46,306 nucleotides of DNA, taken from positions 1 to 46,306 of the forward strand of contig JAKAPE010000003.1 in assembly GCA_021811945.1 (NCBI GenBank). The letters are read 5' to 3'. Position numbers and translations under genes: made by a program. The notes under the pieces were generated by a model, which made no database searches, had not been told where the DNA came from, and worked only from the letters and a program-made list of their open reading frames with translations. This DNA is from Pseudomonadota bacterium (GTDB taxonomy: Bacteria > Pseudomonadota > Alphaproteobacteria > Rhizobiales > Xanthobacteraceae). Of this stretch, positions 1 to 46,306 are shown one piece after another (the first letter of the stretch is position 1; each line of letters begins with the position of its first letter).

Positions 1-781
1 GGCGCCAGCGACGGTGTCGTCCAGCCGATCGAGCGGCAGGCCTTGCGCGATGCCGAGACGTAGACCGGCGAGCGCAAGTGGCTCCAGAGGAACATAATCT
101 TCGCCGGCCATGACGGCATCGGCCTTGGCGCTGTCGGCAACGCCCTTCGCGAGCGGGCCGACCGAGTCGAGCGTGGTGCTGAGCGGAAAGGCTCCGGCGG
201 TCGGAACGCGCTGTCGGCTCGGCTTGAAGCCGACAAGGCCGCACAGCGCCGCCGGTATCCGCACCGAGCCGCCGGTATCCGCACCGAGCCGCCGGTATCG
301 GTGCCGATCGCAATCTCGCAGATGCCGTCGGCGACGGCGACGGCGGCGCCCGACGAAGAGCCGCCGGGGACACGCGGGTGCGATCGTGCGGATTGCCCGG
401 CGTGCCGAAATGCGGATTGGTGCCGACACCGGAGAAGGCGAATTCGACCATGTTGGTCTTGGCGATGACGACCGCGCCGGCGGCGCGCAGACGGCGCACG
501 ATAGGCGCGTCGGTCGCGGCCGGCAGCGCTTCCTCGGCGAGGGTCTTGGAACCGGCGCGGGTCGGCTCGCCGGCCACGTCAAACAGATCCTTGATGCTGA
601 CGATGGCGCCGTCGAGCGGCCCGAGCGAAATGCCGAGCGCCGAGCGCGCGTCTGCGGCATCCGCCGCCGCCCGCGCCGTTTCGGAATAGACCGTCAAGCA
701 CGCGCGCTTTCCTTCCCCGTCCGGCTCGGCGATGCGGAATAAGGCGAGCTCGAGGCGGTCGCGGCAGGATGGGGTCTTCAT
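1..781 (-). pseudogene. Amidase-signature family hydrolase, 5' part, broken by two lesions
   Basis: Read on the minus strand from an ATG at 781, the protein shows the amidase-signature fold: the Lys of the triad in [17 protein letters not shown], then the glycine/serine-rich GGSSSG stretch with a catalytic Ser, then [11 protein letters not shown] with the second Ser, then [12 protein letters not shown]. These parts lie in three different frames. The first break is near 370, where HDRTRV must shift frame to reach PGGSSSG (one base missing or two extra). The second is a 20-bp tandem duplication at 251-290, which shifts the frame again; the third frame then runs open to the window edge. The two shifts do not cancel. 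The family cleaves amides, often small aromatic or aliphatic ones, and GatA belongs to it, but the substrate here cannot be told. The 3' end of the gene lies outside the window. The start has no clear ribosome site, so it is approximate. Confidence 0.8.
251..290. repeat. 20-bp tandem duplication inside the amidase gene
   Basis: The unit GCCGGTATCCGCACCGAGCC occurs at 251-270 and again at 271-290, and is followed by a partial third copy to 299. The sequence naturally carries a short internal repeat here, because GGCGGCTCGGTGCGGATACCGGCGG encodes similar codons twice, which would favour slippage. Removing one unit restores the expected reading [19 protein letters not shown]. Because 20 is not a multiple of three, the duplication breaks the gene. 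Confidence 0.9.
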
Positions 782-1007
782 GGAGATTATCCGGCGGTGA
801 GCCAAATGAGCTTGCCTTTTCGAGCTAACATCCTACACGGCAATCTGCTCCGAAGAAAACCGGGGCCATTGGCGGGCTGGATCGGAAATGTCATTCCGGG
901 AGGCGCCCGCCACCGTGGAGCACGGCGAACGACGATCCGAACCGGTCCGAGCAACCTTGAATTGTTCGACGCCGGGTCCCGCGGTGGCAATCACGGGAAC
1001 CTTGATC

Positions 1008-1907
1008 ATGTCAGACTCAAAACCGGCCGTGTGCTTCATCGGCTTTGGCGAAGCCGGCCAGGCCATCGCCTCCGGCCTGCGCGACGCGGGGGTCGAGCGG
1101 ATCGCGGCGTGGGACATCTTGTTTCCGCACCCCAAGGGTGAACGGCTGTTGCGCGCCGGCGAGGCAATGGGCGTCTCTTGCGCGCGGTCGGCGGCCGAGG
1201 CCGTGCGCGGGGCGGACGTGATCGTCTCCGCCGTTACCGCGGCATCGAGCCTCGACGCGGCGCAATCGGTCGCAGCGCATCTTTCCGGCAAGCCCTATTT
1301 TCTCGACATCAACTCGGTCTCGCCCGCCCGCAAGCAGGAAACCGGGAAGCTGCTCGCCGACGGCGCCCGCTATGTCGACGTCGCCGTGCTCGGACCGATC
1401 CATCCGGCACGGCATCAAACGCCAATGCTCTTCGCCGGACCGCACGCGCCGGAGATCGTTCCGACGCTCACGGCCCTCGGCATGCGCGTGAATGTCGCCG
1501 GTCCCAAGGTCGGCGCCGCCGCGGCGATCAAGATGGTGCGCAGCGTGATGATCAAGGGCATCGAGGCGCTGACGCTCGAATGTTTCTTGGCCGCCGCGCG
1601 CGCCGGCGTCGTCGACGAAGTCGCGGCCTCGCTCGAGAACAACTATCCCGGCCTCGATTGGGCGAAGATCATTCCCTACAACCTCGAACGCATGGCAAAC
1701 CACGGCGAGCGCCGCGCCGCGGAGATGGAAGAGGTGGCGGCAACGCTGCGCGAGCTCGGCGTCGAGCCGTTGATGACGGCGGCGACCGTCGAGCGCCAGC
1801 GCAAAATGGGCGAGATCGGCTCCCGGCCGTCCGTGCGTGCGACGCTTGCCGAAGGCGGCGCAAAAATCCTCAATGCCATCAGCGCCGCCGCCCGCGACCG
1901 GCATTGA
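1008..1907 (+). CDS. NAD(P)-dependent dehydrogenase, 6-phosphogluconate/3-hydroxyisobutyrate type with DUF1932 C-terminal domain
   Basis: The 299-residue protein begins with a Rossmann NAD(P) site (VCFIGFGEAGQAIASGLRDAG, about residues 8-28). It continues with the family's middle part (DINSVSPARKQETG), the GPKVGAAAAIKMVRS stretch holding the family's catalytic lysine, and a helical C-terminal half typical of DUF1932. Such enzymes oxidise a beta-hydroxyacid or sugar acid with NAD(P); the substrate is unknown. I chose the ATG at 1008 because the Rossmann motif starts a few residues later, and GGGA lies about 10 bases upstream. An ATG at 888 is also open, but the 40 extra residues look like non-coding translation. 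The gene converges on the class II aldolase that follows, a pairing seen in sugar-acid catabolism, though nothing here proves a shared pathway. Confidence 0.85.
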   Translation: MSDSKPAVCFIGFGEAGQAIASGLRDAGVERIAAWDILFPHPKGERLLRAGEAMGVSCARSAAEAVRGADVIVSAVTAASSLDAAQSVAAHLSGKPYFLDINSVSPARKQETGKLLADGARYVDVAVLGPIHPARHQTPMLFAGPHAPEIVPTLTALGMRVNVAGPKVGAAAAIKMVRSVMIKGIEALTLECFLAAARAGVVDEVAASLENNYPGLDWAKIIPYNLERMANHGERRAAEMEEVAATLRELGVEPLMTAATVERQRKMGEIGSRPSVRATLAEGGAKILNAISAAARDRH

Positions 1908-1925
1908 AACAACAATCAAAATCCG

Positions 1926-1996
1926 CTCATCCCCGCGAAAGCGGGGACCCAGTCTCCACGGCAACTATTGGATTCCCGCTTGCGCGGGAACGAGCG
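1926..1996. repeat. Double hairpin repeat (rhizobial intergenic palindrome), possible bidirectional terminator
   Basis: Two hairpins sit between convergent genes: CCCCGCGAAAGCGGGG near 1929 and TTCCCGCTTGCGCGGGAA near 1973. They are separated by a segment beginning with ACCCAGT and ending with TGGA. This arrangement matches the common dispersed palindromic repeat of Bradyrhizobium-like genomes. Lying just after the stop at 1907, it may also end transcription from that gene. Confidence 0.75.
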
Positions 1997-2005
1997 GAGC
2001 CGGTT

Positions 2006-2824
2006 TCACCGCCGTCTCTTGCCTCTGTGCGGCCGCCCGCGCGAGGCAACGCGGGCCGGCTTCGCGAGCAACCGCGGCGCTTTTTCTGCGCCCCGCCGCG
2101 GCGGCCAGCCGCCGCTCGCTTTAAGCCGCATGGTCCAATATTCCCAGATTCTCGCCACCACCAACGGCATGGTATTGACGCTGCCGGCAAGCTCGATCTC
2201 GCCGCGGGAAAGCGGCGTGACGGCGCCGAGCATTTCCGCGCCGAGTTGATGCCGTGCGTTCCAGCACAGGAAGATCGAGCGCGATACCAGCTCCTTCAGG
2301 CCGCCGCCGACGACGGTGGCACCGTGACGCTTCATCAGCACCACCGAATGGCGGCCGAGCGCACGGGCGAGCGAGTGTCCTTCCTCCGGCTTCACCACCA
2401 GCAGGTTGGTATCGCCGAACTCGTCATGCTGGTCCCAGAACGGGATCTCCTCGCCGATGGTCGCCCCGACGTGAAAGACGGGCACGATCGGCTTTTGCGC
2501 GACGCAAAACGGCAGCACCGCCGAAGAATGATGGTGGCACACCGCCATCACATCGCGGCGCGCCCGATAGATGCAGCCGTGAATGACGCGCTCGGCGTAG
2601 AGCGCGACGTCGGCCGGCTTCACCGGCTCGGAATCGAGGGTGAATTCGAGGATGTCGCCCGGCTCGACCAGAAGCGGCGAGCGCGAGCGCGACAGCAGAT
2701 AGCGGTTGGGGTCGGTCGGATGGCGAACGCTGACATGGCCGAAGGCGTCGAGCACGCCTTCGTGGGAGAGGATGCGGTTCGCCAGCGCGAGTTCCTCGAC
2801 GAGATGGTTCAAATTTCCCGGCAC
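2006..2824 (-). CDS. Class II aldolase/adducin family protein
   Basis: The 272-residue protein carries the class II aldolase fold: an N-terminal GHVSVR motif, the zinc-site histidine pair in CHHHSSAVLPF, a KRHGATVVGGGLKE stretch with a further metal-binding His, and a C-terminal helical part. The family includes fuculose- and ribulose-phosphate aldolases and epimerases, along with decarboxylase-like members; which reaction occurs here is unknown. I chose the GTG at 2824, reading VPGNLNHLVEELALANRIL, because GAAAGG lies about 8 bases upstream and because longer reading would cross the divergent FeS-subunit gene. The last 35 residues are arginine-rich and unlike the family, suggesting that the original stop was lost and translation runs into flanking DNA. 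It is divergent from the Mo-hydroxylase genes. Confidence 0.82.
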   Translation of the reverse strand: MPGNLNHLVEELALANRILSHEGVLDAFGHVSVRHPTDPNRYLLSRSRSPLLVEPGDILEFTLDSEPVKPADVALYAERVIHGCIYRARRDVMAVCHHHSSAVLPFCVAQKPIVPVFHVGATIGEEIPFWDQHDEFGDTNLLVVKPEEGHSLARALGRHSVVLMKRHGATVVGGGLKELVSRSIFLCWNARHQLGAEMLGAVTPLSRGEIELAGSVNTMPLVVARIWEYWTMRLKASGGWPPRRGAEKAPRLLAKPARVASRGRPHRGKRRR

Positions 2825-2902
2825 GGCTGAGGCCTTTCGTTGCGGCAGCTTCCGGCTGCCCCGACACGGCGCAAGCAAATCCGCACGCGGCCGCACAGGC
2901 AA

Positions 2903-2922
2903 TGACAAAATATGACAAAATA
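2903..2922. promoter_or_regulatory. Perfect tandem repeat of a 10-bp unit in the divergent promoter region
   Basis: The unit TGACAAAATA occurs twice, head to tail, at 2903-2912 and 2913-2922, an AT-rich island in a GC-rich gap. It lies between the divergent class II aldolase gene (start 2824) and the FeS subunit gene (start 3027). The repeat spacing of one helical turn suits a regulator binding to one face of the DNA. No regulator gene lies next to it, so the role is inferred. Confidence 0.4.
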
Positions 2923-3026
2923 AGCCGCGCCGGCAAGATGTGCCGCTCGACCGGCGCGGTTGGCCGCAACGGCAGGCAATGCTATCAATGCGTCTAATAA
3001 GTCGCAACAGCGCCGCCGGGGGCCTG

Positions 3027-3515
3027 ATGAGCAGCCACAACCTCGAGATCAGCCTGCGGGTGAACGGCGAGGATGTTTCCGCTCGCGTCGAGCCGCGCAA
3101 GACTTTGGTCGATTTCCTGCGCGAGGACCTCGCGCTTACGGGCACCCATGTCGGCTGCGAGCACGGCGTGTGCGGCGCCTGCATGGTGCGGCTCGACGGC
3201 GAAGGGGTGCGCGGCTGCCTCGTCTTTGCCGTGCAGTGCGACGGCGCCGAGGTCGAGACCATTGAGGGCCTGTCGGATTCGGGCGCCATAGCCGATCTGC
3301 AAAACGCCTTCCAGGCTCGCAACGCGTTGCAATGCGGCTTCTGCACGCCCGGCATGCTGATCGGCGCACAGGAGCTTCTCTCGCGCGGCGGCGTGCCGAG
3401 CCGCGAAACCATCCGTGCGCATATTTCCGGCAATTACTGCCGCTGCACCGGTTATCAAGCGATCATCGATGCAATCGAACAGGTGGCGAAGCAGCGCGCG
3501 GGAGCGGCGAGATGA
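3027..3515 (+). CDS. Xanthine dehydrogenase/CO dehydrogenase family, [2Fe-2S] small subunit
   Basis: This 162-residue protein has the full two-cluster layout of the small subunit of molybdenum hydroxylases. The N-terminal plant-type ferredoxin domain has CEHGVCGAC (about residues 44-52) and a fourth Cys about 12 residues later. The helical C-terminal domain has CGFCTPG and CRCTGYQ. It passes electrons from the molybdenum site to FAD. The ATG at 3027 is preceded by a GGGGGC stretch and gives the usual family length; an ATG at 2940 adds 29 residues unlike the family. It is followed by the large subunit at 3646 with a 130-base gap holding a hairpin. The FAD subunit is not next in line but at 7644-8531 on the other strand. 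Confidence 0.93.
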   Translation: MSSHNLEISLRVNGEDVSARVEPRKTLVDFLREDLALTGTHVGCEHGVCGACMVRLDGEGVRGCLVFAVQCDGAEVETIEGLSDSGAIADLQNAFQARNALQCGFCTPGMLIGAQELLSRGGVPSRETIRAHISGNYCRCTGYQAIIDAIEQVAKQRAGAAR

Positions 3516-3570
3516 TGCGAAACTATCCCACTCGTCCCGGCAAAAGCGACAGACACGCAGCCATGATCCG

Positions 3571-3587
3571 CCCCCGCGAAGCGGGGG
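3571..3587. repeat. Short GC hairpin between small and large hydroxylase subunits
   Basis: CCCCCGC GAA GCGGGGG forms a 7-bp stem with a 3-base loop. It resembles half of the dispersed palindrome at 1926-1996. It lies within the gap of an otherwise co-oriented gene pair, where it could stabilise the upstream transcript end or lower expression of the downstream gene. This role is inferred. Confidence 0.65.
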
Positions 3588-3645
3588 AGGATAAGTTTGG
3601 CGTACATGAATTTTCGCGGCGCCGAGCCGATTGTAGCGTCTCGCC

Positions 3646-6042
3646 ATGAAGATCGCCGACGACCTGCCCTCCGACCTCTCGGCGCTCGACCGGCCGAACT
3701 CATTTATCGGCCGTTCGGCGCAGCGGCCGAATCTGGCGCGGCTTACGCAAGGGCGCGGACAATATGTCAGCGATATCGCGCTGCCGCGCATGGCGCATGT
3801 CGCTTTCGTGCGCTCGCCGCATGCGCATGCGCGCATCAGGAGCATCGCCGCGCAAGAAGCGCGGCACGCGCACGGCGTCATCGCCGTCGTCACCGGCGCC
3901 GAGCTCGTCAGGGTGATCACGCCGTGGGTCGGCGTGCTCAGCCACCTCAAAGGCATCAAATCGGCGCCGCAGCACGCCATCGCCGTCGAGCGCGCCTGCT
4001 GGCAGGGCGAGGCGGTGTGCGCGGTCGTCGCGGCGACGCGCGCGCAGGCGGAAGACGGCTGCGCGCTCGTTGCAGTGGACTACGAGCCGCTCGCGGCGGT
4101 GACCGATCCGGAGACGGCGCTCGATGCGCAGACGCCGGTGATCCATCCCGAGCTCGGCGACAATCTCTGCTTCGAGCGCGTGCTCCTCGCCGGCGATCTC
4201 GACAAAGGTTTTGCCGACGCCGACACCATTGCCGAGGCGACGTTTCTGTTCGGCCGCCATACCGGCGTCACCAACGAGCCGCGCGCCATCGTCGCCGACT
4301 GGAATCCGGGCGAAGAGCGCCTCACCGTCTACCAAGGCACGCAGGCGCCGCATATGACGCAAAGCCTGTTCGCCAAGCACCTTGGTCTTGAGGAACGGCA
4401 GGTGCGCGTGCTGACCAAGGACGTCGGCGGCTCCTTCGGCATCAAGGTGCACATCTACGCCGACGAGATGGCGACAGCGGCGCTGGCGAAGCTGTTGAAG
4501 CGGCCGGTCAAATTCGTCGCCGACCGCCTGGAGAGTTTCGTCACCGACATCCATGCCCGCGACCACCGCGTCAAAGCGCGGATCGGCGTCAAGCGCGACG
4601 GCACGATCACGGCGTTCGAGATCGACGATCTGACCGGCATCGGCCCCTACTCGGTCTATCCGCGCACCAGCGGCATCGAGGCGAACCAGGTCGTCGGTCT
4701 CGTCGGTGGGTCTTACACGTCGCCCAACTATCGCGCCCGCGCCCGCGTCGTTTTTCAGAACAAGAATGTGATGTGCCAGTACCGCGCCGTCGGCCATCCG
4801 ATCGCGACCGCAGTGACCGAGGGCCTCGTCGATCTGGCGGCTGCAAAGATCGGCATGGACGCGGCTGAGCTGCGGCGGCGCAATCTCATCGCCGACAACG
4901 CCTATCCGGCGACCAGCGCCGCCGGTTTGAAATTCGAGAAGCTGTCGCATCACGCCGCGCTCGACAAGATTTTGGCGATGATGAACTACGAAGGGCTGCG
5001 CGACGAACAGGCACGCCTGCGCGAGAGAGGCGTCAACCGTGGCATCGGCTTGGCCTCGTTCATCGAGGTGACCAATCCGTCGGCGGCGTTCTACGGCGTC
5101 GGCGGCGCCCGCATCTCCTCGCAGGAAGGCGCTACGCTGCGGCTCGATGCAACGGGCGCCGTGTTCTGTCACGCCGGCGTCACCGAACAAGGTCAGGGCA
5201 CTGAATCGATGCTGGCGCAGGTTGTCGCCACGTCCTTCGGCGTGCCGATCGAGCGCGTGCGCGTCGTCACCGGCGATACCGATAATGTGCCGTACGGCGG
5301 CGGCACCTGGGCCTCGCGCGCCGCCGGCATCGGCGGCGAGGCCGCCTGGCAAGCCGGCAAAGTCTTACGCGCCAACGTGCTCGCCGCGGCGGCCTCCATT
5401 CTCCAGGCCGATCCGCAAACGTTTGACATCCGCGCCGGCATCGTGGTCGACGCCGATACGGGGCGCGAACGCATGCCGCTCGATGAGCTGGCCCGCATCG
5501 TCTATTTCCGCCCCGACACCCTGCCGCCCGGCTTTCAGGCCGAACTCATAGCGACGCGCCACTACGTGCCGCGCGCCTTTCCTTTTGCCTTCACCAATGG
5601 CGTGCAAGCATCCTATTTGGAAGTCGACACCACGACAGGCTTCGTCACGCTGCTCAAACACTGGTGCGTGGAGGATTGCGGCACTGTCATCAATCCGCAG
5701 CTCGTCGACGAGCAGATCCGCGGCGGCATCGTGCAGGGAATCGGCGCCGCCCTCTACGAGCATTGCCTCTATGATGAGAGCGGGCAGCTCCTCAACAGCA
5801 GCATGATGGACTACCTCGTGCCGATGGCCGGCGAAATGCCCGACATCGACGTCGGCCACGTGGTAACGCCGACGGCGGATTCCGAACTCGGCGCCAAAGG
5901 CGTAGGCGAAGCCGGCACCGCCGGCGCGCCGGCCGCGATCATGAACGCGGTGAACGACGCCCTGCGCCCGCTCGGCGCCGCGCCGATCACGGAAATGCCG
6001 ATCACGCCGGAGCGCGTGATTAAGGCAGTGAGGGAAATATAA
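3646..6042 (+). CDS. Xanthine dehydrogenase family, molybdopterin-binding large subunit of unknown substrate
   Basis: The 798-residue protein is the catalytic subunit of a molybdenum hydroxylase. It opens with RPNLARLTQGRGQYVSDI, has the cofactor-binding DVGGSFGIKVHIY and GVTEQGQGTESMLAQ stretches, and ends with LGAKGVGEAGTAGAP, which holds the active-site Glu (about residue 755). The position that in true CO dehydrogenase reads AYRCSFR here reads CQYRAVGHP (residues 377-385), so it is not a form I CO dehydrogenase. It also lacks the form II AYRGAGR. The likely reaction is hydroxylation of a heterocycle or aldehyde with water as the oxygen source. The start at 3646 gives the usual family N-terminus after a short leader. 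Its partners are the FeS subunit upstream and, on the opposite strand, the FAD subunit at 7644-8531. Confidence 0.92.
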   Translation: MKIADDLPSDLSALDRPNSFIGRSAQRPNLARLTQGRGQYVSDIALPRMAHVAFVRSPHAHARIRSIAAQEARHAHGVIAVVTGAELVRVITPWVGVLSHLKGIKSAPQHAIAVERACWQGEAVCAVVAATRAQAEDGCALVAVDYEPLAAVTDPETALDAQTPVIHPELGDNLCFERVLLAGDLDKGFADADTIAEATFLFGRHTGVTNEPRAIVADWNPGEERLTVYQGTQAPHMTQSLFAKHLGLEERQVRVLTKDVGGSFGIKVHIYADEMATAALAKLLKRPVKFVADRLESFVTDIHARDHRVKARIGVKRDGTITAFEIDDLTGIGPYSVYPRTSGIEANQVVGLVGGSYTSPNYRARARVVFQNKNVMCQYRAVGHPIATAVTEGLVDLAAAKIGMDAAELRRRNLIADNAYPATSAAGLKFEKLSHHAALDKILAMMNYEGLRDEQARLRERGVNRGIGLASFIEVTNPSAAFYGVGGARISSQEGATLRLDATGAVFCHAGVTEQGQGTESMLAQVVATSFGVPIERVRVVTGDTDNVPYGGGTWASRAAGIGGEAAWQAGKVLRANVLAAAASILQADPQTFDIRAGIVVDADTGRERMPLDELARIVYFRPDTLPPGFQAELIATRHYVPRAFPFAFTNGVQASYLEVDTTTGFVTLLKHWCVEDCGTVINPQLVDEQIRGGIVQGIGAALYEHCLYDESGQLLNSSMMDYLVPMAGEMPDIDVGHVVTPTADSELGAKGVGEAGTAGAPAAIMNAVNDALRPLGAAPITEMPITPERVIKAVREI

Positions 6043-6500
6043 GGCGAGGTGCTCACCGGAATGTTCAATTTGGTCGGAATGGTTTTAGTCTTACCAAGTC
6101 GGAAAGCCTCGCGCTCGTTATAGTGCCCTCTCCCGTTGCGGGAGAGGGCTCCTCGGCGGTCCAACATCGAAGAATGGGTGACGGGCAACGCTGCGACCCC
6201 TCACCCGACCGAGTCTGTTGGGTTGCCACCGCGATGTCGCACCCTGCTGACTGAATATTTCTTCGCCGAATTCGGCTCTTCACCGCCTGCCTATCAGGAT
6301 ACCGCCAGCGGCGCGCATGCGCCGTTAACCATTAGACGGCTCCCTGCGACTGGTCCGCATTCGACTAAAAGTCGCCGTAATGATCGCGCAAGTCTGCGAG
6401 GTTCTTTGTCGGGGTATTCCAGGACCTGTCCGCATCGACGTGCCGCAGCATTAGCTGCTGCATGCATGTGGACATGCGTCTGCAGCGGGTACGAGGGGTA
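6043..6500. other. Non-coding gap with one hairpin repeat
   Basis: No convincing gene is seen in these 458 bases. A hairpin CCCTCTCCCGTTGCGGGAGAGGG lies near 6123-6146 and belongs to the same repeat type as the one near 45001. The rest shows stop-rich frames and no family resemblance, and presumably holds the promoter of the DUF2778 gene. Confidence 0.6.
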
Positions 6501-7565
6501 ATGACGTTCAGCAACGCGCCACGTTGTTATTTCGGGGAACACGACCGTCAATGTTTATCAGCAAGTGCGCGCCCGCAACGGCTGTTGGGCGGCGCCGCTC
6601 TGGCTTGCGTCACCCTCGCGTGCGCCTTTGCGCTTTGGGCCGATCTCGTCGGCGGCCGCACGTACCGCCTCGCACCGGCACAGCCGAACCCCTTGGCGGT
6701 CGCGGACGCCTATGCCAGGCTGTCGGCTGCCTTGAACAACTACGCAGAGCTGTCGGCCGCCTTGAAGAGCTATGCCGGCAGGCTGGTGGCAACCGACAAG
6801 TACGCTCGCCTGTTCGACTCTCGTTTCATGGGCTTTCCGCCAGGAACATTTCTGAATGACGGCACGATTCTTGATGCCGATAGCGGACCGATAACGCCGG
6901 GCCCATCGATCAGCCGGCAAACTCGGCAAATGGCCTCGCTGCCGCCGACGCGGCGCGATCGAGTCGCCCGGAGGGCGTCGGCGCCGACAAGGCTTCACCC
7001 GTCACTGCGGACCACATCGCTCGCGGCCGCCGCGCCAACGGACCGCGCTGTTGCCAATACATCGGCTGAGACGCCGTCGATCTTCGAAAAGCTTTTCGGA
7101 AAGGTCTCCTCGCTGGTGCTTGCCTATGCATCTCCCGACGACGGCGGCCTCGGCGGCGGGCAGAGCGTCCTGCCGGGGCGCTACGACCGCTGGACTGCGG
7201 TCTACGATATCTCGGCGCATGCCGTGTACCTGCCGGACGGCACCAAATTGGAGGCGCATTCCGGCCTCGGTAGGAGGCGCGACAATCCGCGCTCGGCCGG
7301 CGAAAAAAATCGCGGCGTGACCCCTCCCGATGTCTATGATCTCGTGATGCGGAAACGGCCGTTCCATGGCGTACAGGCGCTGCGGCTGATCCCCGTCGAT
7401 GAGCGAAAGGTCCTTGGCCGAACCGGCCTGCTCGCCCACACTTACATGCTCGGCCCGCGCGGCGATTCGAACGGCTGCGTGTCTTTCAAGAACTACAAGG
7501 CGTTCTTGCAGGCCTATCTCGACCATCGAATCAAGCGGCTCGCGGTGGTGACGCGGCTCGACTGA
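6501..7565 (+). CDS. DUF2778 (L,D-transpeptidase-like) membrane-anchored protein
   Basis: After a short cytoplasmic tail there is one hydrophobic segment (LGGAALACVTLACAFALWADL), then a proline/alanine/arginine-rich linker of about 160 residues. The C-terminal domain begins at RWTAVYDISAHAVYLPDGT. It contains the conserved HSGLG, GVTPPDVYDL, FHGVQALRL and AHTYMLGPRGDSNGCVSF stretches; the SNGC cysteine and an upstream His resemble the L,D-transpeptidase catalytic pair. Members are common in Bradyrhizobium-type genomes, and Tlde1-type relatives act on peptidoglycan. The protein is therefore expected in the periplasm, anchored in the inner membrane. An ATG at 6501 follows GAGGGG closely; an ATG at 6462 in the same frame is possible. 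It separates the large and FAD subunits of the hydroxylase and is probably unrelated to them. Confidence 0.85.
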   Translation: MTFSNAPRCYFGEHDRQCLSASARPQRLLGGAALACVTLACAFALWADLVGGRTYRLAPAQPNPLAVADAYARLSAALNNYAELSAALKSYAGRLVATDKYARLFDSRFMGFPPGTFLNDGTILDADSGPITPGPSISRQTRQMASLPPTRRDRVARRASAPTRLHPSLRTTSLAAAAPTDRAVANTSAETPSIFEKLFGKVSSLVLAYASPDDGGLGGGQSVLPGRYDRWTAVYDISAHAVYLPDGTKLEAHSGLGRRRDNPRSAGEKNRGVTPPDVYDLVMRKRPFHGVQALRLIPVDERKVLGRTGLLAHTYMLGPRGDSNGCVSFKNYKAFLQAYLDHRIKRLAVVTRLD

Positions 7566-7643
7566 GCGCGACCCTCCGGCGTGGCGCCGCAAGATTGGCG
7601 CCGGCATAACGCGTACTTCTGCGACAGTTCGGCCGATGCTGGA

Positions 7644-8531
7644 TCAGCTCCCGCGCATCGCAGCGGAAGCGGAACCCGCATGGGCGCGTTGGAGCGCGCG
7701 GCGGACGACGGCAAGAACCAGCTCTCGGCGGAACTCGGCGGTCGTGACAGCATCCTCCATCGGATCGACGGCTTCGGCCGCAGCCGCAGCCGCAGCACGA
7801 AACGCTTCGTCCCCCGGCGCGGCGCCGGCAAGCCTGCGCTCCGCCTCACCGATGCGCCGCGGCGTCGGTTCGGCGCCACCGACCGCGAGCCGCGGTTCCA
7901 CGATCGCGCCGCCCTCGACGCGATATGCGGCAAGCGCCGCGGCCATGGCGAAATCGCCGGCACGGCGGTTGAACTCGTAGAAGCCGCAGCGTGTGTCGGC
8001 GGCTAGCAGCGGCAGCCGCGCCTCGACCAAAAGCTCGTCCTCGCGCAACGCCGTGGTCATGATGGCTTGGAAGAAATCGCGCGCCCCGATCAGGCGTTCA
8101 CCGTGTGCGTTTTTTGCCAAAACCTCGCCGTCGAGCGCGGCCAGCACCAGACACCATTCCGACGCCGGATCGGCATGGGCTAGGCTGCCGCAAAAGGTGC
8201 CACGGGTGCGGATCGGATGATGCGCGATGTAGCGCACCACATCGGCAAGGAGTCGACCCAGCGGGCCTGCGCAAACCGGTTGCTGAAAGGCGGCATGGCG
8301 CACGCAGGCGCCGATCACAAGCTTGCCCTCCTCGACCGCAAGGCGCTTCAACTCCTCGACGCCGTTGATATCGACGAGATGCGCGGGCTTGGCGAGCCGA
8401 AACGCCATCGTCGGCACCAGGCTCTGACCGCCGGCGAGCACGCGTCCGTCCTCGGCCGCAACTTCGGCGAGAATGGCGACGGCCTCGCCGACGGTCTTCG
8501 GGGCATGATAGCGGAATGCCGCGGGCTTCAT
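7644..8531 (-). CDS. Xanthine dehydrogenase/CO dehydrogenase family, FAD-binding medium subunit
   Basis: The 295-residue protein starts MKPAAFRYHAPKTVGEAVAI and has the FAD-binding AGGQSLVPTMAFRLAKP motif (about residues 34-50) and a second FAD motif, TRGTFCGSLAHADPASE, the equivalent of TIGG in this family. The C-terminal CO dehydrogenase flavoprotein domain includes the RRAGDFAMAAALA stretch. It accepts electrons from the [2Fe-2S] subunit. I chose the ATG at 8531 because homologous proteins begin with this residue run; an upstream start near 8600 adds residues without resemblance. It faces the other two subunits, with a DUF2778 gene between. This arrangement is unusual, because the three genes usually form one operon. 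The last residues are alanine-rich but complete. Confidence 0.92.
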   Translation of the reverse strand: MKPAAFRYHAPKTVGEAVAILAEVAAEDGRVLAGGQSLVPTMAFRLAKPAHLVDINGVEELKRLAVEEGKLVIGACVRHAAFQQPVCAGPLGRLLADVVRYIAHHPIRTRGTFCGSLAHADPASEWCLVLAALDGEVLAKNAHGERLIGARDFFQAIMTTALREDELLVEARLPLLAADTRCGFYEFNRRAGDFAMAAALAAYRVEGGAIVEPRLAVGGAEPTPRRIGEAERRLAGAAPGDEAFRAAAAAAAEAVDPMEDAVTTAEFRRELVLAVVRRALQRAHAGSASAAMRGS

Positions 8532-9095
8532 CAGCGACTTGAACCTCGTGGACGGACGCAAGCGCTGCGCGTCATTTTTCTTGATATCAAAACAGGACAA
8601 CGGTCAAGGGGAGGATATATCCTTCAAATATTCCGACCTTGCTCGGCCGGAAGCACGACGGCGCGGCACTCGCCGAACCCGATGCGGATAAAGCCGGGCT
8701 TTTCCGCAAAGCCGGAGCGAGGATCGCCGCGTGTAGGCCGGCGGCGCGGACGCACCTGTGCGCCAGCGACGATGCGTCGAAACGGCGCAACAGCGCGGTA
8801 TAATGCGCAAAGCTGGCGTGCGCGCCCTTTGCCATCACGCGTGTCTCGTCACGGGAGAGGAGTGCCAAGCCCACTGCGAGGTTACGACGCCCCAGCGCGC
8901 GCCGCCAGGGGCTCATTTCATTCCCAAGGCCGCTCGCCGCAGAGACACCACGGCTGCCGCGCCCCCGCGGCGCGCGGCAAAGAACATTGAAAACATTAGC
9001 GAATCAGCTCGACCGCGGCTTGCTTGCGTACTCAATTTCGCAGCCGGTACACTGCCGCCCAGATATCATCGCCGTCTTCACGCCTTCGACCTGTC
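8532..9095. other. Gap without recognised gene
   Basis: These 564 bases lie between two divergently transcribed genes. Short open frames on both strands show no known motif, signal peptide or family resemblance, and they overlap one another. The region probably contains the promoters of the FAD subunit gene and of the ABC protein gene. I see no clear operator or terminator. Confidence 0.5.
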
Positions 9096-10598
9096 ATGCA
9101 ACCGACGAACAAAAAGAAACAGAACAGACAAGAAAAACAAAAGGCGATTTCGCGCCTGAAGCTGGCCGGCTATCTCGTCTCGCCGCCGCTGTTCGTGATG
9201 CTGTTGCTGATGGTGCTGGAAGCGGTGCTCGCCGCAGCAACGACCTGGCTCGTCATCAATGCCGGGCGCAGGGTCGCCACCGGGCATTTCCTGCTCGGCG
9301 ATCTCGTCTGGATCATGGGCGCCCAGTCGGCCTCCTATGTGGCCGGCGTCATCAGCTGGATTTTCGCCGAGCGCGCAGGCTACCGCGGTTTTGGCAGATA
9401 TATGCTGCGCTTCGCGCGCGAGAACCGCGGCAAGGTCAAGCTTCTGAACGACAGGCCGATGCGCGAGCAGGTCGAACCGTTCTTGACCGGGGAGACGTTC
9501 AAGTGCTTCTTCGATGTCATTTCCGAACTGGAATTCTCGCTCAAGCTCTTCCTCGGGCTCATCTTCAACGCCCTCGTTCTCGGCGCCGAAATAGACGTGA
9601 GCCTGCCGTTCGCCTATGTTGGCGCCTTCACGATGCTCTTGCTGATGCAATGGACGCTGCAAAAGCCGATCGCGCGCGCTTACCTCGAAAACCAGCGCAT
9701 GAGCAACCGCGTCACCGCGCAGGGCTACACCGCTTGGGACAACATCTTCAGCGGCAACCGCTACAATCTGCGACTCTGGCTCGCCGGCTTTAAGACCCGA
9801 CTGCGCGAAGCGCTCGTCGCGCAGGTGCGCGCGGTCATCGCCCGCGAGGGCATGAGCGCCACGAGCGGCATCGTCAGCCTTGCCATCATCTTCGTCACTA
9901 TGGCGGTGGTCGCCGTGCACCATGCCGCCGACATGGTGTTCTTGGTGGCTTTGGCGACCACGCTGCCGCGGCAGATCGAGATGACCTACGAGTTGCATCT
10001 GCTGGCCAGCGGCTGGAACGATTTCGTCGACGTGTGGACGCGCTTCGGCGGGGTCGCTGCCAACATACTGCCGCAGCCCGACGAAAACTTCGATGACCGC
10101 ATCAAGTTCGACCGGCTGGTGCTGCGCGAGGGCGGGCATGCCAACGTCGTTTCATCGCTGGGCGACGCCTTGCGCATCGTCGAGGCGCGGCCGGCCGGCC
10201 GCATCAACGTCCGCGGGGCTAACGGCGTTGGCAAATCCTCGCTGCTGGCGAGTCTGAAGACCAGCCTGAAAAAGCGCGCCTATTACTGGCCGACCTCGGA
10301 CCGGCTCGCCTTCCGGTTCACCAGCGGCGCAACACCACAGGTCGAAACCGAAAGCGGGGAAGAAGAGGAAGAGGCCGTCGTCCAGTCGGGCAACGAAACA
10401 CTCGGCTTCTCCTCCGGCGAGCGGCAGCTGAAGTCGCTCGAGGAAATCATCAATTCGACCGACGCGCAGGTCTATCTGTTCGACGAATGGGACGCCAACC
10501 TCGACGCCGCTAACAAGGCCAAGGCCGAGGCCCTCCTCGACGCGCTCGCCAAACGCGCCCGCGTGGTCGCCATCTCCCATCGCGACGCGGCGGGGTAA
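9096..10598 (+). CDS. ABC transporter with fused membrane domain and very short ATPase domain
   Basis: The 500-residue protein begins with a lysine/glutamine-rich tail. Hydrophobic segments follow near residues 25-52 (LVSPPLFVMLLLMVLEAVLAAATTWLVI), 68-90, 150-165, 170-188, 255-275 and 280-295, forming an exporter-like membrane domain. The ATPase domain has Walker A GANGVGKSS (374-382), signature LGFSSGERQ (436-444), Walker B VYLFDEWDANLD (459-470) and a switch His in ISHRD near the end. Only about 62 residues separate Walker A from the signature, against about 100 or more in usual ABC domains. The helical subdomain and a recognisable Q-loop therefore appear to be lost, replaced by an acidic loop (ESGEEEEEAVVQ). 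Cargo and direction are unknown. No accessory transporter gene is next to it. The ATG at 9096 lacks a strong ribosome site, and a start at 9024 is possible. Confidence 0.82.
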   Translation: MQPTNKKKQNRQEKQKAISRLKLAGYLVSPPLFVMLLLMVLEAVLAAATTWLVINAGRRVATGHFLLGDLVWIMGAQSASYVAGVISWIFAERAGYRGFGRYMLRFARENRGKVKLLNDRPMREQVEPFLTGETFKCFFDVISELEFSLKLFLGLIFNALVLGAEIDVSLPFAYVGAFTMLLLMQWTLQKPIARAYLENQRMSNRVTAQGYTAWDNIFSGNRYNLRLWLAGFKTRLREALVAQVRAVIAREGMSATSGIVSLAIIFVTMAVVAVHHAADMVFLVALATTLPRQIEMTYELHLLASGWNDFVDVWTRFGGVAANILPQPDENFDDRIKFDRLVLREGGHANVVSSLGDALRIVEARPAGRINVRGANGVGKSSLLASLKTSLKKRAYYWPTSDRLAFRFTSGATPQVETESGEEEEEAVVQSGNETLGFSSGERQLKSLEEIINSTDAQVYLFDEWDANLDAANKAKAEALLDALAKRARVVAISHRDAAG

Positions 10599-10790
10599 AC
10601 GATCCCGTGAGGCGGCGCAAACGTGGTTCGCGTCCCCCGATGTCTGCCCGGCGTCACGAAACTCGCAGCCAAATCGGCCGGCCGGTTTGCCGTTGACATT
10701 CGCCGTTGACGCCTATGGCGCCGGCTTCTAACACGTCGCGCGCGCGGAAAGCGTAACACCTTATCCGCCGCCTTGGGCTGGAGACAAGAG

Positions 10791-11654
10791 ATGCGGCTTG
10801 CAAGCTATAGCCTGCGCGGCCGGGTCAGTTTCGGCGCGGTCGCGGGCGATGGCATCATCGATCTGCGCCCCCGGCTCGCGCGCTTTGCCACGCTGATGGA
10901 AGTGTTTCGCGCGCAGGCGCTGGAAGCGGCGCGAGCCGCCGCCGAGGGCGTGCGGCCGGATCTGCCGCTCCCGGCAGTCGAACTGCTGCCGCCGCTCCTG
11001 TCGCCGGAGAAGATCCTCTGCGTCGGCGTCAACTACGCGAACCGCGAGCAGAACTACGGGGAGCCGCCGAAACATCCGAGCATGTTCTATCGTGCGCCGA
11101 ATTCGCTGGTCGGACACAGGCAGAACCTGGTGCTGCCGAAGATTTCCGCCCAGCTCGACTACGAGGGCGAGATCGCCATGGTGATCGCACGCGAGTGCAA
11201 GCACGTGCCGAAGGAACGCGCGCTCGACATGATCGCCGGCTTCACGTTGTGCAACGACGGCACCATCCGCGACTGGACACAACACGGCAAATTCAGCGTC
11301 ACTCAGGGCAAGAATTTCGATGCCAGCGGCGGCATCGGGCCGTGGATCGAGACCGATGTCGATCTCACCAAGCCGCTGCGCCTCGTTGTGCGCAAGAACG
11401 GCGAAGTGACCCAGGACGACACCACCGCCAACATGATCTTCTCCTTCGCCGATCTCATCGCCTATATCACTTCTTTCATGACGCTCAAGCCGGGTGATAT
11501 CATCGTTACCGGAACGCCGGTGAAGAAGAACTCGAATCCTCCCTCACCGCACGGTGAGCGCAAGGAGGGGGTTTGGCTCGAGCCCGGCGATGTCATCGAA
11601 GTCGAGTGCCCCGATATCGGCGTGCTGCGCAACTCCGTGGTGGCCGAAACGTGA
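10791..11654 (+). CDS. Fumarylacetoacetate hydrolase family protein
   Basis: The 287-residue protein has a short N-terminal domain (MRLASYSLRGRVSFGAV) followed by the FAH fold. LCVGVNYANREQNYGEPP starts the fold, and the metal-binding acidic residues lie in QLDYEGEIAMVI and later. QGKNFDASGGIGPWI and DIIVTGTPV are further conserved stretches. Members hydrolyse or isomerise products of aromatic ring cleavage, such as acylpyruvates or hydroxyhepta-dienedioate; the exact substrate is unknown. GGAGA lies 7 bases before the ATG at 10791. Its stop overlaps the start of the next gene in a GTGA junction, so the two are surely co-translated. Near the C-terminus the expected short linker is replaced by NSNPPSPHGERKEG, which is encoded by a palindromic sequence (see separate entry). 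Confidence 0.9.
   Translation: MRLASYSLRGRVSFGAVAGDGIIDLRPRLARFATLMEVFRAQALEAARAAAEGVRPDLPLPAVELLPPLLSPEKILCVGVNYANREQNYGEPPKHPSMFYRAPNSLVGHRQNLVLPKISAQLDYEGEIAMVIARECKHVPKERALDMIAGFTLCNDGTIRDWTQHGKFSVTQGKNFDASGGIGPWIETDVDLTKPLRLVVRKNGEVTQDDTTANMIFSFADLIAYITSFMTLKPGDIIVTGTPVKKNSNPPSPHGERKEGVWLEPGDVIEVECPDIGVLRNSVVAET
11539..11567. repeat. Palindromic element within the FAH-family coding sequence
   Basis: CTCACCG CA CGGTGAG (11543-11558) is a perfect 7-bp stem, and CCTCC/GGAGG pair further out. It adds about 14 residues in frame (NSNPPSPHGERKEG) at a place where relatives of this family have only a short loop before the W-x-x-PGDV motif. Insertion of a dispersed palindrome into a surface loop would explain it, but I have no second copy in the window to prove this. 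Confidence 0.5.
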
Positions 11655-12514
11655 CCGCCGCGAACGTCCGCGCGGCATGCGTCATCGGCTGGCCGGTCGA
11701 ACATTCGCGCTCGCCGCTCATTCATAATTATTGGCTCAAACACCACGGCATCGCCGGCGAATACCGGCGCGAGGCAGTGCCGCCGGATGACTTCGCCGAC
11801 TTCCTCGGCTCGCTCGCCGCGCGCGGGTATGTCGGCGCCAATGTGACGGTGCCACACAAGGAGGCGGCGCTCGCTTTGTCCGAGCCCGACGAGCGCGCCC
11901 GCGCCGTCGGCGCCGCCAACACCCTGTGGTTCGACGGCGTCTTGCGCTCGACCAACACCGACGTCGAAGGTTTTTTGCGCAATCTCGATGCCTGTGCGCC
12001 AAAATGGGACCGTGACGTGAGCAACGCCGTCTTGCTCGGCGCAGGCGGTGCAGCGCGTGCGGTGATCTACGGCCTCATCACGCGCGGCGTCGGGCGGATC
12101 GTCGTCCTCAACCGTACGTTCGGGCGCGCCGAATTGCTGCAGCAAATATTTGGCGCGCGCATCCAAGCGGCGCGTTGGGAGGAGCTCTATTCCACGCTCG
12201 CCGACGCTGCGCTCCTGGTCAATGCGACAACCCTCGGCATGCGCTCAAAGCCCCAGCTTGCCATCAATCTTGCGCGCCTGCCGAGCCAGGCCATCGTCGC
12301 CGATCTCGTCTACGTGCCGGTCGAAACGCCGCTCATCGCGCAAGCCAAGCGGCGCGGCCTGCGCTGTGCCGACGGCCTCGGCATGCTGCTCCATCAGGCC
12401 GTGCGCGGTTTTGCGCTGTGGTTCGGCACGACGCCGGAAGTGACGCCGGAACTGCGGGCGCTGGTCGAAGCCGATCTCGCACCAGCCGCCGCCGAACGCC
12501 CGCCGGTAACGTAG
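11651..12514 (+). CDS. Shikimate dehydrogenase family protein (AroE-like)
   Basis: The 287-residue protein has the shikimate-binding HSRSPLIHN and the catalytic Lys in GANVTVPHKE. It also has AANTLWFDG, NTDVEGFLRNL with the catalytic Asp, the NADP-binding GAGGAARAVIYGLITRG, LLVNATTLGM and a C-terminal DGLGMLLHQAVRGFALWFG. All main catalytic residues are present. It starts with GTG at 11651, overlapping the stop of the FAH-family gene by 3 bases. This coupling to a ring-cleavage-type hydrolase, away from other aromatic amino acid genes, suggests a catabolic relative (quinate or shikimate use) rather than the housekeeping enzyme. It could still be the only AroE of the genome. The assignment to the family is firm; the pathway is not. 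Confidence 0.9.
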   Translation: MTAANVRAACVIGWPVEHSRSPLIHNYWLKHHGIAGEYRREAVPPDDFADFLGSLAARGYVGANVTVPHKEAALALSEPDERARAVGAANTLWFDGVLRSTNTDVEGFLRNLDACAPKWDRDVSNAVLLGAGGAARAVIYGLITRGVGRIVVLNRTFGRAELLQQIFGARIQAARWEELYSTLADAALLVNATTLGMRSKPQLAINLARLPSQAIVADLVYVPVETPLIAQAKRRGLRCADGLGMLLHQAVRGFALWFGTTPEVTPELRALVEADLAPAAAERPPVT

Positions 12515-12654
12515 ATTTGTTTGTCACAACGCCGGCCTACGGATATAAGAGGAATAAATGGCGGAACCAGAGCGGGACGACTTCAAGTCAAACCACTCGA
12601 AATCGTCATTGCGAGCCGCTGGCGGATCGACCATTCATCCGATCGCGTCGATCC

Positions 12655-14049
12655 TCAACTTCCGGTTTTGATCCGCATCCACAGTCGGTTGATCAGCCGG
12701 TGCGTTCTCAAGTCGTGGGCCACAATGGTGTAGAGCTTGGCCATGGTGGCGGCGTCGGGATAGATCGTGGGGTCGTCGAGTATTGCTTTGTCGATGAATT
12801 TCCGGCTCGGCAGATTGCCGTTGGCGTAGGAAATGAAATTGGTGTTCTTTGCCGCCACTTCAGGCTTGAGTAGATAATTGATCAACGCGTGGGCTTCGGC
12901 AACATGGGCGCGTCCTTGGGAATGGCGAGATCGTCGAACCACAATTGCGCGCCTTCCTTGGGGATTGCGTAGCCGATCTCGATGCCTCCCTTGGCCTGGG
13001 CCGCGCGTTTCTGTGCCTGCTTAATGTCGCCCGAGAAGCCCACGACGAAGCAGATTTCGCCGCCGGCGAGCGCATTGAGATATTCCGAGGAGTCGAATTT
13101 GCGCACATACGGCCTGATCCTGCCGACGAGTTCGGCCGCCCTTTCCAGATCGCCCGGATCGCTCGAATTCGGATCGAGATGAAGGAAGCGCAGCGCCGCC
13201 GGCATGATGTCGTCGGAGGAATCGAGGAGGTAAATGCCGCAGTCCCGAAAACGCGCGATCTTTGCCGAATCGAACATGTCGGACCAGGAATTTATGGAAG
13301 AGTGGCCGAGAACCGCCAGCGCCGCTTTCATATTGTAGCCGATTCCGGTCGTACCCCACATGTAGTCGACGGCGTACTGGTTGCCGGGATCGTAGATGGC
13401 GAGCCGGCGCTCGATCTGCGGCCACGCATTGACTAGGTTCGGCAGCTTCGATTTGTCGAGCTTCTGAAAAATGCCGGCCCTGATCTGGCGGGCGAGAAAA
13501 TAGGCGGTCGGCACCACGACATCGAAGCCGGAGCCGCCGACGAGGAGTTTTGCTTCCAGCGTGTCGTTGGAGCCGAAGGTATCGTAGCGGACCGTTATTC
13601 CCGTTTGCTTGGTGAAATCCTCGAGCACGCTCGGATCGATGTAATCGGACCAGTTATCCTAAATCCGGCAGTTGGAGGACCTTATTGCGCGGAAGCCTTT
13701 GACTTTGTAAGTAAATAAGCCACCTTAGAGGTCTCCAAATTGGAACCGCTCCGCACTTGTTCGATTTTCCTAATTTGCCTGAAATTCCAATAGGTTTGCG
13801 AGCACTTTTAGGGCCGCAACTCACGGATTTAGGGTTATAGAAATTGACGACCTGTTCTTTCTGCGTTGCCGCGGCCGAGACTGCGGCGGTGAGAAAAGCG
13901 GCGATCATGACGATGACCGCGAGGCCGCAGCGATGGATGCGCGCCGCTTGCCCGCGCGCACGCGCGCAAGCGCCCAAATCCGCGCTCGTGCGGCGGCGGT
14001 GCGCGGAACAAGGATACCGTGCAGAGACGAGCGGTGCGCCGCAACCCAT
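12655..14049 (-). pseudogene. Polyamine ABC transporter substrate-binding protein (PotF-like), disrupted twice
   Basis: Read on the minus strand, a hydrophobic export signal (MIAAFLTAAVSAAATQKEQ, about 13850-13910) leads to VVNFYN. The mature protein resumes after an insertion with NWSDYIDPSVLEDFTKQTGI and continues through WGTTGIGYN, AGGEICFVVGFSGDIKQA and FDDLAIPKDAP. PotF-like proteins bind putrescine or spermidine in the periplasm. Two lesions destroy the gene. A 176-bp inverted-repeat element sits between VVNFY and NWSDY. A one-base deletion near 12906, where CCC-CAT became CCC-AT, shifts the frame. The rest (HVAEAHALINYLLKPEVAAKN to LWMRIKTGS) is intact in the other frame and ends at 12655. 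The true start is uncertain and could lie anywhere between 13908 and 14049. No permease or ATPase partner genes are nearby, fitting an orphan, dying gene. Confidence 0.9.
13658..13833. mobile_element. 176-bp miniature inverted-repeat element (MITE-like) with 5-bp target duplication
   Basis: The left end CCTAAATCCGGCAGTTG (13658-13674) and the inverted right end CCTAAATCCGTGAGTTG (13817-13833) match at 15 of 17 positions. GTTAT flanks both sides, at 13653-13657 and 13834-13838, as a target duplication. Excising the element with one GTTAT restores the PotF-like codons for NFYNWSDY exactly. The interior is AT-richer than its surroundings and holds no transposase gene, so it would need an enzyme encoded elsewhere. 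The parent insertion sequence family is not clear; a 5-bp duplication is compatible with several families. Confidence 0.88.
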
Positions 14050-14055
14050 GATCTT

Positions 14056-14388
14056 TTAGATTTCGGTCGGCAGGCCGGCGGCCTTCCAGGCCAAAATTCC
14101 ACCGGCGAGATGGCAGCAATAGGCAAAGCCCTGCTCCTGCGCGGCGAGCGAGGCGGTGACGGAGCGGCGGCCGGAGCGGCAAGCAAACACGATTTTCCGG
14201 CCGGGCGGCGCCGGGATCGCCGCGGGATTGAAGGCGGAAAGCGGCACCAGCACGGCACCCGGAAAGCGCTCAAGCGCCGTCTCCTTCGGCTCACGCACAT
14301 CAACCAATACGATGCGGCCCTCCTCAAGCCCGCGCGCAACTTCTTCCGGCGCCAGGTCGCGCACCCTGCGGCCTTCCTGATTTGACAT
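14056..14388 (-). CDS. Rhodanese-like domain protein
   Basis: This 110-residue, single-domain protein has the rhodanese fold landmarks: LVDVREPKETALERFPGAVLVPLS near the start, the active-site Cys in FACRSGRRS (about residue 68), and HLAGGILAWKAAGLPTEI at the end. It is expected to move sulfane sulfur in the cytoplasm, as no signal peptide is present. The ATG at 14388 follows AAGGAG at a good distance. It is preceded by a short gap after Kup on the same strand but probably has its own promoter. The full active-site loop suggests it is active. Confidence 0.92.
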   Translation of the reverse strand: MSNQEGRRVRDLAPEEVARGLEEGRIVLVDVREPKETALERFPGAVLVPLSAFNPAAIPAPPGRKIVFACRSGRRSVTASLAAQEQGFAYCCHLAGGILAWKAAGLPTEI

Positions 14389-14576
14389 AGTCACGGCTCC
14401 TTCTTGGACGAGAGCAATTGTCCTGCTGGTCCCCTGCAAGTGGGGAATTCGCAGGATTCTGACAACAGCGCTTCCTCGACGCTCCTGCTCACGCGGCGCG
14501 AAGCGGAAAAAGTGGAACAGGCGTCAGGCAGCGTCAAGCGGCACCATGCTGCCGGCGGCCGTAAAGCAAAACAGTC

Positions 14577-16517
14577 TCAGATGCTAACCTGTGTGCCGAC
14601 TTCCACCACGCGGTCGGTAGGAATCTGGAAATAGTCGGTAGCATCGTTGGCCGAGCGGGCAAGTGTGATGAACAGGCGGTCCTGCCAGTAGGGCATTTCC
14701 GACCGCGGCGCCCGACGCAATGCCCGGCGCGAGAGGAAGAAGGACGTCGACATGATGTCGAACTGGAGTCCGAGTTTACGGGCGATCGCCAGCGCTCTTG
14801 GAATGTTCGGCGTCTCCATGTAGCCGAAACGCAGCGTGATGCGCATGAAGGTCGCGCCGACTGGTTCCATCCGCACGCGCTTCGCCGGCTCGACCCGCGG
14901 CGTATGCGTCGTCTCCACGCTGAGAATGATGTTCCTTTCGTGCAGCACCTTATAGTGCTTGAGGCTGTGCAGAAGCGCGGTCGGCGCGCTCTTCGGATCG
15001 CTGGTGAGAAACACGGCCGTTCCCGGAACGCGTTGCGGCGGCTTTTTTTCCAGCATGCGCACCAAATCGTCGAGTGGGGTTTCCAGCCGGCGGGTCTTGG
15101 CGAACAACAACCTGGTTCCGCGCCGCCAGGTGTACATCACCAAGATCACCACGCTTGCGAGCGCCAGCGGCACCCAGCCGCCCTCGACGACTTTGAGCAA
15201 GTTGGCCGAAAGGAAGGTCAGATCGATGATCAGGAAAGGCGCGATTAGCGCGGCGGCGGCGACCAGCGACCAACGCCACATCCGCCAGATGACGATGAAG
15301 GCCATCATCCCCGTCACAACCATGGTGCCGGTAACGGCAATGCCGTAGGCGGAGGCGAGAGCGCTGGACGAGCGGAACAGCGCAACGAGCAGCAGCACGC
15401 CGACCAGCAGCAGCGCATTGACGCGCGGCATGTAGATCTGCCCCAAATGCTGCGCGGAGGTGTGACGAACCTCGAAGCGCGGCAAGAGGCCGAGCTGTAT
15501 CGCCTGGCTGGTCATCGAATAGGCGCCGGTGATCACCGCCTGGCTGGCGATCACTGTGGCCGCCGTCGCCAGAACCACCATGGGAACCCGCGCCCAATTT
15601 GGATAAAGAAGAAAGAACGGATTGGTGATCGTCTCGGGATGGGCGAAGACGAGCGCGCCCTGCCCCAGATAGTTGATGGCCAGCGCGGGCAGAACGAGGC
15701 CAAGCCAAGCCACCTGGATGGGAACGCGACCAAAGTGGCCGAGGTCGGCGTACAGCGCCTCGGCGCCGGTGACGGCGAGGAAGACGCCACCAAGCGTATA
15801 AAGGGCCACAATGCCGTGGTGGACAAGGAAATCCACGCCGTAGACCGGATCGAGCGCCCACAGCACGCCGGGGTCGGCGGCGATCCACAGGAAACCGGCG
15901 ATCGCGATCGCCACAAACCAGATCGATGTGATCGGACCGAACAAGGCCGCTACCTTGGCCGTGCCGCGCGACTGGAAGGCGAACAGCACGACCAGGATGA
16001 GGACGGTCAGCGGCAGGACATAGTCATGGAAGTCATGGAAGGTCGGCGTGGCGACGTTGATGCCTTCGATCGCGGAGAGAACCGACAGCGCCGGGGTGAT
16101 CAGGGCGTCGCCATAGAACAGTGCGGCGCCGGCGATGCCAAGCAGCGCCACAACGGCAGCAGCATTGCCGCTGTACCGGCCGACCGCGCGCGAGGCGAGC
16201 GCCATCAGTGTGAGCGTCCCCCCCTCCCCATTGTTGTCGGCGCGCAAGAGGACGACCACATATTTGAGGGTAACGACGATGATGAGCGCCCATAAGATCA
16301 GCGAGAGCACCCCAAGAACCGCTGCGCGGGCGAGCTCTCCCGAGGGCGAAGCGGCGACCACCGCTTCGCGCAAGGCGTAGAGCGGGCTGGTGCCGATGTC
16401 GCCATAGACGACGCCGATGCTGCCCAACGCCAGCGCCCCTAATCCGCCGGTACGGGCCTCGGCGCCGTCTTCGGCCGGCATTTCGTCACCGGGTCGGGTG
16501 CTCACGCTTTCCGTCAT
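14577..16517 (-). CDS. kup: Kup-type potassium uptake permease
   Basis: The protein of about 646 residues begins with a hydrophilic tail and then the family hallmark [26 protein letters not shown]. It has about twelve membrane segments, including the [17 protein letters not shown] and [20 protein letters not shown] stretches, and ends with a cytoplasmic domain of about 150 residues ([24 protein letters not shown]). Kup imports K+ together with H+ across the inner membrane. Length and motif set match intact family members. Starts at 16517 (MTESVSTRP) and 16541 are both possible, and neither has a clear ribosome site; I chose the shorter. It stands alone, without kdp or trk genes. Confidence 0.95.
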
Positions 16518-16775
16518 AAACTTCGAAACAGGACATCGCATGCTCCCGGTATCGCGCGACAACAGGACGCCGAGCCGCGCCTATACACTCTGGGCACTGA
16601 CAAGTCATGACAATCCTTCGCAAGCCGTCCAGCCTAACAACTCGCCCAACAAGTCTGCGCGCGTGCGGACGGCATCCCACAGGCCCAGCGGGTGGAACTC
16701 GGCTCCGCTCGTGCCGTATTGATAACGCCGGTCGTGTAAGCGTATCGCCGCCGGCTGTAACTGCGGAAGGGCGGC

Positions 16776-17603
16776 TCACGGCTTCAAATTCGGCGGTACT
16801 GGGGATGCTTCGCGCATCAATGCGATGGTCACGCGGCGATTGGCCGCTATGAACGGGTCGTCGGGGAACAGAGGGTCGGTATCGGCTTTCCCGGATACCG
16901 CGTAAATGCGCGTCGAGGGAATGCCTTCCTCCTCAAGAATCCGGCGCACAGCATTGGCACGGTCTGCTGAGAGATCCCACGGCCCATAATCGGGTAACGC
17001 CGGCGTGCGCGAAGCGGACGTATGGCCGGTGATCGAGATGCGATAAGGCATTTCCCTGAGCAGCCCCGCGAACTTCTCGATGATGCGGCGGGTGCGCTCG
17101 TGGGGTTCCTTGGAGCCCGCCGGGAACATCGAGCGGCCGTCCTGGTCGACGAGTTCGATGTTCAAGCCCTCCTTGGTCTCCTCGAGCATGATGTTGTTCG
17201 AAGCTTCGGTCAGTTCCGGCATCTCCTGCATGGCTTGGCGAAGCGACGCCGCGGCGAGCGCGAACGCCCGGTCGTTCTTGAGCTTGGCCCCGTATGCGCG
17301 ATTGCGGCCGCGGTCGTCGGGCGTCGGCGCCGCTGAAGCGTCTTCGGGGTCGATATGCGCCGCGTTCTTGAGTTTGGGCCGGGTCGGCAGCCCAGGCACT
17401 TCGATGACGCCCGAATAGCGCACATTGGTCTGCACGCCGAAGGCGTCGCGCATCGACCCCGCCACGATCTGCAACTTTCTCTGGTCTTGATTGGAAAACG
17501 CGATCAGCATGACAAAGAAACTGACCAAGAGGCCCATCAGATCGGCGAAGGTCACGAACCAGCCAGCGCCGTGGCCGCCGCCGTGCTCTTGCTTACGCGC
17601 CAT
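16776..17603 (-). CDS. motB: MotB-like flagellar motor stator protein (OmpA domain)
   Basis: The 275-residue protein has one N-terminal membrane helix (GWFVTFADLMGLLVSFFVMLIAF, residues 14-36) with the ion-binding Asp in FADLM. A linker rich in charged residues follows, and a C-terminal OmpA-type peptidoglycan-binding domain (ISITGHTSASR, LSADRANAVRRILEEEGI, AANRRVTIALMRE). With MotA it forms the stator that couples ion flow to flagellar rotation. It lies 51 bases after motA on the same strand, so the two form an operon. No other flagellar gene is visible here, and this pair type often sits apart from the main flagellar cluster. Confidence 0.93.
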   Translation of the reverse strand: MARKQEHGGGHGAGWFVTFADLMGLLVSFFVMLIAFSNQDQRKLQIVAGSMRDAFGVQTNVRYSGVIEVPGLPTRPKLKNAAHIDPEDASAAPTPDDRGRNRAYGAKLKNDRAFALAAASLRQAMQEMPELTEASNNIMLEETKEGLNIELVDQDGRSMFPAGSKEPHERTRRIIEKFAGLLREMPYRISITGHTSASRTPALPDYGPWDLSADRANAVRRILEEEGIPSTRIYAVSGKADTDPLFPDDPFIAANRRVTIALMREASPVPPNLKP

Positions 17604-17654
17604 TGCTCACGCCCTCGGCTATTGCGTCCTCGCATCAGGCGCCACGGCGTGGCG

Positions 17655-18428
17655 TCACGCCGGCACCGGTTCCGATTCTTCCTGGCGATGCTTTTCCGGC
17701 AGATAGGCGATCAGCATTTCGCGCACGAGCGTCGGGCTTTTCGACTCGCGGATCATGAGAATGCCGTCAATGATCAGCGTGCGGTTGATCTCTTCGTCAA
17801 TCAGTTTGAGATGCAGCTTGTCGGCGATCGGCAGGCATATAAGGTTTGCCACCACGGCGCCGTAGAGCGTCGCCAAGAGGGCGGTTGCCATGTACGGCCC
17901 GAGCTTCGACGGGTCGGTCATGGTGGCGAACATCTGCACCATTCCGACCAGCGTCCCGACCATGCCGAAGGCCGGCGCGCAATCTCCGATTGCGCGATAG
18001 ATCTTCTGGCCTTCATCCAGATGCGTGAGGAAATTGTCGCGGTCGCGCTCGAGATTGACGCGAATGAAATCCGCATCGTAGCCGTCGGCGACGAAGCGGA
18101 TACCCTTGGCGAGGAAGGGGTCTTCGATTTCGACCTTTTCCAGTCCGATTGGTCCCTGCTTGCGTGCAATCTCGGCGAGACCGGCGATCTCGTCGACCAG
18201 CTCGCGTTGCGTCATGCGCCGCAGCGAGAAGGCAAATTTGGCGCCGAGCGGCGCGCCGTGAAAGATCGACGACAGCGGAAAACGGATCAACGTGGCCGCG
18301 AATGAGCCGCCGAAAATGATGATGACGGCGTGATCGCTGAAAAACATTCTGAGGTCGCCGCCCATCAGCATTAGGGTTGCGACGACGACCGCCCCGGCGA
18401 TAAGGCCGAGGCCCGTTGAAATGTCCAT
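17655..18428 (-). CDS. motA: MotA-like flagellar motor stator protein
   Basis: The 257-residue protein has four membrane segments: residues about 5-22, 28-48, 146-168 and 178-198. The conserved Pro region AIGDCAPAFGMVGTLVGMVQMF matches the ion channel-lining helix of MotA/PomA. The cytoplasmic loop between segments 2 and 3 (RRMTQRELVDEIAGLAEIARKQG) is the one that touches the rotor in this family. Length and lack of a long loop are closer to the PomA/MotP type than to the longer E. coli MotA, so the coupling ion (H+ or Na+) cannot be told from sequence. The ATG at 18428 was preferred over an upstream in-frame codon at 18473 because homologues start MD-x-x-T-x-x-G. Confidence 0.93.
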   Translation of the reverse strand: MDISTGLGLIAGAVVVATLMLMGGDLRMFFSDHAVIIIFGGSFAATLIRFPLSSIFHGAPLGAKFAFSLRRMTQRELVDEIAGLAEIARKQGPIGLEKVEIEDPFLAKGIRFVADGYDADFIRVNLERDRDNFLTHLDEGQKIYRAIGDCAPAFGMVGTLVGMVQMFATMTDPSKLGPYMATALLATLYGAVVANLICLPIADKLHLKLIDEEINRTLIIDGILMIRESKSPTLVREMLIAYLPEKHRQEESEPVPA

Positions 18429-18726
18429 ACTTGAGCTCCCAGTCGCGCGAAAACGCGCGCCGTCCGACCGCAAGTGAACCGTACCGTTACTGCGCTTAAG
18501 GGAGGGTTACCTGTGGAACTTTGCCGTTGCGGAGCCCGACGCCCGGTGTAATACACATCCGAGGACCGACAACGGCATAACCGCCGGTCATTATTCCGGA
18601 ATTGCCGCTTTCGGAAAGTCGCGGGCTGCGCCGTGCTCATCCGCGCTACGACCCTTGCGGACGCTAGTGGCCCAATGGCAAAACCGAAAACGGCGGCACG
18701 CCCACTTTGTCTCCAGGAGAACGTCC

Positions 18727-20223
18727 ATGCGTGAGATCGGCCATTTCGTCGGCGGCAAAGAGGTAAAGGGAGGATCGGGGCGTTTCGGCGATGTTTTCGA
18801 TCCCAACACCGGCGAGGTGCAAGCGAAGGTCGCCTACGCCAAACATTCCGAGGTCGAGCACGCCATCGCCGTCGCCGAGGCGGCGCAGCCGGCCTGGGCC
18901 GCCACCAACCCGCAGCGGCGCGCGCGCGTGCTGTTCAAGTTCCTCGATCTCGCGCAGAAGGAAATCGACAGCCTGGCGAGACTTTTGTCCTCCGAGCATG
19001 GCAAGACTCTCACCGACGCCAAGGGCTCCATCCAACGCGGCCTCGAAGTGGTCGAATTCGCCTGCGGCATTCCGCACCTGCTCAAAGGCGAATATACCGA
19101 CGGCGCCGGGCCAAGCATCGATCTGTTCTCCTTGCGCCAGCCGCTCGGCGTCGTCGCTGGCATCACGCCGTTCAATTTCCCGGCCATGATTCCGATGTGG
19201 AAATTCGCCCCCGCCCTCGCGTGCGGCAATGCTTTCATCCTCAAACCGTCGGAGCGTGATCCCTCGGTGCCTATGCGGCTCGCTCAACTCCTGGTCGACG
19301 CCGGGTTGCCGGCGGGCGTCCTCAATGTCGTCAACGGCGACAAGGAAGCGGTCGACACGATTCTCACCGACCCGCGCGTCAAGGCGGTCGGCTTCGTCGG
19401 CTCGTCGGCGATCGCGGAATATGTCTATACGACGGCCTGTGCCAACAACAAACGTGCGCAGTGTTTCGGCGGCGCCAAGAACCACATGGTCATCATGCCG
19501 GACGCCGACATGGACCAGGCGGTCGATGCGCTGATCGGCGCCGGCTACGGCTCCGCCGGCGAACGCTGCATGGCGATTTCGGTCGCGGTGCCGGTCGGGC
19601 AAAAGACGGCGGACAGGCTGTTGCAGAAACTGGTGCCGCGGGTGGAGAATTTGCGCATCGGGCCGTCGACCGACGCCCAGGCCGATTACGGCCCGCTGAT
19701 TACCAGGGCGCATCTAGACAAGGTCAAGAACTACGTCGATCTCGGCGTCAAGCAAGGCGCCAAGCTTCTCGTCGACGGCCGCGGTTTCAAACTGCAGGGC
19801 TACGAGAACGGCAATTTCATGGGCGGCTGTCTGTTCGATCACGTGACGCCGGACATGCGCATCTACAAGGACGAGATTTTCGGTCCCGTCCTCTCGGTCG
19901 TGCGGGCCAAAGATTACGAGGAAGCGGTGAGACTGCCGTCCGAGCACGATTACGGCAACGGCGTCGCCATCTTCACCCGCGACGGCGACGCCGCGCGCGA
20001 TTTCGTCAGCCGCGTCGAGGTGGGCATGGTCGGAGTGAATTTCGCCATCCCCGTGCCGCTCGCCTATTACACTTTTGGCGGTTGGAAGCGCTCCGGCTTC
20101 GGCGACCTCAACCAGCACGGTCCCGATGCGGTGCGCTTCTACACCAAGACCAAGACGGTGACGGCACGCTGGCCGTCGGGCGTCAAGGAAGGCGCTGAGT
20201 TCGTCATTCCGACGATGAAGTAA
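18727..20223 (+). CDS. mmsA: Methylmalonate-semialdehyde dehydrogenase (CoA-acylating)
   Basis: The 498-residue protein begins MREIGHFVGGKEVKG and carries the aldehyde dehydrogenase signs: GITPFNFPAMIPMWKFAPAL, NAFILKPSERDPSVPM, FVGSSAIAEYVYTTA, and the catalytic Cys in YGSAGERCMA (about residue 284). The absence of the usual ALDH general-base Glu and the GGAKNHMVIMPDADMD stretch are typical of the MmsA subgroup. MmsA converts methylmalonate or malonate semialdehyde to propionyl- or acetyl-CoA in valine and inositol breakdown. CAGGAGA lies 7 bases before the ATG at 18727. It is transcribed away from motAB, from a gap of about 300 bases. Confidence 0.95.
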   Translation: MREIGHFVGGKEVKGGSGRFGDVFDPNTGEVQAKVAYAKHSEVEHAIAVAEAAQPAWAATNPQRRARVLFKFLDLAQKEIDSLARLLSSEHGKTLTDAKGSIQRGLEVVEFACGIPHLLKGEYTDGAGPSIDLFSLRQPLGVVAGITPFNFPAMIPMWKFAPALACGNAFILKPSERDPSVPMRLAQLLVDAGLPAGVLNVVNGDKEAVDTILTDPRVKAVGFVGSSAIAEYVYTTACANNKRAQCFGGAKNHMVIMPDADMDQAVDALIGAGYGSAGERCMAISVAVPVGQKTADRLLQKLVPRVENLRIGPSTDAQADYGPLITRAHLDKVKNYVDLGVKQGAKLLVDGRGFKLQGYENGNFMGGCLFDHVTPDMRIYKDEIFGPVLSVVRAKDYEEAVRLPSEHDYGNGVAIFTRDGDAARDFVSRVEVGMVGVNFAIPVPLAYYTFGGWKRSGFGDLNQHGPDAVRFYTKTKTVTARWPSGVKEGAEFVIPTMK

Positions 20224-20232
20224 GAACCGCCG

Positions 20233-20643
20233 TCAGCTCACGCACGCGTGCTGTCCCCGCGCATCGGTGCCGCGATAGCGGCATTGACAGCGCGGCGGGC
20301 GATCGAGCACGGAAACCGTCACGGTGGTGATGCGGTTTTTCGCGACCACGATGTCGCAGAGCGGCGCCAGCGTGCCGGAAAATCCTTCGCCCTCAAGCTT
20401 GAGCGTGCCGACCCGTTCCCGCAGGATGGCGCTGCCGTTTCTGATCGGGGCGAGTTTTGCGGCATCGAGGTAAAAGGCGGCCCGCGTAAAGGCGGCGACC
20501 GGCACCGTTTTGATTTCGACGTAGCCGACATCATGGCTCGGTCGGTAAGCGGCGATCGCCGCGCCGACGATAAGCACGCTGACCGCAACGCCGGCAAGGC
20601 GACGCATGCCGATCTTGCCGAGCTTGCGCTCCGAGAACGTCAT
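20233..20643 (-). CDS. Small membrane-anchored protein, function unknown
   Basis: The 136-residue protein has a basic N-terminus, then one hydrophobic segment (LAGVAVSVLIVGAAIAAY, residues 16-33), then a predicted periplasmic part. That part ends in a cysteine-containing tail (CQCRYRG) and has no motif I recognise. It follows the coiled-coil exported protein by 7 bases on the same strand, so the pair is probably one operon and may act together at the cell envelope. The product name is not known, and only location is inferred. Confidence 0.6.
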   Translation of the reverse strand: MTFSERKLGKIGMRRLAGVAVSVLIVGAAIAAYRPSHDVGYVEIKTVPVAAFTRAAFYLDAAKLAPIRNGSAILRERVGTLKLEGEGFSGTLAPLCDIVVAKNRITTVTVSVLDRPPRCQCRYRGTDARGQHACVS

Positions 20644-20650
20644 CGGAGCT

Positions 20651-21328
20651 TCATGCCCCCGGAGCCTTGATGCCTCCGATCAGCCTGTTGAGCTGAGCGG
20701 AGGACTCGCGAATCTGATGCGTGAGGTTGTGGATCACTTCGAGCGCCTTCTGGGCCTGCCTGATCTCGATCAGTTCGCCGATGAAATCTTCATTGTCCTG
20801 CAGAGTCTGCAGCAAACCGGCGAATTGCGCCCGCGCATCGTCCAGCTCCTTGGTAGCGCTTTCGGTCTCGACTTCGAGCTTGCGCCACTGGCTGATCAGG
20901 AATTGCCGCTCCTCCGGCTTGAAGCGGTTGTCCTGCGAGAGCGCCTTGAGCTTGGCGCGGATATGATCGAGCGCCTTGGCGCCGAGTTGGGAAACGGGGC
21001 CGTTGTCGGATACGGCGCCAAGAAGCGCACTCACCGTCGCGCGCAGCTCGTCGATCTCGCTGCGCGCCTTCTCAACATCCGTGGAGCTGTCGATCGCGCC
21101 GGTGCTCTCCTGGATGGATTTGGTTAAATCCGGCACGCTCTTCTGAAAGGCCTCGAGCTGCTGGGAGAATTCATCGACCGGCGACGCGGCGTTGCGGTGG
21201 CCAGCGGCGGCGCCGGGGTCTTCCGCGCGAACTGCGCCTGCGGACAGCGCGAGCATTGCAGCGACCAGCGCCGCCATCGTCGACCGCGCGTGCGGCCGCA
21301 TGGCCTGGCTGAGCAATGATTTCCTCAT
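20651..21328 (-). CDS. Exported coiled-coil protein, function unknown
   Basis: The 225-residue protein has a signal peptide (MRKSLLSQAMRPHARSTMAALVAAMLALSAGAVRA, cleavage likely after the ARA-like end near residue 35). The rest is mostly heptad-rich helix: DEFSQQLEAFQKSVPDLTKSIQ, VEKARSEIDELRATVSALLG, and EIRQAQKALEVIHNLTHQIRE. This suggests a long helical bundle or coiled coil in the periplasm. I do not recognise the family. It is first in a two-gene unit with the membrane protein at 20233-20643. The start at 21328 fits a complete signal peptide; a later ATG at 21301 would shorten it. Confidence 0.65.
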   Translation of the reverse strand: MRKSLLSQAMRPHARSTMAALVAAMLALSAGAVRAEDPGAAAGHRNAASPVDEFSQQLEAFQKSVPDLTKSIQESTGAIDSSTDVEKARSEIDELRATVSALLGAVSDNGPVSQLGAKALDHIRAKLKALSQDNRFKPEERQFLISQWRKLEVETESATKELDDARAQFAGLLQTLQDNEDFIGELIEIRQAQKALEVIHNLTHQIRESSAQLNRLIGGIKAPGA

Positions 21329-21511
21329 GGCAAGCCTCCTGCGACACGGCCTGCGCCTTCCTGCCCACGCGGACGAAGGAAGGACGGGGCGTTAATTTCG
21401 GTTAGGAATATTGGCGCAAGTGGGGCGTTCTGCCTATACAGGTCCGCCACTTTTTACTTCTTTTTCGGCCGCTTTTCGGGTTTCCTATCGTCGGATACGG
21501 GCTCGATCGAC

Positions 21512-21934
21512 ATGAAGTTCTGGGGCGCATACGCGGCGAAAGCCGGCATCGCGATGCTTGTGCTCGCGGTGCTCTCCGCATGCAGCAGCCAATTGGCTGC
21601 GACTCGGCCCGCGCCGCAACCCAGCGCACGACCTCCGTCTCCCCCGCCGCCTACGCCGCCGCCGGTCGATCTCGCCGGCCGCTGGAAGCTCACTGCGGCA
21701 AGCGGCGGCGTCTGCTTCATGAATTTCGGCGCCGCGACCGGCGCCGCCCAAGGCACGATCGCGCCTGAGGGCGGCTGTCCCGACAACTTTTTCACCAGCC
21801 GCAAGTGGACCTTCGAGCACGGCAGCTTGGTCATGCGCAGCTACAAGGGCGAGCCGCTGGCGCGACTGACATTTGTCGGCGGGCATTTCGAAGGGCGCGA
21901 AACGAACGGCACGGCGCTGACGCTGGCACGGTAG
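21512..21934 (+). CDS. Lipoprotein with AprI/Inh-type beta-barrel domain (Omp19-like)
   Basis: The 140-residue protein has a lipoprotein signal with lipobox LSAC (Cys near residue 24), then a proline-rich linker. A C-terminal domain of about 90 residues starts at DLAGRWKLTAASGGVCFMNFG and holds two cysteines (about residues 68 and 90) that could pair. This layout matches the protease-inhibitor Inh/Omp19 family of Rhizobiales and Brucella, where such outer-membrane lipoproteins inhibit or mimic inhibitors of metalloproteases. Inhibition here is not shown. No protease gene is adjacent. The strand switches between this gene and the coiled-coil protein gene before it. Confidence 0.8.
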   Translation: MKFWGAYAAKAGIAMLVLAVLSACSSQLAATRPAPQPSARPPSPPPPTPPPVDLAGRWKLTAASGGVCFMNFGAATGAAQGTIAPEGGCPDNFFTSRKWTFEHGSLVMRSYKGEPLARLTFVGGHFEGRETNGTALTLAR

Positions 21935-22047
21935 CGGCAAGCTGTAGGCGAATCTCAGCTGCCGTTGTATCCGCAGGCCCGATGACTACCTTTCGTCCAG
22001 GGATTGCTGGACCAATCTTAAAGCGAAGGGCCAAGGAGAGACCGCGC

Positions 22048-22737
22048 TTGCAAGTGTACGATCTCGCCGGAGCGGAAGCGGAACGCCGATTTAGCCCCTA
22101 TTGCTGGCGTACTAAGCTCGCCCTGATGCACAAGGGGTTGCCCTTCGAGACGATCCCCTGGCGGTTCACTGATAAGGAGGCGATCGCGTTTTCGGGTCAA
22201 GGCCGCGTGCCCGTACTCGTCGATGGCGAGCACGTCGTTTTCGACTCGTGGACGATTGCAACCTACCTGGAGGACACCTACGCCAACCGTGCGTCTCTCT
22301 TCTGCGGCACCGGAGGCCGGGGCATAACCCGGTTTGTCAATTCCTGGGCGGACAGCGTCTTGGTGGGCGCGATATTGCGGCTCATCGCGACCGACATCCT
22401 TGCGCATATCAGCGAGAAGGACCGCCGCTACTTTCGCGAGACCAGGGAGAAACGCTTCGGTATGACGCTCGAAGCCCTCACCGCTGATCGCGACACCAAC
22501 GTACTGGCGTTCCGCAAGGCATTGGAGCCGTTGCGCGGCATATTGCAGGCGCAGCCCTATGTCAGCGGCGAGTCGCCGGCTTACGCTGATTATGTCGTGT
22601 TCGGCTGCTTCCAATGGGCGCGATGCACCAGTCCTTTTCGGTTGTTGTTGAAAGACGATCCCGTTTGGGCTTGGCGTGATCGATTGCTTTCCGCCTTCGA
22701 TGGATTCGCCAGCAAGGCGCTTGGATATCCGGTCTAA
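22048..22737 (+). CDS. Glutathione S-transferase family protein
   Basis: The 229-residue protein has the GST layout. The thioredoxin-like N-terminal domain includes RFSPYCWRTKLALMHKGLPFET, with the S/C active-site position, and GQGRVPVLVDGEHVVFDSWTIATYLE, the glutathione-binding loop with cis-Pro and the SxxI turn. An all-helical C-terminal domain follows. I chose a TTG start at 22048 (reading MQVYDLAGAEAERRFSPYCW) because AAGGAGAG lies about 9 bases before it and because related proteins begin with this run. An ATG at 21982 would add 22 residues. Its substrate is unknown. Confidence 0.85.
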   Translation: MQVYDLAGAEAERRFSPYCWRTKLALMHKGLPFETIPWRFTDKEAIAFSGQGRVPVLVDGEHVVFDSWTIATYLEDTYANRASLFCGTGGRGITRFVNSWADSVLVGAILRLIATDILAHISEKDRRYFRETREKRFGMTLEALTADRDTNVLAFRKALEPLRGILQAQPYVSGESPAYADYVVFGCFQWARCTSPFRLLLKDDPVWAWRDRLLSAFDGFASKALGYPV

Positions 22738-22823
22738 TCTTCCGGTCTCAGATATGGAACCTGTGTCCTCGATCTTCGATCCCTGGGGAATACCACGCGC
22801 AGTGCCCACGGCCGAAAAACGGA

Positions 22824-23717
22824 TCAGTTGAGGCGCGAGGGAGGTCCGTCTTTCTCGCTCGGGCGCACCATACCTGCGACGGGCGGTACTACCCGTTCGG
22901 CCGCAACTGGCGGTGCATCCGTCTTGCTTTGCTGCGATCGCCGCTCGTAGTGGCGGTAGGACAACCATCCCAACGGCAGGCCCAGAAGGTAGGCGAGCGT
23001 ACCTGCCGTGAGCAGCGCCCACGGATAAGCAATGAGCAGCGCGATCGATAAAATCACTACGACGATCAGCGGGACCACGAGCTCAGGCAGGACCCGCGTG
23101 CCGATGCGCTTGCCGGAAAACACCGGGAGCCGCGAAACCAGCAGCGAGGCGATCAGGAGGGTATAGGCGAGGGTCGCCCAAATGAGGAATTGCGAGGGCG
23201 CGAGGCCCAGAAAGGTGAGATAGATCGGTAACAGTACTGTGATGGCGCCGGCCGGCGCCGGCACCCCGACAAAGAAATTTCCCGTCCACACGGGCCGATC
23301 GCGGTCGTCCATCATCACGTTGAAGCGAGCCAGCCGCAGTCCCACGCAAATGGCGAAGACCATCGCGGCGATCCAGCCCGCCGACTTCAGATCATGCAGG
23401 CCCCAAAAGTAGAGAATCAGCGCCGGTGCGACGCCGAAATTGACGAAATCGGCGAGGCTGTCGAGCTCGGCCCCGAAGCGCGAGGTGCCTTTGAGGAGGC
23501 GCGCCAGGCGGCCGTCGATGCCGTCAAGAACGGCGGCGAAGACGATCGCCGCCAAGGCGAGCTCAAAGCGTCCTTCAAAGGCCAACCGGATCGACGTCAA
23601 TCCGGCGGCTAATGCCAAAAGGGTAATGAGGTTTGGCGCCAATGTGCGCACCGGGATGCGGCGGAAGCGTCGCCGCTGCAGGCGGTGATCCTCGAAGGGA
23701 GGTGGATACATGGCCAT
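22824..23717 (-). CDS. pssA: CDP-diacylglycerol-serine O-phosphatidyltransferase
   Basis: This protein of about 297 residues has the CDP-alcohol phosphotransferase motif DGIDGRLARLLKGTSRFGAELDSLADFV with all metal-binding aspartates. About six to eight membrane segments follow, and then a charged tail. It makes phosphatidylserine from CDP-diacylglycerol and serine, the step before phosphatidylethanolamine. The start at 23717 (MAMYPPPFEDHR) fits homologues; an upstream ATG at 23753 is in frame. In relatives the decarboxylase gene psd commonly lies directly upstream. Here that side holds an integrase and toxin-antitoxin scar, so the usual pairing appears broken at this point. Confidence 0.92.
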   Translation of the reverse strand: MAMYPPPFEDHRLQRRRFRRIPVRTLAPNLITLLALAAGLTSIRLAFEGRFELALAAIVFAAVLDGIDGRLARLLKGTSRFGAELDSLADFVNFGVAPALILYFWGLHDLKSAGWIAAMVFAICVGLRLARFNVMMDDRDRPVWTGNFFVGVPAPAGAITVLLPIYLTFLGLAPSQFLIWATLAYTLLIASLLVSRLPVFSGKRIGTRVLPELVVPLIVVVILSIALLIAYPWALLTAGTLAYLLGLPLGWLSYRHYERRSQQSKTDAPPVAAERVVPPVAGMVRPSEKDGPPSRLN

Positions 23718-23752
23718 GCCGCCAATATAGCCCCGTCCCGCCGCAATCGCCA

Positions 23753-23782
23753 TCGCACGACTGACGGTCGCACGACTGACGG
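23753..23782. repeat. 15-bp perfect tandem duplication at a scar edge
   Basis: TCGCACGACTGACGG occurs at 23753-23767 and again at 23768-23782. It lies between the pssA start and the integrase fragment, at the border of the decayed region. It is a short repeat that could mark a past insertion or slippage. Confidence 0.75.
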
Positions 23783-23807
23783 GTGGTTCGGAACGGATGG
23801 CAGTATC

Positions 23808-23945
23808 ATGCGGGTAGAACTGAAGCGGGTTAGGTTGACCGAACGGTTCGTCAAATCGGCAACGACCGGCGGCCGAAAGTCCCCGATCTACATGGATGAC
23901 GAGGTGATCGGGTTCGGCGTCCAGGTCCGCGTGACCGGCCGCAAA
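23808..23945 (+). pseudogene. N-terminal fragment of a tyrosine-recombinase-type integrase
   Basis: The frame from an ATG at 23808 reads KRVRLTERFVKSATTGGRK, then SPIYMDDEVIGFGVQVRVTGRK. This matches the arm-type DNA-binding start (DUF4102-like) of P4-type and related integrases, which usually goes on for about 400 residues. Resemblance ends near 23945. The frame remains open to 24038 but there translates DNA that on the other strand encodes the end of a DUF5615 protein. The catalytic domain is wholly absent. It is therefore a remnant of a mobile element joined to a toxin-antitoxin remnant. Confidence 0.75.
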
Positions 23946-24307
23946 CTATTTCCTTGGGAGCGGCCGCATCCGGATACGTCCAGGTCCGACCACACTGAAG
24001 TGTCCGGCCCAATCGGTTCTTTCGTTGAGGCGGGCTGAAAGAATTTTGCCGACAGCAGCGGCGGGCGAAACCGGTAGTCGGAACAACACGACGCCGGAAG
24101 GAACCGGCAAACCGCCAAAACCCAGGCGAGTTCGCCGAAGTCTTTGTCGAAGGTGAGCAGGATGCGCGCTTCAGATGCAGCCCGCTCCAAGACTTTGCTG
24201 TCCTTTGCTCCCGGCGCCGCAATGCGGACCCAAACGACATCGTGCCCTTCGGATTCGAGCTGCGTCACCGCTTCGCCGGGAAAATTTTCATCGGTGAGAA
24301 AGCGCAT
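23946..24307 (-). pseudogene. DUF5615 PIN-like toxin-family protein, frameshifted
   Basis: The frame from the ATG at 24307 gives MRFLTDENFPGEAVTQLESEG, with the acidic DEN of the PIN-like fold, then LLTFDKDFGELAW. There the frame breaks near 24120 in a TTTT run. The following frame gives GLPVPSGVVLFRLPVSPAAAVG and then ERTDWAGHFSVV, ending with RIRMRPLPRK and a stop at 23948-23946. Together the two pieces give about 120 residues, the full family length, so a single indel breaks it. DUF5615 proteins are the toxin-like partners of DUF433 proteins, as in VapBC45-type pairs. The broken DUF433 gene lies one base upstream. Confidence 0.85.
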
Positions 24308-24308
24308 T

Positions 24309-24500
24309 CTATGCCGCGCTGGGGTAGATTTTTTCCGACCTCAGTACGTCGCGCGCACACGCCAAGCAGGCAGCGATATCCTCATGGATAGCCCCTTGTA
24401 ATTGCGCAAAATATCAGCTTCGCTCCATCCGTCAGCCATGAGGCCAATGATGAAATCGACAGACGTCCGTAGCGCCGGTTGACTCGCCGGATGCCGGCAG
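24309..24500 (-). pseudogene. DUF433 antitoxin-family protein fragment, truncated and frameshifted
   Basis: The recognisable piece reads ALRTSVDFIIGLMADGWSEADILRNYKGLS. After a missing base near 24386 it goes on as EDIAACLACARDVLRSEKIYPSAA, with a stop at 24311-24309. This is the C-terminal part of DUF433, and the N-terminal part before the first piece is missing or unrecognisable. The stop is one base before the DUF5615 start, the spacing of a cotranscribed antitoxin-toxin pair. The upstream limit of the fragment, near 24500, touches the LacI-type operator. Confidence 0.78.
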
Positions 24501-24509
24501 CTAGTCTTA

Positions 24510-24523
24510 GGTAAACGTTTACC
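24510..24523. promoter_or_regulatory. Perfect 14-bp palindromic LacI-family operator
   Basis: GGTAAACGTTTACC is its own reverse complement, with the central CG typical of operators bound by LacI-family regulators. It lies about 120 bases before the LacI-family gene at 24645 and about 1.4 kb before the binding-protein gene. The most direct reading is autoregulation of the regulator; control of the operon would need a further site or read-through. No second copy was seen in this window. Confidence 0.7.
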
Positions 24524-24644
24524 CTGGCGCCGCAGCTCGCTGCAAAGCAAAAAAATCGGGAGGAAAACGCATGCTGCCGGACTTTGCGCATCATGTTGTT
24601 CGGGCGCCGGCGTCGTCAGGCGCTGGCACGGCGATGGCCTGCCG

Positions 24645-25724
24645 ATGCCGGCAAGCCGCGGATTGAGAGGCGAGGCGCGCGCGAAGCGCGCCAAGGCAGT
24701 GGCGTTTGCCGGAGGCGCGCGGGCGGCGCCGACGATCGATGATGTCGCTGCTCTCGCCGGGGTCTCCGTCGCCACCGTCTCTCGCGTCGTCAACGAAAAG
24801 GCGTTGAAACGGGCATCGCCCGTCACCGTCGCCAAGGTGCGCGAAGCGATCGCCGAACTGGACTATCGGCCGCTGCGTGCCGGACGCGTGCTGCGTACAT
24901 TGAAGTCTCACCTGGTTGCCTTGCTCATTCCCGACATTACCAACGCGTTTTATTCGGCCGTTGCCCATTCGGTCGAGCTGGCAGTTCGCGAGATCGACTA
25001 CGCCACGATCCTGTGCAACACGGATGAGTCGCCCGACCTTCAAGACGCGTATCTGAACGAGATGCAGTCGCATCTCGTGCGCGGCGTGCTGTTGCTTGGC
25101 GCGGTCGAAAGTCCGGGGCTGCGGCGAGCCGCGGCCAACCGACTGCCGATCGTCTATATGAACCGCAAGGCGCCGCCGGGGCTTTCGGGGCCATTTGTCG
25201 GTATCGACAACTACGCGGCCGGCCAGGCGGTGGCAGTCCACTTTATTCGCCAACGCTACGAACGCTGCGGTGCTATTCACGGGCCGCTGCATTCCTCGGC
25301 CAGCCGCGAACGCTTCGAGGGCTATCGCGACCGCCTCGCCGGGGCGTCCGTGGAACTCGCCGCCGCCGATATCCGCGGCGGCCGCCTCACCATCGAATCG
25401 GGCTACAGCGCCGCGGTCGAGCTGCTCGACGGCGGAGCGCGGCCGCGGGCCATCTTCTGCGCCAACGACGCGATGGCCTACGGCGCCTACCAACGCTGCC
25501 GCGAGCTCGGCCTCAAAGTGCCGGACGAAGTGGCGCTCTTCGGCTTCGATGACAATCCGCTCAACCAGTGGCTGGCGCCATGGCTCAGCACGATTCACGT
25601 GCCGCACGATCGCTTCGGCCCGGCGGTGGCGAGAATGTTGTGCGCGATATCGGGGCAGAACGGTGAAGAGACGCCGCACACGATACTGCTGCCGTTCCGT
25701 CTTGTTCTTCGCGCATCCGCGTGA
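24645..25724 (+). CDS. LacI family transcriptional regulator
   Basis: The 359-residue protein has a basic N-terminal stretch of about 28 residues. The LacI helix-turn-helix follows (PTIDDVAALAGVSVATVSRVVNE, residues 29-51), then the hinge helix region. The rest is a periplasmic-binding-like domain (LVALLIPDITNAFYSAVAHSVE to RPRAIFCANDAMAYGAYQRC and LFGFDDNPLNQWL) for an effector sugar. It is the first gene of the sugar cluster. It lies downstream of the perfect palindrome at 24510-24523, which fits the operator shape of this family. The N-terminal extension is unusual but not unknown; a later start would remove it. No other start with a ribosome site was apparent. Confidence 0.9.
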   Translation: MPASRGLRGEARAKRAKAVAFAGGARAAPTIDDVAALAGVSVATVSRVVNEKALKRASPVTVAKVREAIAELDYRPLRAGRVLRTLKSHLVALLIPDITNAFYSAVAHSVELAVREIDYATILCNTDESPDLQDAYLNEMQSHLVRGVLLLGAVESPGLRRAAANRLPIVYMNRKAPPGLSGPFVGIDNYAAGQAVAVHFIRQRYERCGAIHGPLHSSASRERFEGYRDRLAGASVELAAADIRGGRLTIESGYSAAVELLDGGARPRAIFCANDAMAYGAYQRCRELGLKVPDEVALFGFDDNPLNQWLAPWLSTIHVPHDRFGPAVARMLCAISGQNGEETPHTILLPFRLVLRASA

Positions 25725-25895
25725 ACGGAGGCTATCGCCATGCGCGGCCTTCAAGCCCGGTCAGAGCAAGCAGCGGAGCGTCCGCATGCAACACGAATTC
25801 GGATCCCGGCGAAGCTTGTATCCTGCTTCGCCGCGGCGGAGGCGGACCCCGGTCGCCGCAGATAACCGGGAATAATCAGCAAGACGGAGGATCGC

Positions 25896-27032
25896 ATGAA
25901 GGAGAGATCACGATGGCGGCGGCGGGGCGCTACCCTTGCGCTCGCGGCAGCGATGGCGGCAGGTTTCGCCCTCGGCACGGGCTCGGCCTTTGCCGCAAAG
26001 AAGTTCAAGATCTATTTGAGCATGAGCTACATCGGCAATGATTGGCAGGCCGAAGCTCAGCGGATGATTTCGGCGATGGCCATAAGCAAGGACTATCGCG
26101 ACAAGGTCGATCTCAAAATCCAGGTCGCGGGTCCCGACGCGCGCAAGCAGATCCAGCAGATCAATTCGATGGTCGAAGCCGGCGCACAGGCGATCGTCAC
26201 CTTTCCGATCTCTCCGACCGCGCTCAACAACGTGGTCAGGAACGCCTGCCGCAAGGGCGTAGTCGTCATTGCCTACGACGCCGAGATCACCGAGCCCTGC
26301 GCCTACAACATCCACATCGACCAGCGCGAGGCCGGCCGCGTCACCGGTGAATGGCTGGTCAACGAGCTTCACGGCAAGGGCAACATCGTGGTGATCACCG
26401 GGGTGCCCGGGACCTCGGTCGACACCCAGCGCACCGAAGCGGCGAAGAGGGTGTTCGCGCAGCATCCCGGCATCAAGATCATCGCCGAGACCACGGGCAT
26501 GTGGTCGCAGGCGGTGGCGCGGCAAAAGCTTTCCGAGATTCTGGCGACGCACAGCTGGAAGGATATCGACGGCCTGTGGATGCAGGTCGGCTGCTACACC
26601 GCCGCATCGATGCAGCTTGAGGCGGGCATCACGCCGGACAAAATCAAGCCGTGCGCCGGCGAGTCGGCAAACGGCCATCGCGTGCAGATGCTGCCGCCCG
26701 GCGCGTTGGAAGCCGCCAGCTCCACCTATAAGCCGCTCGGCTATCGCAGCATCTCGTACGGCTCGCCGCCTTACTCCGGGGCGCTCGCGCTGAAATACGC
26801 GGTCTCTTATCTCGAAGGGAAGAAGCCGCAGAAGCTGACGGTTCTGCCGCTTCCCATTGCCAGGACCGGCGCGATGAAGCTGTGCCAGACCGGCGCATGG
26901 CAGGAGATGAAGGCGGGCTGCAACGTGTTCCAGCCCAAGCTCGTACCCCCCGGCTGGTTTGCCGATATTTACGGCCCGCAAACGCCGGAGGTCGGATTCA
27001 GCGCAGCGCTGCTCGGCCAGCCTGAGGATTAG
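25896..27032 (+). CDS. Sugar ABC transporter substrate-binding protein (RbsB-like)
   Basis: The 378-residue protein has a signal peptide (twin-arginine-like RRR stretch then LALAAAMAAGFALGTGSAFA). The mature part has the two-lobe fold of pentose/ribose-binding proteins: KIYLSMSYIGNDWQAEAQRM, GAQAIVTFPISPTALNNV, KGVVVIAYDAEITEPCAYNIHIDQREAG, and VVITGVPGTSVDTQRTEA. It delivers a small sugar or related compound to the membrane complex encoded by the next two genes. GGAGG lies about 9 bases before the ATG. It follows the regulator by about 170 bases with a presumed promoter between. Confidence 0.92.
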   Translation: MKERSRWRRRGATLALAAAMAAGFALGTGSAFAAKKFKIYLSMSYIGNDWQAEAQRMISAMAISKDYRDKVDLKIQVAGPDARKQIQQINSMVEAGAQAIVTFPISPTALNNVVRNACRKGVVVIAYDAEITEPCAYNIHIDQREAGRVTGEWLVNELHGKGNIVVITGVPGTSVDTQRTEAAKRVFAQHPGIKIIAETTGMWSQAVARQKLSEILATHSWKDIDGLWMQVGCYTAASMQLEAGITPDKIKPCAGESANGHRVQMLPPGALEAASSTYKPLGYRSISYGSPPYSGALALKYAVSYLEGKKPQKLTVLPLPIARTGAMKLCQTGAWQEMKAGCNVFQPKLVPPGWFADIYGPQTPEVGFSAALLGQPED

Positions 27033-27098
27033 TCGCAACGCGCGGCGCCGGCCGGTCGTCGGCGCCGTTCTTTACTTTCCGGCAACGGGAAGATTGGA

Positions 27099-28661
27099 AT
27101 GGCCCCGGAAGCCGATCTCTCCGAAGCGATCTCGGCCGTCGCGATCAGCAAGCGATATGGCGCGACCGTGGCGCTTGATCATGCCGAGATCCGCGTGCGC
27201 GGCGGCCAGGTGCATGCGCTGCTCGGCGAGAACGGTGCCGGAAAGACCACCATCGTCAAGCTGCTGAGTGGACTCGTCCAGCCGGACGAGGGCGAGCTGC
27301 GCGTCTTTGGCCGTCGAGTATCAATCGCCAATCCACGCGCCGCACATCGGCTCGGCATCCAGACCGCTTTCCAGGAATTGACGCTCATTCCGGATTTGAC
27401 TGTAAGCCAAAACCTGCTGCTTCCCTACGAGCCGGCTGCGGCGACGGGGCTCATCAAGCGGCGTCAGGCCGTGCAACAGGTGCAGGAAATCCTGGCCCTG
27501 TTTCATTTGGACGACGTCGATCCCCGGGCGGAAGTTCGCGATCTCGATCTGCCGCTGCGCCAGAAGATCGAAATCGTCAAGGCTGTCGGTCGTGCTCCCC
27601 GGATCTTGCTGCTCGACGAACCAACCTCGACTCTTTCCGGCGACGATGTCGATTGGCTAGGCGGCCTCATCGCCGCGCTGAAGCAGCGCGGCGTCACCAT
27701 TCTCTTCATCTCGCATCGTATACCCGAAGTGCACATGTTCTGCGACGGCCTCTCCGTTCTGCGCAACGGCAAGCATGTCGGCACCTTCCGTTGCGATCAA
27801 ATCTCGGACGACGACGTCATCCGGCTGATGATCGGCCACGACCTTGAGCATACTTTCCCGCCGCGCACGCGCCAACAACGCTCCCGCGGTCGTCTTCCCG
27901 CCCTGGCGGCCCATGATATCGCGACGAGCGAGAAGCTGGCGGCGGTCTCCTTCCAACTCGACGTCGGCGAAATCCTGGGCGTGGCGGGGCTCCAAGGCAT
28001 GGGGCAGCTCGAACTCTTCCTGGCCCTCTTCGGCATGGCGACGCTCACCCGCGGCCGCCTCGAAATCGATGGGCGACATGTGACGCTCGCCGCGCCGAGC
28101 GATGCGGTGCGGGAAAATATCGGGATCAGCCTGCTACCCGAAGACCGCAAGTCCGAGGGTCTTTTCGTCAAGCTCTCGGGCCGGGCCAATGTCAGTCTGC
28201 CGGTGATCGATCGTTTCTGCCGCTTCGGGTGGATCGACGCCGCACGCGAGCTGAGCGCCGTAGATCAGGTGTTGGCGCAAGTCAATGTGCACCCTCGCGC
28301 GCTCTACCGCCCCTGTACCTCGTTCAGCGGCGGCAATCAGCAGAAAATCGCCCTGGCGAAATGGCTGTTGGCCGAAAGCAGGATTTTGCTGATGTACGAT
28401 CCCACGCGCGGCGTCGACATCGGAACCAAGCGGGAAATCTATCTTTTCATGCGGCGTTTCGCCGAACGCGGCGGCGCGATCCTGTTCTATTCGACCGAGG
28501 TGCCGGAGCTCGTCGGACTCTGCGACCGGGTACTTGTCCTCTATCGCGGGCGGGTGGCGCAGGAATTCGACGGGTCCGCGATTTCCGAAGAGGGCATCAT
28601 CCGGGCGGCGCTGGGGCATGCGCAGGCCGCGCCGCCGTTGCGGCAAACGGCGGCGTCATGA
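27099..28661 (+). CDS. Sugar ABC transporter ATP-binding protein (RbsA-like, two ATPase domains)
   Basis: The 520-residue protein holds two ABC domains in tandem, as in RbsA/XylG. Domain one has Walker A GENGAGKTTIVKL, DLPLRQKIEIVKAVGRAPRI and Walker B LLLDEPTSTLS. Domain two lacks a good Walker A, as usual in this family, but has TSFSGGNQQKIALAKWL and LMYDPTRGVDIGTK. It powers uptake through the fused permease. Its stop overlaps the permease start as ATGA at 28658-28661, so translation is coupled. Confidence 0.93.
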   Translation: MAPEADLSEAISAVAISKRYGATVALDHAEIRVRGGQVHALLGENGAGKTTIVKLLSGLVQPDEGELRVFGRRVSIANPRAAHRLGIQTAFQELTLIPDLTVSQNLLLPYEPAAATGLIKRRQAVQQVQEILALFHLDDVDPRAEVRDLDLPLRQKIEIVKAVGRAPRILLLDEPTSTLSGDDVDWLGGLIAALKQRGVTILFISHRIPEVHMFCDGLSVLRNGKHVGTFRCDQISDDDVIRLMIGHDLEHTFPPRTRQQRSRGRLPALAAHDIATSEKLAAVSFQLDVGEILGVAGLQGMGQLELFLALFGMATLTRGRLEIDGRHVTLAAPSDAVRENIGISLLPEDRKSEGLFVKLSGRANVSLPVIDRFCRFGWIDAARELSAVDQVLAQVNVHPRALYRPCTSFSGGNQQKIALAKWLLAESRILLMYDPTRGVDIGTKREIYLFMRRFAERGGAILFYSTEVPELVGLCDRVLVLYRGRVAQEFDGSAISEEGIIRAALGHAQAAPPLRQTAAS

Positions 28662-30736
28662 CGGTCATCGCCTTACAGAGCGGTCGCAAACGCCGCCTCA
28701 CCGACATGGCGCGGTATCGCGGTCTTGTCATCGCCATCGCCGCCTTCCTCGCCATGGTCGCAATACTCTTCGCACTCAGCCCGCATGGATTGAGCTATTT
28801 TGACGTGAGCTTCATATCGGCGGGCGGCGCGGCGCTGGCGCTGGCGGCCATGGGCGAGACCATGGTGGTGCTGACCGGCGGCTTTGATCTGTCGGCAGGC
28901 GCGGTGATCTCCCTGGTCAACGTCGTGCTTGCAACCAACATGCAGGCGGGTGCCGGCTCGCAGATCGAGTGGTGTCTCGTCGGCCTGGGGATCGGTGCGG
29001 CGGCGGGCGTCTTGAACGGCTTGTTTGTGGCGTTGGTGCGCCTGCCGTCCATCGTCGTGACGCTGTCGGCCATGTTCATCGTCCAGGGAGTGACGCTGCT
29101 GGTGCTGCCGCAGCCCGGCGGCAAAACGCCTGAGGCGCTGTCCAACTTCTTCACCGGCGATGTCGTCGCAAATGTGTTTCCAACCCCGATCGTCATTCTT
29201 CTCGTCGCGCTGCTGGTGTGGGCGGGCATCAAGAATTCGCGGCTTGGCACCAGCATCTATGCCGTCGGCAGCGACGAGGAAGGAGCGCGCGCGAGCGGCG
29301 TCAGCGTGCAGGCAACGACGTTTGCGACCTACGTTCTCGCCGGCGTCTTCTACGCCGCCGGCGGCATCTTCCTCACCGCCCAGACCGGCTCCGGCGATCC
29401 GCTCATCGGCGCCCCGCTTCTTCTCCAGGTGTTCGCGGCCACGGTTCTCGGCGGCACCTTGCTCGGCGGCGGCCGCGGCGGGTGCCTTGGCACCGTGTTC
29501 GGATCCTACACGCTGATGCTGACGATAAATGTCATGCTGGTGCTCAATGTTTCCGCCTATTACAGCACCGTCGCCGAGGGCGTCATCCTCATACTCGCGG
29601 TGCTCGGCGGCTCGTTTGCGCGCGGCTCCGCCGCGGTCGGCTATCTGCGGCTCATGAGACTGCGCTGGCAGGCGTGGCTGAACCATTCTCTGCCGCGCGC
29701 GGTGGCCAGCGGCTCAGGTCGGCTCTCGCTCGGAATTGAGGCGGGGAAATCGCTGCGCCCTAACGACGAAATGCCGCGTTCCGCCCTCGCCCGCTGGCTC
29801 GTCCACCACCGGGACGCGCTCCGATACGTGCTGCCATCCTACGCATTCTTCGTGCTGGTGCTGCTCGCCACGCGGATCGCGTTCGGCGTCGAGACCTCGC
29901 CCTTTCAGTATCTGAATTCGCTCCTGGTACTCACGTCGTTTCTCGCCATTCTCGGCCTCGGACAAGGTGCCGTCATCCTTACCGGCGGACTCGACCTGTC
30001 GCTGCCGTGGATGATCACCCTTTCCGGCGTGCTGCTCACGGGCATGATCGAAGGCGCCAACGGGCCGGCGATCTGGGCGGTGCCGCTCGTACTTAGCGTC
30101 GGCATCCTGGTCGGGCTGGTGAACGGCGCCGGCGTCGCTTTTCTTGGCCTTCCGCCCATCGTCGCGACGCTGGCGATGAACGGCGTGCTCGAAGGCCTGG
30201 CTCTGGTCTACGACAACGGCACGCCGCACGGCTGGTCGGCGCCTTCGCTGCGCTGGTTCATGACGGCGACGATCGGCGGGTTGGCGCCGGCGGCATGGTG
30301 CCTCTTCGTCTTCGTGGCGGCGGCGACATTGGCGCTCAGTCGGAGCAGCTTTGGCCGGCGAATCTATGCCGTCGGCAACAGCATGCGCGCGGCCAAGCTT
30401 TCCGGTCTCCGCGTCGGCAGAACACTTCTCGGAGTTTACGCCCTCAGCGGATTCTGTTCGGCATTGGTCGGCATCCTGCTGACCGGATTCAATGGCCAGG
30501 CTTTCAATGGAATGGGCGACAGCTATCTGCTGCCGTCAATTGCCGTCGTCGTCGTTGGCGGCACCGTCATCACCGGAGGTCGCGGCCACTATCTGGGGAT
30601 TCTCGGCGGCTGTCTCCTCCTCACGGCATTGAGCATCGCTCTTGCGGGTACGACCCTGCCCGAGGCGGTGCGTCACATCATTTTCGGGGTCGTGGTTTTA
30701 AGCGCGATCGTTGCCTTGCGAGAGCGTCGGGCATGA
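28658..30736 (+). CDS. Two RbsC-type sugar permeases fused into one polypeptide
   Basis: This protein of 692 residues contains two full RbsC-like permease halves. The first spans about residues 20-330 (ALAAMGETMVVLTGGFDLSAGAVISL, LGTSIYAVGSDEEGARASGV, VLGGTLLGGGRGG). The second spans about 375-690 (LGLGQGAVILTGGLDLSLPWMITLSGVL, RIYAVGNSMRAAKLSGLRV, VVVVGGTVITGGRGH). A linker of about 45 residues joins them (RLRWQAWLNHSLPRAVASGSG). Usual RbsC transporters use two identical or separate copies, so this protein forms a built-in pair. The conserved LTGG-x-DLS motif is present in both halves. The start overlaps the ATPase gene. Confidence 0.93.
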   Translation: MTVIALQSGRKRRLTDMARYRGLVIAIAAFLAMVAILFALSPHGLSYFDVSFISAGGAALALAAMGETMVVLTGGFDLSAGAVISLVNVVLATNMQAGAGSQIEWCLVGLGIGAAAGVLNGLFVALVRLPSIVVTLSAMFIVQGVTLLVLPQPGGKTPEALSNFFTGDVVANVFPTPIVILLVALLVWAGIKNSRLGTSIYAVGSDEEGARASGVSVQATTFATYVLAGVFYAAGGIFLTAQTGSGDPLIGAPLLLQVFAATVLGGTLLGGGRGGCLGTVFGSYTLMLTINVMLVLNVSAYYSTVAEGVILILAVLGGSFARGSAAVGYLRLMRLRWQAWLNHSLPRAVASGSGRLSLGIEAGKSLRPNDEMPRSALARWLVHHRDALRYVLPSYAFFVLVLLATRIAFGVETSPFQYLNSLLVLTSFLAILGLGQGAVILTGGLDLSLPWMITLSGVLLTGMIEGANGPAIWAVPLVLSVGILVGLVNGAGVAFLGLPPIVATLAMNGVLEGLALVYDNGTPHGWSAPSLRWFMTATIGGLAPAAWCLFVFVAAATLALSRSSFGRRIYAVGNSMRAAKLSGLRVGRTLLGVYALSGFCSALVGILLTGFNGQAFNGMGDSYLLPSIAVVVVGGTVITGGRGHYLGILGGCLLLTALSIALAGTTLPEAVRHIIFGVVVLSAIVALRERRA

Positions 30737-30756
30737 GCCCGGAGGGAAGAGCGAAC

Positions 30757-31545
30757 ATGACGACACCAATCAACAGCGGCGTGCGAGCGGGGCTTCGCGT
30801 CCTGGTGACCGCCGGCGCCGCGGGCATCGGCCGCGCGATCGCGGAGGCCTTCCTCGCCCACAAAGCGCGCGTCTATGTCTGCGACATCTCGACGGAAGCG
30901 CTCGAAAGCTGCCGCTCCGAGCAACCGGGCATCACCGCGGTGGAGGCCGATGTCGCCGACGAAGCAGCGATCGACCGCCTGTTCGATGACATCGAGATGC
31001 GGTTCGGCGGACTTGATGTGCTGGTCAATAACGCCGGCATCGCCGGCCCCACCGGCGAAGTGGAAAAGATCGATCCCCGCGATTGGCGGCGCACGATCGA
31101 TGTCAATCTGAACAGCCATTTCTATTGCACGCGGCGCGCGGTGCCGATGCTCAAGCAATCGCCAGACGGCGCCATCGTGAACATCGCTTCGGTCGCCGGC
31201 CGCTTGGGCTATGCCTATCGACTGCCATACGCCGCCACCAAATGGGCGATCGTGGGGATGACGGAGAGCCTCGCCAAGGAGCTTGGGCCAAGCGGCATCC
31301 GCGTCAACGCCATCCTGCCCGGCATCGTTGCCGGACCGCGGATCGAGCGGGTGATCGCCGACCGCGCCAAGGCCGTCGGCGTCAGCTATGCGGAAATGGA
31401 GAGGCAGTATCTGGAGAAGGTCTCGCTGCGGCGCATGGTGAGCGCCGGGGATGTCGCGCAAATGGCGCTGTTCCTCTGTTCGGCCGCGGGCCGCAACATC
31501 TCAGGACAGCCGATCAGCGTCTGCGGCAACGTCGAGACACTGTAG
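30757..31545 (+). CDS. Short-chain dehydrogenase/reductase
   Basis: The 262-residue protein has the NAD(P) site VTAGAAGIGRAIAEAFL, LDVLVNNAGIAGP, and the catalytic set Ser in NIASVAG and Tyr-x-x-x-Lys in YAATK, plus PG and FLCSAAG near the end. It probably oxidises a sugar or polyol hydroxyl. GGAGGGAAGAG lies just before the ATG at 30757. An earlier in-frame ATG at 30733 overlaps the permease stop and cannot be excluded. Together with the dehydrogenase and lactonase that follow it suggests oxidation of the imported sugar to a lactone and then to an acid. Confidence 0.92.
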   Translation: MTTPINSGVRAGLRVLVTAGAAGIGRAIAEAFLAHKARVYVCDISTEALESCRSEQPGITAVEADVADEAAIDRLFDDIEMRFGGLDVLVNNAGIAGPTGEVEKIDPRDWRRTIDVNLNSHFYCTRRAVPMLKQSPDGAIVNIASVAGRLGYAYRLPYAATKWAIVGMTESLAKELGPSGIRVNAILPGIVAGPRIERVIADRAKAVGVSYAEMERQYLEKVSLRRMVSAGDVAQMALFLCSAAGRNISGQPISVCGNVETL

Positions 31546-31555
31546 GAGACAGACC

Positions 31556-32506
31556 ATGAGCGACATCGTCGCCATCATTGGTTCCGGTTTGATCGGGCGC
31601 GCCTGGGCCATCAGCTTCGCGCGCGGCGGCCACCGCGTGATGCTGTTCGATAGCAATCCCAAAGCCGTGCCGAGTGCTCTCACCGCGATCGCCGGCTTGC
31701 TGGCGAACCTCGAGGCGGTGAACATGCTCGGCGGACAAACGGCCGCCGAAGTGCGCGCGCGGATGGAAGCTGCCGGCTCGCTGGAAGCGGCCCTGGCCGG
31801 CGCCGCACATGTCCAGGAGAACGCTCCCGAAGATGTCGAGATCAAGCGGGCGCTGTTCGCAAAGCTCGATGCGGCTGCGGACAGGCAGGCGGTACTGGCG
31901 AGCTCGAGTTCGGCCATTCTGCCGTCGCGTTTCACCGCCGGACTTGCCGGCAGGTCGCGCTGTCTCGTGGCGCATCCCATCAATCCGCCCTACCTAATTC
32001 CCGCCGTCGAGCTGGTACCGGCGCCATGGACTGATCCGGCGGTCGTGGAACGCACGCGGCAACGCCTGACGCTGATCGGACAGGTACCGATCGTCATGCG
32101 CCGCGAACTCGGCGGATTCATCATGAATCGGCTGCAGGGCGCGTTGCTGCACGAGGCCTTCCGGCTCGTTGCCGAAGGCTACGCCTCCACCGAGGACGTC
32201 GATGCCGGAATCTGCAAGGGTATTGGACTGCGCTGGGCATTCATGGGACCGTTCGAGACAATCGATCTCAACGCGCCGGGCGGCGTGCGCGATTATGTCA
32301 ACCGCTACGAGGGCCTGTACCAGCACCTGGCACAATCGCAGGCGGTGCCGGTGCAGTGGTCCGGCGAGGTTTTGGATCGCGTCGAAGCCGAGCGTCGTCG
32401 CCGCCTGCCCCGCATCGACCTCGCCGCGCGCCAGCAATGGCGCGATCGCCGGCTGATGGCATTGGCGATTCATTTCACCGAGGCCGAGAAGGAGATCGGC
32501 AGCTAG
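31556..32506 (+). CDS. L-gulonate/3-hydroxyacyl-CoA dehydrogenase family protein
   Basis: The 316-residue protein has the NAD site IGSGLIGRAWAISFARGGH, then the catalytic region AHPINPPYLIPAVELVP with conserved His and Glu, and GFIMNRLQGALLHEAFRLV of the C-terminal domain. The closest known functional types are L-gulonate 3-dehydrogenase (lambda-crystallin) and carnitine dehydrogenase, not fatty acid beta-oxidation enzymes. In this cluster of sugar genes, a hydroxy-acid oxidation step is the likely role. TAGGAGACAGACC precedes the ATG at 31556, 10 bases after the SDR stop. Confidence 0.88.
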   Translation: MSDIVAIIGSGLIGRAWAISFARGGHRVMLFDSNPKAVPSALTAIAGLLANLEAVNMLGGQTAAEVRARMEAAGSLEAALAGAAHVQENAPEDVEIKRALFAKLDAAADRQAVLASSSSAILPSRFTAGLAGRSRCLVAHPINPPYLIPAVELVPAPWTDPAVVERTRQRLTLIGQVPIVMRRELGGFIMNRLQGALLHEAFRLVAEGYASTEDVDAGICKGIGLRWAFMGPFETIDLNAPGGVRDYVNRYEGLYQHLAQSQAVPVQWSGEVLDRVEAERRRRLPRIDLAARQQWRDRRLMALAIHFTEAEKEIGS

Positions 32507-32581
32507 GCAGGCCATCGCCTTTTCACGCAACAGAAGCCGCGGCAGATGCCGGAACGGCCATAACGTGGGAGGAACCAAGTC

Positions 32582-33457
32582 ATGCGGATCGAAGTGCTGG
32601 TCGATGTCAAACCGATTCTCGGCGAAGGCCCGTTATGGGATGTCGAAACCGAACGCCTCTACTTTATCGACAGCTTCGGTATGGTGATCTACCGCTGCAC
32701 CCATGACGGACGGGAGGTCCGCGCCTGGGACTTGCCGCAGAAGATCGGCTCGATGGCGCTGCGCCGGACCAGCGGCGCCGTGCTGTCGCTGGCGCGCGGG
32801 TTTCACTTCATCGATTTTACGACCGGCGAAACCCAGCTCATCGTCGATCCCGAACCGGGCAGGTCGAACAACCGGTTGAACGACGGCAAGGTCGACAAGC
32901 GAGGCCGCTTCATCGCCGGATCCATGGACACGATGGAAGAAGGAAAGAACGGCGCACTCTATCGTCTCGATCCGGATCTCTCGCTGCACAAACTCGATGA
33001 CGGGATCATCGTCTCCAACGGACCCTGCTGGAGCCCCGACGGCCGCATCTTCTATTTTGCCGACAGCTGGTCGGGAGAGATCTGGACCTACGACTATGAT
33101 CTCGACACCGGCCGCGTCTCGAACAGGCGGACATTTTCCAAGGTCGACACGTCCCGCGGCGGCGCGGCCGACGGATCCACCGTGGACGCCGAGGGCTGCC
33201 TGTGGAATGCACAGGTTTATGACGGCAAGGTCGTGCGTTACCGGCCGACCGGCGATGTAGACCGCGTGATCGACATGCCGGTCAAGAAAGTCACGAGCGT
33301 CATGTTTGGCGGTCCCAATCTCGATACGCTGTTCGTCACGTCGATGGCGAAGCCGCCGCTGCCGCGCTTTCCGGACGACGGCGTGATGCGAGGCAGCCTG
33401 TTTGCCATACACGGGCTTGGAGTAACTGGAGTTCCCGAACCTCGGTTCGCCGGATAG
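32582..33457 (+). CDS. SMP-30/gluconolactonase family lactonase
   Basis: The 291-residue six-bladed propeller protein has GEGPLWDVETERLYFIDSF with the metal-binding Glu, NNRLNDGKVDKRGRFIAGSMD with the second site and the family Asn, SNGPCWSPDGRIFYFADSW, and DGSTVDAEGCLWNAQVYDGKV with the last Asp. These proteins open sugar lactones such as glucono-, gulono- or xylono-lactone. GGGAGG lies about 9 bases upstream. It closes the sugar cluster and is the step after a lactone-forming dehydrogenase. Confidence 0.92.
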   Translation: MRIEVLVDVKPILGEGPLWDVETERLYFIDSFGMVIYRCTHDGREVRAWDLPQKIGSMALRRTSGAVLSLARGFHFIDFTTGETQLIVDPEPGRSNNRLNDGKVDKRGRFIAGSMDTMEEGKNGALYRLDPDLSLHKLDDGIIVSNGPCWSPDGRIFYFADSWSGEIWTYDYDLDTGRVSNRRTFSKVDTSRGGAADGSTVDAEGCLWNAQVYDGKVVRYRPTGDVDRVIDMPVKKVTSVMFGGPNLDTLFVTSMAKPPLPRFPDDGVMRGSLFAIHGLGVTGVPEPRFAG

Positions 33458-33961
33458 AAGCGCAGACGGTCTTAACTTAGAAAGCACCCGGCGGCGCCGG
33501 AATTGCTGCGGCGCCAAAACGACGTGAATGGCACATCAGCGACGTCGCGGAACGAACGCGTATGGGCAGCAACGCGTTGCAGGCTGACGACCATTCATTC
33601 CTACCTGAGGCGGCGGCCAGGGCGCTGGTGCCGGTCGGGGAATCCTCCGCCAAAATTGGCAGCAGCAGTGCCGATCTCCGAGGGTCAGTCCGAGGCAGCA
33701 CCACGACGTAAGCTTGGCATGCGGTATCCAACCCGCGCATGAGAAACTGCTCAACCGTCGCATTCGCGCCGGCGCTCTGACCTCCGCCCCAATCCCGGTC
33801 ACCGCTCTCCGCACGGCCGTCGCGCGGACCTGATGCCGCCCGGCCGTAGCCCTTGCTATCGGTCATAAGAATTTTGGAAGCCGATTGACAGTTTTGGCAA
33901 CTCGTCGAAGACGCCTTCACCTACGTGCGGAGACCTAGCGCCAAGAGCGTGTAAAGACGCC
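33458..33961. other. Gap without recognised gene
   Basis: About 500 bases lie between the convergent lactonase and IclR genes. An open frame on the minus strand at 33477-33920 has no family resemblance and an odd composition, and the plus-strand frames are no better. I found no repeat, tRNA or terminator with confidence. It may hold decayed sequence. Confidence 0.5.
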
Positions 33962-34798
33962 TCACTGCGTGTTCAATGCGGGCAAATTCCTTGGCGCACG
34001 GCGCGTCGCCGCGGAGGAGAAATAGCTGTGCGCCTGCAGCGCGGCTTCCAGCTCGCGCACTTCCTCGCGCAGGATACCGACATATTGACGGGCGACTTTG
34101 ACCTTGCTGGCGTTGGCCGGATACATGTTGATGTTGACTGCTGCGACAACCTCGCCGCGCTGGTTATGCACCGGCACGGCAGCGGCGACGATGCCTTCGT
34201 ATTGTTCCGAAGAACATAGCGGGTAACCGTCGGCGCGGATGCGATCGAGCTTGCGCTTGAGCGCATCGGCGTCAGTGATGGTCCACTTCGTGAAGGCTAC
34301 CCGCTTGCTTTCGGCCAGATAGCGGTTAAGTTCGGCAGGCGGCATGGCGGCGAGCAGCACTTGCCCGAGCGTGGTGGCATGCGCGGCCACCCGGCCGCCG
34401 ATGCTTGTTGCCAGCATGAAGATGCCTTTGCTCGGCGCGCGGGCGACGAAAACTACTTCGTCCCGATCCAGGACGGCGAAGGTGGACGAAGCCTGCGTCC
34501 TTTCTGAAATCCGGCTGAGCACCGGTTGCACAATATCCTCGACGCCGATCGAGGTCAGATAGCTGAAGCCGAGATCGAGCAGGCGCGGGCGCAGATAAAA
34601 ATAATCGCCCTTCGAACCGACGTATCCCAGATCTTGCAGCGTCAACAGGTAACGACGCGCGGCGGCGCGGTTGAGGCCCGTGCGTCTCGCAACGTCAATC
34701 GCGCGCAGGCGCGGATGGTCGTGTCCGAATGCGCGGATCACCATAAGGCCGCGCGCCAGCGACTCGGAATGATAAGGACGCGCCTGTCGTTTATCCAT
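33962..34798 (-). CDS. IclR family transcriptional regulator (PcaR/PobR-like)
   Basis: The 278-residue protein has an N-terminal winged helix (ESLARGLMVIRAFGHDHPRLRAIDVARRTGLNRAAARRYLLTLQDLGYV). The effector domain has SSTFAVLDRDEVVFVAR, AHATTLGQVLLAAMP and EGIVAAAVPVHNQRGEVVAAVNINMYP. PcaR, PobR and PcaU of this family respond to aromatic acids and control their breakdown. The ATG at 34798 follows GGAGCTG. It is divergent from the hydratase/lyase-like gene. In the gap lies a site resembling the PcaU/PobR target (see below), supporting control of the aromatic cluster. Confidence 0.92.
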   Translation of the reverse strand: MDKRQARPYHSESLARGLMVIRAFGHDHPRLRAIDVARRTGLNRAAARRYLLTLQDLGYVGSKGDYFYLRPRLLDLGFSYLTSIGVEDIVQPVLSRISERTQASSTFAVLDRDEVVFVARAPSKGIFMLATSIGGRVAAHATTLGQVLLAAMPPAELNRYLAESKRVAFTKWTITDADALKRKLDRIRADGYPLCSSEQYEGIVAAAVPVHNQRGEVVAAVNINMYPANASKVKVARQYVGILREEVRELEAALQAHSYFSSAATRRAPRNLPALNTQ

Positions 34799-34929
34799 CG
34801 ACAGCTCCAATCGTGCAGCGCCTGTGCGGGTTCGGCCGTCGGCGTTCAACAACGGAGCGTTGTCTTGTCGCCGCCATTGACTTCGTCCTCGGGCTTACTC
34901 TAGCATTTGCGGACACTAAACGCGCATAT

Positions 34930-34946
34930 GTACGATAATCGCGCAA
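34930..34946. promoter_or_regulatory. Candidate IclR (PcaU/PobR-type) operator
   Basis: GTACGATAATCGCGCAA contains the odd palindrome CGATAATCG. It differs little from the GTTCGATAATCGCAC core known for PcaU and PobR in Acinetobacter, which are IclR-family regulators of aromatic acid genes. It lies in the divergent gap between the IclR gene and the aromatic-acid operon. The comparison is from memory of the published consensus and has not been computed. Confidence 0.6.
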
Positions 34947-35067
34947 ATCGCAAGATAGGAATTCGAAACGCACCAGCACAGGAATCCGCCAGCGCCGCAA
35001 GCGACGCTGGGCATGGTGTCTGCGTGCCTCGCTGCCCGCCGCCGACGTCAATGCAAGGAGAGATCAC

Positions 35068-35922
35068 ATGTCGTTTGAAACGCTGCTGCTCGACGTCCAG
35101 GACGGTGTCGCCACCATCACCTTTAATCGTCCGGACAAGCGCAACGCGATGAATCCGCGCTTGCATGAAGAGATGACCGCCGCGCTCGAGCAGTTGCGCT
35201 ACGACCCGGCCGCCCGGGTCGTCGTCATCACCGGGGCGGGCCCGGCCTTCTGCGCCGGCATGGACTTGAAGGAGTTCTTCACCGCGTTGAAGTCGAAGCC
35301 CGCCGAATACGATCGCATCACGCGCTTGGCGGTCGAATGGCGGGGGCGGACGCTCCGCTATTTCCCCAAGCCGACGGTCGCGATGATCAACGGATTTTGC
35401 TTCGGCGGCGCCTTCTCGATCGTCGAAGGCTGTGATCTGGCGATCGCCGCCGAAGAAGCGACATTCGGCCTTTCGGAAATCAATTTCAAGCTGTTCCCCG
35501 GCGGCTCGGTCAGCAAGTCGCTCGCCAACCTGCTGCGCCCGCGCGATGCGCTCTGGTACGGCATGCTCGGTCGCCCGTTCGACGGCAAGAAGGCAGTGGA
35601 AATCGGTTTCATCAATGAGGCGGTGCCGCTGACGAAGCTGCGCGACGAGACAATGGCGGTGGCCCGCGAGCTAGCCGGCAAAGATCCGTTCGCCCTGAAG
35701 GCGACCAAGGACGGTTACCGCCACTCGCTGGAAATGCCTTGGGATTCGGCGATGAACTACTCGTCAGCCAAGGAAATGGAGCTGGTGCTGCAGCAGAACG
35801 ATGCCTGGCGCACCGAGGGGATTGGCGACTTCCTCAAAGGAAAGTACCGCCCCGGCTTCGAAAGCCATGATCAAGCGCACAAAGTTGAGCGCCGAACATC
35901 GCGAGCAAGGCACGGCGGATGA
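35068..35922 (+). CDS. Enoyl-CoA hydratase family protein, hydroxycinnamoyl-CoA hydratase/lyase-like
   Basis: The 284-residue crotonase-fold protein has NRPDKRNAMNPRL, ITGAGPAFCAGMDLKEFF with the oxyanion hole, KPTVAMINGFCFGGAFSIVEGCDLAIAAEEATFGLSEINFKLFPGGSVSK, and the Glu (about residue 137) equivalent to the catalytic Glu143 of Pseudomonas feruloyl-CoA hydratase/lyase. The run MDLKEFF and GLSEIN are shared with that enzyme, which splits a hydroxycinnamoyl-CoA into an aldehyde and acetyl-CoA. The Trp after EIN is Phe here, so the substrate may differ. It could act only as a hydratase. AAGGAGAG lies just upstream. Its stop overlaps the next gene (ATGA). Confidence 0.85.
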   Translation: MSFETLLLDVQDGVATITFNRPDKRNAMNPRLHEEMTAALEQLRYDPAARVVVITGAGPAFCAGMDLKEFFTALKSKPAEYDRITRLAVEWRGRTLRYFPKPTVAMINGFCFGGAFSIVEGCDLAIAAEEATFGLSEINFKLFPGGSVSKSLANLLRPRDALWYGMLGRPFDGKKAVEIGFINEAVPLTKLRDETMAVARELAGKDPFALKATKDGYRHSLEMPWDSAMNYSSAKEMELVLQQNDAWRTEGIGDFLKGKYRPGFESHDQAHKVERRTSRARHGG

Positions 35923-37073
35923 ACGGCATGCTTCAAGGAATTCGTGTCATCGAACTGGGCACGGTGATCACCGCGCCGCTGGCCGGCATGATGCTCGGCG
36001 ATCTCGGCGCCGACGTGATCAAGGTGGAACGGCCGGAAGGCGATCCCTTCCGCCGTTCGCAGGGCGGCACCTACGGGCCGACCTTCCTCGCCTATAATCG
36101 CAACAAGCGCAGCGTCGTGCTCGATCTCACCAGCGAGCGCGACGTTGCCGTTCTGCTCGATCTGATTGACCGCGCCGATGTGCTCCTCGACAACTTCCGG
36201 CCGTCGGTTCTCGGCAAGCTGAACCTGGCGCCCGAGCAGTTGCGCCAGCGCAATCCGCGGCTGATCCAATGCTCCATCACAGGTTTCGGCGACGCCGGCC
36301 CCTATCGTGATCGGCCGGCCTTCGATGGCGTCGGCCAGGCGCTGAGTGGCATCGCCAGTCTGTTCGTCGACGCGCAGCAACCGCAGGCCTTCGGCCCGAC
36401 CATCTCCGACAACGTCACCGGCATGTACGCCTGCTGCGCGATCCTGGCGGCCCTGGTGGAGCGGGCCACCACCGGTCGCGGGCGCCGGCTGGAAATCAAC
36501 ATGCTGGAAGCCACCATGGCTTTCGCGCCCGATGCCTTCACCAATTGCACGCGCGGCGGCACCATTTCTGGGCCGCTCAGCCGCGTGGCGACGTCGCAAT
36601 CCTTCGCCTTTCGCTGCAGCGACGGCGGGCTGCTCGCCATCCATTTGTCGACGCGCGAAAAGTTCTGGCAAGGCCTGCTCGATGCGCTCGAGGCGCCCGA
36701 ACTGGCCAAGGACGAGCGCTTCACCATTCATCTGAAGCGGGCCGAGCACTATCTCGCCCTGCGCGAGCAATTGGCGCGGCGGTTCCTGGCGAGGCCGCGT
36801 GACGAATGGCTGCAGCGGCTCGCTGATGCCGATGTCCCGGCGGCGCCGATCTGGAACGTCGCCGAAGCGCTGAACGACCCGCAGGTGCGGGCGCTGGGGA
36901 CGGTCGGCGAAACCCGGCATCCGAGCGAAGGCATCATTCGCAACATCAATTGTCCTGTGCTCGTCGACGGCGCGCGGCCGCGCGCCGACATGGCACCGCC
37001 GCCCACACTCGGCGAACACACGCGCGAAATCCTGGCCGAAGCAGCGCCAGATTGTCCGCACATGAAAGGCTGA
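35919..37073 (+). CDS. Class III CoA-transferase (CaiB/BaiF family)
   Basis: The 384-residue protein has GIRVIELGTVITAPLAGMMLGDLGADVIKVE, NRNKRSVVLDL, ADVLLDNFRPSVLGKL, and the catalytic Asp in GPTISDNVTGMYACCAILAAL (about residue 164, matching Asp169 of formyl-CoA transferase). It moves CoA from an acyl-CoA donor to a free carboxylic acid. No CoA ligase is present in the cluster, so this enzyme may activate the imported acid. It overlaps the hydratase/lyase gene by 4 bases and is followed by the importer genes. Confidence 0.92.
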   Translation: MNGMLQGIRVIELGTVITAPLAGMMLGDLGADVIKVERPEGDPFRRSQGGTYGPTFLAYNRNKRSVVLDLTSERDVAVLLDLIDRADVLLDNFRPSVLGKLNLAPEQLRQRNPRLIQCSITGFGDAGPYRDRPAFDGVGQALSGIASLFVDAQQPQAFGPTISDNVTGMYACCAILAALVERATTGRGRRLEINMLEATMAFAPDAFTNCTRGGTISGPLSRVATSQSFAFRCSDGGLLAIHLSTREKFWQGLLDALEAPELAKDERFTIHLKRAEHYLALREQLARRFLARPRDEWLQRLADADVPAAPIWNVAEALNDPQVRALGTVGETRHPSEGIIRNINCPVLVDGARPRADMAPPPTLGEHTREILAEAAPDCPHMKG

Positions 37074-37127
37074 GCCGTGCGTAAGCAGATCAACGTGAAT
37101 CGAGCGTAAGCAGAAGGGAGAGGAAAT

Positions 37128-38300
37128 ATGAAGGCGAAATGGCTACTGGCGGCAGGGCTGCTGCCGTTGTTTGCGACCCATGCGTCGGCGGCCGACAAGG
37201 TCAAGATCGGCCTGATCACCACCTTGTCCGGACCCGAAGCGGTGATGGGCAACCCGATGCGCGATTCCGCCAATCTCGCGCTGTCGATGCTCGGCGGCAA
37301 GATCGGCGGCCTGCCCGCCGAGATCGTCTTCGGTGACGATCAACAAAAGCCCGATATGGGCCGCCAGCAGGCGGAAAAGATGCTGAAGAAAGACAAGGTG
37401 AATTTCATCACCGGCATGCTCGGCTCGAACGTCCTGCTCGCGGTCTATCGGCAGGTCATCGGCGCCCATACGATCCTGATCAGCGCCAACGCGGGCCCTC
37501 ACCAGCTCGCCGGCAAGATGTGCTCGCCCTATTTCTTTGCCATGGGCTCGCAGAACGACGAAGCGCCGGAGGCGATGGGTCATTACCTCATCGCGCACCA
37601 TGTCGACGACGTCTATGTGATGGCCCCGAACTACGCGGCCGGTCACGACATGATTTCGGGCTTCAAGCGCACCTACAAGGGCAAGATCGCCGGCGAGGTC
37701 TACACCACCTTCGGCCAGCACGATTACCAGGCCGAGATCAGCCAGATCCGCGCCGCCAAGCCGAAGGCGGTCTTCGTCTTCTACCCGGGCGGCATGGGCA
37801 TCCAATTCGTCAAGCAGTATGCCGAGTTCGGCCTGAAGAAGGACATTCCCCTTTATTCCGTCTACACCGTAGATCCCGGCACGCTGAAGGCGGAACGGGA
37901 AGCTGCGCTCGGCAACTATGACGCCAGCTTCTGGGGCGCCGATCTAGATATTGCGCGGTCGCAGCAGTACGTCGCGGCATTCACCAAAAAATACCATTAT
38001 ACACCGCCCAATTACGGCGCGGTCACCTTCGATGCGATCTTCGCCATCGACAGCGCGGTGAAGGCGGTGCACGGCGACCTGTCCAACAAGAAGGGCATGA
38101 TCGCGGCGCTGGAGAAGGCGAACTTTCCATCGGTGCGCGGAAACTTTGCTTTCAACACCAACCACTTTCCGATCGAGAACTTCTACCTGTTCACGGTGGT
38201 GAAGACGGCGGACGGCAAGGAGAGCCTGAAGAAGCGAGAAACCATCTTCACGGCCCATAAGGACGCCTATGCGTCGGAATGCCCGATGACGAAGAAATAA
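37128..38300 (+). CDS. Branched-chain-type ABC transporter substrate-binding protein, probably for an aromatic acid
   Basis: The 390-residue protein has a signal peptide (KWLLAAGLLPLFATHASA) and the type I periplasmic-binding fold of the LivJ family: KIGLITTLSGPEAVMGNPMRD, VFGDDQQKPDMGRQQAEKML, and SAKPKAVFVFYPGGMG-like stretches. Members of this family bind amino acids, but also p-coumarate and benzoates (CouP of Rhodopseudomonas is one). The neighbours, with CoA-transfer and hydratase/lyase genes, favour an aromatic acid. GGGAGAGG precedes the ATG. Confidence 0.9.
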   Translation: MKAKWLLAAGLLPLFATHASAADKVKIGLITTLSGPEAVMGNPMRDSANLALSMLGGKIGGLPAEIVFGDDQQKPDMGRQQAEKMLKKDKVNFITGMLGSNVLLAVYRQVIGAHTILISANAGPHQLAGKMCSPYFFAMGSQNDEAPEAMGHYLIAHHVDDVYVMAPNYAAGHDMISGFKRTYKGKIAGEVYTTFGQHDYQAEISQIRAAKPKAVFVFYPGGMGIQFVKQYAEFGLKKDIPLYSVYTVDPGTLKAEREAALGNYDASFWGADLDIARSQQYVAAFTKKYHYTPPNYGAVTFDAIFAIDSAVKAVHGDLSNKKGMIAALEKANFPSVRGNFAFNTNHFPIENFYLFTVVKTADGKESLKKRETIFTAHKDAYASECPMTKK

Positions 38301-38374
38301 GAAGAATCGGTGCGGCGCGGCGGGGCGAGCGCGCGCCGCGCCACTGAACCGGCTTCCGCCGGGAGGCAAACGCG

Positions 38375-39292
38375 ATGCTTCTCCTGCTGGTCCAGGCGTT
38401 CAACGGGCTTCAATTCGGCGTGATGCTGTTCCTGATGGCCGCGGGACTGACGCTGGTCTTCGGCATCATGAACGTCGTCAATCTGGCGCACGGCTCGCTC
38501 TACATGGTTGGGGCCTATGTGTGCGCCGAGACCTATGTGGCGACACACTCTTTCCTGCTCGCCATCCCGGCCGGACTGCTCGCGGCCTTGGCGACGGGCG
38601 TGATCATCGAGATCGGCATCTTCCGCGCGCTCTATACGCGCGATCATCTCGACCAGGTGCTGGCCACCTTCGGCCTGACGCTGATGTTCAACGATCTGGT
38701 CCGCATCATCTGGGGCTCGGACGCGATCTACGCGACGGTGCCGAAGTTCCTCGCCGGCCAGGTCGTTATCATCCCCGGCGCACCCTATCCGGCTTATCGT
38801 TTGGCCATCATCGTCGTCGGTCTGGCGGTGGCGGCGCTGCTCTATCTCATCATCGCGCGCACCCGCTATGGTATGATCATCCGCGCGGGCGCCTCGAACC
38901 GGGTGATGGCGGGCGCGCTCGGCGCCAACATCGTCGTGCTCTATACCGTGGTGTTTGCGCTCGGCGCGCTGCTGGCTGGCCTAGCCGGCTTGATGGCCGG
39001 GCCGATCTTCACGGTCGCGTCCGGGATGGGCGACAGCATCCTGATTCTCGCCTTCGTGGTCATCGTCATCGGCGGCATCGGATCGATCCGCGGTGCCTTC
39101 ATCGCGGCTTTGGCGGTGGGATTCATCGACACCATGGGGCGCGCCTATCTGCGCCCGCTTTTCGGCCTGTTCCTGCCGTCGACGGCGGCGGACAATGCCG
39201 GCCCCGCCGTCGCGTCCATGCTCATCTATATCGTGATGGCCGCCGTGCTGTTCTTCCGGCCGCAAGGTTTGTTCCCGCCGAGGATGCGCTAG
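38375..39292 (+). CDS. Branched-chain-type ABC transporter permease, LivH family
   Basis: The 305-residue inner-membrane protein has about eight hydrophobic segments. It shows the LivH family runs GLTLVFGIMNVVNLAHGSLYMVGAY and LAGLAGLMAGPIFTVASGMG, and a late GGIGSIRGAFIAALAVGFID. It forms one half of the translocation path. GGGAGG lies upstream of the ATG at 38375, and it stops 3 bases before livM. Confidence 0.93.
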   Translation: MLLLLVQAFNGLQFGVMLFLMAAGLTLVFGIMNVVNLAHGSLYMVGAYVCAETYVATHSFLLAIPAGLLAALATGVIIEIGIFRALYTRDHLDQVLATFGLTLMFNDLVRIIWGSDAIYATVPKFLAGQVVIIPGAPYPAYRLAIIVVGLAVAALLYLIIARTRYGMIIRAGASNRVMAGALGANIVVLYTVVFALGALLAGLAGLMAGPIFTVASGMGDSILILAFVVIVIGGIGSIRGAFIAALAVGFIDTMGRAYLRPLFGLFLPSTAADNAGPAVASMLIYIVMAAVLFFRPQGLFPPRMR

Positions 39293-39295
39293 GCC

Positions 39296-40252
39296 ATGGC
39301 GGCGAACCGGAACCGGCGGCTGATCATGTGGCTCGGCATGGCCGCGCTCGCGCTGGTGCCGCCGGTTTCATTGGCGCTGTCGCAGCCGTACTACGTCGAT
39401 CTGTTCACGCGAATCCTGATTTTCTCCATTGCCGCCCTCAGCCTCGATCTGATTATCAGCTATGGTGGCATGCTCAGCTTCGGCCATGCCGTCTATCTCG
39501 GCGTCGGCGCCTATGCGGTCGGCATCGCCGATGCCTACGGTATTGACAGTGGTTTGTTTCAGCTCTTGGTGGCGGCCGCGGCGACGGCGGCGATCGCCAC
39601 CTTTATCGGTCTCGTCTCGCTGCGCACCAGCGGCGTACACTTCATCATGATCACGCTGGCCTTCAGCCAGATGATCTATTTCCTTTCCATTAGCGTCAAT
39701 AAGTTCGGCGGCGAAGACGGTATGACGCTGAACCAGCGTGGTCAGTTCGGCAGCCTCATTCCGCTCGACAATGCCAATGTCCTTTACTATTTCGTTTTCG
39801 CCTTTCTCGCGCTGTTCCTCTGGATCCAGAGTCATCTCGTCCGTTCGCGTTTCGGCATGGTGATCCGTGGCGCGCGCACGAACCCGCGACGGATGGCCGC
39901 GCTCGGTTTCCCGGTGTTCCGCTATCAACTCGGCGCCTTCGTGATTTCCGGCGTCATGTGCGGCGTGGCCGGTGCGCTGCTCGCTGAACAGGCCCTCTTT
40001 GTGTCGCCGGCAATCATGCAATGGTCGCGCTCCGGTGAAATCATGGTGATGGTCATCATGGGCGGCATGGGCACCTTGTTCGGCCCCATCCTCGGGGCGG
40101 TGGCTTATCTCGTGCTGGAAGACGTGCTCACCGGCCTGACGCAATACTGGGGGTTCTTTCTCGGCATCATCCTGGTGGCGATCATTTTGATGGGCCGGCA
40201 AGGCATCATGAGCCTGGTCTACGGCCTGCGGTGGAAATCGAGCCATGGCTGA
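39296..40252 (+). CDS. Branched-chain-type ABC transporter permease, LivM family
   Basis: The 318-residue protein has about nine membrane segments and the LivM marks SLDLIISYGGMLSFGHAVYLGVGAY and SRFGMVIRGARTNPRRMAALGF, then a late GGMGTLFGPILGAVAYLVLED. It is the second permease half. It starts 3 bases after livH and overlaps the next gene by 8 bases, so it is part of the same translation unit. Confidence 0.93.
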   Translation: MAANRNRRLIMWLGMAALALVPPVSLALSQPYYVDLFTRILIFSIAALSLDLIISYGGMLSFGHAVYLGVGAYAVGIADAYGIDSGLFQLLVAAAATAAIATFIGLVSLRTSGVHFIMITLAFSQMIYFLSISVNKFGGEDGMTLNQRGQFGSLIPLDNANVLYYFVFAFLALFLWIQSHLVRSRFGMVIRGARTNPRRMAALGFPVFRYQLGAFVISGVMCGVAGALLAEQALFVSPAIMQWSRSGEIMVMVIMGGMGTLFGPILGAVAYLVLEDVLTGLTQYWGFFLGIILVAIILMGRQGIMSLVYGLRWKSSHG

Positions 40253-41000
40253 ACCGCTCCTGATCGCCGATCAGTTGACCAAGCGCTACGGTGGCCTGAC
40301 CGCCCTCGATGGCGTGAGCTTGGCGGTGGAAGCCGGCGGACTGCACGCGGTGATCGGACCGAACGGTGCCGGCAAGACGACGCTGGTTGCTCATTTCGCC
40401 GGCGAGCTCATTCCCAACAGCGGCAGCATCCGCTTTGCCGGCGAAGATATCACCGAGCTGCCGGCCTATGCGCGCGCCGCGCGTGGTCTGAGCCGCTCTT
40501 TTCAGGTGACCAGCATTTTCGGTGACCTCAGTGTTGCCGACAATGTGTCGCTGGCGATCCAGGCGCACGCGGGGCACAGCTTCCGCTTCTGGCGCGCGGC
40601 CGAGGAGGACGAAGTGCTGCGCGCGCCGGCGCTGCAGATTCTCGCCGACCTGGGGCTGGCGGACCGTGCGCAAGAGTCCGCCGCCAATCTGGCGCATGGC
40701 GAAAAACGGGTGCTCGAGGTGGCGATGGTTCTGGCGTCGCGACCGCGGCTGCTGCTCCTGGACGAGCCGATGGCCGGCATGGACCCGGGAGACGCGGTGC
40801 GCATCGTCAAGCTGCTCGCGGAACTCAAGCGGCGCTATACAATTCTGCTCATCGAGCACGACATGGATGCGGTGTTCGGACTGGCCGATCGCATCTCGGT
40901 GCTGGTGTACGGGCAAGTGATTGCCACCGGCACCGCGGCTGAGATCAAGGGCAACGAAGAGGTGCGCCGAGCTTATCTCGGCGACGAGGAGGTCGCTTGA
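40245..41000 (+). CDS. Branched-chain-type ABC transporter ATP-binding protein, LivG family
   Basis: The 251-residue ATPase has Walker A GPNGAGKTTLVAHF, GLSRSFQVTSIFGDLSVADNV with the Q-loop, signature region LAHGEKRVLEVAMVLA and Walker B LLLLDEPMAGMD. It drives import. It overlaps livM upstream and the TTG start of the next gene downstream. Confidence 0.93.
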   Translation: MAEPLLIADQLTKRYGGLTALDGVSLAVEAGGLHAVIGPNGAGKTTLVAHFAGELIPNSGSIRFAGEDITELPAYARAARGLSRSFQVTSIFGDLSVADNVSLAIQAHAGHSFRFWRAAEEDEVLRAPALQILADLGLADRAQESAANLAHGEKRVLEVAMVLASRPRLLLLDEPMAGMDPGDAVRIVKLLAELKRRYTILLIEHDMDAVFGLADRISVLVYGQVIATGTAAEIKGNEEVRRAYLGDEEVA

Positions 41001-41707
41001 GCGGCATCCTGCAAATCCGCGCGCTCGAGACGGCCTATGGCGACAGCCAGGTGCTGTTCGGCGTTTCATTCGAGATGAATGCTGGCGAAGTGGTGACGCT
41101 GCTCGGCCGCAACGGCATGGGCAAGTCGACGACGATTTCCTCGATCATGGGCATTATACCGCCGCGCGCCGGCAACATCGTCTTCAACGGCACGGAGGTG
41201 ACCGGCTGGCCGAGCTTCCGCATCGCGCGCCGCGGTATTGGCCTGGTGCCGGAAGGACGCCAGGTCTTTCCTAATCTGACAGTGCGCGAAAATCTGCTGG
41301 CGATGGCGGCCAACAGGCACGGCCAAGCCGATGCGTGGACCTTGCAGACGACGCTCGATCTGTTTCCGGCGCTGCGCGCGCGCGTCGAAAGCGCTGGCAG
41401 CCTGCTCTCGGGCGGCGAGCAGCAGATGCTGGCGATTGGACGGGCGCTGATGACCAATCCGCAGCTTCTCATTCTCGACGAAGCGACGGAAGGGCTGGCA
41501 CCGCTGATCCGAGAGGAAATCTGGAAGGTGCTGGCGCGACTCAAGGCGGCTGGCCTGTCGATCCTGATCGTCGACAAGAACATAAAGGCGCTCAATCGCA
41601 TCGCCGATCGGCATTACGTGCTCGAAAAGGGCCGCGTGGTCTGGTCCGGCGGACCGCATGAGCTGCGTGCCAATCCGGAGCTGCAGGACCGTTATCTAGG
41701 CGTATAA
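40997..41707 (+). CDS. Branched-chain-type ABC transporter ATP-binding protein, LivF family
   Basis: The 236-residue ATPase has Walker A GRNGMGKSTTISSI, RGIGLVPEGRQVFPNLTVREN, signature LLSGGEQQMLAIGRAL and Walker B LLILDEATEGLAP. It starts with TTG at 40997 after GAGGAGG, overlapping the LivG stop by 3 bases. It completes the importer. Confidence 0.93.
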   Translation: MSGILQIRALETAYGDSQVLFGVSFEMNAGEVVTLLGRNGMGKSTTISSIMGIIPPRAGNIVFNGTEVTGWPSFRIARRGIGLVPEGRQVFPNLTVRENLLAMAANRHGQADAWTLQTTLDLFPALRARVESAGSLLSGGEQQMLAIGRALMTNPQLLILDEATEGLAPLIREEIWKVLARLKAAGLSILIVDKNIKALNRIADRHYVLEKGRVVWSGGPHELRANPELQDRYLGV

Positions 41708-41719
41708 GAGGATCACGTC

Positions 41720-42874
41720 ATGGACTTTGAACTGTCCGAAGATCTCCGCATGCTCAAGGAGACTGTGCACAAATTTGTCGAGCGCGAGCTCATCCCCATC
41801 GAAATGGAGTCGATGGACGGTCCCGACCTCAAGCCGCAGATCCGCGCGTCGCTGGAGAAGAAAGCGAAGCACCTGGGCCTATGGTTGCTCGACGTGCCGG
41901 AGGAATACGGCGGCATGGGTCTTGGCCACCTTGGCATGGTGGTGGTCTGGGAAGAGCTGGCCCGCACCATTGCGCTGCCGCCGCGCGGTCCCGGCGTGTT
42001 CGGTCCGGACGTTCGACCGGTGCTCTTCATGTTGAAACCGGAGCAGAAGGAAAAATATCTGCTGCCGGTCTTGCAAGGCGTGAAAAAGACCGCCTTCGCG
42101 CAGACCGAGCCCGATGCCGGCGCCGATCCCGGCATGATACGCACTACCGCCGTGCGCGACAACAATCATTACGTCATCAATGGACGCAAGCGTTTCATCT
42201 CGCATGCGGCTGGCGCCGACTTCCTGCAAGTTGTCGCCGCGACAGACCGCAGCAAAGGAACGCGCGGCGGCCTGTCGATGTTTCTGGTCGATGCCGATAC
42301 GCCGGGATTTGAGATCACGCGCAAGACGCCTACGATGATGGGCGATGTGACCTATGAGCTTGCCTTCGATGATGTGCGCGTGCCGGCAGAAAATCTGATC
42401 GGTGGCGAGGGGGACGGGATGCGTCTTGCGCAGGCCTGGATCACCGCCGGCCGGCTCTATCAAGCCTGCCGCGGCCTGGGCGTGGCGCAACGCGCCATCG
42501 AATTGGCTGCTAGCTATGCCCCGCAACGCGTGACCTTCGGCGCGCCGCTCAGCGAGCGCCAGGCAATACAATTCATGATCGCGGATTCCTTCATGGAGCA
42601 CCAGGTCGGCCAAGCCTACGTCTATCAGACAGCCTGGAAGGCGGACCATCAGAAGCTGGCGCGGCACGAAAGCTACATCACCAAGATCTTCTGCACCGAG
42701 CTCGGCTTCCGCGTCGCCGACCGCTGCATGCAGATCTATGGCGGCATGGGGCTGGCGACGGAAATGCCGATCCAGAAAATGTGGCGCGATTCACGCAGCT
42801 TCATGATCACCGAGGGGGCGGTCGAAGTCATGCGTATGGTGCTCGCGCGCCAGGTCTTCCGGCTCTATTCTTGA
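41720..42874 (+). CDS. Acyl-CoA dehydrogenase
   Basis: The 384-residue flavoprotein has the helical N-terminal domain, FAQTEPDAGADPGMIRTTAV, FISHAAGADFLQVVAATD and the late ITEGAVEVMRMVLARQ with the catalytic Glu (about residue 365). The CoA ester of the imported acid is the likely substrate. In this cluster it would form a 2,3-double bond, for example converting a phenylpropanoyl-CoA to a cinnamoyl-CoA for the hydratase/lyase-like enzyme. It sits directly after the importer, with GAGG before the ATG. Confidence 0.92.
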   Translation: MDFELSEDLRMLKETVHKFVERELIPIEMESMDGPDLKPQIRASLEKKAKHLGLWLLDVPEEYGGMGLGHLGMVVVWEELARTIALPPRGPGVFGPDVRPVLFMLKPEQKEKYLLPVLQGVKKTAFAQTEPDAGADPGMIRTTAVRDNNHYVINGRKRFISHAAGADFLQVVAATDRSKGTRGGLSMFLVDADTPGFEITRKTPTMMGDVTYELAFDDVRVPAENLIGGEGDGMRLAQAWITAGRLYQACRGLGVAQRAIELAASYAPQRVTFGAPLSERQAIQFMIADSFMEHQVGQAYVYQTAWKADHQKLARHESYITKIFCTELGFRVADRCMQIYGGMGLATEMPIQKMWRDSRSFMITEGAVEVMRMVLARQVFRLYS

Positions 42875-43042
42875 CGGCTTTCGGTTGCGACCGCCAACGG
42901 CCACACACGCTTCGCATCGTCTTGCAGTGCCGACAGTTGAGGATTTGCGGCGTTTGAGAAAATCGTGGCTATCATGAGGGATGGGCACGAATCAACGCGA
43001 AGCTCATATCAGATTGCGCAATTCGAGCACGGCACGGTCCCG

Positions 43043-43555
43043 CTATTGGGCGTTGCTACCGCTCGCGACGGGCTTGCCGATGCCGATGGGTTGCGCGTCG
43101 ATCAGCACGAAGGCAACGCGCGCCCGCGCGCCACTACGATTGGCCCAGGCGTGGTTGGTGCCGCGCTGGACCATGACGTCACCCGCTTTCAACGTAACGG
43201 TCGACTCGTCCATGTCCATGTCGATCTCGCCTTCCAGCACTATCACGTAGTCGATCGTCTCGGTCCGGTGCAGGTGCGGCGCGTTGCCGGGCAGGAAGTC
43301 GATGACGGCGAAGCGGGTGCCGTTGGCGGGCGGCGGGGTGCCGAGAATTCTGGTCCCCGTGTCTTCGATGTCCATACCCACCGGAATTGCGGCCGGAGTT
43401 TGGTCGGTGCACCAGATCATCGTCGAGACGGTGCCCAGCGAAGGGTATTTGGTGTTGGTCGCGGCACTATCGATCAGCACCTTTGCAACATCATTACTGT
43501 CGTGACCGGTCACAACGCGACGGATCGGCGGATAATCGCGTTTGTTGTCGCTCAT
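43043..43555 (-). CDS. Cupin domain protein
   Basis: The 170-residue protein has a C-terminal beta-barrel with the cupin motif: PHLHRTETIDYVIVLEGEID, the His-His-Glu metal site, and later AGDVMVQRGTNHAWANRSGAR with the last His. The enzyme or binding role is unknown. The ATG at 43555 (MSDNKR) is preferred over a TTG in the same frame at 43582. It lies downstream of the ring-cleavage dioxygenase on the same strand and may take part in the same pathway. Confidence 0.88.
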   Translation of the reverse strand: MSDNKRDYPPIRRVVTGHDSNDVAKVLIDSAATNTKYPSLGTVSTMIWCTDQTPAAIPVGMDIEDTGTRILGTPPPANGTRFAVIDFLPGNAPHLHRTETIDYVIVLEGEIDMDMDESTVTLKAGDVMVQRGTNHAWANRSGARARVAFVLIDAQPIGIGKPVASGSNAQ

Positions 43556-43578
43556 CTCTGTCTCATTATTGGCGGTGT

Positions 43579-43955
43579 TCAAATGTCGATGGCCTGGAAT
43601 TGCATCGGAAAGTTGCGTCTTAGTTCCAGCAAGTCGTCGAGTCTGACGAAGTCGGCCTTGGGCGGCAAGGCGCGCAGCCGTTCATATGCGCTGCGCGGCA
43701 CCCAGCCGTCTGGATCGAGCGGTCGGGCCAGGTCGCCCATGCCGATGCGGGTTCGCTCCGGCCGAGCTCGCTCAGACGCTGCGCCCCCGAATCCGCCTAG
43801 GAACCGCGCCGCGCGTGGATGTCGTTGACCCAGTCCTGGCTGGCGCGCCAGCTGTCGAGGAAGGTCGGCATCAACAGGAGGCAGATGGGATCGCCCCTCG
43901 CCAGAAACGCCGACACATTGAATTCGGCATTGCCGCCGTTGATCAGCGCCTTCAT
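43579..43955 (-). pseudogene. Unrecognised protein, broken into two frames
   Basis: A strong ribosome site (GGGAGGAAC) precedes an ATG at 43955 whose frame gives MKALINGGNAEFNVSAFLARG and ends with DWVNDIHARRGS at a TAG near 43797. The next stretch, in another frame, gives GMGDLARPLDPDGWVPRSAYERL and LRALPPKADFVRLDDLLELR and ends at 43579. The two parts together look like one gene of about 125 residues with a stop and a frame change. The family is not known to me. It lies between the dioxygenase and the cupin on the same strand. Confidence 0.5.
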
Positions 43956-44014
43956 GGCGTTCCTCCCAAGAACCTGCCGCTTGTCGCATCCGATTGTTAT
44001 TATTAATAATTGCT

Positions 44015-44959
44015 TCATCGTACCCGCTCAAGATGCGGGATCTGCGGCCGTGCCCCTTGCGCCTTGCCTGAGATCGGCGGCGGCGGCAGCCGGGCGGTGC
44101 CGGCCTCCATGACGAAGGCGTGATCGAGCGAGTACCACGGCGGCTCCACGTCCGCGGTTCCGGCGCGCGGCTCGTCGTGGCGCACATAGTGGCCGATGAG
44201 ACGACGGGTGACGCCGAACTGCACGTCGCTGTCGATGTGCGGATCCTCAGGATCGTAGAGCTGCGAGATCAGCGTCTTGAAACCGTCCCTGTAGGCGAGG
44301 AAGTGCAGGTGCGCCGGGCGCATGTTGTGGCGGCCCTGCGCGCGCAGAAGCTCGCCGACCGGGCCGTCGATCGGGATCGGATAGCCGGCGGGTTTTATGC
44401 TGCGGAAGCCGATGCGGCCGCGCGCGTCGGTCAAAAATTTTCCCCGCAGATTCATGTCGGCCTGCGCCGGGTCCTGGTTCTCGTAAAAACCCTCGGGCGA
44501 AGACTGCCAGACATCGACCTCGGCGCCAGCGATCGGCCGGCCGCGGACATCGCGGAAGACGGCGTCGACGAAGAGGATAGGCCCCGGCGTTGCCGAGCGC
44601 ACGATCGAGCCGCCATTTTTCGTGCGCGGGGAATTGAGGCGCCAGAACGGCCCAAGCAGATTGGCGTCGGTCTCGGTCTGGCCGCGGTGGCCGTTGTTGA
44701 GGAGGCAGATCAGCGTCGAAAAGCCGAGCGAGCCGGACATCAGCACGGCTTCGTTGTGGCTCTCGCTGGTGCGCTTGCCGAGCGCGACGATGTAACCGAT
44801 GGCGGCCTGGAATTCCTCTTCGGTCAGATTCACCTCACGGGCGAAATCGTGCAGATGGCGCACGAAGGCCGACATGATCTCGCGAAAGCGCGGATTCCTT
44901 GCCCGCGCGATCTCGCTCAGCACCGCTTCGGTGACATTCTTCCCGTTCTCGATGATCAT
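44015..44959 (-). CDS. Intradiol ring-cleavage dioxygenase, hydroxyquinol/catechol 1,2-dioxygenase type
   Basis: The 314-residue protein has the N-terminal helical dimer domain of the hydroxyquinol-type group. The catalytic domain holds the iron ligands Tyr in EGFYENQ, Tyr in KPAGYPIPIDGPVGELL and two His in MRPAHLHFLAYRDGF. LLGPFWRLNSPRTKNGGSIVR is also typical. It opens catechol-like rings between the two hydroxyl groups with Fe(III) and O2. GAGGAG precedes the ATG. A maleylacetate reductase, common in such clusters, is not in the window. Confidence 0.93.
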   Translation of the reverse strand: MIIENGKNVTEAVLSEIARARNPRFREIMSAFVRHLHDFAREVNLTEEEFQAAIGYIVALGKRTSESHNEAVLMSGSLGFSTLICLLNNGHRGQTETDANLLGPFWRLNSPRTKNGGSIVRSATPGPILFVDAVFRDVRGRPIAGAEVDVWQSSPEGFYENQDPAQADMNLRGKFLTDARGRIGFRSIKPAGYPIPIDGPVGELLRAQGRHNMRPAHLHFLAYRDGFKTLISQLYDPEDPHIDSDVQFGVTRRLIGHYVRHDEPRAGTADVEPPWYSLDHAFVMEAGTARLPPPPISGKAQGARPQIPHLERVR

Positions 44960-44998
44960 TCTTGCTCCTCGACGGTTCGAGCATCGGCTCAGCCCAAC

Positions 44999-45125
44999 GA
45001 CTCCCTCTCCCCGCGGGGGAGAGGGTCGGGGTGAGGGGGGTCGGAGTATGAGAAAACACCAAGCTTCCGAACCCCCTCACCCTCGCTCGCTTCGCTCGCT
45101 CGACCTCTCCCCTCCGGGGAGAGGT
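44999..45125. repeat. Inverted pair of palindromic repeats (BIME-like)
   Basis: A palindrome around CCCTCTCCCCGCGGGGGAG with the tail GTCGGGGTGAGGGGG (near 45003-45040) is repeated in inverted orientation near 45072-45122, as CCCCCTCACCCTCG and the palindrome CCTCTCCCCTCCGGGGAGAGG. The whole can fold into a long cruciform. It sits between genes transcribed in the same direction. A hairpin of the same type is near 6123. Confidence 0.85.
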
Positions 45126-45144
45126 GAATCAGAAATGACGGGTA

Positions 45145-45582
45145 CTACATCAACCCGAGATCGCGCAGCTCGCGCCGCAGCTTGTCCGGCATCGCCGCCG
45201 CGCCGGGCGCCGCCTTGGCGAGGTCGCGCGGGGCGTCCCTCTCGGCAAGATAGCGCCAGCCCTGGAAGGCGCGGCACGGCCGCGGCTCGACCAGAACGAC
45301 CTTGGGATCGAGCGCCAGCGCGCAACGGCCGACGCCATCGTTGTCGCGGAACGCGCGCACATCGCGGATGCGCTGCCGGCAGGCGATCTCGCCGCGGACC
45401 ACCCAATAGAGCGAGCCGCCGTCGATCAATTCGGCGGCGCGCTTGGGCATCATGCGCGTCCGGTGGATGTGCTCCGGCTTTTCGCCGCGCGCCTTCTTCT
45501 CCTTGAGCTTTTGTCTGATCCAGCGTTCGAGGTCGCGAACCGAGTCGCAACCGACGCAGAGCTTGACGAGGTGGAGCGCCAT
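45145..45582 (-). CDS. DUF1489 family protein
   Basis: The 145-residue protein starts MALHLVKLCVGCDSVRDLERW and has HRTRMMPKRAAELIDGGSLYWVVRGEIACRQRI in the middle, which fit the DUF1489 family of Alphaproteobacteria. Function is unknown. It is complete, without a signal peptide, and starts 10 bases after the carboxylase gene on the same strand. Confidence 0.88.
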   Translation of the reverse strand: MALHLVKLCVGCDSVRDLERWIRQKLKEKKARGEKPEHIHRTRMMPKRAAELIDGGSLYWVVRGEIACRQRIRDVRAFRDNDGVGRCALALDPKVVLVEPRPCRAFQGWRYLAERDAPRDLAKAAPGAAAMPDKLRRELRDLGLM

Positions 45583-45591
45583 GGGGCTACG

Positions 45592-46306
45592 TTATCCTTC
45601 TCCTTCCGCCGCAGCTTCAATCAGCATGATCTCGCCGCCTTCGGCAACCTGGGCGCCGGCGCCGACGGCGATCGCCGCCACGACGCCGGAAAACGGCGCG
45701 CGCAGCGTGTGCTCCATCTTCATCGCTTCGATGACGGCGAGGCGCTGCCCTTCGCCGACGCGATCGCCGACGGCGACCAGGAGCTCCAGCACCTTGCCGT
45801 GCATCGGCGCCTTGACGGCACCGTCACCGCTCCCGGCCGCCGCGGCAGCGGTGGAAAAATCCTTCAGCCGCACGCGCGTCTGCCGGCCGTGGCGCAGAAC
45901 ATGGACGTCGCGCCCGGACACGAAAACGCGCACGTCGCCGGCTGGTTCGGCATCATCGATCGCGACATGCAGGCCGTCGCTCCGGTAGGTGACAGTCGCC
46001 GCGGCGCTCTCCCCGTCGATGATGATGGGGACGGTGACCGTGCGCCTGCCGCCGAGCTGAAAGCCGTCGCGCGCGGCCCAAGGCCCTTCGTCGTTTCCGG
46101 CCGCGTTCCCGGTAGACTCGCCGGCCAGAAGCCGCGCGACGCCGAGCGCGGCGGCGGCGCGGTCGGGGCCGCGAGAAATGGCGCCGAGCGCGGCAAGGTT
46201 GCCGTCGATGAAGCCGGTATCGACCCTGCCCTGGCGGAATTTCGGCTCTCGGCACAGGGCGGAGAGGAACGCCAGGTTGCAGCGCACGCCGGCGATTCGC
46301 GTGCGG
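45592..46306 (-). CDS. Biotin-dependent acyl-CoA carboxylase, biotin-carrying C-terminal part (MccA-like), partial
   Basis: Only the last 230 or so residues are in the window. They end the carboxylase with a middle linker domain and the biotinyl domain VKAPMHGKVLELLVAVGDRVGEGQRLAVIEAMKMEHTLRAPFSG, with the biotinylated Lys in AMKMEH. The arrangement fits 3-methylcrotonyl-CoA or a related acyl-CoA carboxylase alpha subunit. The ATP-grasp part lies beyond the window end. A GTG at 46287 is only an internal codon, since the same frame (RIAGVRCNLAFL) continues upstream. Confidence 0.88.
   Translation of the reverse strand, partial: RTRIAGVRCNLAFLSALCREPKFRQGRVDTGFIDGNLAALGAISRGPDRAAAALGVARLLAGESTGNAAGNDEGPWAARDGFQLGGRRTVTVPIIIDGESAAATVTYRSDGLHVAIDDAEPAGDVRVFVSGRDVHVLRHGRQTRVRLKDFSTAAAAAGSGDGAVKAPMHGKVLELLVAVGDRVGEGQRLAVIEAMKMEHTLRAPFSGVVAAIAVGAGAQVAEGGEIMLIEAAAEGEG

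Follow-up and report, generated by a model that had tools for sequence, protein, structure and literature searches.

The 176-bp element at positions 13658–13833 of the window (the whole stretch of 46,306 nucleotides analyzed here) is, in our firm view, a MITE, a non-autonomous DNA transposon whose spread through its own genome is recent. It is of an ordinary kind, and represents a new family; what lies above the routine is its strict NTNAN target, its homology to a family of about equal length from another genus, and the fact that no mobilizer was found. The element combines a length below 500 bp with terminal inverted repeats, a target duplication, many dispersed copies, and the lack of a transposase gene. 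All of these belong to the general picture of prokaryotic MITEs drawn in PMC10969869, where copy numbers are in the tens. An alphaproteobacterial draft genome is thereby shown to harbor a recently amplified MITE that follows a sharp target rule and has a divergent sister family in another genus, and it becomes testable which transposase drives it and whether its interior is under constraint. The element also accounts for the damage to a potF-like gene and for many contig breaks in its own genome.

Structure of the element and the interrupted potF-like gene

The element, read on the plus strand, carries two substitutions relative to the consensus copy of the genome, and is bounded by a left inverted end (13658–13674, plus strand, CCTAAATCCGGCAGTTG) and a right inverted end (13817–13833, CCTAAATCCGTGAGTTG in the minus-strand reading). 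Set against the inverted right end, 15 of the first 17 bases match, with the mismatches at positions 11–12, and exact copies of GTTAT stand on both sides (13653–13657 and 13834–13838), as had been claimed in the sequence-only reading of this DNA. Briefly, the ends are inverted over 17–18 bp and consist of CCTAAATCCG followed by GC or TG and then AGTTG. The interior core (13740–13769, plus strand; element positions 83–112) contains many columns that are invariant between this copy and the 14 relatives in a genome of another genus (G039) described below. With 176 bp, the element is too short for a transposase-sized ORF, in agreement with the earlier statement that it holds no transposase gene. 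The whole window was also screened for stretches of 100–400 bp whose inverted ends match at 15 or more of 17 bases and which lie between exact 5-bp repeats; 13658–13833 was the sole element to pass, and one match in total was obtained across 60 dinucleotide-shuffled control windows, which were up to 2% shorter than the real one.

The insertion separates two pieces of a minus-strand gene for a potF-like polyamine-binding protein, namely a 5′ piece (13839–13908, with a putative start codon at 13906–13908) and a main 3′ piece (12882–13652) whose frame stops at 12882. The statement that removal of the element restores the reading frame was confirmed: the flanks minus one GTTAT give ...VVNFYN-WSDYIDPSVLEDF... 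in one frame, and the joined minus-strand pieces read ...NFYNWSDYIDPSVLEDF... across the former insertion site. The joined protein matches the Pfam family SBP_bac_8 (E 1.7e-22), and aligns without gaps over the junction with the solved polyamine transport protein 3ttl (E 8e-92). Support for an empty site at this locus comes from the comparison with homologous proteins. Further down, the gene carries another lesion: its reading frame shifts near 12882–12945, where the minus-strand ORFs 12882–13628 and 12655–12942 overlap; the latter (12655–12942, minus strand) holds the C-terminal part in a different frame, recognized by eye as a PotF C-terminus and giving no match in a Pfam search on its own. 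This frame change is either a second real damage to the potF-like gene or a sequencing error, and as the sequence stands, excision of the element would not by itself make the gene intact.

Copies in the genome and their target sites

The sequence-only reading had named the absence of other copies, together with the same insertion in all relatives, as pointing to an old, non-mobile event. An absence of other copies was not obtained: the own genome, a draft of 399 contigs (4.55 Mb, 97% complete) with collapsed repeats, contains 33 places matching the element, comprising 11 two-sided copies, 21 copies reaching a contig end (one of which stops 1 base short of it), and a 72-bp piece truncated within a contig. 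We infer at least about 22 insertions from these places, this minimum being made up of the 11 two-sided copies, nine insertions from 15 contig-end copies paired by equal duplications, the truncated copy, and at least one nested copy. Over the covered part, 19 of the 33 copies are identical to the consensus, and 13 differ from it by one or two bases, whereas copy L017 has five differences, clustered close to the end of its contig. The own copies show no indels apart from a gap in contig C5, where an apparent variant of 81% identity (L023/L160, 354–513) was rejected as an assembly artefact, since it reads AGATCGGA-N10-TTCCGATCT, a scaffold gap flanked by adapter-like sequence.

Exact 5-bp duplications flank 10 of the 11 two-sided copies; the eleventh (L009 in contig C1) has no matching duplication, and its match begins at base 2 only. 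In the orientation of the element, the exact duplications are GTTAT, TTTAT, ATTAT, ATAAT (twice), ATAAA (twice), TTGAC, ATGAA, and TTGAA. All 10 of them, together with all 17 one-flank entries, fit NTNAN (27/27) in a tally made without L009 (whose right flank ATAAA fits and whose left flank does not) and with six nested contig ends entered once, the 17 one-flank entries being such that they can hold both sides of one insertion. As a background, NTNAN accounts for 3.0% of the 5-mers of the window, and for 15.5% of those with at least four A/T. Since the outer bases are also duplicated, the duplication is one of 5 bp and not of the central three. Altogether, on the basis of the lack of a transposase-sized ORF, the near-identical copies in different flanks, and the exact duplications at 10 of 11 two-sided copies, the best reading is that of a MITE-like element moved in trans.

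At the joined sites, ORFs of at least 80 codons cross 7 of the 10 two-flank loci examined, and the crossing ORFs other than potF appeared on visual inspection to be out of frame or to start past the site. To the eye, the other insertions therefore look intergenic, with the potF interruption being the exception; for example, one copy lies upstream of a clpS-like gene, and another directly after a 3-hydroxyacyl-CoA dehydrogenase-like gene. A comparable case is described in PMC10969869 for the Chunjie element of Geobacter uraniireducens, of which Chunjie-1 disrupts an uptake operon and 37 other copies are called intergenic, with a size range given as 178 to 235 bp. Chunjie-1 resembles the potF copy in that uptake genes have been hit, whereas Chunjie varies in length and the present copies, the C5 gap aside, show no indel. 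From prokaryotic MITEs including Chunjie, the element described here differs in the end sequence, the host group, and the TNA-centred 5-bp target.

Relatives in other genomes

A blastn search with the element against 101 genomes, the own one included, found nothing in 19 congeners and, outside the own genome, just one 22-bp end match in G039, which belongs to another genus and, to judge from the agreement of match positions and flanks, is apparently Centralia_MAG_73 (Hyphomicrobiales). A sequence model of both families, searched against 391 genomes of the family with seven candidates scored per genome and strict filters, under which weak relatives may be missed, recovered the own genome and G039, plus one weak match. 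The latter (G035; E 0.004 over 68 positions) is without ends, and was taken as chance.

The family in G039 is divergent and has the same ends. Its 14 two-ended relatives (those with two recognizable ends among the loci fetched) are 161–184 bp long; six of them are exactly 176 bp, and nine fall within 175–177 bp. Exact 5-bp duplications, all fitting NTNAN, are present in eight of the 14, and in the remaining six, which lack them, 11 of the 12 flanks fit. With the 18-bp ends removed, the own interior agrees with the A1 consensus, in which 13 of the 15 rows are of the G039 type and the own element itself is one row, at 79 of 144 columns (z 5.5, reached by 0/500 shuffles), and with a third type (L143) at 72 of 141 (z 4.7, 0/500), whereas the reverse-complement controls gave z values of 0.5 and 0.9, reached by 166/500 and 105/500 shuffles, respectively. 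The homology of the interior to similar-length elements in another genus indicates that the own MITE belongs to an older MITE lineage, and the greater diversity of the G039 copies indicates that the burst in the own genome is the younger one. Two further loci were noted in G039: a 38-bp form (L142, 499–536, in contig C76 of that genome) consists of hardly more than both inverted ends, and L141 shows a single end, decayed in appearance and with no partner, where no transposase-like ORF was recognized by eye.

Single-end matches were encountered in Shewanella sp. OPT22 (one of 17 stretches, the other 16 being from Centralia_MAG_73), in two viral contigs, and in G308; among 397 genomes of the order, only G308 and the own genome contain the pattern. 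Within the stretches fetched, none of these ends is accompanied by a partner at a tolerance of 4 mismatches in 18, and they were taken as chance, since by arithmetic some 7 occurrences of an 18-mer are expected in 257 Gb when both strands are counted. The element has no match in Rfam at E ≤ 1 or in 72,556 plasmid records, its exact two-ended pattern has none in viral contigs, and no description of this MITE family is found among the literature matches listed; within the scope of these searches, the element can be called new, as it had been in the sequence-only reading.

Candidate mobilizers and alternative explanations

Because of the AT-rich 5-bp duplications, the IS1380 family is a natural first guess for the mobilizer. 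Duplications of 5 bp are common to the MITE, IS1247 of this family (listed with DR 5 in PMC3281130), and ISEcp1 units, for which AT-rich 5-bp duplications are given in PMC9325909. An intact IS1380-family transposase is encoded in contig C56 of the own genome, in addition to a fragment over the cut-off in C183 and a sub-threshold match in C231; elsewhere, G039 has a partial match over the cut-off, and the 19 congeners have none. The ends of IS1380-family elements begin with CC. In six plasmid regions with related transposases (L179–L184), delimited by inverted-repeat search and by eye, the ends read CTAGCCCGCATTT(C/T)TCACA in two Bradyrhizobium regions, CTAGCCCG(AATC/CTTT)TCTCA in two R. leguminosarum regions, and another sequence in two Acetobacter regions, and the resident element in C56 shows the same GTGTGAGAAATGCGGG end. 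The resident element and its rhizobial plasmid relatives end in CCCG...TCTCA beside CTAG or TTAG, whereas the MITE has ends that begin with CCTAAATCCG; the resident element was rejected as the mobilizer, since neither its ends nor those of the six related plasmid elements are CCTAAATCCG. As to the IS1634 family, 5–6 bp duplications and ends with C as the first base, a consensus of C-----YT, and poor conservation are stated in PMC2266710 and PMC3281130. The MITE fits the 5-bp duplication and the first C, but has C at position 8 in place of the T of the consensus.

The sequence-only reading had also proposed a search for a full insertion sequence with the same ends. No such element was recognized around a transposase in the own genome and G039, using the end pattern with up to two mismatches and with the weak single ends examined in part; at two mismatches, the own genome has matches in C122, C209, C258 (at 9876), and C273, where a reversed control pattern gave seven, and G039 has matches in C193, C221, and C67. 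In the own genome, contigs C33 and C50 both run out in a repeat that has the exact 18-bp end CCTAAATCCGTGAGTTGG and continues with an identical 109 bp unlike the MITE, at the targets ATTAC and ATGAT, respectively. Both contigs stop 127 bp into this repeat, a pattern typical of repeats that collapse in short-read assembly, and its body probably lies in a contig outside this genome set. The repeat may be the autonomous partner of the MITE. It gave no match to plasmids by blastn and tblastn, its two short possible peptides gave none in Pfam and one meaningless match to AmpD in NCBIfam (E 0.19), and an exact 29-base pattern of it is absent from the viral contigs. Just before the repeat in C33 (L062, 1300–1500), short repeats of the AATTACGG type are seen, whose neighbor is presumably the start of an IS110-type transposase. 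A single exact end also occurs in C30 (L150, 4542–4558), with the target ATCAG and with tandem 25-bp repeats about 0.4 kb off; it has no partner at up to three mismatches, one weak match at four, and no match to the MITE model.

Presumably, the MITE ends are bound by a DDE-type transposase acting in trans, which inserts them at NTNAN sites cut with a 5-bp stagger; this enzyme would most likely come from the incompletely seen repeat with the 18-bp end at C33 and C50. The same repeat raises the question of whether the MITE is its recent internal-deletion product, formed by the usual route from insertion sequence to MITE. The common 18-bp end and the fitting targets of C33 and C50 would agree with this origin, as would the account in PMC10969869 of insertion sequences as the main source of prokaryotic MITEs. 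However, within the own genome the 129-bp end of C33 matches C33 and C50 only and none of the MITE copies, in a comparison for which 127 bp of one repeat end are visible, and any deletion would have to be old because the MITE interior is homologous to similar-length elements in another genus. We consider the recent deletion unlikely: with this interior homology to divergent elements in view, it is improbable that the MITE arose from the C33/C50 repeat by a fresh deletion. A more far-reaching proposal, which we put forward with considerable doubt, is that the mobilizer belongs to an undescribed group of insertion sequences with a strict and symmetric 5-bp NTNAN target, and that the length of about 176 bp and the central core of the MITE lineage have been kept across genera because the interior is needed (e.g., for synapsis, or for binding of the transposase or a host factor), and not merely because the copies are young.

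Other explanations concern the nature of the element and the way in which it spread. A dispersed extragenic palindrome or RNA element, in place of a transposon, might be suspected from its folding, which is better than that of shuffled sequences both as single-stranded DNA (z –3.5, with 0/200 as good) and as RNA (z –2.5, 2/200); these values cover the paired ends and the interior together in both folds. The consensus fold provides little support for a conserved RNA structure (covariation term, +0.9; double changes in 5 of 43 pairs), Rfam offers no match, and the exact 5-bp target duplications and the interruption of a gene with a restorable frame contradict such a reading, which we regard as highly improbable. 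Equally improbable is a TIME, a miniature element derived from the Tn3 family. According to PMC4133298, TIMEs resemble the MITE in their duplications of 5 or 6 bp in AT-rich regions and in a conserved size that is kept while the core diverges, but their inverted repeats are of the 38-bp Tn3 type and they mostly occur as single copies, whereas the present ends are unrelated, begin with CCTAAATCCG, and pair over about 17–18 bp, and the copy number is high.

Retaining the MITE moved in trans as the preferred reading, one may still ask whether its spread was partly passive, with some copies lying inside another mobile repeat. Six contig ends (C62, C76, C105, C127, C210, and C258) have in common the right part of the MITE and the identical next 45 bp, target included, up to CTAG, after which they diverge. 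In these contigs, a repeat that ends in ...AAATCGATGAACTAG and lies within the first or last ~130 bp contains a copy of the MITE at 45 bp from its end (L027, L028, L029, L152, L153, and L154, in C105, C76, C210, C62, C127, and C258, respectively). Here, the MITE is located near the end of a separate CTAG-associated repeat and seems to be carried along with it. Nevertheless, such sharing is limited to the six contig ends, while 10 of the 11 two-sided copies have a duplication of their own, and a passive contribution to the spread appears rather unlikely on balance. Past the CTAG junction of L027, there is a palindromic stretch of ~78 bp (CTAGTGTGG...CCACACTAG), which is possibly another small mobile element.
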